Origin: Mesocentrotus franciscanus
Lineage: Eukaryota > Echinodermata > Echinoidea > Camarodonta > Strongylocentrotidae
Length of the DNA: 64,000 nucleotides
Assembly: GCA_037976565.1 (NCBI GenBank)
Contig: CP137668.1
Location: 4,174,261 to 4,238,260 of the forward strand
Direction of reading: 5' to 3'
Position 1 is the stretch's first letter, and the number at the start of each line of letters is the position of its first letter. Below, piece by piece: positions 1 to 64,000 of the stretch. Made by a program: the position numbers and the translations under genes. Under the pieces are notes generated by a model. That model was not told the DNA's origin, made no database searches, and saw only the letters and a program-made list of their open reading frames with translations.

Positions 1-1330
1 AGTCTTTCAGGCAGCTTATCACTCGAAACTTCTCACATTTATTGCACAAGTACACATGTATCTACAAAATACTCTACCCACATGATACATCAGAAGCCAG
101 TCAATATATGTCAAAAGGAATGCTAACTGATTTCCATCATTCCAATGATAAAATCATGAACGAGATGGAGGAATGAAGAGACAAGATGATGGGTAGGGCA
201 GGGATGAGGGGATCGACTGAAAGAATGATTAGGTGAATGAGACAGACAGACAGACAGACACGGCTGCATAACTTCAGAAATAATCATGTGAAATATCTGT
301 GGAATAGCAGGACTTGACAGTGACAAACAAATACCAGCACACAGGCAGATGAGGGAATGATAGGAAGATAATGAGGAGAAGAAGATAGAATGCTGTTACC
401 TACCCGGCACTTTGTATTTTCATTTGAATCAAATGATTTGAAATCACATTATGATGTACCCCAACCATGTGAGCTGATCAGTATGAAGAGTCAAATAAAA
501 GTGCTCTAGTACATACTGTCATACAAGAAACTCTCGGGACATCAAACTTTCATGAATCGTTCAGGACAGCCATTTTCATGGCAAGAAACTGCAAATTGCA
601 AAAATTGCCCTGCAATTCTTTTGCGTCATGAACTGTTGCTAATCCGAACCACTTGTAAAATTTGTGAGCATTTTTTATTTTCAGTTTCTGCTTTTACAGC
701 ACACTAGTAACACATTGAACCAAGGAGATACAGAAAATGTAGTTCTGTGACTGAATGGAGGATTGAAAGAAGGAGTAACATGTCATCAAAGTGTACACTT
801 ACAAGTAATGCATGTCAACAGACATTTTGAGATCATGATTGGAAAGAAATCCAGACAGATCACAATGATTGGAATTAAAAGTAAGACATATCAATTTGAA
901 GTAGTCTCTCCATATCAGAAGGATGATGACAGACAAATAATTACAATTGTGTGATGTACCAAAGAAAAGGGGTACCTGAAAAAGAGAGACTGAGTAATAT
1001 TCCATAAGTAAATTATCCAGGTTTGTTTGAATGTCTAGATTGAATGTCTTTGTCATGACATACGGTAAATTGATTTCCAATTATGGTGTAGGGGTGAGGC
1101 TTTACATACAGCTATGATTGGTATTATTCTCATATTACAAAGGTATGGCCCTTGATCCCTTCTAGCCCTCACACCCACAGACACATAAATCTTATTCTTC
1201 TTGTCATCTTCCCAAAAGTTCACATCATCACAGCTAGTCTTCTTACGCAGCATGCTTAAGACCCTTGGAAATAAACCAAAACAAATCTGACTGGAAATGC
1301 ATCACAGTGTATCAACTCAAAGAGTGTCTA

Positions 1331-1390
1331 TTGAGAACAAGAAGGGCATTAACTATGTTTTCATGACGTTACACCCTTATGGTTCTTAGC
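1331..1390. repeat. Short GGGCATTAAC hairpin, copy 1
   Basis: TTGAGAACAAGAAGGGCATT pairs with ACACCCTTATGGTTCTTAG. It belongs to the hairpin family also seen at 10161-10228, 28745-28816 and 35588-35694. Confidence 0.5.
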
Positions 1391-2189
1391 AGATGATATG
1401 TCAGTAAAGATGAAGATAATAAGTAGACAAACGTCTAAAACTTTACAAGGAACAGGGATCCAAGTCCCAGCTAAATAGAGAGAAGTCTGTTTTCTGGAAA
1501 CGTATGATGAGATACAGTAGTGTAGTAGGGAACCTAGGATCTACTGCAACTAAGCTCTGTTGACGACAAAAAACTGTCACAGAGCAAAAGCTAAGAACAA
1601 AGATTTCAAGAAAGAAATTGATAATCTTGAAATGCAAAAAAATACCAACATGGCATGCCATACAAGATGTTTCTGATTCACATCATAACTGTGACTTGAG
1701 GAGACAGAGGACCCATGTAGTTTAAGTGGGACATATCCTATTTTCTCTCCACACTAATCCATAGGACAACATGTCTGGATCGATACTATTTCATCTTTTC
1801 TAACTAGTTTCACTCTGAGTATCAGCATGCTCACAGCCTCACACCTGGGTTCTAGTCATACACCTTGATATGACGAAGACAACTTCCTACACATCCTCCA
1901 TGTGATCATGTTCCTTTGATTACTATCAATACTTGCAGGGATGACTTTTGTAAATCCATTTTTGAACCCTGATTAGAATCTCACTTGTCGCATGTGCAAA
2001 TGAACAAAGTCTCCAAGATTCTGATCACAATGCAATGAGTGTAGACGAATACGATGGGCAATTTGAAGTTGGATGAATAGGCACTGGACCGAATGGTAAT
2101 TCACTGAACTAACCTTCAACCCTGATGCTACATTGTATATGTGTGAAGTGGTCTGGGGGGGGGGTGGGGGAGACTGCATAAATGTCTTG

Positions 2190-2476
2190 ATAACAATCTG
2201 GATTTATAAAGCACTTAATTAATACGAAACAGCATCTCTAAGCCCTTTACAGATATTATTACCCCGGTCATCGGATTCATTCACACACAATGTGCACCAT
2301 CTCCACTCCCTGAGGAGTATTTCTACCATATGGTCACCCTAAGAGTAATGTCAATTACTAACACAAAGGCTTTCGTCATACTACCAGGTCCCCATTTTTT
2401 CCTGGGTATGGAGTGGCAAATGTAGATTAATGCCTTGCCAAAGGACATTAGTGCCGTGTCGAGGATTGACCCACGA
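2190..2476 (-). repeat. Dispersed repeat related to the 44820-44945 SINE body
   Basis: It contains AAGCACTTAATTAATACG and CCCTTTACAGATATTATTACC, and ends GAGTGGCAAATGTAGATTAA, GCCTTGCCAAAGGACATTAG and CGACCCACGACC. The last part aligns with 44820-44900. It abuts the MITE at 2477-3016. Confidence 0.55.
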
Positions 2477-3016
2477 CCTTAAAGGTAATATGTCCCATTT
2501 GCAGGCCCAAAAAATTAAAAGGTTAAATTCCAACGGCATTTGAAAGACAATACTAATTTAGAACTTCCCTAAAAAAGGGGCTTGAAAATGTCTTTAAATG
2601 GGAAAATAACGACTATTAGTTGTCGAATCGACTTAGGAGCTATAGAGCCAGGAAGTAGTAGTCTGATTTTTCAGACCATTGTACCGAATGGTCGTACATT
2701 TTATGCTGCGCAAAGATTCAATCAGTTTAGTTTTGGCCATTACAAGAAGTGGGTTGTTGATGTAGACAAATGCTCATGTACCCTTTACAGCTCATTTTAT
2801 GTATGTTATTACCAAAGATGAAAAAGGCCAGTCAGTCACTCAATAGTGTCTGACAGTGAAGTCTAGCAAGTAAACGGGTTTCCTTGCATAATTTGAATAT
2901 TAGGACACTGCTAACGTTTATATTTCACAGATAGGACATACATGACATTTTCATAATTCCTGCAAAGTTCTACAGAATTTGATGTTGGCTGCAAAAGGGA
3001 CATAGTATCTTTAAGG
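2477..3016. mobile_element. MITE-like element with CCTTAAAG termini (540 bp)
   Basis: The ends CCTTAAAGGTAATATGTCCC and GGGACATAGTATCTTTAAGG are near-perfect inverted repeats. A TTAA-like sequence lies at each tip. The 79-codon frame inside (2582-2821) is part of the element and shows no coding character. Confidence 0.75.
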
Positions 3017-3195
3017 GCTAGTGAGATGTCACCGATAAATATCTAAGAATTTCTATGAGAAAAGGTATCAGTTACTGTTGTTTTCTTGCTTGCTGATCAA
3101 TACTAATAATGAGCTGTCAGCATCCGTTTTCACAGATCCAATACCTTTTCTACAGATATACTTATTGTGGTTGTAACAAACCCTCTTGACTTTAC

Positions 3196-3252
3196 CTTGA
3201 GGAGTTTGGGGGTGATTCATTAGTACATCTGGCTTCCACCTTACAGTTACAC
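3196..3252 (-). CDS. Possible short cysteine-rich exon, unknown gene
   Basis: The minus strand has an excellent acceptor (TTGTTCTCCTCCCAG) and a good donor (CAAG before GTAAAG) bounding 57 nt. One frame reads CNCKVEARCTNESPPNSS, with three cysteines and a potential N-glycosylation site, as in extracellular EGF-like or similar modules. It may belong to the secreted-protein gene that starts at 36684, 33 kb away, or to another gene. No flanking exon could be tied to it. Confidence 0.3.
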
Positions 3253-4141
3253 CTGGGAGGAGAACAAGCCAAGAGGCCCCAAGAGCTCTCAAGAGTCAGA
3301 CAAAGTTCACTCATGGTTTCCAGTCCACCATATGTTATGTCTCAGGGTCAAGGTTGTCAAATGAGTCTTAATGGGTAATAAGATCTAAGAACTACCGATC
3401 CCACCTCACCTCACCTCCATGCATCTAGAATATTCAGAAAGAGTTGGAAATGAGGGTGGAGCAGGCAAACTGCTCTGACAAAGTATGTAAGGAACATACT
3501 ATGAAGCGTATAAATTTCATACATGTACAAGGTGCATGTTTGAGAAGGTTGACATTCAAAACCTCAGAGAAAAGGATTGTACATTTTCATAGAATTGAGA
3601 AGGTCAAATGATTAGTTCTTGTATCTAATCAATCAGCATGATTTATATAGCCTAGGCCAGTAGGCCCACTAAGTAATATCTTCCTACTTAGTACACTTGT
3701 GCTACTTGTACAAAGTTGCCAGATTCTGACTCGTCTAATTTGATTTTACCAAAATAGCACATTCCTACATCAACTGCAAGGAAAGAATGGCTTATTGCTA
3801 AACTCCCTTCCCCTTCCCGCCCCCTCCAACAAAAAAAAACATAGGCCTATAGAGCATATTGCATTATCCTACTGAGTAGAGATACCCCAATGAAGGAGTT
3901 ACTACTAGGCAAGCTAACATTTCGACCCAATCCACCTGATCTGTAGCAGGTCACCTTTATGTAACTGAACTAAAATTGCATTAAATGATTATCAGGTGAA
4001 GTGCCGGTGAATCGATCAAACCGGTGGTTAGAAAGAGGCGGGCTCCTTTGAAGTGAGCACTACAGGTGTGGAAGAGAGAAACAGAGACAAGGGTCAAGAG
4101 AGGACGGTTGGGAGAGCGAAAGGCACAGGGGAAGAGAGAGG

Positions 4142-4160
4142 CAGATTAGACAGACAGATG

Positions 4161-4242
<82 letters not shown>

Positions 4243-4243
4243 G
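4142..4243 (+). repeat. (GACA)n microsatellite
   Basis: About 100 bp of GACA with a GATA interruption near 4192. A related short (GACA)n is at 241-259. Open frames on both strands here are repeat artefacts. Confidence 0.95.
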
Positions 4244-4259
4244 GAAGAAATAGGGAAAG

Positions 4260-5480
4260 AGAGAGTGGTAGATAGATGAAAGGAAGTTGTTATACAGTGA
4301 ATATACAAAGACAGAAGTACAGGATGAGGGTTGTTTGTGGAAGGATGTCAGCTCTTTTAGGGTACAGTGACATGAAAACATTGGGAGAGATGGGTAACAG
4401 GTGTACTGTAGACAGGGTGCAGGGACATTCAGCATGCCCCTCCTTTATACGAAATAAAGGTAAAAATAATATACTATCAAGTAAGGAAAAATCATATCTG
4501 GGGATCATAACTGTAACCTCACTGGTCAATTTCGAATTAAAATAAGAATGAGATAAGAGCCAACATATCTTCCGTCATATAACAATATCAAGTTTCTAAT
4601 CTCTTTCAACATAGGCATACGAGACAGGGGGTTGGGACCTGCAGCCCCCTTCAAGATGAGACTGTTAATATTATACCAACATTCGGGGAGCTCCCACCAC
4701 CTGTTTCGACCGTGAGCTGGTCTTAATTGAAATTTAAAATTCTTATCCAATTATTTTTATGACAAAATAATGACATCATAAAGATTATGTCAAAGTTTGC
4801 TCACTCACAAAATACGAAAACGGAAATACTCAGGCAAGAGATGTCACCCCCTGATCAAAATTGTGCCCATATGCCAATGCATCTAGGCAAGTTTTAATAT
4901 TACCAGATTCCTTTCACTCGTGCTGTCCTCAGGTTTCCTGTTAAGGTCATGATGAGAGAATACAAGGCATGGTCACTGCTTATATCATTACCTTTACGGA
5001 GCTAACAACTTAACAAGACCCAATTTATCAATCAACCTGACAAGAATTCTAAGACATTCCTTCCGTAACTTTGCAATGGTCAGTCTGATTTTGGTTTGTT
5101 CATTCAGAAAATGCAAAGTTCTCATGGAATACAATAAATGAAACTACATGTACTAGAACTCTGTCAAAATCCACTACTTAATCAATTTGCTGAAATTGAG
5201 AGTCTGACAATGAAATTTATAAGGAAATAGTCAGGAAGGTATAACCATGACCGGACTTGCCAACATCTTCTAATTTGGACAATCTTGTTTTGAAGTGTCC
5301 GTTGTGATTACCTTAGAGATATTTTAAAGTCGAGCAGGATGTTTAGACTATTTAGTTGGTAAATTACCTTAATATAACTAAATGTAAACAGCAAATCTAA
5401 TTTGCAATTGAGTCAATACATGTATATTACTAGGAGGGAAAGGTGTTTAGTGGTTGTTTGGCAATAGACAGAAGTGAAAG
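4260..5480. other. No gene seen
   Basis: Only short open frames. The 74-codon minus frame at 4526-4750 lies in sequence that looks repeat-derived (GGGGAGCTCCCACCACC) and has no exon signals. Confidence 0.5.
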
Positions 5481-5486
5481 TATTGC

Positions 5487-5765
5487 TGGTGGTGGTGGTG
5501 GTCAAGCAGAAGATGTTGGCAGAAGAGTGGAGAACTTGGTGGTACAGTTGTTTTTATAAATGGCTGTGGTAAAGGAATTGATGGTGGCAAATAAGGTAGT
5601 GGTTGTGGTATGTGTTGGTGGCACAGGTGATAATGGCAGTAATTGAGGTTGTGGTCATGACTGAGTTTGTGGTAGTGGTGGTGATTGACGGTGGTACATA
5701 GAGATGGAAGTGGTGGTACCGGTACCGGTACTTGTGGTGCTGTTGTGGTGGACTGTTGAAGGTGG
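5487..5765 (+). repeat. Imperfect (GGT)n tract
   Basis: GGTGGTGGTGGTGGTC followed by interspersed GTGGT units over about 280 bp. GGTACCGGTACCGGTACTTG at 5713-5732 contains overlapping TACCGGTA palindromes. Confidence 0.85.
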
Positions 5766-5769
5766 TATT

Positions 5770-7970
5770 TGTAAGGGCTGGCATCATTTTACTCACAGTT
5801 TAAATGACACAAAAATATTGAATACTCCATAATTATAGTCTACCGGTAGTTTTGTTTTACAGATACATAGTATTACATGCATATTTGTAAAACCTTTTCA
5901 AAATATTTTTTTTTTGTGCGAGTGTAGGGAAACAAATTTGAATTTTAAACTGAAGCTTAATCCCTCACTACTCCTTTCTATATTTCTTCTGTGATTTACA
6001 AATATGGCCGATTCTCCTGGTGGTGACATTTTTAAATTGACGTGTTGTTTGGAACTTATGACAAAGTACGAAAACCCAGACAAAAACAAACCATTACCTA
6101 AAAAATACCTCTCCCTAGTTCCTATACCTTTTCCGTGAAAAAGTTAATCTCCTCACAGTGAGACAAAAACAATTAAATCTCTTATCCACATTACAACTGG
6201 GAACAGCTTCCGACCCTTTCTTGCAGATGTGTGTTTAACCGATATTTTTTTTCCTGACTAGTCTTGTCATTTCAAGTTAATCTTTTACACTGCCAAGCTT
6301 TCACCTTTAACAAAAACACTGAATTGTCACATATCTCATATATTTCAATTATTACAATACCCAAGTACAATTTTACAATTTTACTGAATTATGATCTGAG
6401 TTGGTTTCAGAGCAATTACACTGAAATATTTGGGTGTTTTTTTAATAAATGAGAAGTATTGAGTATTGGTAACATTGAACATTTCTTTCATTTGGTCCTA
6501 AATTCTTTCCAGTTTGAACATAAACATGAAATATACTACAAGGGCTATTGTTAACAACAGCATTAACAAAAAGAAAACAGCAAACATGATTATAAACTTG
6601 CAATTTATTTTCATAGGAGCTTACTTTATACTGAGATATTTTTCACATATTTCACTAGAATGGACTAAACAACCCAGTATGTCCGAAAAGTGATTAAAAT
6701 AACATAAGCCTACAGGGTGTAGTTAAATTCCTTTTTGGGTGGAATATTTTCCCTCCTAATCTCAAATAGCGTCTTAAATCATATTTCTTTAGTATACCAT
6801 AAATTTCCATTTTGAGGGGGTGGAATGTTGGCTGTAAACTCAGCATAAACATTTTTGAGCTGTGAGTCAAAATTTATGTCCCTCCAGCAATAGATTTTTT
6901 AAATATATTTTTTTTAAATATTTTATGATAAGAAACATTCCTAGATAATATGCATGCCCATGCATGCTATGCAAGATTAAACATAAAGGCCAAAGACCGT
7001 AATTTTATTCATTGCCAATGGCTATTCATATCAGACATTCCTACAAATCTACAAGTTGTGAATGGGCCATGTAAAAATTGTAACAATGTGATTGAAATCT
7101 GTCACAAATAATCACAAATTTTAGAGACATTTTTTCAAAATGTTTAATCTCGAAATCATAAAACTTTCTCTTACTTCAGGGTTGCAATACCATCATGAAA
7201 TTGACTTGAGAAAGGCATTTTATTACCTTATCATATTTGCCATCAAAAATTATAGCTGGATTATGATTATGTTCACGCAACAGACAGTGTGACAGGCCAG
7301 GCTACCAGCACTGTACCTCATTACAATTAATGGCTTTTTAGAAATAGTTACAATTAAAATTATGAGCTGAGAAGCTTAGGAGTAGACCAACTTTAATTAT
7401 CTGGGCTTTTGATAGTCTATGAAAGTACCAGCATGGTACTTTGTTACAATTGTGTCTAATTACTTTCAAACTACATGTTTTATGATCATATCTGGACTAA
7501 GTTAAACTAGTATTTTGTGCTGACTAAAAGTTATGCTATCCTTCCTCTCCTAGCTATTGATGGGTCTTTGAGTGATAATGGGGTGGGGATATAGTTTACC
7601 AGCCTGCTGACTAGAAGGCCGGGGTTCAAACCCCCAGCCCCTTAGTCTGTGCTAGTGCAATTTTGAGGAGGAAAAAAATAAATGCAATGCAATTTTTTTT
7701 GAAGCTAGAATCACAAACATGAATCACAAATCAAAACGCCATTACAAAACACAGTTACTCAGGAGATCGTTCAAGCAATTTTCCATCAACGCTGATTCTC
7801 GCTCATTTCAAGCCCAGTCACCGTGCATCACACTGCGCAGTTTGACCCAGGAAGTATAGGTCAACTTCGGCACGCGCTTTCTGAATTTGTTAACGGTCGA
7901 CTGTCGGCTGCTGTTTTGAACCGGAAGCAGGCCACGATAGTGACGTCACAGAATCATGATTGAGATCTCT
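5770..7970. other. No gene seen
   Basis: AT-rich DNA with a degraded SINE at 7581-7690. A donor-like GTAAGAG lies on the minus strand near 7170 without a convincing exon. Confidence 0.5.
7581..7690 (+). mobile_element. tRNA-like SINE fragment
   Basis: GGATATAGTTTACC (box A-like) and GGTTCAAACCC (box B, 7623-7633) are 35 bp apart, and an A-rich tail follows at 7672-7680. No matching acceptor stem is seen, so this is a degraded SINE. Confidence 0.45.
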
Positions 7971-8190
7971 GTTGCGTTCAAGCGATTTTTAGCGACCGTG
8001 ATTCTGCAGAATCACGTTACAAAATGCATCTTTTTCAGCGTATCATGTTTGCGTTTTGAAACATGTTTATTCTTACGACCGACAAAAAATCGCTTGAAAT
8101 CGCTTGAACGCAACCATGTTGTAAACTACCGGTAAACGTCTTTGAAAACCGCGTTTCTAGGGTGAAAAAGTGTCGCTTGAACGCACCCTT
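7971..8190. repeat. Foldback element with GCGTTCAAGCGA termini
   Basis: TTGCGTTCAAGCGATTTTT at 7972 and AAGTGTCGCTTGAACGCACC near 8169 are inverted, and a second inverse (AATCGCTTGAACGCAAC) lies inside near 8098. A related outer motif is at 7768. A full CRE palindrome, TGACGTCA, is just outside at 7941-7948. Confidence 0.65.
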
Positions 8191-10950
8191 ACACTTTCAA
8201 TTTGGTAAATTAGTCTTTTATACTAAAACTACCTATATTCAGGCACCCATGAAGTTTTGCAAGAGATAGGAAACAAAAGGAATTTAAATGCTTGTAATGG
8301 AACAGTGAATCGACAAGCAAAAAAATACAGACCCTACAATAACAAAAGTACAAAATATTAACACAAAATAGGTGAATTAAATCTATGGTTGTTTCATGTA
8401 AATAGACCTAAGTGTATGGGTATTGTCAGAACATAACATTAGACCAATCCAAATACTTTTCTTGAAATTTCTCCAAGCGGATAATGTTCCATGTGCTACA
8501 TTGTACCAATCCAACAAGTCCTCAAGCACTTAAACATCCCCTGGACAAAGACTGGAATGGGTTTTACAAAGCTGCCCTCAAGTACCGGACTGAAGAGCAA
8601 AGCCAAAAAACAAACTCGGTCTGTTTATTCAAACCCTGTAAATCGGTCTGTCAACATTCTTGAACCCAATGTACTTAATGAATGTAAATGCTTCATGAGT
8701 TATGAGTAATTCTGTGCTTTTCACAAGGGATAAAATACAAGAGCTTGTATTCCTCCATCATTTAAATGTGATATGTCATGTGACAGAAAGGAATTTCCTA
8801 GTAATGGAACTACAGGTGCTATTGCACTTGCGAGTTATGACACAGGGACTGGAAGAATCAGAGATTTTGTCAGCCAGAATAAAAAGACAGTCCATGCAAT
8901 TCTTTAGAAATTGTGCATGGAAATATGATAACAATATCTGATATTGCCCTCATAAGCCCTGAATCATTACATTCATTACATATCTCTTTTGTTTAAATCA
9001 TTGGGAAATATTCAATATTTTATACATGGCCTATATGCATTCTCATAGCTGGCATGACCATAGATCTTACCTTGGTGCAACTAACAAGAACGGGTGATAG
9101 ACTGAAATATTATAACTCTACACACTGTTACTTGTGAATGAAAGAAGAATACAAACGTTTCACGACAATGGTATTTAAAGTACTTTGAACTCTAGGGTAC
9201 TAATCAAACTCAATGAATGGAACATTTCTTTCATCAAAATTTCAAAAAGCCTAATCTCTGTCTGACCTGTCTCCTTAGCTTTCATACAACGCTCCACATG
9301 ATTAATGCCGGTGTCGATATGTTTGCATGGCACCAGCGTAGTTTCAAACTTTTAAGTGATGCAAAACCTTAAAGTTTTAAACAACGACCCACTAGAAATA
9401 ATGTGGGTTCACATCACACGATGACTGCTTAAGGTTTTAGACTACTGTACAAGCCTGGCTACAAGGTGGCAAAACCTCGAGGTTACACATGCGTCAGCAC
9501 TGCATATTATAAGCAGGGACTGGTATGTCTCTGATATAACTTTGATAAAGTGCCCCTCCCCCTGATCATGGTCAGAGGTGTTGCGTTCAACCATAAGATC
9601 GCTTATGGATTATAAAGCTAATCAATCTAACATTGAAGTATAAGTTTCCAAAAACTTTAAGTTTAAAACCATGAGTCAAACTGGAACTTTATGGACTGCC
9701 ATGTAAACTAGCTGTGGTGGGACATTGATCTGCACAAACATCAAGGTTAATGTGAAGGCAAAGATCAGATTAATATAATATTTATCAGATTAGATTTGAT
9801 TGATGTGAAACCAAAATATCACAAAGTTAAAAGTTCAACCTTGAAAAATTATGATTTCAAGTCTTTTTTCTAAGCAGTCGTTATAACATAAAAGCAGGTG
9901 CTTTTAAAATGACTCATTTGAAAACCATGTACCATGTACTGTTCAACATGGAAAAATTTAAGAAACTGATGATGCTTGTCACTGAGAATATTTACAATAA
10001 CAAAACTCCGACAAAAGATGTTATAGTCTGGCTAATGACCTGACTAACGACAGCAGTATGATTGAAAGCAACCACAGCACATCTCTGAAGCTTCTATACA
10101 TTTGAGAAATGATGATGCCAGCAATTTCAATGAATAACATCAGAAACTTGACAAATTGCCTGCTGGAGCTAGAGGGGCATTAACCCTGTATAAATGATAT
10201 GAGTTTCAACGCCCTTCTGGCTCCAAGCTGTAAATTGTGTCTTGCAGTCTGACTAGTGGTGACAGTATTACATTTAATCTAGTATGGCATGGTCAGCCAA
10301 ATTAATTGTTTACAATAATGATATGCAATTAAACCGAAAGGTTCATTCTCAAATAATGTAGTATTTGCATCCTCCCCCCATGTTGTGGTTAATTTGATGC
10401 AAACCGTTTAAAATTGTTGATATTTCATGAAATTCATGAAATGATAAGTAAATTTTTAAATATATATCTGTAATTGTTATTTCCAATTGTTTATTATTTT
10501 CTCATCCATGAGTTTTCTTCATGATATCATCAATCTTGCATACACTTCATGAAAAAGTCCAAATAAGAATTGTGTCAATTTGTATAACCCTTACAAAAAT
10601 TGCAAATTAATGCTTACATATTTGTTACACACAAGTGGTATAAATTGGCAATGATATACAGGAGCATCACTCCTGGCAAGTAATAGAAAGATACTCTCCT
10701 GAGTTTTGGACTAAAGGAGTTATTACTTCCCTTGCTCCATCCTGATAGATAACAAGTTGCAGGCAACACAGGAACCTCTACAGCCTCCACACTTCCAGGA
10801 ACATCAACCACAATAAAGTACAGACGACTTACTCAATGACTCAATTATCTACGTCTATGACATCGAAATTCATTACTGACGACGCATCCGATGCTCCTTC
10901 CAGAATCTCTTGCGTGATGACCATAGGTTGTACTGTTTACTTATCTTTTG
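8191..10950. other. No gene supported; weak exon-like spots
   Basis: On the minus strand, 9071-9101 is a 31-nt segment with a good acceptor (TTATAATATTTCAG) and donor (CCAAG before GTAAGA). It could be a microexon but cannot be placed in a frame. The rest is AT-rich, with the hairpin at 10161-10228. Confidence 0.4.
10161..10228. repeat. Short GGGCATTAAC hairpin, copy 2
   Basis: GCTGGAGCTAGAGGGGCATT pairs with AACGCCCTTCTGGCTCCAAG, with an AT-rich loop containing TAAATGATATGAGTT. Confidence 0.6.
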
Positions 10951-11660
10951 ACCCATACTATTCCACATGTTATCATGACCAATAATATTCCGCCACCCAT
11001 TTTACCTATATAACTATTACACCTCTACTATTGCACTAACTCCAGGAAGCTCCGACGCTTCAGCCCGTGAACCGGAACGCGAGATTTACAGCGATTGGGG
11101 CGATATTATGTCAAAATATGCAAAGTGATTCATTACAATTTTGACTTACTAGGTTACTATTGCACCTACTATTCCACCAATAATATCCCACCTGTACTAC
11201 CCCACCTGGGGGGTGTTTCACAAAGATCCTAAGTCAAACTTAACTCTAAGTTGGACTTAAAAATTATGGAGAGCCATTTTGTAGCCTTAAAAAAATATAT
11301 ATTCAAAAGCGAAAAATCAAGTATTTTAGACTTTTTATTAATTTCACATCAAGAACATAAAATCTCCTTGATAAATAAAAAATATGAATGATTTGAATCA
11401 ACATTTTATGCCTTTTAAAATAACTTGTACAAATTATTTTCATAGATGCTAATGGCTTTCCATAATTGTTAAGTCCAACTTAGAGATAAGTTCAACTTAG
11501 GATCTTTGTAAACCCCCCCTGCACTACCCCACCTGTACTACCCCACCTATACTATTCCACCTTTACTATTCCACATATACTATTCCATGTATACCTAGAT
11601 AATATTCTACTTAATCTACTCCACTATTCCACCTACTATTCCACCCTTACTATTCTTGAA
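10950..11660. repeat. Degenerate CTATTCCACC minisatellite, split by a MITE
   Basis: Units such as TACTATTCCACCT and TACTACCCCACCT, 13-17 bp, run from about 10950 to 11207 and again from 11520 to 11655. The interruption is exactly the MITE at 11208-11519, so the array predates the insertion. Confidence 0.75.
11208..11519. mobile_element. Long-TIR MITE, copy 1 (312 bp)
   Basis: GGGGGGTGTTTCACAAAGAT at the left and AGGATCTTTGTAAACCCCCC at the right are the tips of arms about 80 bp long that also pair over CTAAGTTGGACTTA and ATGGAGAGCCATT. It is inserted inside the CTATTCCACC minisatellite. A second copy in the opposite orientation is at 26216-26508. Confidence 0.85.
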
Positions 11661-12210
11661 GTCAATTTACATCAACATCCCCAAGCAAGATTTTGGGTCC
11701 AATCTTCTATCTTATCCTAACACTAACTTTGAGTTGACATGATAGTCCCTATATCAAGTAATCTTAATTGATTAAGTATATTTTTTCGGCACAAACACAC
11801 ATTATCTCATTGGTATATTGAGAGATTAATTTTCTATGAAATAGTTTATTTTATAAGAAATCACTCTGAAATTTGTTTGCTATGGCTACTTAGTCAGTGT
11901 TAACATTAATACCCGTTGTCTACTGGCAAACATGTAGAACGAAATCAGCTCTGCTATATATCTTACTAATCCCTTCAAGAGATACAACATATCACTTTGT
12001 AAATGTACTCCATATTGTTCACCTCAATAAACTGCAATTAGAAATGTAAACTACTTAACTTCTTACTCAAGTCAACAAATCCTGATTTCATGTATATCAT
12101 CACTACTTGCTACTGATGAATATTTTGTTTCAGATCGGAAACTTCAAAACACTTCAAACATCACTTTAAATTTCCTGCAAGAACTAGATGGTTAACCTTT
12201 CAGTTTTCAC

Positions 12211-12258
12211 CAGTGCCAATATGCACAGTTGCTCGTTAGTCACATGTGCAGATTGGCA
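12211..12258. repeat. Hairpin with 16-bp stem
   Basis: GTGCCAATATGCACA and TGTGCAGATTGGCAC are inverted, with one mismatch and a 17-nt loop. No match to a known microRNA was noticed. Confidence 0.5.
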
Positions 12259-13717
12259 CAGAACAATAGGCACTAATTAATGACAGGATTGCTTTGTTTT
12301 ACACAAAAGCTTTGCAGAACTGCCCATTTCCAGTCTTGATTTGCTCCAGGAAAATTCCAGGAACACCTGTATATATTAGTCATGTACACTGGACATTGGC
12401 ACAGGGAGATTAGTTTAATGGTATAAAGAGTAAATGCCCTGGCTTGTCTTCACTCTATTACAGTCAAACTCATCAATTTCCATTTTCTCGAAAGAAAATC
12501 TTCTCAAACCAAAGCAAAATGTATCATTGGAAACATGTTCCTCCAGGCCTTATCTTACACGCTTTTCTCTATGAAAAAAAAATCTATTCCTTCATCTATA
12601 TGTATTCAAGGAAAGTGTTATTTCTTAAATTTTATGTAAAACAATGATAAAGAGCTCTTGAAGGGAATCATAGAGTTGTCAGTTGGCGTAATGACATGTA
12701 ACAAATTAAAGTTAAAATCATTAAATTGCCATTCCTTTTCTGTTTCTTCTTATTCATTTTTCCACTTTGAAGTATTCAAATAAAACTGCTAGGGTGAGAA
12801 TCCCTGCCCTGTTCCAAATCTTTTTTTGCTGTTGCATATATATGATGATTCTTAAAGGAAGGACCATTACTAAAGACATGATGAATTCAATCTTGCGCAT
12901 GAGACACATTAAAGAGCAATAAACTCCAAGATTTGACTTCGAAGTACTGTTGGCATCCATGTTTGGTCAGAAAGCAATTATCCCTTTTCATTACATTGTG
13001 ATGTGGGTTTTCGTCACTTTTCAAGGCATGAATACTGATTAAAACACACCTTTACAAAGGAGGAACATTTGTACTGAATGAATTGCTAGGCTTTCTGTGA
13101 TAGCCATATTATGACACTTACTCTGACTCTGGATCAACCTTTGATTGAACCGGTAATTGCTTCTTCATTCACTGATGTATGACAACATGTATTTTTCATT
13201 GCTCATTAAAAGAAACTTGATAAAAACATACATGTTTTGGCAAAAAAAAAGTGATGATAAGAATGTTGTGACTTAGCAGTAAACTGCAAATGGGTACTTC
13301 TACAAAGCTTCATTGTGCATTCTTGGTTTTAGTAAAGAAATATAACTTAAAACTAAAATAAGCAGACATATGTCAGCATTCCTCACATTCCTACAGAGGA
13401 CTGTACGATTCCATCATTATAATAAATATAACACGTAGGCTTTTAGTTTTAGTTGCTAATAATACAAAATAAACTGATAATTGTGTTCAATTTCCTGTCC
13501 AGTTTACTTAAAGAAGATGACCTGATTTAATGCTGCTCGATGCTTTTAGCACCAAGTTGTCAATGTTAAAAAGTTTGTTTACTACAAAAGAGACAAGAGA
13601 CAGTCGATTGTGATAACAATGGGTTCTGAGAGTTTGCATGGAAATAGACACTATTACATCAAATAGAGAATAAACGTGAGTACATTTGAGCAGGTATACA
13701 GGCAAATAAAAATATAA

Positions 13718-13720
<3 letters not shown>

Positions 13721-13806
<86 letters not shown>
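13721..13806 (+). repeat. (GA)n microsatellite
   Basis: Nearly pure GA, interrupted once by AAAAG near 13776. Confidence 0.97.
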
Positions 13807-13811
<5 letters not shown>

Positions 13812-14389
13812 AACGGTGTGGTGGGGTGGGGAGAAGCACAGACTTTACTGTTTAAATGCCCCTCTAGTAGAAATGGCAATATTTATATTTACTCCCTAAG
13901 CCCATAACTCGGAATAGTATACTTTCCTCCCTAGAGTAGGCACCTCAGTACATTGACCTGAATTTATATTGAAGCAATAAAAGAAAACTGATATGAAAAA
14001 CATCTCAACAAATATTTTAGGCATGCCTGGAGAAATTCCTCCTAAACCTCAAAATCCCACATCACACCTTAGGGTTTGGATAACACTTCTGTAGAGCCAC
14101 CTTGGGGCTTACCTCCTTGACCAATGCTAACAGATTGGCCATCTCATTTAAGAAGGACTTAGCGCCCATTGTGGACACAATCCCTCAGTCACAATCCCTC
14201 AGTAGGACCGAAGCAGGGACCAGTTCATCAGACCTTGATCTTTGTTGAGGGCTTAGCATCATTTCTATGATTTCAGGAAGAATAGGATAGCTTTCTTGGT
14301 CTCTAGATGGTGGGCTTCAAGTCTGTGTTTGGGCTAGGTGACCCAAGAACAAATAGGTTTAGGGACAACCCACTCCTCTCTAGCTCCCT

Positions 14390-14452
14390 CCCTTTCTCTC
14401 TCTCTCTCTCTCCCTCTCTCTCTCTTTCTCTCTTTCTCCCTCTCCCTCTCCT
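14390..14452 (+). repeat. (CT)n microsatellite
   Basis: CT/CCT/TTC run of about 60 bp. Confidence 0.95.
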
Positions 14453-16700
14453 TCATGCACTACAGTCTCAGGAACAAAGGAACTATGCAGAAGTTAACAA
14501 ATTACAAATGTAGAAGTCATACCACTTTATCTTCTGCTGTCAAAGCAGTTATGTAAGAAGAAATTGACTAATTCTAAACGGGAAGTGGTTTAACAATCAT
14601 TCATTGTTCATTCATTGTGCCTACCCGACTGGTGTTGCAAATCACATGTCTAGCTGAGGTTATGAGCTGTTTTAAAGGCCCAGCATGTAGCTGATTCACA
14701 CCACTAGGCATTCACACATACCTGTCTAGTGCATCCCTCCTACCAGCATGACCAGCATGACCAGCAAAACTGATGACATATTTTTATGTCACCTTTCATG
14801 TGGAATGCAGGGTACATTCTTTCTAACAAGTTCTTCTAAAACTTGAAAGTTTAGGGCTTGCCATAAAGGTGAATAAAAAAATCTTATATTAAACATGGGC
14901 CTGGTACCATAACATTTACAACTGGTCTTTTAAATGAGCTGGACAATCCATCTCAGGCACAACAATGCTTATTGTATGTATAAAGTTTACAGACATAGGG
15001 CATATTGACTTTTGAAATGATGATTATCATATCAATTTAGAAGGGGGAAACATGTCCAGTAGAAGATAAATGTACAACTAGGATTTACTTGGTGGGCTAC
15101 AGGGGCTATTTTTATAAGCAAATCACCTGAACCTTTGTGCACTAAAACCACTAATTACTGCATGGTCAATCAAGCCATCTCCCAAACAGACAGACTGTAC
15201 CCAGGTCTTTCTTCACTGGGCGTCCAGACTGAAATTCATTACGTTTTGGGACATGGGGTCTATGTTTGAATTCCAAAATTGGGAGCTCGAGACATAAAAT
15301 ATGGAGGCCTGTGTGTTCAAGGCGCCTGTCAGGGTACCAATCAATGGCCAATGAGAACGAGGTTACACTATGTCTCTTTTGAATGAATATCCATCTCTAA
15401 TCAAAAATATTTGTCTGATGTCTCCACATTAAATGCTTATCCGTCATGTGCCTAAGTGGACAAGGGGCAAAGATTATAACATAGGAAGTAAGTGAAGAAT
15501 AATTTACTTGCTCATCATTGAATCTTAATAAATAGAGTTACCTGGAAACAATCCTAAATAATTCATAAACCATTCTAAAAGTCAAACTTGGACAGATCAT
15601 TTTAGTCCATGGCACAATATTTTACAAAAGAGTACAATCCAGCCACATTTTTGCCACCTGCAGAAGAGCCAATGTGTGTCGGAAGCCCTCTAACACCTCC
15701 CAATGGGAGTCTAATTTTTAAAACACTTACCAATTACTCAATAACGATTTAATGGCCTCAATATATTTCTTGACCAATCTGAGTGACCAATTGGCCTTTA
15801 GATCATGACTATACCAAATGGCAATGTACCCCATCATACCTGTAAAGGTGATCTCTCTTTTTCAATTACAGCCAAAACATTAAAAGCTGATTCAGCCAAG
15901 ACAGTTTTTCATGGGCCTTTAAAGATTTACATTGAAAGAGAGGAGTTCAAACACTGCTTGTGTTTAGAGGCAAAAAGAAATAGTATGCTATGTATCATTG
16001 CTGAATTTGGAGTCCAATAGTTTTTTAACTTATAAAGCATAATTTTTTTTAAACCGATCATGAAATTTATACAAAGCTGTCATTGTAACATGTACAACGG
16101 TCTTTAGAATTGAATAATGAACGGATGACCATAGGCACCAAAGCGATAATGACCATGTCCACTTCGATGGCTGTGAGGTTCGTTTATCACAGGCACCTCA
16201 CATGAAGGTCAGGTCATTATGAAAGGCGTGACCATCACTCATTGCGGCCAAGCCCCTTCATCCACTCATTGACCTACAACAAATTTCTTATGGGTCATCC
16301 TTGTTCTGGGCATTTGGGTGGGCTATATATATTACAACTTCTACTTACCAACTGACAACTGAAAGGTGAAAAAAAATCAAAAGCTGAACTTTTGGTGAAG
16401 ACTGTTCATGAAAGGAGTAAGGTGGAATCAACTATTTCTTATATGTTATTGCAGACCTGAGGATTTGTTTTAAAAGACCAAAAGGAAAAAAATGATACGA
16501 ATTAAGATTTGGGGGCATTTTGGACGTCTACACTCTATTTCTATCATTCTGGGGGGCAAATTTGATACTACCTCTAAAGTATTCTGATATAATTGGTGTA
16601 TTCCCTCCCTCTAGCCACATTCTTATCTATTCTAATGGTTTTTCTGATTTATTTTCTCTCAATATGTATGACCTCATCATCTCACCTATGAAGGTAGTTG

Positions 16701-16732
<32 letters not shown>

Positions 16733-16903
16733 CCTCCCCTACCCTTCTCTCTCTCCCCCCTCTTTTTTCTCTATTTCTATCTATTCCCTAAACATATCTC
16801 CTCTATTATCTGATCTCTCTGTTCTTCTTCTCCCATCTGTCTGTCTGTCTGTCTCTCTTTCTCTCTACCTATCTATCTCATCTATTCCACTTTCTCTTCT
16901 TCT

Positions 16904-16951
<48 letters not shown>
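16701..16951 (+). repeat. Compound CT / CTGT / TTC microsatellite
   Basis: A pyrimidine-rich tract with (CT)n at both ends, (CTGT)n at 16839-16853 and (TTC)n near 16895. Confidence 0.95.
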
Positions 16952-16955
<4 letters not shown>

Positions 16956-17704
16956 CACCACCCGCCTCCTCACTGATACGGCACACCCAAAAGCAAGGTG
17001 ATAGAGATGTCGACCCTTCATTCTCTTGAGGTGTCATATGAAGGTTGATGTCAAGGTTTGCCGAGTCTGAGATCTGTTTGCAAGGTATGCCCAACATGTG
17101 TAGATACATCTGTAAATCATGAGACAGCATGCTTGGAAATTACTTGTTTAAGAAACCCTCAATGCACATTCAGTTTGTCAAAACTGTAGACCAAATGTAT
17201 TTTCATCAATGGACAGGGATGCAAAAGAAAGTGTCAAGTCTTTATTTCATACCTAGGGAAGGGGTGAATGTAGTTGAAACCTTGCAGTCACAGAATTAAA
17301 AACTCCATCCCAACAAAGTTTGACAAAAGCTTGGTCTAAGTATGGAAATGAGGCTATTTTGTGAAGTGTAATTGTGTCTGAATATCAGTTCTTCTTCGAT
17401 GAAGAATGTGAATGTGAACATTAATACAGACTAAACCTAGTAACACAGGCAGAAATCTGACAAACAAAAGTAAGGCCTGTATAAGTTCACCAAACAAGAG
17501 AACCATAGCAGACCTCTTAACTTAGCCTATCAGCGGGGAAACCTGCAGGAAGGATATCACTTTCATCTCCCGAACATACCAGACAGTTCATACACCAGGT
17601 ACAGTCCCACATGTTCCTTCATGCGTCTGCTAATTCATACACCCTGGCGATTTGCTCTAGCCCTGCCTCCACCGGAGTCGGCTTATGTTTATAACAACAC
17701 ACCA

Positions 17705-17863
17705 GGGCCCCGTATTACAAAGAGTTGATATCAATCGTAACTTATTTGCGATTGATATCAATCGCAACCATGTACATAAGAGATAGGAGAATGCAAACTT
17801 GCGATTGATTGGAGGACTTACGATTGATTTGGATCAATCGTAACTCTTTGTAAGACGGGGCCC
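17705..17863. mobile_element. Small MITE with GGGCCCCGT termini (159 bp)
   Basis: GGGCCCCGTATTACAAAGAG at the left and CTCTTTGTAAGACGGGGCCC at the right are inverted. The interior holds further inverted ATTGATATCAATCG-type motifs, so the whole unit can fold on itself. Confidence 0.8.
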
Positions 17864-17996
17864 AGGTTGAATAAACGCCTCTGAAGTACGATACTTCAAA
17901 TTTCATTCAGACTGTGAAAATCCAAGACTTAGGTTACAATAACATGATTCCTTTTCTAACAAGTTTTTGAGATGATATTTTACACCTTATTAGGTG

Positions 17997-18374
17997 TGTC
18001 TTCATCAGCTCGAGATTGCCAAATAGCCCGCTATTTCTGATTTGGGAAATAAGCCCAAAGTTACAAATTGCGTCTTCATCAGCTCGAGATTCATGAATCT
18101 CGAGCTTGAGAAATTAGCTCTAGATATTTTGCTAAGCGTTCGCGCATAGTGCGAGTCTTCAGGCTGGTGAAGACGCACTGGACAATTAGCGGGATATTTT
18201 GCCAAATAGCGAGATAGTTTGCAAACTAGCCCAAGATATCTTGGGATGACTATCTCGACCAAATATCCCGCTAATTGCAACTGCGGGCTGATGAAGACGC
18301 AAACTAGCTGGATAATTTGCGATCGGGATAGTTAAAATAGCGGGTTATTTGGCAATCTCGAGCTGATGAAGACA
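17997..18374. mobile_element. Foldback element with TGTCTTCATCAGCTCGAG termini (378 bp)
   Basis: The ends TGTCTTCATCAGCTCGAGAT and ATCTCGAGCTGATGAAGACA are perfect inverted repeats continuing into TGCCAAATA. The core motif GATGAAGACGC or its inverse recurs four more times inside, with CTCGAG palindromes, suggesting repeated internal rearrangement. The 91-codon minus frame here is part of the repeat. Confidence 0.85.
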
Positions 18375-21354
18375 GGCCTTTAGTGTCTGCTGCATGCATT
18401 TATGAAGGATCGGAAAATGTGGGTCTTGTGTAGATTGACAGTGCTACTGCTACTTGTCTTCATGCAGCGGTTAGGTTGCTAGTTACCAACAAATTTTACT
18501 GTAAGCATGCCATGGGTTAATCGCTAAGTCACTTGATAAAACAAGATCAAACTACCACCTTTACAGCTCAAATGATCTTGTGAGTTTCCTTCATCTTTAA
18601 GTTATTAAATCCCGCATAATAAGAAACCCTACCCCATTCCAAAGTTCTCAACTTCTCAGAGCCCTATCAACAGATCATCCAGAAGGGCAACTCCACAAAG
18701 AATTAATACCGGGGAAACCACTAGACTGTTAACAGGGGCTCCTAAATAAATGAGCTTATAACAGATGAATTGATCAGATGAAAGGAAAGCAAAAATAGTT
18801 GTAAACAATTAGCTTGGCTATTGCTATTGCTATTCACCTTCTCTGTAGGCATTGGAATATACAACAATCTATCTAGGTATAGAGTTGTAATATTCATGTA
18901 GGCCCACATGGCACTCCTTGGTACTCTGTCAGTATAGCATTGATTACTGAATGATTGCTCTCAAGAAACAATGACCCTTTATGAAATTCTAGTTATTTCA
19001 TACAATGTCTAATATTTTAGAGAGATTTGGGTCTATCTTTTTTTTATTCAACATATCTGTGACAGTTTCTTTTACAATTTTTTAAAATCTTTTATTTTTT
19101 AGTCTTTATACTTTACATATAAGAATCATTGGTTCTATGATTTAGTAATCCTGGTAAATAGCATCTTCAAGCACATGTATACATGTATTTTTTGTATACA
19201 AAACGTTTCAACTTAGGCCTAGATCGTTGTCCTTCTCCATTTGAATATATTGATAGAAGATAGACCTACTGTATATATATATATATATATGTGTACTTAA
19301 AATACATAAGTATAAGACATCAATAGTAACTTCAAGCTTTCTTTTAAGTACCACTTCCAAAAAAGTCAAATCTCTAAGTACAATTCATTATTCTACATCC
19401 AAGAATAGCCTTCTTATGGAAAACAATGCTAATCAACATTTACATGTGTAAGGAAGTCACAAAGTGCAGTGTTTTATGTTCTTTTGTATGTTGCTATGCA
19501 AAGATAATGAGAAGTTGAGAACTGACAAGACAGGAACACAAAATATTTTCAATCACATTGATGATAATGAGAAACAAGATTCATGGCCATGGTTTCACGA
19601 TGATGTTTGCTGAGCCCACCTCCCATGATCCACCAGACAGTTCAACAAATGTTACGGGTGCTGCATGGGTAGCCAAAAGTCAATGGCACCCATTCACAAA
19701 ACCCGACCAGCATGCCATGTCTGCCAACTTCTACTCCCAGTCCAATTCACTGTTTACCTAGACACCCCAAGAATGTTTTTGAACCCCGGCCAAGAATAAA
19801 ATCTTTTCCAGGCTTTCAAAACATTGCCACATTTCTCACATCTCCATTGAGAAGTCATCCCCCTTCTCAATAGGACGGCATCTTAGAAGTGAGACATCCT
19901 CGACAACTTTTTACAACTTCCCATGACAACCATTTGTGTTCGCAATCTGGGACAATGGCTTGTAACAATTTGGACAACCTTGTACGGGTGGGAAGAAAAA
20001 TGATTGTTTCCCAGGTCTTTTGCTATTCTTATATTGTTCTGCTTGACTTGATTGTAAGCCCACTTGACTTTTGAATTGATATGAACAATATTCTAGAAAG
20101 CACTTGATGTAGTGGGTGGTTTCAGTAATTCAACATGAGAATACACCTTACAAAGGGCCAAGGACTTCAGAACAGGTTCATACCAAGTCCTAGGCCTACC
20201 AAACAATACAGTAGGCCTGGAAAGTATTTTTTTAAAGGTGGAAAATACATGGGGCAGTGAGCCATTGAGCTACAGAGTAGGGGTAAAAAGGGAATCTTTG
20301 GAAATTTCAAAAAGAGCTCTGGAAAATGCAGAAAATATGTCTTATTATTGTAATAAGGGCCATTACAAATTACTGCAGTCTGTAAGCAAATGTCATATTT
20401 ATGATTGCAAAGGTTCCAGGAACAAAAGAGTCCCTTTTTTTTACAAGAGTACAAGAGGGAGCAAAATACGAAATACTATATAAATCAACAAATTTAATTG
20501 GTTAAAATATCAGGACTTTGATTATTTGTGTTTATTTACTAAAATTAGGAATCGTTTTATCGTGTCAAAACTAGTTAAAACAATAATTTTCCTCAACCTT
20601 GCCAATTGCTGATGACACTTGTGGGCAACTTCCTTCATTTCCCAGTGAGACTATGGTTCATGTACTTCTTCTACAGGTAGTTGGCTTTTTAACCTTGAAA
20701 ATTGAAAGAATTAATTGTGTGAAACAGGGACAGGAGACGATGTGTGAAATTGGTGAATGTCATTTTTCTTTCTTGTACATGTCGTAAGAAAATGCCACAT
20801 GTATCACATATGTCAGAATTGATTTTTTTTTTTTTTTTTAATTCAAAAGATTGTTAAAAATTCCTGGGAAAATTTGGTGGTGCAGATATAATTCAAAGTA
20901 TAGTCTGAAGGTTATCATTTTTATTTAAAGTTTTAATGAATAAATACCAGATTAGGAATTTTACAACTGCAGTCTATATTTCGAGAATGTTAACTGAATC
21001 ATTTTCCTAGCCGCTATACTTCAAAATAATGGTATTAAAAGTGAACACATTGATCTAACAATGACCAAAACCTGATCCACCAGAAGTTGGAAAATCATGA
21101 AAATGACTTTACATATATTATATACTATATATACTATATGCGAATGTTCCATATTTGTCTTGTAGCTTTGTTTTGTGAGTACTGTCTATGCAAAATTTTC
21201 AGTGTGAATTTTGATCCACGATCTATATTACATGTGCAATTGTTTTTCACATTTTTGTCCTTTCACTAAAATCTATATACACATCTCTAAAGAAGAACTT
21301 TAAAAGAATATATATGGAATATAATGTACGTAATAAGATAAAACAAACAAACAA
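18375..21354. other. No gene seen
   Basis: AT-rich DNA with a (TA)n run at 19273-19290 and short open frames on both strands. The plus frame at 19558-19761 looks protein-like in part (WVAKSQWHPF) but has no splice context. Confidence 0.4.
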
Positions 21355-22312
21355 TCAAACAAAACTATACTTGACGTACAGCAAGACTGTACTACAACAT
21401 TCCTTTTTATGGGTGACATGATTATGATTGGATTGTTCAGATTTATTTAGACCAGCAAAATATGACATTATTATCCTAAAGAAGAGTACTAATTTCTTCA
21501 GCTGTCCTGTACCGGAATATAAAAATAAATTCAACATGTGTAATGTGCAAGGGCCTTTAACTATTACTTTACGACCTAAATATAACTCTCTTTCCTTTCT
21601 GAAAAAAGGGCAAACAAAAACATAATGGTATTCATCACCAGACTAATGCATATCACAACATGGGCATTCTATACTAATTTCATTAAAAGCTTCTTTGAAT
21701 CTGTTATTATTAATTGGTAAACGGTGTGACCTACATTTAAAACGGCTGAGCAATGTTATTCTATCTTTTTTACCCAGCAAAACTAAATACCTTTCAAAGA
21801 GAATCATTTTTAAAGATCCTATAATTTTGGCATGCACTGTTTGACCAAATTGTTGCCATCACAGTCATCTTGTTTTGAAAATGATCGTTTAATCTCAACT
21901 TCAGAGTGCTCATGCAGTATCCAACTATTGCTAAATCCTTCCCGTGCTTTAGCCAAACAAGAGGAACAGCATGGTTCAATATTTTTCAATACAAGATAAC
22001 CACTTGAAATAATTAGACATATCTACATTCTGACTAATTAACCTTTGCAAAAATAAAATTTGACTGAATATTTATAGGGGGAAACTTTTACTATTCTTAA
22101 CCAGAAACTATAACCATTCGATGTTTGATACCGTTAGCTAAACATGCCCTCCCAGTTTCTCCATATACCATACAATCTGGTGTAAATTTATTTACACATA
22201 ACGCTGACCTGAGAAATGTTCTGTGAAATATTTCAATTTGACTCAAATCTTCATATCTCCACACTTCACATCCAAGTTGGTCTAACAATTCACATCGAAT
22301 ATCCAATGGCAA
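21355..22312 (-). pseudogene. Non-LTR retrotransposon: decayed C-terminal part of reverse transcriptase ORF
   Basis: Several minus-strand frames in sequence match the end of LINE polyproteins. At 22312-22097 it reads like the thumb region (LGCEVWRYEDL, MVYGETGRACL). At 21979-21794 comes LNDHFQNKM and NYRIFK. At 21837-21643 comes SRFKCRSHRLPI and a CPCC cysteine pair. After an in-frame TAG it goes on as SGDEYHYVFVCPFF towards 21355. At least two frame changes and one stop show it is dead. I recognise this pattern from CR1/L2-like LINEs of marine invertebrates; the exact clade is unsure. The catalytic palm domain is not present. Confidence 0.75.
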
Positions 22313-22377
22313 TTTAATTGAGTCTTTGAACCTTTAATGACATAGAGAAGAGGGCTTTCATGGCCTGTAATACCTGA

Positions 22378-22460
22378 AAAAATGGGTAGGGGCAGGGAGA
22401 TGAGACCTGGTAGGGGTTTCGAGGCTTGAGCGGCACACCCCGTCCAAACCGATTCTGAGT
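22378..22460 (+). repeat. Repeat with AGCGGCACACCCC, related to 61054-61322
   Basis: GGTAGGGGTTTCGAGGCTT, GAGCGGCACACCCC, GTCCAAACC and TCTGAGTACCCC appear in the same order at 61257-61316. An NRF1-like GCGCATGCGC lies to the right at 22552-22561, just outside the repeat. Confidence 0.7.
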
Positions 22461-23532
22461 ACCCCGGGTTTAAAAGCTGCCATGTTACGGGATGTAAACG
22501 TATCCTACAATGCACCGCACATGCAAGCGGGCCGGTTGATCAACCGACCTTGCGCATGCGCTATGTGATCTTATTTACCATCGGTGCGACCAGGCGGCAT
22601 TAATCCAGCTTAGTGGAATGATCGCTTGGGGACCGCGGCACCAGGGATAGTTCAAAAGACCCTAATCCAGTTTTCTCTCCTAGTCTTCTAGCTCCATGGT
22701 TCCACACAGGAAGCAATAATTCATACAAACAATACCAATAGGGTTTACTTAGACTAATTCCTCTCTATTGAGCCTGGATCTATGTCCCTCTTCAGACTAA
22801 AAAAAAAAATCACCATATGCACACTGTACATGTAGCCAAGGTAAAACCATATACATGAGGTTATAGTATACCGGTACACTAATTTTTCTAGTGTGAATGT
22901 CCTGCAATGAAACCTATTGCGTTATGCACTGTTGCCCATAAACCTCTTTCATGATAATGTGGTCTATTCTTGATAGATAAGGTTTCTATCTTCTCAGAAG
23001 TTTATTGATCACTCTTAAGTATCACACAGGTTGATCGATAAAGTTCTGAGAAGATATAAATTTATCAAGAATAACCTACATGTATATTGTCAAACAAATG
23101 ATTCAAACTTTATGGATGACAGTGTAGTAAAACAAAGGATTGAACATTACTTCTAGTGTGTATGTTACATGTATATTGTATGACAAACCATAACACTGAG
23201 TGGGGCTCATTGTGAGCATGTCCAAATATATGATCAGGCAATTATCATCTTGTATCCTCCAACAATACCATTACATTAGCTGACACTAAACATATGATGT
23301 CAAATAACCTCCCCAAAACTATTTTTAGAAGATATTTCTTCATACAATACTTTTTCAGTTTTTCATGTGTGTATGCCCCTTTAAAGAGAAGGTTGAGTTC
23401 TGGGAAGAGGTGACAAATAATTTGTGAGCGTTATCATTGTTATTATGCAAGTGTGGAAGAACATCAGAGAAAAAATTTCCCTGAAAAGCATGGCTCTTCA
23501 AATGCCTTAATATTCTAAATATGGCATGTAAC

Positions 23533-24252
23533 TAGTGTTGTAACATCACGGATATTTCCAATTCCGTTTAACCGCTAGTCAAAACCGGACGGTTTTCGGT
23601 TAAACGAAAATTACTCACTTTTGCCAAGGTCGCCGCTGATTGTAAGAATAGTGGTCGGCACTGGGCGGGCGCGGGCCCGACCAGCGCGGGGGATTTTCGC
23701 CCACCACTTCTGATGAAAAACACTGCTTTCGACCGGCACTAATTTCACATAAAAACGTAACTATTCGTCAAGAAATATATTACTTAGATTCTACATTCAT
23801 ATTTCCGTCTTTACTTGTGTTTTATTTGCAATTGTACAAGAATCATGATTTCAATTTGACATAAACTGATTATTTTTAAAGATTTGCCGAGTGTTGTTGT
23901 CTAAAGTTGCGATTCATGAAGGCTGCCATTGAATGTACCGATGTACATGTTATAATACACAGAGATAGCAGCTCAGGCTCGTTCCATTACTGTTCTTATA
24001 AATGTTTATTTTCAATAAGTTAAATTTTTTCTCGTGATTTTCCGGAATAAATAAATTAAAATACTGTAAGATATATTTATTCTATTATTTATATTGTAAA
24101 ATTTGTCCGAAATTTTTACACTAAAAAAATAAAAAAATAAAATTTTTTTTTTTTAAATTTAAAAAATCGGGTAAACGAAACAGTCACATTCAAAACGGAT
24201 AGTGCCATGGACGGTCGGATACCGGACGGTTAAACGTTTGATCACAGCACTA
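23533..24252. mobile_element. hAT-type non-autonomous DNA transposon with 8-bp TSD
   Basis: The 720-bp element is flanked by a perfect 8-bp direct repeat, CATGTAAC, at 23525-23532 and 24253-24260. Its ends are inverted (TAGTGTTGT and ACAGCACTA), and subterminal motifs around ACCGGACGGTTAAACG recur in inverted orientation. An 8-bp duplication and TAGTG/CACTA-type ends are typical of hAT elements. It has no open reading frame of transposase size. The centre is AT-rich and the left arm GC-rich. Confidence 0.85.
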
Positions 24253-25360
24253 CATGTAACATCATAAAAATCGGGACGGATTTTTATGCCACATGTTCGT
24301 GTAGTCCCATATACATCTTTCTGTGTACAGTGCTTGTAACTTTACCAAGACTGGGCCAAATTTCTTATCATTTTGATGATTCCAGAACCTTGCAGTACAC
24401 ACCAATACTTATATGTTAGATGATCAACCTTTTCTGATCGATTCCACACCGTTTCTTTCACAATGCAATCGCATGACCAGGACTCAACTTTATCTTTAAT
24501 TAACATAATGAATCTTTATATGTTTAAACAAAGTTTGTACAAATGTCCCCCTGGTCTGAATGGGTTGTATAATGTCACCTGCATTTGACCCTGATGTTTT
24601 TCTTTTTCTCAGGCTTGTTTAGACCCCTTAGGGCACTGGCTGCTCATAATGAGGGAAAATAGTGGTTTTATGCTTCAAAGAAAATCTAGTAGTCTCTATT
24701 GTTCCCAAGCGGTTTGTTTCCTGTTCAGAGGTGTGCAAATTACAGAAATTGTGTCCTTACATTTGCAAGTTGCAACTACATGACAGACAATATGCCTCAC
24801 TTAAGTTTTATGTCAGTTTTGAGTATTGTTTGGTGTAATATTCAGTACTCAGGCACACAGGTGCATGAACACTAGGTTGGGGCACATTCAAGGAATTATC
24901 AATTCTTGTTTATTGTTAATTTTCAACGTTTGGATGTGGAAAAGGGCTGAATAGTGGCCAAGATTGAACATACATGTATGTAATTTACAAACTTCAAAAC
25001 TGTGGTTTATGAACTAAATAAAAGTGCAAACATACGTATTCCTTCTTGAGAGGCTCTTTTTAAATCTACTGCAATATCCTTATGTATTTCTTTGCTTGTT
25101 TGTTTGTTAAGGGGGCTTTTTTTACCATATATACCTTTTATACATGGTTTCTAGAGCTCCTTTTTGCACTTCCTAAATCACTCACCAATTCCATGTAGTC
25201 TTGCACTACTAGATTATTAATTAATATTTAGGAGGTCTTTTTAGGAGGCAAGTGTAGACCTACTTTACATACATGTACTTTATTGCCCATATCATATTTT
25301 TCAATCTCAGCAAAATATTCTTTGCAGCCATTTCCTCTTTTCCCAGTGATAAATCTTTAC

Positions 25361-25435
25361 TTGGGTCACTTCTGATGATGGCATCTGGTCACCAAATGGT
25401 TCTCTGGAGGGCCATGAGTATAATTGGAAGGTACT
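25361..25435 (-). CDS. Possible 25-codon exon, unknown gene
   Basis: A 75-nt segment, phase 0 on both sides, lies between CACACAG and GTAAAG and would encode STFQLYSWPSREPFGDQMPS followed by SEVTQ. The composition is polar and protein-like, and the phase fits the candidate at 28567-28634. The acceptor is weak. The plus strand of the same stretch also looks exon-like (TTTCCTCTTTTCCCAG at 25346), so neither strand is secure. Confidence 0.18.
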
Positions 25436-26215
25436 CTGTGTGTAAGTTATATGGTTGGTGACCTAGCTATCAGAAAGTGCCAAACAACTGTCTACAGACA
25501 TTAGTTCCTACTTGGCATGCATAACTTTCTCTAAAGTCTCCTCTGTGGATAATAAATGGATGAAATCTATTTTAAAATACTTGAAAAACATAATGGAATG
25601 CTACCTGAAATATTGTTATCGTGTAATAGAAGCATATTCAAAGGGGTAAACAGAATACAAGAAATTATGTGTTACATATAGCACACAACAAAGTATTCAC
25701 TAGCTTTCCCCTAACATACTAGCAAACAATATAGATCTTCCCCATATCATTTTTTCTTCATATTCTAACAGTAAATATTCACTGCATGAAGCCCTAGCTC
25801 AATATTGACTTTAGCCATCCCCGCCAAGTGTCTGCTTTTTATCCCATCCTCCCGTTATGATCATCCTTCTCAACCCAGACATCGTGCATGAACCTATACT
25901 TATTATCATAATAATCATGTCTTTTCAACAAAAGGACATTGTTGACACAATGCTTGAACTTTGGAATTTTCCCTTTTCATAAAGGAGATTTAAATGTCCA
26001 TTTAATACTGTTTTCAAGCGTGCATTTATGCCCTGAATTAATCCAAATATTGATCTTCCAGTCTGAAATTTTAAAGGTTTTTTGTTAGATTCCTTGTCAA
26101 ACTTTTATGTTCTCCACCTCCTTTCTGGAGAAGGTAAACATGCAATTCTACTGCTTAGAGACAGAATGCTATGAACTCTAATCAAAATGATGTGAGCAAG
26201 CACTTTGTGACCTCA

Positions 26216-26508
26216 GGGGGTGTTTCACAAAGATCGTAAGTTGAACTTATCTCTAAGTTGGACTTAAAAATTATGGAAAGCCGTTAGCATCTACAAAATA
26301 TTTAGTAAAAGTTATTTTAAAAGGCATAAACTGTTGATTCAAATCATTCATATTTTCTATTTTCAAGGATATTTCATGTTCTTGATGTGGAATTTATAAA
26401 AATAATTAAAATACTTGAATTTTCGTTTTTGAATATATTTTATTTTAAGGCTACAAATGGCTCTCCATAATTTTTAATTCCAACTTAGAGTTAAGTTAAA
26501 CACCCCCC
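26216..26508. mobile_element. Long-TIR MITE, copy 2 (293 bp), inverted
   Basis: GGGGGTGTTTCACAAAGATC to AACACCCCCC, aligning with the reverse complement of 11208-11519 over its full length, including ATGGCTCTCCATAATTTTTAA. Confidence 0.85.
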
Positions 26509-27093
26509 AGAAGATAGTATCGTTCAGAGCATATTGTTGGGAGAAGTTGGGTTTGCAACTAGTTTGAATACAATCAACTTTTTTTTTTACTCAAATGGAT
26601 GAAAGAGTCTTTTTCTCAATACAAGAAAAGAAAACAGTTAAATGTATTCAAACTTGTTGCAAACTCAACTTCTGCCAAGTCAAGGACCTGAGTTCTATTT
26701 TCCTTGCACAGAAAATTGAGAAATGTCAAATGAAACTTCACAAATCTGATGAAATTATCATCAGGCCTAATTATCTTCACTTGATATACAACTGTTCCCG
26801 ATTAGTCCCGCTTTGTTCATACTAGAAATTCATCTTTTCATCATAGAGTTCAAATGGAGGAAATGGGCACAGTTTTCAATAACACTGGCCTGGAGAAGTA
26901 TGTTGTGTCTGTAACACATGATGAGTTCATGACTGAATAATATTGTGTTTAAAAAAGTTGTAGAAACAGGAGACAGATTCTTAATGTCCCGCCACAGAAC
27001 AGGAAATTGTGTGTTTAAACAAATATAGGAAGGATGTGAAAAGATGCATCTAGGCCCTACCATGTACATGTCTAGGTGTGTTGTTTTCATTCA

Positions 27094-27214
27094 GAGAGAG
27101 AGAGAGAAGGTGGGTGAGAGAGAGAGAGACAGAGACAGAGACAGACAGACAAAGTGAGAAAGACACACACACAGGGAGTGAGAGGGCGAGACAGACAGAG
27201 ACAGAGACAGAGAC

Positions 27215-27256
<42 letters not shown>

Positions 27257-27299
27257 AGAGAGAGAGAGAGAGAGAGAGGGGGAGAGAGAAAGAGGGGAC
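27094..27299 (+). repeat. Compound GA / GACA microsatellite
   Basis: About 200 bp of GA with CAGA, CACA and GACAGA interruptions. Confidence 0.95.
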
Positions 27300-28566
27300 A
27301 GGCAGAGAGGAGTGCAAATAATTTGACAAGTGCAACCATGGACCTAGTGCAACAAAGACCTATACTTTCTTTACATATACAATGCCTTTGCTTCTAAGTT
27401 CTTGCTTCTAAGTTCTAGCTTCAGGGTTAAGCACAGATCAGTACCAAGTCTGCTCACCTCCATCAATTCACAATTCAGGTGAAAGGGGGTCTGTCTTCAC
27501 TTCTTCCAAAGCCCTTGACATCAGCATCAAGCAACTGATGCCTCCATCCTCCAGAATCACCCTGAAAGTTGCTACCAAGGGCTCTGGTTGGTGAAAATTA
27601 TCCAAATATGACCACCTGCACTTTCTCTTTCCTCTATGTTTGGGAGGATACATGTTTTTGAGGCAAATAGTGGAGGATTTTAGAAAGGTTTAGGAGGTTT
27701 TTTTATTTGAATAAGCTGTGAAATGGCTCCAGGTTGTATTAGCAGTGGAAGGGAGGAATGCTTTTCTTCAATCAAGACAGTAGCCTCATTGTGACCTACT
27801 CCACAGTCAGATAGACCAACAGGTCCTTCACTAAATCAGCCATTAAATATCTTGAAAAGTTAAGTGTAAAGCTGTGAAATTTCAAGAAAAAAATACTTAT
27901 CTTAATTCTGATGTATGCCACTAAGGCATCTAAAGAAGATGCTATTTATCATGATTTGTATGATCATAATTTATACATTATCTCTCTTAAAAAACAAAAG
28001 GCTAATTGTCTCTTCCCCAGAATTTTTTTTAAAACTCATTACACAGTACAGTCTCATCACAGTTTATTACAAGTTACAGATTTAGGAATACATTTTATTT
28101 TTGACAACACCTTCAACAAATAGCCTTTGCCAAATCCACTTGTAAAAAAAATATTCAAACAAACAAGAATATTAGTGGCATACGAATATAAGCACCCTTA
28201 TCCCAATTTTATGGACTTGTTTTCCTCAATTTCTTGCTATAAAAAATTGATTGATGGCAGCTACTGCCTATTCTTATGAATTTGTTTGAAACCCCAAAAG
28301 TGAGAGTTTTCAAACTATTTATTCAAACAGAACAAACCTGACACTTGACCCAAAAGAAATTTCTATAATATAGCCTCTCATGTTACTTTGGTTCATATCT
28401 AGTGTAAATTTACAAGACTTTATTAAAGTTCTCTAAACAAGCAACAGGTTCCTTTGATAATCTCACAGCCCAGCTCCCAATGACATTTCCATACTTTTGT
28501 AATATTTCCCAGTGCTACTGTATAGCAAAATGGTTGGAATTCTTTGGCTATGAAAATAAACTTGAC

Positions 28567-28634
28567 CTGTTGGCACCAGATTCTTGCAGGGTCATGCATG
28601 GGACAGGTGTAGATCATGAATCTTTCTCCTAGCT
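28567..28634 (-). CDS. Possible exon with cysteines, unknown gene
   Basis: A 68-nt open segment between an AG (TTATCAG) and a weaker GT donor (GTCAAG) would read LGERFMIYTCPMHDPARIWC then QQ. Its entry phase fits the signal-peptide exon at 35716-35813. The pyrimidine tract is poor, so this could be chance; phase agreement alone has a one-in-three probability. Confidence 0.2.
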
Positions 28635-28744
28635 CTGATAAGGTTGATTTCAAAACCAAACTACGGAGGATTTCCAATGAAATGGAACTTTTTGGGATAT
28701 CATCACAAGTTTCCTTCAAGAGGTAAAAAGTGGACAATATATTT

Positions 28745-28816
28745 TGAGAGCTACAACGGTGTTTACTGTCAATACTATGATAAATGATACAAGTTAACGC
28801 CCTTCTAGCTGTGAGA
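28745..28816. repeat. Short GGGCATTAAC hairpin, copy 3
   Basis: TGAGAGCTACAACGGTGTTTAC pairs loosely with GTTAACGCCCTTCTAGCT. The loop has TAAATGATACAAGTT, close to that of copy 2. Confidence 0.55.
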
Positions 28817-29571
28817 ACACAATATTATTAGACTAAACTGGAGAGTCATGTTCTAATAGCTGGTGTAGCCTACATATAGGTGTATCTATGTACATGCACT
28901 CACATGAGTCAAGTCATTGAAGTGACCACCATACTAAGAGGAAGCCACCAACTCCTTGGTGGTATCCTGAACAAGACAAACAGGTAAAATCTAAAATAGT
29001 GCTCTTCAGACTACTTCACCTGTAAATAAATGGCTATTCTTGCTTGTGTCTGCATTAATGATAGGACTAGCAGGGCCCGTGGAAAATCCACGGGATTCTA
29101 GGGAGGGTGGGAGGGGGTTGTAAATACTTTAAAATAGATATGTGCTATCGATTTTTTTTTTTTTTTTTTTTTGATTTTTTAATAATAATTTTTTAATTAT
29201 AATTTTTATTATATTAAAAAAGATATTTCTGTGCTAGATGATATTATTTTTCTTCATTGTATATGCCTACTTTTTATCATTTTATATTTTTTCTTCTTCT
29301 TTTCATTAATATTTTACTCGTGAGAATACCAACCTTTTGTTTGCTGTCCCATCATGTATCGTTTTGAATTTTTAATTTTTATCTGAATTATGTAATAAAA
29401 CTTGAAAACTGGAAGAAAACAGTGAAATTAATAATTTGTAATCAAAATTGATGCAGATATTTTAGACTTTACCTTCGTTTTCACTTTCGTTATTTACGAT
29501 TATTGTCGTCACTTCGTTCTTATTATTCTCATTATCCCTTTCCCGGATCCTCACTCTCGTTATCTATACGA

Positions 29572-30087
29572 ATCAAGGGCGTCATTGCAATCCGAGTTTG
29601 AGCATGGGGGGACACAATTACATGTCACTCTCTCTCTAGTTACGCTGTTTCACGGCATGTACTTTCATTGGTGACCGGTTCATTTATTGTCTTTTTCATC
29701 TTTGACGTTTCATTACATTTTTAGAGAAAGAAGACGATTGGTTGTACGGTTCTCGACTCTTAATCTTTGTCTGAATTCAGTTTCCCACCTCCCGCGCGAA
29801 GCGCGTAAGTTTTGACGTTTCATAATTATTAGAGAAAGAAGACGATTCGTTGTACCGTTCTCGACTCTTAATCCCTGTTTCATTAAATTTTTAGAGAAAG
29901 AAGACGTTTCATAGTACCGTTCTCGACTGTTTGAATAAAGTTCCCCCGCGAAGTCAACAGAGAGAGAAAGAGAGAAAGAAAGAAAAAGGAAAGATTTTAA
30001 CCCCAAATCGTGGGGGACATTTCACCACCTGAAAATTCGTGGGGACGTGTCCCCGTGCCCCCAGGATAATGGATTGACGCCCCTGAT
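29572..30087. mobile_element. TIR element nested in Helitron A
   Basis: The ends are inverted repeats, ATCAAGGGCGTCATTGCAAT at the left and GGATTGACGCCCCTGAT at the right. The segment is missing from the matching place in Helitron B. Inside (29709-29935) a unit containing TTTTAGAGAAAGAAGACG and GTACCGTTCTCGACT is repeated three times. It resembles non-autonomous DNA transposons with CAGGGGCGTC-type ends, but the superfamily is not certain. Confidence 0.65.
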
Positions 30088-30358
30088 AGGCCTACGAATA
30101 TTGTTCTCAGCATGCACTTCACTCCCATTATCATTTTGGTTTTTTCACACATTGCTAAGTTAATTTAGTCCTACAATGAAAATAATATACAAATATACAA
30201 TGACACTCGAAGGATAATGGATTGACGCCCTGATAGGCCTACGAATATTGTTCTCATGCACTTCACTCCCATTATCATTTTGGTTATTTTCACACATTAC
30301 TAAGTTAATTTAGTCCTACAATGAAAATAATATACAAATATACAAATATACAATGACA
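30063..30358. repeat. 148-bp tandem duplication at the edge of the nested element
   Basis: The segment starting AGGATAATGGATTGACGCCC at 30063 recurs at 30211 with small differences and continues through the same Helitron sequence (CCTACGAATATTGTTCTC and onward). The second copy includes the last bases of the nested TIR element, so the duplication happened after that insertion. Confidence 0.85.
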
Positions 30359-31859
30359 CTCGAAGTGACTCGAGGATCTAGCTAAAACTATTCGCATCGA
30401 AGGAACATCAAATCGTATTATATTATCCCGAGGGCCATCGATCGCGGCCCCAGAGAGAACAGTACTGTTCCCGAGTGCGAATAGTTTTAGCTTGTTCCGA
30501 GAATGAGTCATTGTATAATTGTTTTATATCCCTTCCACCTGTAGGCCTATCATTCCTTGGACACTTCTGTAATAGCATGTACCGTACTCACATTCACATC
30601 ACATTCAATAAAGAAATAAAAGAAAACAACAATTCATTGCACGGCTCAAACACGAAACATTGAAGAATCTAAAGACACGCTATACAGCCAGTATTACAGG
30701 TACAGCAGTAGAGTGCTGCAGTTACCGCACAGGGTACAGTAAATTGCATGGCGTGAGCGCCGTGACTGGCACCGCGGGAGTTGCCCGTGCGGAGGCATTA
30801 CGTGAGCTCGCTGAATTTACCTTCTCGTCAGTTATATGGTCTCGATAATTACAATCTATTTGCGTTATTGTTGTTGTGATTTTAATGTAGTTTTCATGAA
30901 AAGACCAATAAAGCAGAAGCTTGGACTATGATTATGTTGACGTGGTTCACAGAATATGTATAAATATTTTCAAAGTAAAGATTTTACGCGAAAAATCGGA
31001 CGGTTTGTGCCAATATATCGCAGCTGTCGCACGAATTAACTCAACTGTGTGTGTGTGTGGCCTGTGCGTAGAACCAACATAATACGTTCTCGATCGTCAG
31101 TTTGGCATGGCTGCTGCAAAGGCTTATATATAGCAAGATGCCTAACACCAGTCAGGCCCAACCCGTTGCGCCTTGTACTTGCTACGCCACATGACTTGGG
31201 TGGATTGTCGTATGCTGTGTATTTCTCTGGCATGCCCGTAAAGTGCCTACAAAGCATATCATAAGCAAGATGCCTAACACGGGTAGGCCCGCTCTGTTTC
31301 AGCGTGTATCTGCTACAACACATTATAGAGTGGATCGTCTCTTAAAAGTGTATCTCCTTGATTAGACAGAGGGCGGGTGCACGCCTTGCTGCCTCACTCG
31401 CGGGTTCGTCGCCTTCTTCCACGGACAACGCCGGCCGTGCTCTCGTCCGCCCGTCCTCCCGGGACCCCGAAACCACCTTTAACGACATCGACGGCGACCG
31501 CGGGGTCGACGTGGCACGCGGGATACGGGAGACATGCCTCGTATAATTGTGTCGCCGTTCCCGCGCCTCGGCGAAGGGGGGCGCGGTCGAGGAAAGACGT
31601 TTTTCATGAACCGTTTTTACCCCCCGCGACGATTTTGCGTATTAATATATAGATTACTCCTGAAGATCATGTATCATTACATCACACCTACTTTTTTAAA
31701 AAACAACACCATAGCTCCTAACCACAAAAAGCGATACAATCCTTGAATCCTAGCTAATCTCTCATTATAGGTGGTTTTGGCTTTGAAGCAAGCTCTTGGT
31801 CAGTCTCACAGATAAGTGTGTTCGGATTAGGATGATCCAGCCCTAGGCTAGTGGGTCCA

Positions 31860-32812
31860 GGGGGGTGATTCACTAACAGCTAAAATCGATCCCAAATGAG
31901 ATAAAATCGCTCTTAGGCTCAATATCACTCCTAAGAGCAATATCGCTCTTAGGAACTGATTCACTTTGGGATTGATTTTAGCATTAAAATCGCTATTAAG
32001 GCTAAGAGTGATCCGGATCACTCTTACTTAATAGTACTCTCGTCTTAGCCTACATTTTCTGGCAAAGTCAAAGACAAAACTGTCAAACTGAAGCTAAATT
32101 AGAGCAAACAAGAGGAAGATAAATATTGTTAGTCACTGTTAAAGTGATATATCGAATCATTTTGATTTATACTATGATAGGGTAGGCCTAACTTAGTGCC
32201 AACAACATTAATTATGTAAAACGCTAAAGACTAAAGTTAGTCCGCTTCGAGAAATACCACATCAAGACTACTGCTGCTACATGCTAGCTGCATGGGGACG
32301 GTAGGTCTAACTTACATAGGTCCTACATTACGTAGATCTATGCCCTACGTTAAATCCGGCATTTTACTCGAAACAAGCATAAAGAAAGACAAACTATACC
32401 CACAGAAAATCGTATGAATCCTCACACTGCTACATGAAACAGTCATGAATGATTTTTTTGTCATGTCTTATGCAAAATTTCACTTAGCTTTATTCTAATG
32501 TTAAAACGAAATCAACATAGACATGAACGTCATTGACAAATTAAGCGATGATAGCTAGCTAATTATCATTATGTCGATCGGCTACGCAATTGATTGATGC
32601 CCAGTGACCAAAATTTGAGTCTGTTGATTGGTTGGATTGATCGCGGACATGAATATTCATATGCGCGCATGATTATTCACGATGGGATTGATCCCAGCCT
32701 AAAAGCAATTTAGTGAACCAGTCAGGTAGAATCGATTTTAAGCTGGGATTGAAATCAATCCCCCAAATTGCTCTTAGGAACGATATCGTTCCCAGTTAGT
32801 GAATCACCCCCC
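31860..32812. mobile_element. TIR element with GGGGGGTGATTCACTAAC termini (953 bp)
   Basis: GGGGGGTGATTCACTAAC and GTTAGTGAATCACCCCCC are perfect 18-bp inverted ends. Subterminal AATCGATCCCAA and GCTCTTAGGA motifs are also inverted between the arms. No transposase frame is present, so it is non-autonomous. Confidence 0.85.
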
Positions 32813-35587
32813 AGTAGACGCATGAGCAGGTACCATTGTGCCATTGTATCACAAAGGGGATTTGAACCTTCATGACTACTTATAAAGATACACTAATCCA
32901 CTTCCTTCTCTGTTGGAGGTATTTGTACTGGGTGAATTGTGAAAGTGGGATCATTTCAGCTTCTGGAATAACAGCATAGACCATTTAGACCATCTGAATG
33001 GTTGAGTTTGAATACTACACAGTTCAAATACATAAAAAGAAGGCAGTGAATGGCAGTGGCGACATACCTGATCAACATGTAGGCACCTTTCTTACTGTAC
33101 CTTCCCATCCATCAGCATCAAAGAGTATAACAACTTTTTTCTGTCATGCTCAATGTCCCCCTTGGAAGTATGTATACAGGCCTATTACATGTTATATGCA
33201 GAAATGTCCAGCTTATATTCTTTGTAATTATCTGTGGTAATATCCTCATAAGCTTATATCATCAGCTGAGAGCCAGTATGCATGGTAAATAGGCCCAGCT
33301 TAAGATATTAACCCCACCTCCTCACAAAAATGTTTATCATTTTACTATTCGGAAAATATCAATTTTAAAAACTTCCAAAACAAAGCTCTGTGCATATCAT
33401 CAGCTGAGAGCCATATGGACATTAGCTCGTATTTCAACAAAGAGCTAATTAATGCCTTTCTTGCTTTCAAAACACAAACAGGCCTTCAAATAGATGCACT
33501 GGAGTTGACCAGACCACCAGCCGTGAAGGAATGCCATAGATGAGTCTGGGTAATCTATTGTCATTGTCATATCATTCACGCACTCCTCTACATGTACATG
33601 TGAAGCTAGTCAGGTTACAGTAAAAAAAAACCTGAATACGCAGAAGTTAAATACTTACAATCTCTTATTAAATAATTTTACCATAAAAAAAAACAATTTT
33701 GTTCATGTATACTAAAATTATGGAAATGACAAATTCAGTAGTAGACGTAATAGTAATAGATGTATCAGAAATTCAGAATATCTCACAATTAAATTCAAAG
33801 TGCTCTATCACTACATTTTGGGTGCTCTGTATAGGGCTTGGATCTACATGTACATCTTACCAGACACGCGATGTAGGCATAATAGATGAGGGAATAATGT
33901 ACAGATACTCAGATAGCTAACATTCTAGCATTCAATTTCAACTACATACTGGCATAACAAAGCAGGTATTACACACATAAGGAGGGCATGTTGTACTGGG
34001 GTGAATGCAGAGTATGTGGGTAATGAATAAATAGCTTGAAGGAAGCATCCTAGCACTTGGTAGTCGTTAGGCGAACCAGCTTGAGACGAGGCCACAAATT
34101 GGCCACCGCTGGTTTAGTGGCAGATCTTGCCCGCTGCCTTCAACTCTATGTGTCCATACCTTCACCTAGCCTAATTCACAGCAAATTATCTGATACGCTT
34201 CTATATTTTTTTTTTACATTCATCATATAATAGGCTATAGTTTCAAAGTAAAGTTAACTGCATCAGAACATTTTATCTCATCTAAATTGAGGGAAAGCTT
34301 TGGAAAGGCAAAGCCCTAATATCCGTCCTTGACAAATTATGGCAAACATCAGACTGATTTAGAAAAGACAGCATAGCTAATTCATCTTATCATGATATGG
34401 CTTAGAAGGCCGGCTGGACTAACTCATTTCCCATGGAAGCAAGGCTATCCTTTATCCTCTACAACATTGCCATCTAAAATCCATGTGCTGTCATCTATTA
34501 AGACAGGTCTACGATTGCCTTGCTGGGCATTTTCCCTCCATCATCGCTGCATGGCATCACCTCTTCAGCATCCCAGGTGCCAAGAAACAAACCGTGCATC
34601 CTTGCTGGACCATTTTGATTTTACCAGATCCATAATCTCCTACAAGAATCTCTAAGGAATTAGTCATGATGTTGGGTGACACCTTGTCAGACTAATATTC
34701 ATGTTCACGACCAAACATGCTGTGTTCTTGTCTGTTACGATGGCTCTGCGGAGGTCAGGCCCTCGTTCTGGCATGTTTCAAGGCGAAGAATGCTAACTAA
34801 AACATTGGTAGGTGGCTAGGCTACTCCTACGTCTCATTAGCAACCAACAAAGGTGATGCTTGGCAGACAATGTTTTTGTCTGAGCGCTACATTTTGTTAT
34901 TTCACCATCTGCTATTTCTCTATTGGTAATACAGGTATTCAACATCAGGGAAGCTATAACACTGCTACAACAGGCAGGCATCATGTATGTTTTTTAAAAG
35001 AAATATTATGATTTATGTACACTTCAATCATTTTCAATTTAGATACAAGAAAGTTAAATATGTACATGTAGATGTACCACACTTCAATGTGTCAAGAATT
35101 CAAAATGAATGGGAATGATCAAATCTGTTATATTTTTTTTTAATAAAAAATTAAAAAAAAAAAAAAGGGAATTATTATTATATTAAGCTTTCTAGTCTTT
35201 CACTTGACCTGCACTCTGCAGAAAGCCACAATATTGAAGTGAAAATAAACAAACCTCTACAAAAAATAACAACCCACTGTCTGTGTACAGGTATTTAGTC
35301 TTTTTAGAGCTCTAGACATACTAACAAATATCAATCATTACTACATGACAGACTTTAACCTTCCAGCCATAACCTCTACAGACTACAGTATCTAACACAT
35401 GATTAATAACAAAAATATATCAACACTGAACGCGACGACCTAGATTTTAAGTCTTTACCAAACACTTCAACAAAGAGTCTGCAATACACAAAGGTTCAAT
35501 TGAACATGAATAAAGAATTAAATGTTGTTATATTGATGCATGTATGCACACAATATCATCCGCTTTTCAAATCACTATCCATCAAAT
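32813..35587. other. No gene seen
   Basis: Probably intronic if the signal-peptide gene (36684) continues leftward. Open frames up to 87 codons lack splice sites. CATCAGCTGAGAGCCA occurs twice, at 33263 and 33398. Confidence 0.4.
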
Positions 35588-35694
35588 CATCTGCTGGGAG
35601 CCATAAGAGCATTAACTGTATGTAAAATGATGAATTAACACCAGGGCTTTTTAGATTTAATACCCTTCTGGCTCCTAATAGATGATAATCTAAG
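35588..35694. repeat. Short GGGCATTAAC hairpin, copy 4 (30-nt stem)
   Basis: ATCATCTGCTGGGAGCCATA pairs with the inverse of TGGCTCCTAATAGATGAT in a stem of about 30 nt with a few mismatches. It lies in the intron just after the signal-peptide exon (35716-35813). Confidence 0.6.
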
Positions 35695-35715
35695 TTCTTG
35701 TATTGTTTATCTTAC

Positions 35716-35813
35716 CTTCAAAACCTTGAGGGCTTGCTTGGTGAATCGCACTCAGTATACAAAACATGAATATGAATCCACATTGAATGGCACTGGAAGG
35801 CCCAAAATGGTGC
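35716..35813 (-). CDS. Second coding exon: signal-peptide-like N-terminus, unknown gene
   Basis: This 98-nt segment has a strong acceptor (TTTTGTTTTATTCAG) and a strong donor (GAAG before GTAAG). In frame with the ATG exon at 36674-36684 it gives residues 5-36, with a hydrophobic core CGFIFMFCILSAI and a possible cleavage site after AIHQA, then SPQGFE. It leaves in phase 1. That pattern fits a secreted or type I membrane protein. I do not recognise the family. Later exons must lie at lower coordinates, across introns that hold the Helitron at 29067-31653. Confidence 0.5.
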
Positions 35814-36673
35814 CTGAATAAAACAAAAGTGAAATAAATATGATTTTTCAGTAACTCATAAAAGGGGTTTCTCCTGAAATTCAATAGAACATGCATATCA
35901 TTAAACAGATAGAAATAAAGACTGGCAATGAATTCCATAATAAGCCTTAGTTTTATTGAAGGGTCCTTTCGAATTGGTGTGTGTGAGGGGAGGGATGAGG
36001 GGAGGATGAGGGGAGTGATGAGGGGGGGGGGTGGTCAATGGGGGTAGATCATCTCAAGTTTAAGCAGAAAGTATAAGACAAGCAAAAATATTGACCTCCC
36101 CCTTCCTCCATAAAAATACAAGATTGGTAATCTTTACAGGGGTTGGGGCACATGCCTTGCCAGTACTGTAATTTTAAAAAACTACTACAGATGATTTTAA
36201 CTTTGGTAGGGCCTGGTACATGCAAACGAGTCTGTATCCACTCAATACAATGATAATGTTTTGAAGCTACACAAGACCTCTTTAACTGCAGATCAAGAGC
36301 TAGTACTTTGTAGTAGCCCTTGCAAGTAGAAAATTCATGTCAAAACTTCGAGTCAAAATTTAATTTTAATGACCGTCAATGCCAGGCCCAGGCCATGGAT
36401 TGCATTTTCAAAATTGAAGTCAATGCAAAGCAAATCGATAAACTGATAACAAGTAACAATGTATTCCATGTTTTCCACCACAAATATCATTGATCATCAT
36501 CACTAAGACAAAGATACCAACTCGTGGGCCATGCCGACTGAATCGAAATTTAATTATTTAATAATTGTAGTACATTTAACTCAACAAACTCAAGAGTCAA
36601 GTCAACGTGCTATTAAAAGTTATGAAATCACGCATCTACTTCCTCTAGTTCGTGCAAAAGCAAACATCCTTAC

Positions 36674-36684
36674 CTTGGTGCCAT
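36674..36684 (-). CDS. First coding exon of a secreted or membrane protein gene (ATGGCACCAAG)
   Basis: The minus strand reads ATG GCA CCA AG followed by a GTAAGG donor. Joined to the next exon at 35716-35813 it opens a frame whose product begins MAPRHHFGPSSAIQ. The 5' UTR and promoter would lie just above 36685; the sequence around 36760-36850 is mildly CpG-containing. The exon is tiny, so the case rests on the splice sites and the signal-like product. Confidence 0.5.
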
Positions 36685-36759
36685 ATTGACCAGATTTCTC
36701 TGATGCTATCCAGATGTATTTTTGATGTTTATTCCGAAAAATAGAGCCAGATCCGATCA

Positions 36760-39700
36760 CTTATGGATACCAACGGTGCGCTAACATCCAACTATGCCGG
36801 AGCTGCGGCACTATCGGTATTCCGTATTCTGTTTCAATCAATCCAAATCTTACAGGCTTGGATGCCCCGCACTCACACCTCTGTCAGCTGTACTGTTCCA
36901 GCTGAGATGCACACTCGAAGTAAATTTTTAGTTAAGCCGGTGTATGTATCTCTGTGTGTACGTGTGTATCGGGCCGAATCGGACTATCCACAATTTCTAT
37001 TGCCAATTTGACACAGAATAATATCTTACTTCAAGATAAGAAAAAAGTTGTAAAAAAAATATTTATGATAATTTTATTTAATATACAATATTTATCCATG
37101 TTTTTTACCGTTAAAATTTTAATCGAACAAAAGACGTTATACCTAAGAATATAAAGTTTATCTGAATAATATTTTTTCTTAATCTATTGGGCTATTCCAT
37201 TACTGAGAAAATAGGGGTACCACTGTGGTTATAAGATATGAAAGTTGGTATCTGGTTGTATTTACTAGTATTAAACAAAAATTGTAATAATATAATTTAT
37301 TTTATTACTTTTACAAATATTTTTGACTGTAAAATTACCACATTTTTGATGATTTATAGATGGATTAATTTGCATTTATCACCCCACTATATGTGTAACA
37401 ATCTCAAATAGTTTAACCAATCAGAACGGGTAAAAGTTTTACACCTGTTGTAATATCCTCTTTGAACAAGTTTCACAGAGGGCTTGTATTGGAAACCTAG
37501 GTTGTGGTGAATGTTGGCAGGGGTTGGAGTGGGTGTAATATGCAAATAATATTGTGAAAATAACATTATGTTATGGTGGAAGACTGGTAGTGGTAGTGTA
37601 ATAGTCATGCTGATTGTGGTATTCTAGTTCGTACAAAGTACTGGTGGTGGAAGGTGGAATGCCAAGGCCCAAAATAATATTAGTTGTTGGATTGCTGGGG
37701 ATTTGTTCTTGATGGTGGCTGTGGTAGATGTGATAGTGGTGGTGGTGTTGATGTTGGTGGTGGTGGTGGTGGTGGTTATGGACTTAGTGGGTTGTGGTGG
37801 TGATGATGGTATAGTGGTGGTGGTGACAGTGGTGGTGGTATAGGTGGCGGTGGTAGTTGCGATGGTGGTGATCGAAATAGTGAGTGGTGGTGGTGGTGGT
37901 GGTGGTGGTGGTGGTGGTGGTGGTGGTGGTTGCGGCGGCGGTGGTGGTGGTGGTTGTGAGTGGCGGCTATAACGTTGCAAGATTGAGAACTTTCTTTAGG
38001 TAGGGATGAAAGGTGAAATATATCCTGCTAGTGCGATTATTGCCGGGCTGTTGCAATAGAAGTTTCTTGAAGCGGTAGATGGGTGAAGGAAGTAGGGGGA
38101 GGGGGTCTTGAGACTGCAAATGTTGGACAATACCAAAAAGAGGCACGCGTACGAACCATGCAGTAACAATACAAGAGTACATGTTTGCATTTGACGTCTA
38201 CTATACCCGTCGTTGACCACCCATTCTTTTGTTCTTTCATTACACATTTTACGACCATTGTAAAAGTTCTTGCGGTAACTGTTCGAAGAAAAAGCAGGAA
38301 GGGAGTCGAACAACAGTAATCGGCAGTGGGTGCATTTTTTTTATCGCGTGTGGTCAAGCTACTACCCGCAAACATGGAGATTGACGGTGGTGCGGGCATC
38401 TTACACAACGTATTGTTGTTTGTGCATGAGATATGAGCCTGATTTCTCTTTCCTCCATCGTGAGAAAAAAGAGGGATGTTACAGTAATAAAAATAGTAAC
38501 AATGATAAGACAATTGGGTGGGTGTCTTATAATGGCTATAGAGTAGCATATAATAGAGAATCGTTGAGGAGAGTTTAATTACTGTTTTATATATTTAGAA
38601 AATGAGGTAGTGAATACCATTTCCTCAGTTTTAAAAACAGGTATTAGTTTACCAATAAAAACGCTTGGATTTCTGTTATGTTTTATTTGTTTTAATGTTT
38701 TTGTTGGGCTGTCTGTTCTGGTTATTTGCTTCGTTTTTTTCTCTTTGTTTTTTTTTGTTTTTGTTGATATTTTTTGTTCGTTTGCTTGGTTAAGAAAATC
38801 ATTAATGCGCGTTCTCATACACTCTGTAATTTAAAAGCGTAATATATGAAAACAGATGATCCTTTACATACCCGAAACTTCACTTTGCATTTCATCTTGT
38901 CGAAATAATATACTCAGACTTTATTGCATTTTTTCTATTAAAAAATATATAGTGTGTGTACCTTTTCAAAGTCATTTTGTAAACTTTCCTGGGTTTCATT
39001 TATCTTTTGTGTTTACTAAAAGAATGACTTTCTGCACTAATATAACCCGGGAAGGAGGAAACAGATGTAAAAATAAAAGGTGGGGTGTGTTTTCAATTTT
39101 GTCTAACTTGGAAAGAAAATGTAATAAACAGCAGTTAAAAGACGAATAATAAATCATAAGTTAGAAAATGGCATCCCATAAATTTTGTTTACATTGTTTC
39201 CTTCCGTCAGCATTCTTATTATATCTGTCATTAACCCCTCTTACCAGAACTATAAATTACGTCAAAACAAACGGGCTTTCACGAAAAGACGATGACCGGA
39301 TATAATTGGCTAACCGAATAATCAATCTAAAAACCGACTCAACAAGATAACGTGTAACCTGTGACACATTCTAAAGGTAAGCTAAACATGAGGAAGTGGA
39401 TAATTTTCCGACTATTTCCCCGTTCGTGTCATTCAGACTTCTTATCAGACAGGTTCATGCAATCTATCAAGTTGATGTTTATTTACGGAAATAGCAAAGG
39501 TAATTCACCTGGTCATTATTGTTAGCCGCTGCGATTACTCATCATGATTATACACTCTCTCGTTCTTTACCACTCTTTCCTGTCTCTAAGGTTCTCTTAT
39601 GGCTTTCCTTCTTATTTCCTTCTTTCTTTCGTTAATTCTTTCTTTCTTTCTCTCTTTCTCCCCACTCTCTCACTGTAGTCTGTTGCTTAATTTTGTCAGA

Positions 39701-39780
39701 TCACTTTCATCCTATTTCATTGTGTCATTATGCTTTCCCTTTCCAATGATCTTTATTTTTTAAGAACGTTTTTGAACATT
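36760..39780. other. No gene supported; GGT tract and long chance frames
   Basis: The 170-codon minus frame at 38037-38549 overlaps two other open frames and is rich in Y, C, T and S without conserved features; it continues the repeat-biased composition of the GGT tract beside it. Confidence 0.4.
37555..37965 (+). repeat. Long (GGT)n tract
   Basis: Imperfect GTGGT units become a pure (GGT)n of about 50 bp at 37883-37930. The polyproline frame on the minus strand is a repeat artefact. It is similar to 5487-5765. Confidence 0.95.
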
Positions 39781-39787
39781 TAAAATA

Positions 39788-39789
39788 AC

Positions 39790-39856
<67 letters not shown>
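39788..39856 (+). repeat. (CT)n microsatellite
   Basis: Pure CT of about 68 bp, directly before the SINE at 39869. Confidence 0.97.
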
Positions 39857-39858
<2 letters not shown>

Positions 39859-39868
39859 GGAGGTGGTA

Positions 39869-40090
39869 GAGGTGTCGTGGTATAGTGGTTCAGTCACTCG
39901 ACTCGCAAAGGGTTGAGGTTCGAATCCCAGCCCGGTACTCATGTCCCCTTGGCAAGATGTTAGTCCACGATTGACATGCACTCTCCATCCAGGTGTGAAT
40001 GGGTACCTGGCAATTGCTGTGGTTAAAATAATTGCAGTTGCAGGGCCCGCAGGAAGAACATTATGTTCATCCGTTACCTCATAAGTTAAT
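39869..40090 (+). mobile_element. tRNA-derived SINE
   Basis: It has an A-box-like GTGGTATAGTGG near 39877 and a canonical B box GGTTCGAATCC at 39917-39927, followed by a non-tRNA body ending GCAGGGCCCGCAGGAAGAAC. The 5' acceptor stem does not pair with a 3' partner, so it is a SINE and not a tRNA gene. The tail recurs at 44571-44640. It follows a CT microsatellite directly. Confidence 0.75.
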
Positions 40091-40402
40091 CTAGAGAAGA
40101 CAAAAACATTATGAAAGGCTGATGGTGGGCCAACGCAAATTTTGTTTCAAAAATACAAAAAATAGCAAAAGCAGTCATAACAATAAAGGCCCACATTACA
40201 TATTTCGATACGAAAGAAAGGTTCATCAAAGGGTTATGATATGAAATGATAAAGACAAGTTGATAAGGAACAGAAAAATAGAGTTTGTCAGAAAATCCGT
40301 TCATTGATCTCATTTGAACGTTGAAAAGCACGCAATATTTGTCTTAATAGTTGGCTAGACAAACCAAAAAAACGGCACTTCGACAGCTTTTGCAGTTACG
40401 AG

Positions 40403-40924
40403 TTAGAAGAAATATGGGATCAAAAGTAGTCTATTTTCGTGTTTCCATGTCTGAAACCATTTTACCAATATCAAAATGAATCGAAACCCTGGGGTGATTG
40501 AAGTCATAATACATTTCAAACTGCATCCATCAACAGGACATTGCAACGGGTCAGAAAGATAGAGAGTGCTTTGAAGATTTACGGAGACTTTCGCATTCTT
40601 AGACGCTGAGCTCAGAGCGGAGATGGGCGAGTGCGAGAGTATTTGTCTGCCGTAAATGGCGCTCTTCAAAATATTACCACTGATCTCAACACAGCGTTGG
40701 CAAAGCTGTCTGATTTCGGTTGCTTCTGAATGACTCATGAAAATGACATACGTCTGGAAAAGTTTTATATATATCTTTATTTGGTTTAGTTCATAAATTG
40801 TCAGTAAACACATCATTGGCAGCCATGGGGCTTGGTTGTGGTGGACCACCGATACTGTAGGGTTATTCATGAAAATAGTCATGAAAGTAAAGGATTTAGA
40901 AGGAAATACCAACCTGTGGACCAA
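40403..40924 (-). CDS. 173-codon open reading frame, unknown; weak coding candidate
   Basis: This is among the longest open frames that are not repeat-driven, and it sits in a more GC- and CpG-rich patch than its surroundings. Residues about 57-150 (HSEATEIRQLCQRCVEISGN onward) look protein-like and contain the motifs LCQRC and CPVDGCSLKC. An acceptor-like TTTTCCAG precedes codon 56 and a possible donor (GTAAAA) follows near residue 156, so a 270-nt exon is possible. No family is recognised. It could be part of an unknown gene or of a transposon remnant. Confidence 0.25.
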   Translation of the reverse strand: MVHRLVFPSKSFTFMTIFMNNPTVSVVHHNQAPWLPMMCLLTIYELNQIKIYIKLFQTYVIFMSHSEATEIRQLCQRCVEISGNILKSAIYGRQILSHSPISALSSASKNAKVSVNLQSTLYLSDPLQCPVDGCSLKCIMTSITPGFRFILILVKWFQTWKHENRLLLIPYFF

Positions 40925-41249
40925 GTTATCCTAGCATTCTTGTTGCAAAAGTCACCGTGCGAATAACTTTATGACATCATCCCTCCTCCTAAATAGTTTT
41001 GTGTTTTTAAAATATCCATAGGCGATCACAAGTTGAAATTTGTAGTCATTTTTTTTTTCATTTTTGGTTTAGCTGTTGTTGACAATGCTCCACTATTTAG
41101 AAAATCTAAATCAAGCTTGACCTTTAACTTGCCTTATACAACAATCACTTATACTTTCAAAAGTCAACTGAGATTATTTAGTAGCCCAATGCATCACCTA
41201 TTGAAATAATAAAATTGTCCTTGTAAATTTGTTGAAAGTCGGTGAAATC

Positions 41250-41340
41250 GTTTTTATTACCGTTGTTGTTGTTGTTGTTTGTTGTTTAAGTTTATAGGCG
41301 TTTATCATTCAGGAGTGAATATTTACGCCTCTTCTGTTAG
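41250..41340 (+). repeat. Dispersed repeat with GTT tail, copy 1
   Basis: GTTGTTGTTGTTGTTTG is followed by TTTATAGGCGTTTATCATTC and AGGAGTGAATATTTACGCCT. The latter 40 bp recur in inverse at 52571-52612, also next to an AAC/GTT run, which suggests a retroposed element with a GTT tail. Confidence 0.65.
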
Positions 41341-41595
41341 GATTGTTTTCCCTTTCAAATTAGATAGACTGAATGTATAGCCTACCCACAAGCCTAATAG
41401 TTATCCAGATAACTGTCTTTTCACCCAAGGAGCTTAGAGTTGGGTTTATATCATCCATGTGTCATATATGTTGAAAATCAGTAAATCAAGAGGCAGTGAA
41501 TTTGTTGAAGATGGACATAATTATATGATTCTTACTCGAGTCAGTGGATAAATCAAGAAAGAGGGAGACATACAGACAGACAGGGGGAGACAGAG

Positions 41596-41603
41596 AGACA
41601 GAG

Positions 41604-41643
<40 letters not shown>
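41596..41643 (+). repeat. (GA)n microsatellite
   Basis: GA run preceded by GACA/GAGACA units from about 41570. Confidence 0.95.
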
Positions 41644-41648
<5 letters not shown>

Positions 41649-41688
41649 ATGAGGGGAACATGGAGATGATCAAGTCTGGATACTGAAA

Positions 41689-42174
41689 TAAGGTTAATAG
41701 CCGTTTGGTCTAAAACCAGTTCATCTACTTCCCAATTGGTCTATTCCAATATGGTCTACATCTACTACCCACATGGTCTAATAGTCATTTTGTCTAATCT
41801 CTAATAAGTCTACTACCCATTTGGTCTAATTTTCAGTTTGTCTAATGCCCATTTTATCTACTATCCATTTGGTCTAATTATCATTTAATCATAAATAATA
41901 ATAATCAAATGATTATTAGACCTTATGGATGGTAGACAAACTGATTATTAGACTAAATTAACAATAGACCAAATGGGTAGTAGACTAATTGTAGATTATA
42001 CTATATGGAAATTAGACCAAATGACTATTAGCCTAAATGGTCATTAAACCAAATGATAAGTAGACAAAATTATTATTAGACCATGGGATAGTGGATGGGC
42101 TGGGAGTAGACCATATTGGAATAGACTAAATGGGTAGTAAACGAACTGGTCGTAGACTCAAGGGCAATTCACCC
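41689..42174. repeat. Large palindrome made of short TGGTCTA repeats
   Basis: The left half repeats CATTTGGTCTAAT-like units about every 18-25 bp (ten or so copies, for example at 41737, 41752, 41776, 41822, 41870). The right half carries the inverse, TAGACCAAATG. The two halves meet near 41895 in an ATAATAATAATC spacer. The outer ends are also inverted (CCAGTTCATCTACT and ACGAACTGGT). There is no coding frame. It could be a foldback transposon whose arms consist of minisatellite. Confidence 0.85.
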
Positions 42175-44278
42175 TAAAATAATGCCAAGAACACATCATA
42201 TTTCTGACACTTTATCAATCATTTTATTATTGATCACAAATATATAATTCACAACTTATATCAATAATTCTAGATATTCAAGTCACCCTTTCCGGCAAAG
42301 ATTCATAAAATAATACACACACACGTATTTAAATATAGACTATTATCGTTACTATAGTGCTACCTCATGTATTGTTACATTTTTTAACGAGAAAGAACGT
42401 GAAGAGATATGGAAAGGAGAGAGGGCAAAAGTAAGGGAGAGAAAAAGAAAGTCACAAAAGTGATTTTCTAAGTCCAATATAATAATTCATTATTTCTCTT
42501 GTATTTCAGGAGAAGCATTATTATTTACCCACTAAAGGCACTATTCATCATGTATTGCAAATATCACCTACATGTATATATGATAAAGGCACTTTTCATA
42601 TTTGTAACACTAACTGTGCAGTATATAACTATATATACACCTATTGCATTATTTTAGCACAGCTCTTCACATATTTTAATCCTGAGAATATTTAATTCAT
42701 ATTTGACACTATTTTACAGTAAATGGAGCATTGTCACATAGTCTCTTTACTAGAAATGACTTAACCCCTTATGTGCAACCAAGTTATCAACAATTGTCAT
42801 AAATAATATTTTAAGACTTAATTTTGGTGTAAAGTGTGTTCTCCATTATTTAAAATGTGAATGATCTCAGATAGGTAACTGAAAAAAACTTCACAATGTA
42901 GATACCTGTTTCTGTTCCAAGAAGAAATATGTTGCATTCTTGGTCAAAACACAATGTTTAACGCTCACAATCTTGATGGGATTGGCTGCCCATGGCATGG
43001 AAGGGCCCAGGGAGGAGGAGGAGGAGGTGAGGAGGAGGAGGAAGGGAGAGGAGGAGGATGGGAGGGGGTATCTTTCCTTTGGGGTAGTTTTGTACTAAAT
43101 CCATGAAAGTTATTTTTGTATGGATTATTTGCAGGGGGTGATTGTCCAAGGCTACCCCTTATGCGATAAAACATACCTAATTTAAAACATTAAAATATAC
43201 TACGTGTTTTGTTGAACTAAATACAATTACCTGAAATATATGCTATGATCAATTAAGACAACACTCTTTCTTATATAACAGGTAAGAAACAAAAATTGAT
43301 CATCGATCAATGGCCAAAAATGAGACAAAAGTTTGAACCCCACCCCAAAAGAATATGTTTGGTCTTGCATCACTATAAGCACATATGTAGTAGCCCAGCA
43401 AAATGTAATACCAGGCTTTTACTTAAAAGCACTGTGGAATAAGACACTATTTACAGTTTTACTGCAAATTACAACAAGAATCAACCTTTTAAGGTCCAAT
43501 ACAGTAATAAATACATTTTTGATATATAAAAGCAAACATTTTATTTTGTTTGTTACTACATGTACTTCTTGTATAGATTTTACAGGAAGCACTTGCAAAT
43601 AATGCACTCTTTATCATTATATGGCACTTTAACGCTATATAAATATATGGCACTTCACAAAGATGAATTATTGCTGTTTGGTGGTCAAAGACTCCTATGG
43701 ATAAACACAAAATTGAGCATAAACTGTGCCGATTTTAATAAAATCAATATATACAAACAAATTGCCATCTCTTTCTGACTTTATAAAATTGTTCTTTACA
43801 AGCATAACATAGATGCTGGTTAATGTATTATACAAGAAATGTGTGTGCACATATCTAAAAATGAGATCAGAGTATGTATCGTAATGCTTAATCATTCATA
43901 CAGGATAAGATCATGCATGTCTTTGATTACTCTCTCCCACAGAATGCACATGAAACAAGAAACTGATCGTAAAGCCTATGGAGTTACCCTTTCTCCCATG
44001 ATTTGGATCAAGAGTCGGCCACGCATCCATGTTGTAGTAATGCACATTGGTGGTAAACTGATATCACACTAACACTCTTCCTTCATTTTTGAATTTTGGA
44101 AGAAGGCATGACTTACAAAAGTTCTCTTTGGAATATTTTGAATTACAAGAAATCACTTCTTAAGTCCTTTAACTTGTCGATGCTTGAATTCTCTCATTCC
44201 TTTACAGCCTCGGTTCCTGTACGGAATGGGCACTTCTTTGATTGTTTATCGGACGCTCTTGCATTATAGCTGGCTTGC
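42175..44278 (-). other. Downstream of TMEM163: probable 3' UTR and flanking DNA
   Basis: No coding exon is supported here. The minus strand carries several AATAAA-like hexamers (for example near 43540 and 42220), so the 3' UTR end cannot be fixed. A GGA-rich microsatellite lies at about 43011-43068. Open frames of 60-90 codons occur on both strands but show no coding character. Confidence 0.4.
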
Positions 44279-44351
44279 TCAATTCTTCTTGGGAAGACAT
44301 GATTTCATGGAAATCCTCAGGTCCGAACTCTGCGTTACTCCTACCAATAAT
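44279..44351 (-). CDS. TMEM163: TMEM163 coding exon 8 (C-terminal tail, stop codon)
   Basis: The last exon completes Lys265 and encodes LLVGVTQSSDLRISMKSCLP and then KKN before TGA at 44279-44281. The frame is fixed by the two bases left over from exon 7, and the KLL junction matches human KLLID. The cytosolic tail is about the same length as in human and ends in a basic KKN. The acceptor is CTCTCTTGATAG. Confidence 0.85.
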
Positions 44352-47300
44352 CTATCAAGAGAGTGATATAAAGCATAGACGGTGAAAATGACAAAATTCC
44401 ACACACTCTACAATCAAATTGAATACCAAAATTGTAAAAGCTAGAAGTAAACTGCTATGTAAGTTGAAGTCACATTGCTACAAAAATAGGTATGCTTAAT
44501 CTAATTGTTGAATGAAGCTAATAGTAGCTTGACTAAAGCCGGCCAAAGACAGGGTAATAATATGATTGCAGGGCCCTCAGGGAGAACAATATTAATACTG
44601 ATGAGGCTACCCTGGGTAAACAAGAAATATTATTATTATCATTGTTATTAATGGAAATTCTATTCGGTCTGGTAAATGAGAACATAATAAAATGTTTATA
44701 AACTCCGTTTTAGCCTTCCTGTTTAATATGATAAAAGCTTTGGTTATTATAAAAAGCTATGAAAGCAGATGAACATTCAAGGAATTCCTTTCTACCAGTA
44801 TTAACCATCTAACAAATGGGTGGAGAGTGGCAAATGTGGATTAATGTCCTGCCACAGGACAGTAGTGCCATGAAGAGGCTCGACCCACAACCTTTGCCTC
44901 TTCAGCAAGAGTTTTAACCACTTGACTCTGACATCTCTACATGTACTTGGCATTCATATGTGAAGAGCCCTACACTTACTTGATTCCATAGACAGTAAGT
45001 AGAAGTCCAACGATGATAGCGACAATCTCATCCAGGTACCAGACATGGAAATCATAATGGATGACTGTGGTGCAAATGAGCATACTGAGTGCTGTGATCG
45101 CCCCAGCCAAGGAACTGTAACCTAAAAGAAAGAGAAGATATAAAGTGTAGGTATATTAATTTGATGAATAATGTGATGAAGTACGCAATGGTAATAAGAA
45201 TTACCAATTACTTGCACCGAGAGGAAAAAAAATTGGGGGATGAAGGTAACTGGTTGTTTTGCTATCTCTAAATATCCATAATTGTTCCATCAGTCTACAT
45301 AAATAAACAGGCAAAAGAAAAAAATTCATAAGATGATAATCATACAAATAGCCTTCTATAGTATCAACCTTCACAATGCATTAATTGCTGTTTTGCATTT
45401 CAGACAGAATACGTAACTCCACATCAGCACACCATATGTAGTGCGCTTATTTGAAATATTCAGGAGAGTTGCCATAAGGGTTCTGAATGATTACTTCTAG
45501 CATGTGCTTGTCCTGTACTTCTTGTTGTGTACAAATATCTTCATTGTATAACCCATGAAATGTAATAACCTCAAGTAGATATTAGAAGGTACTAAAGCAA
45601 CTGCTTCAACTTCAGTTACAATTTAAGGGACCAACCAGTAATAATTTATGTATTCAAATTCTTTCCAATAAAATGAAATGATAGCCATCAGACTTTGACA
45701 TTAAAAAAATTTAAAAAATGAAACTACAATTTTACAAATATTCTGGTTGTTACATACCATCTGACTGAACACTTGTGCTGTCTAATTTCTTGGCAATGAT
45801 GAACTTGAGAATGGCTAATGTTGAACATACAAACAAACTCACTCCTGCAAGAATCATTAGCCAGAAACCCTGTAGGAAAAAATTAAACGATCCACTTTGA
45901 AATGTAACAAATGAATGTTATTATCATGATGTTCTTTGAAAAACTAACATAAAATTGCATTGCTACTCCAAAAAGACCCTATGGCTCCTCGGAGCTTAAA
46001 GTCATATTGAGCACATGCAGAAAATCATAGAAAAGTTAAAGGGAAAGTTTGAAAGTTTCAAATATCCCTACACAAATTTCTGACTCTATGATTTTCTTTA
46101 GAAGCACCCATCCATTAACTTTTCATAGAATTTTGTTAAATATATTTAAATTCTTGAATTATGAAAGAGTATGGATGTTTGATATTTGTTGCCAATGATA
46201 TATTTTAGGCATCCTTTTGAAAAGTATACATTAAAATATCTAGCTATACTTTTATTTGTTTGGTTTGATACTACTTCCAATATTAACAAATAATGACAGA
46301 AGAAAATACATAAATAACAATCAATGACAGAAGAATACATAAATATTAATCAAAGACGAGGACTGGCAAAATTGGAAATAACAATAAACTAGATGGAACT
46401 TCAACTGCGCGCAGTCGAAAATGATGCCTCCGCCATAGAGCAATTTTACAAACCAAAATGGAAGCAATTTTTAAAATTCAAGTTTGATTGTAATCCATCT
46501 GTTGGTTCTAATGATAATGCGATCACAAGCTATTTTGAGATACATAATGAGCCCTGTGACCTTTGACCTCGTGACCCCCAAATCTAATCAGTTCATTGAC
46601 TCTGCAAGATACATACATGACCCAAGTTTGGCGGTAATCCATCAATCGGTTCTTGAGATAACGTGATCACAAGCTATTTTGCATACATAATGAGCCCTGT
46701 GACCTTAGACCTTTGACCTCGTGACCCCAAAATCTAATCAGTTCATTGACTCTGCAAGATACATACATGGCCCAAGTTTGGCGGTAATCCATCAATCGGT
46801 TCTTGAGATAAAGTGATCACGAGCTATTTTTGCATACATAATGAGTCCTGTGACCTTTGACCTTGTGACCCCAAAATCTAATCAGTTCATTAGCTCTGCA
46901 AGATACATACATGACCCAAGTTTGGCGGTAATCCATCAATCAGTTCTTGAGATAACGCGATCACGAACTATTTTTGCATACATAATGGGCCCTGTGACCT
47001 TTGACCTTGGACCCCGTGACCCCAAAATCTAATCACTTCATTAGCTCTGCAAGATACATACATGACCTGAGTTTGGCGGTAATCCATCAATTGGTTCTTG
47101 AGATAACGCGATCACGAGAACGGGACGTACGCACGGACGGACGGACAACCAGAAAACATAATGGAGGCATAAAAATATGGCTTGGAACTTTAACAGCTGG
47201 TGTGATATGGAATGAATATGAATAGATCAATACTCACACTAACAGTCTCGGTGTTGGCTATCAGATCTGGAATGGCTCGGGCAAATATAGATACCGCTGC

Positions 47301-50300
47301 GATGATGAAGAGAGACCCCAGGAACAGGAGAGATCTGCATGCAAAATGATAAATACATTTCCTTTTCTAAAACTGATGTCAAATAAATGAAGAAATTCAT
47401 CTTGAAGCTGGTTTAAAGTAGACATTCCAAGAAAATCACAAAAAATGTATCAGTAGAAACCAGAGAGCTTACAGATGACAATTAAAATGAATGATAACTA
47501 GCAGGACCCGTGGAAAATCCACGGGATTCTAGGGGGTTGGGCTGGTTGTAATTATGTGCTATCGATGTTTTTTTTTATTTTATTTTAATTCTCTTCTGTG
47601 TATAGACCTAATTTTTATTCTTTTTCTACTCTTTTTATTAATATTAAATTCGATAGAATATCAACATTTGTATCATAACTTATAATAAAACTTGAAGATT
47701 AGAAGAAAACAGTGAAATTAGTAATTTGTAAATAAATTGATGCAAATATTTTACACTTTAACTTTCGTTTTCACTTAATTTCGTTAATTATGATTATTGT
47801 TTTTCATTCTTTCCTATCCTTATTCTCACTATCCCTTTCCCGTCCTCATGCACTCTCGTTTCTTACGAATACTGATCTCATTTTAATCCCATTCTCATTT
47901 TTGCTATGTTCACACATCTCTAAGTTAATTTAGTTCTACACTGGAAATAATATTAATTGATGCATTCATATATTTTCCAATTGAAATAAACATTGGGTAT
48001 TCTTGAAAAATAAATTTGTTTGCAAGAGAGTTACCTAAGGTGTAATAAGCACTTGTTTTTCTTTTTTGTCTTTATCAAAGTATAATTTAAGTATTTATTG
48101 ATCGAGGGGAAAAAAACAATTTTGTTAATTCATATATCATATATTTGTTAGAGTTAAATCAATTTAAACACAGGAAGTTCGTCAGTTAAAAATTATTTTC
48201 AATTATTTGGAATATGTTAAAGTTTCCTGAGTTGATTCGGTCTTGATCGATGTCGTCGCGAGCCTTGGTGCTGTTCTGGCTAAATCTATGAAATTAGAAA
48301 AATGTTGATTCCACACACAGTCTGTCGAGTACCGGAAGTGCCCGGGAGCACTGCACGAACATACTGGCACAATTAAACTGTTCAAATTTTGTATGAAATG
48401 TTTGCTGTGAAAGAAATATACAAATTGTGTGAACCATGTAAAGATAATCATAATCCAAGCTGCTACTTAAGATTGTGATTCATTAGTACTGAGATCAAAA
48501 TAATATTGACAGAGTCTGTAGAGTGTATACTAATCTGTATGCGCTGTTTGGCCAACACTTGAAATGTGCCAGTTTATAAGGTATTTGCTCTACTATAATA
48601 TGCCACGTTTTATTTTTATATTCAAGACTCCAGTAAAAGTTTTTATCTAATTCATCTTCTCTTTATGCACCCATGTTACACATTTATTTTTTCGTTTTCC
48701 TTTTTGAAGACACCATAGCCCGATTTCTATTGCTTACCGGCTAACTTCGCCCGAATCATTGGTCGCCAAAAGTAGCCCAATATGAAATGGCGCACCGTAA
48801 ACAAACTGTATATGATCTCGATAATTGAGATCTATTTGCGTTATTATTGTTGTGATTTCAATGTAGATTTCATGAAAAGACCAATAAAGCAGAAGCTTGG
48901 ATTATGATTATGTTGGCATGGATCACAGAATTTGTATAATTATTTTCAAAGTAAAGATTTTACCGGTACGAAAATAGGTCCATGGTTTGCGCCCGTGTGT
49001 AGCAATCAACTCCACTCGAATCGAATGTGTGCATGTGTGATGTGAGCGCGCGTAGAATCATCGCATAATACACGTACACGCATGGCCGCATGGCCTACAA
49101 AGCATATCATATAGCAAGATGCCTAACACGGCAAGGCCAACCTGTTGCAGCATACATATGCTACAACACATTACGTGGGTAGATTAGCGTCTGCCGTGTA
49201 ATCTCTTTGATTGCACAGAGGGCGGGTGCACGCCTCGCTGCCTCACGCTTGCGGGTTCGTCGCCTCCTTGCACGGACAACGCCGGCCGTACCCTCGTCCG
49301 CCCGTCCTCCCCGGGACTCCAAAACCACGTTTAACGACATGGACGGCGACCACGGGGTCGACGTGGCACGCGGTATACAGGAGACATGCCTCGTGGAATT
49401 GTGTCGCTGCGTTCGCCACGGCAAAGGCGGGTGCGGTCAAGGAAAAGTGTTTTTCATAAACCGTTTTGTACCCCCCGCGACGATTTTGCGTATTAATATA
49501 TAGATTGTTACTTTGAACGTTTCTAAGCGGAGAAGTTTGTTAACCTTGTTCAATCTAACCTTCCCTTATGCAATAATACAAATTAAATCAATATTTAGAA
49601 TCAATGAATGTCTACTTTAATGAGAGCAGAAAATTAAGCAAAATCCCATTTGGATAGAAAATTAGAGGTATGTACATGTATTTCAAATTTGTAATTGATC
49701 AAATTAAAATAATTGTAAATCTATATGAGTTACTATGCAAGCACCTCCCTGTTTATGGAGGAATAGATCTATTTCATACAGCAAGTGAGGTGAACAACAT
49801 GTGTCCATTACTATATCCACTGCAAATGTTCTTTAGAAAATAATAGAATTTATGAAAATGTCAGTAAAAAAACAAATGGGTAGCTGCTCACAAGGGAATC
49901 ACAAATGTGAGCCTTCAAACTTGTTTGCCTTTAAATTACATTTTCATCAAACTTTCATCAATATGTTTCTCCATTTTTAACAAAGAAAATTTGATGCCAG
50001 GATAGAATTATCCTTTAGAAAGTAAAAAACTAAAAACACTCCCTCCCCACGACAAAAGTTACCTTGAAAATAGCCAATGATGAACAACCAATCATGTTTT
50101 ATTGAGAGATCAACTCAAATATTATATCAAATAAAAACATAAAACATGAAATAAATAGGAGATATGAAATTTTTATCATAGTACAGTGAAACCTGTCTAT
50201 AAAGACCACCCAGGGAGACAAGAAAAGTGGTCTTTATAGGCGGGTGGTCTTTATGTACAGGTTCCTTTAGTACATGTTTCAATGAGAAACCATTTTCAAG

Positions 50301-53300
50301 GGAAACAAAAAATGTGGTCTTTGTAGACAGGTGGTCACTAAAGCAGGTTTGACTGTACTCCAATACCTATTTATGGACAACATGTCACATTTTAATCCTT
50401 GTCAAGGCCATCAGGTTATAAAATATACCATTTCATAAGATCATAATTCTCAAAATAAAAATAAGTACGTCTTTCAAGGATTATAAAAGCCAATTCTACC
50501 TCTCAGCTTACACTTTCGATCCCATGACTTTCATTCCATCATTAAACCAAATTATGCTGGTAGGGACAACCGGTCATTACATTAATACAAATGAAAAGGA
50601 CACTACCAGTAAGAAATCAAGTTCAACAAAGAACGGGTACACAGACCCTTGTGTAAGCATGGACCTACTACGATTGGTGTAAGTCACTTTGACAAGAGAG
50701 CACAACTTTCAGAGTGCTGGTACTCGAGTACACGGTTAGTTTCTAAGAACAATAATAATAATAATGATGGCTTCTTATATAGTGCACATGTCTGTCACGT
50801 TGTGACCCTCCTGGCACTCCCCGTAATGACTTGGAAACAATAAAACTTTTAGGGTAGATTTCTAATTTCGAATTCATTCTGGTACAGCAAAATTTGTTCA
50901 TGTTGCTGTAAAGAAATCATCAACTAAATTACCACTAAGACATATATTTAATATTCACATGTCATGGAGAAATACATAACTATACTTTTAGCATCATAAC
51001 ATAACATTACATAAACCATACATGAAAGCAAATTGAGATTTGGGGTTTTGGTATCTTATATCTCCAATATCTACTGGTCTATCCTTATCTTAGCTCAAGC
51101 AACTGAGCAGAAAGCTATCAAGCTATTTTCAGAAGCTTTCTGTAAAATGACATAACATCTAAATGAGATATCTGTGGTAGATGTGAGCTTCAATTTGTAC
51201 CTAGTGAATGAAGAACTGGTTGCATCTGTATGATAATATACCGGTAACCATTTATTCAGGGTGCAACTTTGTTGGGGTGGAGGGCTGACACTTCCAACGA
51301 CTTTTGCCAGCTAGAATATCAACATTCCAATTCTATATTTTGCAAGCAAGCAAAGCAAGCAGACGCAATATTTTTTACATGAAATGTAAGGTCATCATCT
51401 ACCTTCCTATTTCATGATAAACATTTTAAAACGGACATAAGCAACTTCTGAAATACAAATCCATAAGAAGAACTCATGATGAACTTTTACCAGAAGAAAA
51501 TAAGTATTACAAAAAATTTTTAAAAAGAGGTAAGAGGTACTTACATTCTTTCTTTCTTTTCTGAACGAACTGAGCCGAGGGAACCCATGAATCTCCATAT
51601 AACTACTACTGAGGTTCCTACATCCAGCAAACAGTCAAACTGTGAAAAGAGTAATTATACAAGTTATATAAGAGATATATGAAAGATTATTATCATCAAC
51701 ATCATCATCATCTTTTCTGAATGAACTGAGCCGAGGGAACCCATGAATCTCCAGATAAATACTGCTGAAGTTCCTACATCTGGCAAACAGTCGAACTGTG
51801 AAAAGATCAATTAAACCGTACAACTGATAAATATTAGGCCTCATGTGAGACAGAAGTCACAGAACTATCAGCAGTAGCAGTAGAAGTAGCATTGTTATGT
51901 GCATCACTATCATTAGCTTCCAAATCATCATCACCATCATCATCACCAGCATCATCATCATCACCACCACCAACCACGACCATTCTCCTCATCATCATCA
52001 TCATTGATATCACCAACATTATCATAACCATTACTCCTTACATTAGGATGCAAGAAGTGAATATCACTTGTTTTTATAATAACACAAAAACTGTTTTTAT
52101 TTTTATTTACAAGATACCATTAGAGCTCTATACCAGTTCAAAATATTTGATGGGATTTCCATTTGTTAACCACTACTGCAAACAAATACATGTAGTATGT
52201 GGATGTATATTACTTGCTTAGCTTGTATACTTACACCAAATCCAAATGCTGCTGAGCTGTTGGTTGTATTTGCTACAACTGTTGATAAAACAAATAAAAG
52301 AGTGAAGTGATATTTCAAAAGCATTTCCATTTCAAAATCTTATTACTACTTTCACAATGCATTGTCTAAAATCAATAAAAAGATGGTTAAAAGCATTACA
52401 TGATGCTCACATTCTCATTTGATACTTAACAAAATACATTGTGTCTTGAATCTAGCCTAAATCATCTTCTCAACGAATAAAATGTTTAACTTTTAAGAAT
52501 CCAATTTATCCAAATCTATATACTAAAAAAAGTATATCTAATCTGAAAGGAAAAAAAATCCTAACAGAATAGGCGTAAATATTCACTCCTGAATGATAAA
52601 CGCCTATAAACCTAAACAACAACAACAACAACAAGGGGAACAAGAAAAGTACAGGGCCTTTTATCAGGATGCATGTATTGATGCTAGTCTTTAGCCTGGA
52701 TAGTGCAGACCCTGTTAAATGTGTCATGAAAAAATGTGTCTTAACCTGTTGACTACTGCATTGTCAAAGTCCCATAGGCTTAATACAGGGACCACCCGGT
52801 TCCCGTAGGCAACAGGTTAAAGGTAATACAAAGTTTTGGCATGGGGTCATGAACTTGGTTCAAATGAACATATTGGAAGCATATTCGATTTTACAATATT
52901 CAATGATCGTTGTCGCGGTTGAAATTGAGTCTAAAGTGATGAAATTGTAAAAAATAAACTCTTTATGTTGTATAGCTCCCTCTCAAGACTGATATTACTT
53001 TAGCTTTAAAACAATGTTTCTTGACTACAATCGACCAATTTGCTATTCCCGTTTGGAAATAATATATCAGAACTGCATATTCTGAGATTTTCATGGTCGC
53101 AGCTACCATGGAATGGCCTTAGGCGCTATTTGAAATATTTGAAATTTACCGGTAGCACCGGTAAATTTTGATTATTCAATTTCTCGAAAGCAGAAGTGTT
53201 TTAGGGGCTAAATTTTCTAGTGCTTATAATACATCCACAGGGGCATCCAAATATATAAACAAAAAAATTAAGAATTACTATCCATCCAATTTTCAAAATT

Positions 53301-53557
53301 TCCCAAAACTTTGCATTACCTTTAAAATTTAGTCTGGATGACTGAGGTTGTCGAATGTTGGAACTTACCGAAGCTGAGAATACCGATTATGAGAAGACCA
53401 ACAACGGACGCCCAAGAAACGGCCAAAGCTGCAGAGCGCCATCTAGAGGTCTCTTCCATGGACAAGGGTTCTCTGCCTTGCTCCAGTAGATCTGAAGAAT
53501 GAAATGATTTGGAGAGAAAAAGAATTACAGGAAGAAAATTTGAGTCAAGTGTTGTTG

Positions 53558-53588
<31 letters not shown>

Positions 53589-54715
53589 CACACACACACA
53601 TACACACACAAACACACACACATAGAGGTAGAGAGAGTGAGGTAGAGAGAGTGAGAGAGAGAGAGAGAGAGAGAGACACACACACACACAGGTAGAGAGA
53701 GAGGGGGAGGGAGAGATGATTGGAGAGAGATGGGATATGGAGGGAGAGAGAAAAAGAAAGATATTCCTATTATAAAAGTAATGGTATTCTGACTCTTTTA
53801 TATCAAAATTTTGTATTATAATTTACTTACTCATCTGTCTGAAATTTTCATCAGTATAACAAATATCATATAACAGTATAATAACACCTAACACTATAAT
53901 AAACTGAAATAGACATTACAATATATACTAAATATCAAAAACATATTTGAAAATAAGTGATAGGAGTATAATGTACCCTTGCAGAAAAGGTAAAGAGTTA
54001 TTTTTTGTGCATTTTCAATTGAGAGCAAAGGGGTACTGTTCATTAATCAATTATTCTGTTCTGACAGAGACTTGTATTGACACAAATCCTTGATTGCTTA
54101 CAGGCTTTGTGTATTTACTCAATCTAAGTATTCACATGATTTCAACCCAGATGTACAATATGACCTCTGGGCTGTTGGTATGCTGAAAAATAAACAATGA
54201 ATCACAGTGATCATTGAGTACGCTCAGCATATACTGTATACCCTCAATATTCTCACAATACATTTGTAATTTAGAATTAGGCACAAAGGGATTAGCATAA
54301 ATTTAATATTACATCTGGATCTGCAGAATATACGCTTAAATACATTATGGTAAATGTATGATGCAAGTTGCTAATAATTTTTTTTGCAAAATAAATTAAA
54401 TTTTATTAGTGGAATACCTAAAACAATGATTTTTTGTTGTTTAATTGGCGGGAAGGATGGGGGGTGCTTCATCAATGATATGATGGCTGATTACTCAGAG
54501 CTACCTCGATCTTAGGATACTTGTTTGAACTTACTTTCATTCATTGTAGTCTTCTTTCCACCCTGGTCCCTTGGTCCTTCTCCATCCTCCTGTCTCTCTC
54601 CTTCCCATTCACATGCTGTGTAATTCTGTCCAGAATACTTGGAATTAAAGGGCATGTGCTCAAGATGCAATGCCTCGACTGGTAAGGTCCTCTTCTCAAC
54701 CTCATTGTTGTTCAT
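44279..54715 (-). CDS. TMEM163: TMEM163-like zinc-binding transmembrane protein, 8 coding exons, 288 aa
   Basis: Joining the exons at 54535-54715, 53369-53491, 52235-52278, 51545-51639, 47238-47334, 45758-45869, 44980-45121 and 44279-44351 on the minus strand gives an unbroken 288-residue protein, against about 289 in human. It aligns from the first helix to the C-terminus with TMEM163, for example VWYLD near residue 244 and VYGIKLL near 261. TMEM163 proteins are six-helix members of the cation diffusion facilitator superfamily that bind and export zinc in vesicles and at the plasma membrane. Here the helices fall near residues 78-102, 113-133, 149-168, 182-205, 218-238 and 245-266. Asp118 and Asp122 form the DxxxD metal site. 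Two N-glycosylation sequons (N105, N108) sit in the first loop. Intron phases are 1,1,0,2,0,1,2, and every junction is GT-AG. The polar first 60 residues are less conserved than the membrane core. The identification rests on remembered family sequence. Confidence 0.93.
44571..44640 (+). mobile_element. SINE 3' tail fragment in TMEM163 intron 7
   Basis: GCAGGGCCCTCAGGGAGAAC followed by ATATTAAT and GAGGCTACC matches the tail of the SINE at 39869-40090, with an ATT-rich end. Confidence 0.6.
44820..44945 (-). mobile_element. tRNA-related repeat fragment in TMEM163 intron 7
   Basis: On the minus strand a box-A-like GTCAAGTGGTTAAA and a B-box-like GGTTGTGGGTCGAGCC are followed by a body with GGCAGGACATTAATCCACATT. 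The same body occurs on the plus-strand side at 2406-2475. Confidence 0.55.
44980..45121 (-). CDS. TMEM163: TMEM163 coding exon 7 (fifth and sixth helices)
   Basis: This 142-nt exon encodes residues 218-264: helix 5 (YSSLAGAITALSMLICTTVI), a short loop (HYDFHVWYLDE) and most of helix 6 (IVAIIVGLLLTVYGI). VWYLD is identical to the human loop motif, and the helix 6 ending (VYGIK) is close to human (AYGVK). This is the most diagnostic exon for the family assignment. It has a strong acceptor (CTCTTTCTTTTAG) and donor GTAAGT. Confidence 0.94.
45758..45869 (-). CDS. TMEM163: TMEM163 coding exon 6 (fourth helix)
   Basis: This 112-nt exon encodes residues 181-217, GFWLMILAGVSLFVCSTLAI followed by LKFIIAKKLDSTSVQSD. 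The LAILKF core and the cytosolic turn match the human LAVLKF turn before helix 5. Asp217 sits at the start of helix 5 in the position of the human TDG motif. It enters in phase 0 and leaves in phase 1, with acceptor TTTCCTACAG and donor GTATGT. Confidence 0.92.
46424..47170. repeat. Intronic element with four ~145-bp tandem units and inverted ends
   Basis: Units begin near 46553, 46696, 46847 and 46991, spaced 143, 151 and 144 bp. Each holds TGACCTTTGACCT-like text, AATCTAATCA, GCAAGATACATACATG and GGCGGTAATCCATCAAT. The block ends in ACGGACGGACGGACAACC. The ends ATGCCTCC (46424) and GGAGGCAT (47170) are inverted. It lies in TMEM163 intron 5 and stops about 60 bp from the exon 5 donor. Similar repeats are common in genomes of marine animals and fish, from memory. 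Confidence 0.8.
46557..47007. promoter_or_regulatory. Four DR1-type nuclear receptor half-site pairs in the intron 5 repeat
   Basis: On the minus strand AGGTCAAAGGTCA, a perfect direct repeat with one-base spacing, occurs at 46557-46569, 46851-46863 and 46995-47007, and with one mismatch at 46707-46719. DR1 is the binding site class of RXR, HNF4, COUP-TF and PPAR. Function here is inference; the sites come with the repeat. Confidence 0.4.
47238..47334 (-). CDS. TMEM163: TMEM163 coding exon 5 (third helix)
   Basis: This 97-nt exon completes codon 148 and encodes residues 149-180, SLLFLGSLFIIAAVSIFARA then IPDLIANTETVS. It aligns with the human helix 3 region. The acceptor is TGCATGCAG and the donor GTGAGT; it exits in phase 0. 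The donor side is only about 60 bp from the end of the tandem-repeat element at 46424-47170. Confidence 0.92.
47498..49504 (-). mobile_element. Non-autonomous Helitron B (2007 bp) in TMEM163 intron 4
   Basis: It has the same termini as copy A: 5' TCTATATATTAATACGC at 49504 and 3' hairpin plus CTAG at 47498-47501, with A and T flanks. The 3' hairpin region, a block containing AATAAAGCAGAAGCTTGGA (48878-48902) and the GC-rich 5' block (49200-49490) align with copy A, but the nested insertion is absent, so B approximates the uninterrupted structure. It lies in the same orientation as the host gene. No long coding frame is present. Confidence 0.85.
50184..50355. mobile_element. Tc1/mariner-type MITE (172 bp) in TMEM163 intron 4
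   Basis: The element starts CAGTGAAACCTGTCTATAAA and ends in its inverse (GCAGGTTTGACTG), bounded by TA on both sides. Two inverted GTGGTCTTTATAG motifs form an internal hairpin. A second copy, in opposite orientation, is at 56021-56154. TA duplications and CAGTS-type ends point to the Tc1/mariner superfamily. Confidence 0.8.
51545..51639 (-). CDS. TMEM163: TMEM163 coding exon 4 (metal-binding DxxxD helix)
   Basis: This 95-nt exon encodes residues 117-147 plus two bases of codon 148: FDCLLDVGTSVVVIWRF and the cytosolic turn that follows. Asp118 and Asp122 correspond to the zinc-ligand pair (FDAILDV) of human TMEM163. The acceptor is TTTTCACAG and the donor is GTAAGT. A near-identical extra copy lies 156 bp upstream at 51712-51795. 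This copy is taken as the functional exon because it has both splice sites and its phase fits exons 3 and 5. Confidence 0.92.
51712..51795 (-). pseudogene. Tandem duplicate of TMEM163 exon 4 with lost splice donor
   Basis: Over 84 nt this segment differs from exon 4 at 8 positions. It keeps the reading frame, the DxxxD pair, the WRFMGSLGSV turn and the TTTTCACAG acceptor. The sequence where the donor should be has become a GAT/ATG trinucleotide run, with no GTAAG-like site, and the frame stops shortly after. About four changes alter residues, including Leu to Pro inside the metal-site helix (FDCLPDV). It may be a decaying exon or, less likely, an alternative exon using a cryptic GT in the repeat. 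It lies in intron 3. Confidence 0.85.
52235..52278 (-). CDS. TMEM163: TMEM163 coding exon 3 (44 nt, loop 1 and start of helix 2)
   Basis: This small exon encodes VANTTNSSAAFGFG (residues 103-116) and enters in phase 1 and leaves in phase 0. It matches the human SASAFGFAFDA region, where the loop meets helix 2. Two adjacent N-x-T/S sequons suggest glycosylation of the extracytoplasmic loop. The acceptor follows a long T-rich tract and the donor is GTAAGT. Confidence 0.9.
52565..52635 (-). repeat. Dispersed repeat with GTT tail, copy 2
   Basis: AGGCGTAAATATTCACTCCT and GAATGATAAACGCCTATAAA followed by (AAC)n are the inverse of the copy at 41250-41340. It lies in TMEM163 intron 2. Confidence 0.65.
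53369..53491 (-). CDS. TMEM163: TMEM163 coding exon 2 (first transmembrane helix)
   Basis: This 123-nt exon encodes residues 61-101: a short linker (LLEQGREPLS) and then most of helix 1 (ALAVSWASVVGLLIIGILSF). It aligns with the human stretch containing ALWVSWFSIIV. The acceptor has a pyrimidine tract ending TTCTTCAG and the donor is GTAAGT; phase is 1 on both sides. A GA/CA microsatellite lies in the intron just upstream. Confidence 0.92.
53562..53708 (+). repeat. Compound GA / CA microsatellite in TMEM163 intron 1
   Basis: Two GA blocks alternate with ACAC blocks (53588-53620 and 53675-53690). Confidence 0.95.
54535..54715 (-). CDS. TMEM163: TMEM163 coding exon 1 (start codon, cytoplasmic N-terminus)
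   Basis: This exon encodes residues 1-60, starting with MNNNEVEKR and ending TTMNE, and closes in phase 1 before a GTAAGT donor at 54529-54534. An in-frame TGA lies 30 nt upstream of the ATG, so this is the first possible start in the exon. The segment is hydrophilic, rich in E, G, K and Q, with no signal peptide, as expected for the cytosolic tail of TMEM163, which is poorly conserved between phyla. The exon probably continues upstream as 5' UTR to an acceptor at 54765. Confidence 0.85.
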
Positions 54716-54764
54716 AATGCTGATCGGTTCCTTTAAGTCCCCTCAGCTAAGCAGAATACAGAAT
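54716..54764 (-). other. TMEM163 5' UTR portion of exon 1
   Basis: A pyrimidine-rich acceptor (TGCTTTCACAG) at 54765 is followed by 49 nt of leader before the ATG. The leader has an in-frame TGA and is probably spliced to one or more upstream non-coding exons. A possible partner is a donor at 57244-57249 (CCACAG before GTAAGC). Confidence 0.5.
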
Positions 54765-55229
54765 CTGTGAAAGCAGCAAATACATTCAGAAACTGTAGAA
54801 AGCATGCTTTTCAAAGTTTACAAGGCAGAAAGATAATTTGTCAACGATTTGTAATATATTTTACATACAAGTTATACGTGTGACAAAATCGGATGCAGTG
54901 GTTCCCTGTTTGTTCCATTAGATGATCGAGGCTGCTAATGACTTCACCGTTCACTATGAGATTTTGTAAATCCCCATAGACTTTGTACAGGGCCTGCCCA
55001 GTTCCTGTAAGCAACAGGTATAGATTAAGTTAACATAAAAAAGGAAAAGAAAGAAGACATTCCAACATGAACAGAATTTAGGAAAACATGCAATGTACAT
55101 ATACAACTATTAATTAGTAAACTATAGTAGAATAAAACTGTGTTCCCTGTTTCTAAACAAAGCCACAGAATATGAAAGATGAGAAAACAGAGGATGGAAA
55201 GAAAGAAAAGGCTAGAAGGCTACCGGGAA

Positions 55230-55375
55230 TGTGAGAGAGAGAGAGGGAGGGGTGGAGTAAGGGACGGAGAGAGAGGGAGGGACGGAGAGAGGGAGGGACG
55301 GAGTGAGGGACGGAGGGAGGGATGGAGGGAGGGGAGAGGGGGAGGGGAGAGGGGAGGGGGAGTGAGAGAAAGAGA
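55230..55375 (+). repeat. GAGG-rich purine tract with GGACGGA units
   Basis: Starts with (GA)n, then units such as GGGAGGGACGGAGAGA and GGACGGAGGGAGGGATGGAG about every 16-20 bp, then GGGGAGAGGGGA. Confidence 0.9.
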
Positions 55376-56020
55376 GCATTCAAAACACTTACTACCACAT
55401 TTGAGGATATTTTCAACAACAACCGAACAAAACTTTGTTGCAAGATGAAGGTCTCTTCGTGATTCACTGAAATATCTCCATGTCAAGGCATGAGCAACTA
55501 ATCAAAATGAGTTGTACAAACCACACACTTGTTTTAAGTACAAACCACAGCTTCAAATATGCATATATCCACTTCTCACATATACACTTCCTGATTGAGA
55601 ATCAAAGAGCTCTGCCAATATGCCAAACTAATATCTGTTTGCTGCTACAATACAGAAAGCAAGCAATAAATTAGGAGAATGCACTGTGTATTATTGACTG
55701 ACTTACAGTGCAGCTGTACCATAGACAAAAAAGCAAAACCAGACCAGATGTTTCTGTTCACATTGGAAGCATCATAATATTAATCATCATCGATTCTAGA
55801 GCAAATTTCACACCAAGTAAATAATAAACAATAGAGAACATGTAAATTAATTGCAGAGCAGAGTGAAGTAATAATGAGGTAACTCTGAGTTAGAAAGACC
55901 AAATAATAGTATTAATAATTGATAACAATAAATATTTACATTTTTTAAAAAATATTATTATTGATATTATTACTATTATCACTATTATTATTATAATAAT
56001 AATTATTATTACTATTATTA

Positions 56021-56154
56021 CAGTCAAACCTGCTTTAGTGACCACCTGTCTACAAAGACCACATTTTTTGTTTCCCTTTAAAATGGTTTCTCATTGAAAC
56101 ATGTACTAAAGGAACCTGTACCCCTTGGGTGGTCTTTATAGACAGGTTTCACTG
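56021..56154. mobile_element. Tc1/mariner-type MITE, second copy (134 bp), inverted
   Basis: It begins CAGTCAAACCTGCTTTAGTG and ends ACAGGTTTCACTG with TA on both flanks. It aligns to the reverse complement of 50184-50355, with a short internal deletion. It is embedded in an ATT/TTA microsatellite (about 55920-56200), which supplies abundant TA targets. Confidence 0.8.
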
Positions 56155-56782
56155 TATTATCACTATTATTATTATTATTATTATTATCATTACATTCAAT
56201 ATCATTATATATACATGTAAGCATGTAACAAATAATAGTTTAATATTTAACTCTTTTTTCTTTTATATGGCATGTTGCCTTTCTTATGAAAGCTCTACCC
56301 GATGGCAAGTCCATGCAATGTGTCCTACACACCATTTGACCTTTATCATTTCTTTCATCCTAAATGATAAAAGACATGTGTTGTAGGTACTGGACACATC
56401 CCACAGAAGCACCCCTACTTTGTGATATAGGCCAAGCCACTGCAGGTAATACCTAATGTTCAAAATTTTCCCTCTTACTGCAAACTTTTTTCCTGCTTTA
56501 TGTCAGCTATTATTACATACTTATATCAAAATTTTACACTGCATCTGTCTTACTTTCTCATCCATCCATCCCTTTAATAATTACCCTGTAATTTACAGTC
56601 TGAAGACAGAGAGTCTGTAACTGGCACCCTAAACAATTAAGTCAACATGTTGGAAGTTTCCCAGGCCATCTGAACATTACATGTATGTTTAATACCAGTT
56701 TAATTATACAGTCTGTTTTATTTTTTTAATTCAGAAAATACACTTTAATCACTGATCGGATAGAACAATGTTAGTAACTTTA

Positions 56783-56945
56783 GGGCAATCCAACCTTTGT
56801 AAGAAGTTCATTTGTTTGAGGATAGAAAAATAAGAGAAACATAATGGTGAAAGTTTGAAATAATGGGACCAAAATAGGAATTATGTTATGTTTCAAATAT
56901 GGGATTACTAAAAATATGCAAATCTCAAATTGGCAATTTTGGCTT
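56783..56945. repeat. Dispersed repeat, copy 1
   Basis: GGGCAATCCAACCTTTGTAAG through GAAGTTCATTTG, a run of AATAAGAG, and AAATCTCAAATTGGCAATTT correspond in order to segments of 58110-58285. Confidence 0.45.
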
Positions 56946-58109
56946 TGCCAGTTAATTGCCTTTCTTTGCAAAAATGCACATTCCAGAAGAAAGAAATAAT
57001 TATCTTGCTGAAAATTCATTTGAATGAGAGGGGAAACGGACAGGTTGCTACGTGTATTCGCCATAAGCTTCATGCACATTGAGTTTTCAGAGTGTGTCCC
57101 CTATTGGCTAATAGATGTTATTTATTTATTATCTGGCCAAATTGGACAGTACGATTCTGGAAGATATGATAGCATGCAAGATTGAATGATACATTATATG
57201 TCCTTTCTTCAAAACTTGAATTCAACACTGTAAATGTAAGCAAGCTTACCTGTGGCAGAGTACCAGTAGCTGATGTTGTCAAGTTGATTATTGTACGAAG
57301 ACACACAAGTAATTAGACAGGTATGAATCAGCAGTGTTTTCAGATTGAAAGTGAAAGAAACAGTCCTGAGATTAGTCCTCTGTTGGCATATCAAGGGATG
57401 GGTCTCTGGTTCCAATCAGGAGAAAGACAAGACAGTGATGAAACAGCTTCTGCAGGGAGACAAAAACCTCTTTGTCGATAGAATATTTTGCCTCAAAATG
57501 TCTATGGTAATTCCATGCAGAGTAACTAGAATTATCCAACACCAGATTACATCCACAATGCTATATTGGGCAGATTTAGCCAAAGGATAGACTAGAACTT
57601 TCTCTCAAGCCTCAACCATTTATAGAAACACAACAGTGAAGAAGGGACGTCTAACGGAACAGGTGAACATCCTGAAAATATGGTAGATACATACAAAGTG
57701 CAGACATGTATATTCCTACCAAGCAGCATTCAACCTCCTCTCATTTACATACAGTGCAATGAAAAACAATGATGTCATGCCCCAAAACAGATCTGTGCGT
57801 TGATGCTTTTTATTAATGTTATATCACATGATTGCTGGTATAAGAATATACAAGTGTAACGTAATTCCTGGGATTAATGTACCTTGATAACTGCTGCTGT
57901 AATGTGATATTGAGTGGTACCCTCAAAAGTTCGACAATGACTATGGGAATTCAAGATTTTTTACAAAGGGCATGTGAAGATAACTAAAGCTTCACCTACT
58001 TTCTCAATTGGAAACAGAACATGGTCACCTATATCTATAAGCTCACATGTGACAGTCATTATATATTGCTAAACACAAGATAAGTAAGAAACTTACACAC
58101 AAAAACTGA

Positions 58110-58285
58110 GGGCAGTCAAACCTTTGCAAGAAGTTGAGTTGTGTGAAAGTAGAAAAATCAACAGAGAAATAGGTTTTTGAAAAGTTCTTGGACATTGGAG
58201 AAATGATAAGTCAGTTGTGAATTGTTTAAAAGATTTTGATTACTACATCTATGTGAATCTCAAATTTGTAAATTGGTAATTTAAT
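58110..58285. repeat. Dispersed repeat, copy 2
   Basis: GGGCAGTCAAACCTTTGCAAG, GAAGTTGAGTTGTG, GTAGAAAAAT and AATCTCAAATTTG match copy 1 at 56783-56945 in order, with moderate divergence. Confidence 0.45.
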
Positions 58286-59559
58286 CAAAGGTTCTTGGAA
58301 AAAAACATCAATATATTTGAATACGTTGTGAACATGCAGGTTTATCAAATTAACTATTAAACTATCAAAATGCCTAAATATGAACTTTGGATTTAGTTAG
58401 ATTATACTAATAATTATGAAAATGTCAAAAGTCTTAGTCAAAGTACCCAAGCTGGAATTCATGCATTTATCTATAAGTGTTCAGCAAAGAATTCTCCTGC
58501 CACTTTCTTTCTTTGTCTTTCTCTCTCTTTCTCTCTCTCATGATTCTCAGTTTTAAGCAGATTGCTCTCACCTTTAACATGATGACAAATAAAGAGCAAC
58601 AAAAACAATCCTGAATCAATTTACATTGTAAAATCTTTCCATCTGTATTTAAAGAGGTTTGATGAACAGATGATCAGATCTCCCTCCTCGATCTCCAGGA
58701 ATGTGTTCGTCCTACTCGTGAGAACCTGGGAAGACCATAAACACTAATATTGACCACTCCCATTGTTCTTCTGACCCTACTCCACAGAGATCCTTCAACA
58801 GGGCTTCAACAAGATGTAACTCTATTGTGTCAATTATGGATTTTCTGTTCCGTCCACCCTATGGGAAATATCGGCAGGCTTTCATGTGATTGATCGGGGC
58901 TGGAGGGCAAGTTAATAGCTAATTCATCCACACTTTATAGGGCATTATGAAAGGGAAGTTGAATAAGGTTGGGATTAGATTCATTGTTATGTAACAAATT
59001 TACAAGATTATATTTCTATTCTGTTTTAATTGTACACATTACATTGGATGTATAATAACATATTGATAAATAGTGCTACATGTTATATTTACTTTCTAAG
59101 ATTTCAATCCATGATTGAAATTTGTCATACAGGGCCTAGAAGAAGCCATTTTGGACTTTATTCCATCCAAAGGCAAACTTCAACAATATACATTCGTTTA
59201 AATCCATGTTCTGTAAGTCTGCATTGATGTTCACAGGTCATGATGTCAATGACTTGTGAAAAAATTAGCATGTCATTTCTTTATATATTATGGAAATCCT
59301 AAGTAATTAATTAACCAAATAGTAACAACTAACAACTCGAGACAGTGTTTTTTTAATGGGCAACTAAGAATTGAATTTCAGTTAACTTTCCAATACCAAT
59401 TATGGTAATATATTGTCAGTTTTTTTGTGGTAATAAGGAAAATATAGGGGGTGGTATTCTGAAAGCTCATTTAGCTTTCCTTTTGACCCCCCCCCCCAAG
59501 TCCTCTCAAAACTCTTTTTATTCCTTCTACATGTAGGATTAACATTGTAATTAACATTT

Positions 59560-60830
59560 TAAATATCATAGACCTAGTCCTTGGCTAAAGTTAGAACTAT
59601 AGAAGAGTATAGATCTAATAATAGATTAGAACTAGACTCTATGCATGACTGACATGTCATGTGTAGATTTAAACCTTAAAATGGCTAAATTAGGGTCTAT
59701 ATTTATTGTTAGATTCAACTTAGTCTTAGTCGTACATTAAATTCTATTGTAAGCAACCAGGACATCCTTTAACAAAACTGTCATAAGTACAAGTTCACCG
59801 ACATCCTATTGAAATGCATGTTATTACAACAATACACACGGGCCAATGGAGATGTCGGTAAACGTGCGTCTCTGAACCGTGAAACGCTGCCTAGGGCTAG
59901 GGGACTGATTGCTTTTAATAAGTAATCTCTAGACTATGAGTATGAAGAACTTGGTAATGAGGATTTGTGCCTTCCCAAAGAACACTAGTCTAGATCTGGT
60001 GCATTTATTTGGTTTCAAATCTGGAACCTCCCAGCTAGTCACAAGACCACTGGCACTGCTCTAACTAAGTATATACTATTTACTATAGTCTAGACTCGGA
60101 GACTAGAGGCAGAGTCATTGATGACAGCATCAGATTGGCTCACAAACTGAACAGTAGACCTTTGGCTCTGGCTCTACTCTCTAGACTACTCTAGATCATC
60201 ATCTAGATCTAAAAAGTTTTTAAAAACGTAGTTTATTAATATTAGATTGCATATTTAAAATTTAAAACTATTTCAATTTTCAAGTGAAGTAGAGTGTAGA
60301 GCCAGGTTTTTTTATGAGACAGGGATCGATCATACATTACTAGGGAACTTAGCCGTAACCTAGCTAGATCTAAAGTCTACATGTAATTAATTTAGGGAGT
60401 AGATCTAGGGTAACTGAAAGGAGCCCGCGCCCCACTCCAGCTCCACAAAAGATACTTGGCGCTGAATTGGAGATCTAACATTACAACTTACATTTACAAG
60501 ACGGTGCAACAACTTATACACGCTCACTCCATTTATTTGGTATTGTAGTTTGGGAGTAACTAATCTATGTCTATGGTACTTACTCAAAAGTACAAAGTGG
60601 TACGTCATAAGGCCCAGCTTGCTCCGATCCGATCTCGCACAGCATGCATCATCTAGTCCCGCATCTAGTCGAGGTCTAGTCGGCATCGCGCGCGTCGCGT
60701 AGAGAAAGTCTAGACTCTAGATAGAGCATAGCGCAGAATGCAGCTAGTGGGTACGTACCAGTACGTACGTGCTTAGCCTAATTAGCTAGCTAACTAGCTA
60801 GATTTAAAAAAAGCTCTCGAGAGCGCTGCC
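59560..60830. other. CTAG-rich tract
   Basis: About 25 CTAG tetramers occur in roughly 1.27 kb, often as TCTAGA, AGATCTAG or GCTAGCTAG, where about five would be expected by chance. No tandem period is obvious and no open frame of note is present. The tract overlaps the putative TMEM163 promoter. Confidence 0.6.
60584..60760 (-). promoter_or_regulatory. Candidate promoter and first non-coding exon of TMEM163
   Basis: This is one of the few CpG-rich spots upstream of TMEM163 (GCGCGCGTCGCG near 60690). On the minus strand two GTAAGT donors follow it, at 60578-60583 and 60486-60491, and a CRE-like TGACGTA lies at 60601-60607. The spacing, about 6 kb from the first coding exon, would suit a leader exon. 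No core promoter motif is clear, so this is inference. Confidence 0.3.
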
Positions 60831-61053
60831 AAGTTATCTCCGAATCGTGTGGGCGTGGCCCTGCATCTGGTCAAAGGAGAAAACATGGGCGAGATCTCCT
60901 CGGCTGCGTCACTTCAGATTCTCTTTTTGATCATTGTTGAAGGTGATAGGCTGGACGGTCATGAATAAACACGATCTATGACGTTATATTTGACTTTTCA
61001 TATGACAGCTTTGTTTGTTATTGGCTTTTCTACCAGTAACATTTCAAGACATA

Positions 61054-61322
61054 CGGGGGTGTGCCGCTCTAATGGGTCACTTTTTCACACAAAAATACTA
61101 AACAAGGGTCTTATTTTTAACAGAAATATCCCTAAACATGCCGGTCCATTTTTTCAAAATTTCCCAAATTTTTGGGTGTTTGCATGGCAAACACCCAAAA
61201 ACTGTGAAATATGGGCTTTACTTCGAGAAAAATCCCCCAAAATGACCCTTAAAAATGGGTAGGGGTTTCGAGGCTTCAGCGGCACACCCCCGTCCAAACC
61301 AAATCTGAGTACCCCCTCCCGG
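61054..61322. repeat. Inverted-repeat element with CGGGGGTGTGCCGCT arms
   Basis: CGGGGGTGTGCCGCT at 61054-61068 is the exact inverse of AGCGGCACACCCCCG at 61278-61292. A second palindrome, TTTGGGTGTTTGC / GCAAACACCCAAA, sits inside at about 61171-61199. The right part is shared with 22378-22460. Confidence 0.75.
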
Positions 61323-62257
61323 GACCAGGCTCGATTAGCATTCATGCTATCTGGTTCGTTTTTATCCTGTTATGTTATTGTATAAAACTGTTTATACCTA
61401 TTGTTTTGTGTTTATTATTGGATAATACATTTCAAGTTCAGTTCAAGTTCGAAAGCCCTTATGCACTGTTATTTGAGTCTCAAAACAATAATTGCTGACA
61501 TATTCGCAGTGATGTGAAAATGTCGGACATAAAGAAAATGCTCATTTACAAGCACAATTTATGATATTCTCTTTGTTATGATCACACAATCTTGAATATC
61601 TTATTCAGGAAAGTCTATTGTCAATATCTTTGGTAGTTTATCAAAAATATTTTCTATCTTGTACCGTACTAAAATCTTTGAGGTTAGCTAACCTCTGAGT
61701 TTCCATGTGCTGTTTGAGACAACAAATATATGCACCTTACAGTCATCTTATGCATGTGAAATGATGCAATGGACAGGTGAACAGAGAGATCTTAGATAAT
61801 GAGACAAGATGTTAGTCCCGGGATGTTAGTAGGCTGTTTAAAATATTTTAATGTTATCCTGTCGTCTGTCGATAGAAACTATGTCCTTTGATAGCTTAGA
61901 TAAATTGGATTACTTTAAACATTGAAGCAGAATTTAACTTTTAAACTGATATAATACCACAGTTAAACATGAATCTCAAGATGGCCTGACCAACATTCAG
62001 TGCATCTGCCCAAACTTGGTGATTTTGACAGCACTTTTTCAAAACCCTGATGCTCAGTCAACCTTGGCAAGAACAACATGATATCGTTAGCCAGAAAAAA
62101 GGGTTACTCTTTATCATGAAATGGATTTAAATGTTACATTAATTATAACTTTGTGATTATAAGCTACCAAAGTTGGGTATACCTTTACACACAAACAAAA
62201 TTAATATATACATATATATAGGGGGCCTACGCACTGTATGGCCTAGAACGATCTCCA

Positions 62258-62778
62258 CAGAGGCAGCGCTCCCGGGGGTGGGCACAGTCCACCCCCACTT
62301 TTTCGAGTACCCCCAAAGTACCCCTTTATTATTTCGGGAAACTACCTCTTTACTTCAGATAAGTGTCCCTCCCCCTTTTCATAAGTATCCGTTTTCACCT
62401 TTGATGCGTGTCCAGTACACAGAAAGAGTACCCCTTTTCACCTCTGATAAATATAAGTATAAGTAGGCCTATATAAAATATAGTGAGCACTATTTTGTTT
62501 TCCCCAATTCGTGAGAAAATATTTAGCGCCGACCGATGAATAAGCGGGGCGGGGGTAGTGAGCACTATTTTTTTTTCTTTCGCCAAATTCGAGAGAAAAT
62601 ATTTAGCGCAGAATCAGCCAGCCGGCGAATAAGCGGGGGGAGGGGGTAAGGAGCACTATTTTTTTAAATTTTAAACTCAACATCTATCCCCTCCCTCGAG
62701 CCAAAAACAAAATTAACGTTTTTTACCTGTTTTTTGGTCGGGGGACCGACGGCCCCCACCCCCGTGGATCCGCGCCTG
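62258..62778. mobile_element. Possible hAT-like element with internal tandem repeat
   Basis: The right end read inward, CAGGCGCGGATCCACGGGGG, resembles common hAT tips. The left end, CAGAGGCAGCGCTCCCGGGG, is a looser match. No 8-bp target duplication is seen, so the boundaries are tentative. At about 62480-62665 a unit of 80-85 bp (GTGAGCACTATTTT, GAGAAAATATTTAGCGC, GAATAAGCGGG) is repeated, with a partial third copy. Confidence 0.5.
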
Positions 62779-63022
62779 GCAAAGGCTGAAGTTGAAACGA
62801 GTGTACTCTAAAAAGCATTTTTTTTTTTCGACGCAGAGCAGAAAGCTTTATACATAGACCCCTGTGCATAGAGGTGCATCTGCATAATTTCAGAGCATTT
62901 TTTCATATTTTCTTCTTATCACGGTTTTGAGTGGTTGGAATATCACCCAACATGGTACGTACATAGATGTTTTTTTTATTCTTATATTTTAGTGTATTAT
63001 GTTACTTTCTTTTTTGGATCGT

Positions 63023-63228
63023 GGGGCCGGTTTCTCGAAACGTCATGATTCATTCTACCCCGGGACCATTCGGGGTTTCATGAAACAATTAGTCGGTGGT
63101 TTTCACCGACTAATATCATTTTCACCGACAATTTTATTGTCACCGACTAATTTCCAGGCCTCTGATTGGTCAAATTTAGTCAGAGCTGACAGTTGTCGGT
63201 GGACAAATGTTGATGAAATGCCCCCCGG
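63023..63228. repeat. MITE-like element with GGGGCCGGTTTCTCGAAAC end
   Basis: The left end GGGGCCGGTTTCTCGAAAC and the inverse of the right end, GGGGGGCATTTCATCAACA, are imperfect inverted repeats. Inside, TTAGTCGGTG and CACCGACTAA alternate three to four times as palindromic motifs. Confidence 0.6.
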
Positions 63229-64000
63229 ATCTGGAATCAGCTACCAGCCACTGCCGCAGTGGGCGCCCTCCCTGTCATCAGAGGGTTCCAATCTCCTAGC
63301 TAGTAGGTTAATTGTAGGATCATCACTTGATCACTTGAGGTCTTGACTCTTGAGTATCACTATTTCATTATTAGTTATTATGTCTAAGTCTAACCATGTT
63401 AGAGGTGTCGTAGTCAAGTAGTTTAAGCTCTTCGATCCTCGACATGGCACTAATATAACAGCTTTGAAGTTTTGGCCTGTAATCATCCCATTATTATCAA
63501 AGAATTTACACGCTTATTTAATGAGCTAGATTGCTCAAAAGGAAATACGAGCCTGAATTGCTTGACTACGACCTTCCATGTTCATCACTCGACTTACAAC
63601 AACTGTGAATCTGTTAACATGCAGACATACTCACTTTATACTCGTATTTTAATACAACTTTGTCTCTCTTTTCAACCATATACATTCCGTTCTTAGCATT
63701 TAAAGGTTGCCATCGCGTTCGAGAGCATTGCTACGCTACTGTTACGCAGCTTGCTCATTTTTATATGTAGAGAGGATGTCAACCGAAAATTAATAAAAAT
63801 TTCACTTGCTTGCTCTGTACTCTTCTTATTGAATAAAACCATATGCTATTCATCACCTGCCAGATGAATATTCATAAAATTAATTATTAGACAGCTTATT
63901 TAATTTCAGGGTCAATGATTTTCATCGAACAAGACAGTGAAAGCATCGTACTTTGTCACCCTGTTACCTAGATTGATTATAAAATGGTTTGTTGAATAAT
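63229..64000. other. No gene seen at right edge
   Basis: A SINE-like box A remnant (GGTGTCGTAGTCAAGTAGTT) lies at 63403-63422. No exon is supported. Confidence 0.4.

What the first reader, a model, noticed from the sequence alone, without database searches (positions are those of the whole stretch)
51545..51795. Tandem duplicate of the TMEM163 metal-binding exon, donor overrun by a GAT repeat
Exon 4 carries the zinc-ligand DxxxD pair. A second copy 156 bp upstream is about 90% identical over 84 nt, keeps the acceptor and the two aspartates, and changes Leu to Pro between them. Its donor is replaced by a trinucleotide run. Either this is an exon caught in the act of decaying, or a mutually exclusive exon giving a variant metal site through a cryptic GT. 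Partial recognition of the intact acceptor could also disturb splicing of the real exon.
Basis: partly seen in the sequence, partly recalled or inferred. Interest (0 to 1): 0.8.

Follow-up and report, generated by a model that had tools for sequence, protein, structure and literature searches.

The report
Broken partial copy of TMEM163 exon
In a sea urchin zinc-transporter gene, most of one exon has been copied into the intron just before it, but the copy lacks a usable splice exit and carries damaging changes, so it is most likely a dead fragment and ordinary.

Summary
On the minus strand lies an intact eight-exon TMEM163a-like gene of an echinoid. Exon 4 (copy B, 51639-51545) has a second copy, A, 156 nt upstream: 106 nt at 90%, acceptor and both Asp kept, Leu to Pro between them.

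The interpretation needs correcting. Homology stops 10 nt before the exon's end, and what follows A shows no similarity to intron 4 after B (163 of 200 shuffles score as high). So the donor was most likely never copied, rather than overrun. The GAT run probably belongs to a GAT-rich patch of intron 3: all three pure runs of 12 nt or more in the window lie at 51700-52003.

The GT at A's donor position is very weak (71% of minus-strand GTs score as high or higher). A changes two residues invariant in the 13 orthologues that hold the exon. A plus B frameshifts; acceptor A to donor B gives a 251-nt exon with an in-frame stop. A variant zinc-site exon is unlikely; a leaky, decay-targeted isoform is possible. 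RNA data were not available. Local duplications are common here (10 clusters in 200 kb).

The parts
51545..51639 (-). Exon 4, copy B: the working exon (95 nt, phase 0 in, phase 2 out), FDCLLDVGTSVVVIWRFMGSLGSVRSEKKER + AT, donor AAT|GTAAGT at 51544
   Evidence: orthologues
51711..51795 (-). Copy A: exon-4 homologous part, 85 nt, FDCLPDVGTSAVFIWRFMGSLGSVHSEK; ends 10 nt before the exon end
51796..51816 (-). Intronic part of copy A: 21 nt with intact acceptor CTTTTCACAG
51640..51660 (-). Corresponding 21 nt with acceptor of exon 4 copy B
51661..51710 (-). 50-nt spacer between the copies: GAT run then AT-rich DNA; no similarity to intron 4 after B
   Evidence: spacer plus acceptor B, 163 of 200 shuffles at least as high; anchored extension 0
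51700..51711 (-). GAT run at the end of copy A; with GT at 51700 (GAT|GTTGAT, score -7.15)
51924..52004 (-). GAT-rich patch of intron 3, holding the other two pure GAT runs of at least 12 nt in the window (51950-51961, 51989-52003)
51664..51666 (-). In-frame TAA met if acceptor A is used and read through towards donor B (119 nt before that junction)
54535..54715 (-). TMEM163 exon 1 (from ATG), donor AAA|GTAAGT
53369..53491 (-). TMEM163 exon 2
52235..52278 (-). TMEM163 exon 3, ends ...AAFGFG, phase 0
47238..47334 (-). TMEM163 exon 5
45758..45869 (-). TMEM163 exon 6
44980..45121 (-). TMEM163 exon 7
44279..44351 (-). TMEM163 exon 8 with stop

Best explanation
Copy A is a truncated local duplicate of the 3' end of intron 3 plus the first 85 nt of exon 4 of an echinoid TMEM163a-like gene. 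Shown: the block is 106 nt and ends inside the exon, so it holds an acceptor but no donor. Inferred: it arose as a small local duplication joining exon 4 to intron-3 DNA next to a GAT-rich patch, and has since drifted as intron sequence. Without a donor it is not defined as an exon, and copy B is spliced as exon 4. If acceptor A is ever used, the exon should run on to donor B (251 nt) and meet a TAA after 43 codons, a transcript expected to be degraded.
For: 106-nt block at 90%. DNA after A has no similarity to intron 4 after B (163 of 200 shuffles score as high with strict, 188 of 200 with loose scoring; anchored extension 0). The GT at the donor register scores -7.15; 71% of the window's 3721 minus-strand GTs score as high or higher, and the donors of exons 1-7 score 1.7 to 4.9. 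L5P and V13F hit residues invariant in 12 of 12 matched orthologues and in P0012 read by eye. Copy B gives an intact 288-aa protein; A+B frameshifts; acceptor A to donor B has a stop. Local duplications of this size are common: 10 clusters in 20 x 10 kb, 4 in the window.
Against: The acceptor has stayed intact (17 of the last 20 intron nt identical), and the GT falls exactly at the old donor register, so swapping A for B keeps the frame over all 288 residues. dN/dS between copies is 0.28 (4 synonymous, 4 non-synonymous differences), which is compatible with mild constraint as well as with a neutral A. Seven of eight exon differences lie in its first 42 nt, unexplained. The 5' edge of the copied block and the origin of the 50-nt spacer are not settled.
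Confidence: 0.86

Rival explanations
1. Copy A was once a complete tandem exon whose donor was later destroyed in place by growth of a GAT microsatellite.
For: A GAT run sits where the donor would be, and a GT is in exact register with the old donor.
Against: Beyond the GAT run the DNA still shows no similarity to intron 4, although the exon is 90% identical. Pure GAT runs of 12 nt or more are rare (4 in 200 kb sampled) yet three lie within 304 nt here, so the run is more simply old intron-3 DNA.
Confidence: 0.08
2. The acceptor of copy A is used at a low or regulated level, giving a 251-nt exon 4 with a premature stop that lowers TMEM163 output (a poison isoform). This does not exclude the best explanation of how copy A arose, so its odds overlap with it.
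For: Intact acceptor; stop 119 nt before the junction; 251 nt is within the usual range of exon sizes (recalled).
Against: No RNA evidence on hand; nothing shows that the acceptor is kept by selection.
Confidence: 0.08
3. Copy A is a mutually exclusive exon giving a zinc site with FDCLPD.
For: Exact phase match: 95 nt, in-frame substitution for B gives a 288-aa protein, and A plus B frameshifts.
Against: Very weak GT. Pro and Phe at positions invariant in the 13 orthologues with the exon. KER becomes MMM, written by the GAT run. No such isoform among the 14 cluster representatives found; members behind them were not seen.
Confidence: 0.02
4. Assembly artefact: two haplotypes of one exon placed side by side.
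For: Sea urchins are highly heterozygous (recalled).
Against: Homology ends abruptly on both sides, so two haplotypes of the whole locus are not what is seen; a haplotype duplication would carry the donor. The assembly has 21 contigs, the 20 whose length was seen being 29.7 to 62.3 Mb. Raw reads were not available.
Confidence: 0.03

Closest known systems
Tandem exon duplications with mutually exclusive splicing (PMC9013439; human set in PMC9741552; passages of both seen)
   Same: Two homologous copies of one exon side by side in one gene; an asymmetric phase (0 in, 2 out) means that only one could be used.
   Different: Copy A lacks a good donor and carries changes at invariant residues; no sign of use.
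Partial exon duplication / pseudo-exon (recalled as a general class)
   Same: An acceptor and most of an exon without a donor, within an intron.
   Different: Nothing beyond its particular position over the zinc-ligand helix.
TMEM163 (cation diffusion facilitator, PF01545), DXXXD in the second transmembrane helix (PMC7926707, one passage seen)
   Same: Copy B is the exon with this motif in a complete orthologous gene.
   Different: Copy A encodes the motif with Pro before the second Asp, which none of the 13 orthologues with the exon shows.

Membership tests
TMEM163 (Cation_efflux, PF01545) | Sequence similarity to TMEM163 and the Cation_efflux profile over the protein | tested here: met
   PF01545 E 5.3e-10; 89% identity to a Lytechinus pictus TMEM163a-like protein
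TMEM163 (Cation_efflux, PF01545) | DxxxD in the second transmembrane helix | tested here: met
   FDCLLD in copy B, matching orthologues; motif described in PMC7926707. That the stretch is the second helix is taken from that paper, not predicted here
Functional mutually exclusive exon pair | Homologous neighbouring exons with compatible phases | tested here: met
   90% over 106 nt; swap keeps the frame
Functional mutually exclusive exon pair | Usable acceptor and donor on each copy | tested here: not met
   Acceptor intact; GT of copy A scores -7.15, with 71% of minus-strand GTs in the window as high or higher (textbook matrix recalled; consensus score only, use not tested)
Functional mutually exclusive exon pair | Both copies under protein-level constraint | tested here: inconclusive
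   dN/dS 0.28 with 8 differences; neutral-A and mildly constrained models both fit; L5P and V13F at invariant sites
Functional mutually exclusive exon pair | One and only one copy in each transcript | not testable with these tools
   No RNA-seq data
Partial exon duplication / pseudo-exon | Copied block ends inside the exon and lacks a splice site | tested here: met

The most novel reading that the evidence does not exclude
The intact acceptor of copy A is used in some cells as a switch: acceptor A to donor B yields a decay-targeted transcript that tunes TMEM163. Less likely, a weak donor at 51700 gives a variant transporter with Pro beside the zinc ligand.
Probability: 0.05. Interest if true: 0.45.

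Novelty: new member of a known kind. Interest (0 to 1): 0.14.

Why it matters
It is a clear, small example of how exon duplications can fail at birth: the copied piece stops short of the donor. It also warns that a gene finder or homology search may call copy A an exon (tblastn finds it at 78% identity over 32 residues). If the acceptor were used, it would show how a stray duplication puts a brake on a zinc transporter.

Tried and rejected
A clean 156-nt tandem duplication was considered and not upheld: anchored similarity upstream of the two acceptors ends after 21 nt, and downstream it is zero. A unit reaching back to the intron-3 GAT patch was tested: the best match is the GAT stretch itself (20 of 22). 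No shuffle of 200 reaches it with strict scoring, 13 of 200 with loose scoring, and 1 of 200 with loose scoring once the last 20 nt are removed from both. Such shuffles do not keep triplet repeats, so these figures flatter the match. For the spacer without its GAT run (51690-51660) nothing remains (133 of 200 shuffles as high). So that origin is favoured mainly by the rarity of GAT runs. The dN/dS test has too few differences to decide. No tRNA was found in the window by a bacterial-code scan, and no Rfam family at its gathering score. The species was not proven: the best hits are echinoids. An Echinus-type urchin with 21 chromosomes is a recalled guess that no call confirmed. [quoted passage not shown] 'partial exon duplication' with 'splice site' gave one unrelated paper (listing only).

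Full report
What is there. The window is part of a 773-Mb, 21-contig genome (G000:C3). On the minus strand it holds an eight-exon gene, 54715 to 44279, whose joined exons read as an intact 288-residue protein. A draft of exons 2-7 finds TMEM163a-like proteins of echinoderms, best Lytechinus pictus at 89% identity, and matches Pfam Cation_efflux. So the host is an echinoid; the exact species was not established. Genome searches with the local DNA (1 match) and with the draft protein (7 matches reported) showed no second locus.

The duplicate. Copy B (51639-51545) is exon 4: acceptor TTTTCACAG, 95 nt, donor AAT|GTAAGT. It fits the frame of exons 3 and 5 and keeps the residues that are invariant among orthologues at the sites where A and B differ. 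Copy A lies 156 nt upstream. The homologous block is 106 nt at 90%: 21 nt of intron end plus the first 85 nt of the exon. Within those 85 nt there are 8 differences. They change Leu to Pro (exon residue 5), Val to Ala (11), Val to Phe (13) and Arg to His (25), and four are silent.

Was the donor overrun? The DNA that follows A's last homologous base was compared with intron 4 after B: no similarity (163 of 200 shuffles at least as high with strict scoring, 188 of 200 with loose), and an extension anchored at the end of the homologous block scores zero. With exons 90% alike, intron 4 should still be recognisable if it had been copied. The simplest reading is that the copied block ended inside the exon. 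Pure GAT runs of 12 nt or more are rare (4 in 20 stretches of 10 kb picked by hand across the genome), yet all three in the window lie between 51700 and 52003. The run at the end of A is therefore probably part of a GAT-rich patch of intron 3, not a new expansion. Whether the duplication started in that patch is not settled: outside the GAT stretch and the last 21 nt, the spacer does not match the DNA upstream of A (133 of 200 shuffles as high).

Could A be spliced? With a textbook donor matrix (recalled), the GT at A's donor register, GAT|GTTGAT, scores -7.15; 71% of the 3721 GTs on this strand score as high or higher. The donors of exons 1-7 score 1.7 to 4.9. A as a substitute for B would keep the frame, because the GT happens to stand in register. 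A and B together would frameshift. Acceptor A to donor B gives a 251-nt exon with TAA after 43 codons. That last form is the most realistic way for A to affect the gene, and its transcript would be expected to be degraded.

Is A constrained? Of the 14 cluster representatives found (the second search scored only the 7999 candidates sharing most words, and members behind each cluster were not seen), P0009 lacks the exon, and P0012 was missed by the pattern because it reads YGFG; P0012 was read by eye. In the other 12, Leu5 is invariant (12 of 12) and Val13 is invariant (12 of 12); copy A has Pro and Phe there. Positions 11 (Val, Ala or Ile) and 25 (Tyr in 10, Arg 1, His 1) vary. P0012 also has Leu5 and Val13. 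A Nei-Gojobori count gives dS 0.235, dN 0.065, ratio 0.28. In simulation, a neutral A with a constrained B gives 4 or fewer non-synonymous differences of 8 in 33.5% of runs. Two copies under mild constraint (0.2) give 4 or more in 34%, and under stronger constraint (0.1) in 9%. A neutral A would still lack a stop in 76% of runs, so the open frame of A says little. The ratio does not decide; the residues hit speak for loss of constraint. Seven of the eight exon differences lie in the first 42 nt, which is unexplained.

Base rate. By one rule (at least 60 nt, 80%, within 1 kb) there are 10 clusters of local duplication in the 200 kb sampled, in 7 of 20 stretches, one of them a long satellite-like array, and 4 clusters in the window including this one. 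One of those 4 (46479-47118) is the internal repeat of a dispersed element. At such a rate some should fall on exon edges (inference).

Known context. Tandem exon duplications are well described. A 2002 survey cited in PMC9013439 (passages seen) reported them in about 10% of animal genes, while annotated substitution pairs are few, 236 in human and 154 in Drosophila melanogaster (PMC9741552, passages seen). PMC9013439 also reports that at least some unannotated duplicated exons may be expressed in a tissue-specific way, which keeps the novel reading open. The DXXXD aspartates of the second helix are reported as critical for zinc binding (PMC7926707, one passage seen). In the listings seen (15 of 117, 15 of 34, 1 of 1) no title or abstract start dealt with this exon; the unlisted papers were not seen.

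Verdict. A real but ordinary feature: a truncated local copy of exon 4 without a good donor, most likely dead. A regulatory effect through its intact acceptor is possible and testable with RNA reads.

Noticed in passing
window 46383-47163 (intron 5 of the gene): A dispersed repeat element with internal tandem units of about 144-150 bp. The genome has 2076 first-look candidates; the 40 that were scored are all 99-100% identical over 291-292 nt, and the copies looked at (L030-L033) seem to differ in number of internal units. This suggests a recently active, abundant element.
   Followed up: partly
window 30063-30365 and 29701-29931: Short tandem duplications (148-bp and 60-170-bp spacing, 87-91% identical).
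   Followed up: no
P0006 (Patiria miniata TMEM163-like): The first Asp of DxxxD is Gly in this predicted protein (FGCVLD), while the other 12 orthologues with the exon keep it.
   Followed up: no
window 51777 and 51621: A GT at the same place in both copies (GAT|GTAGGA) is the best-scoring GT (-0.15) of the region apart from the true donor (3.35).
   Followed up: no
L010 1-4868: A long array with spacing of about 288 bp in a hand-picked control stretch of the genome.
   Followed up: no
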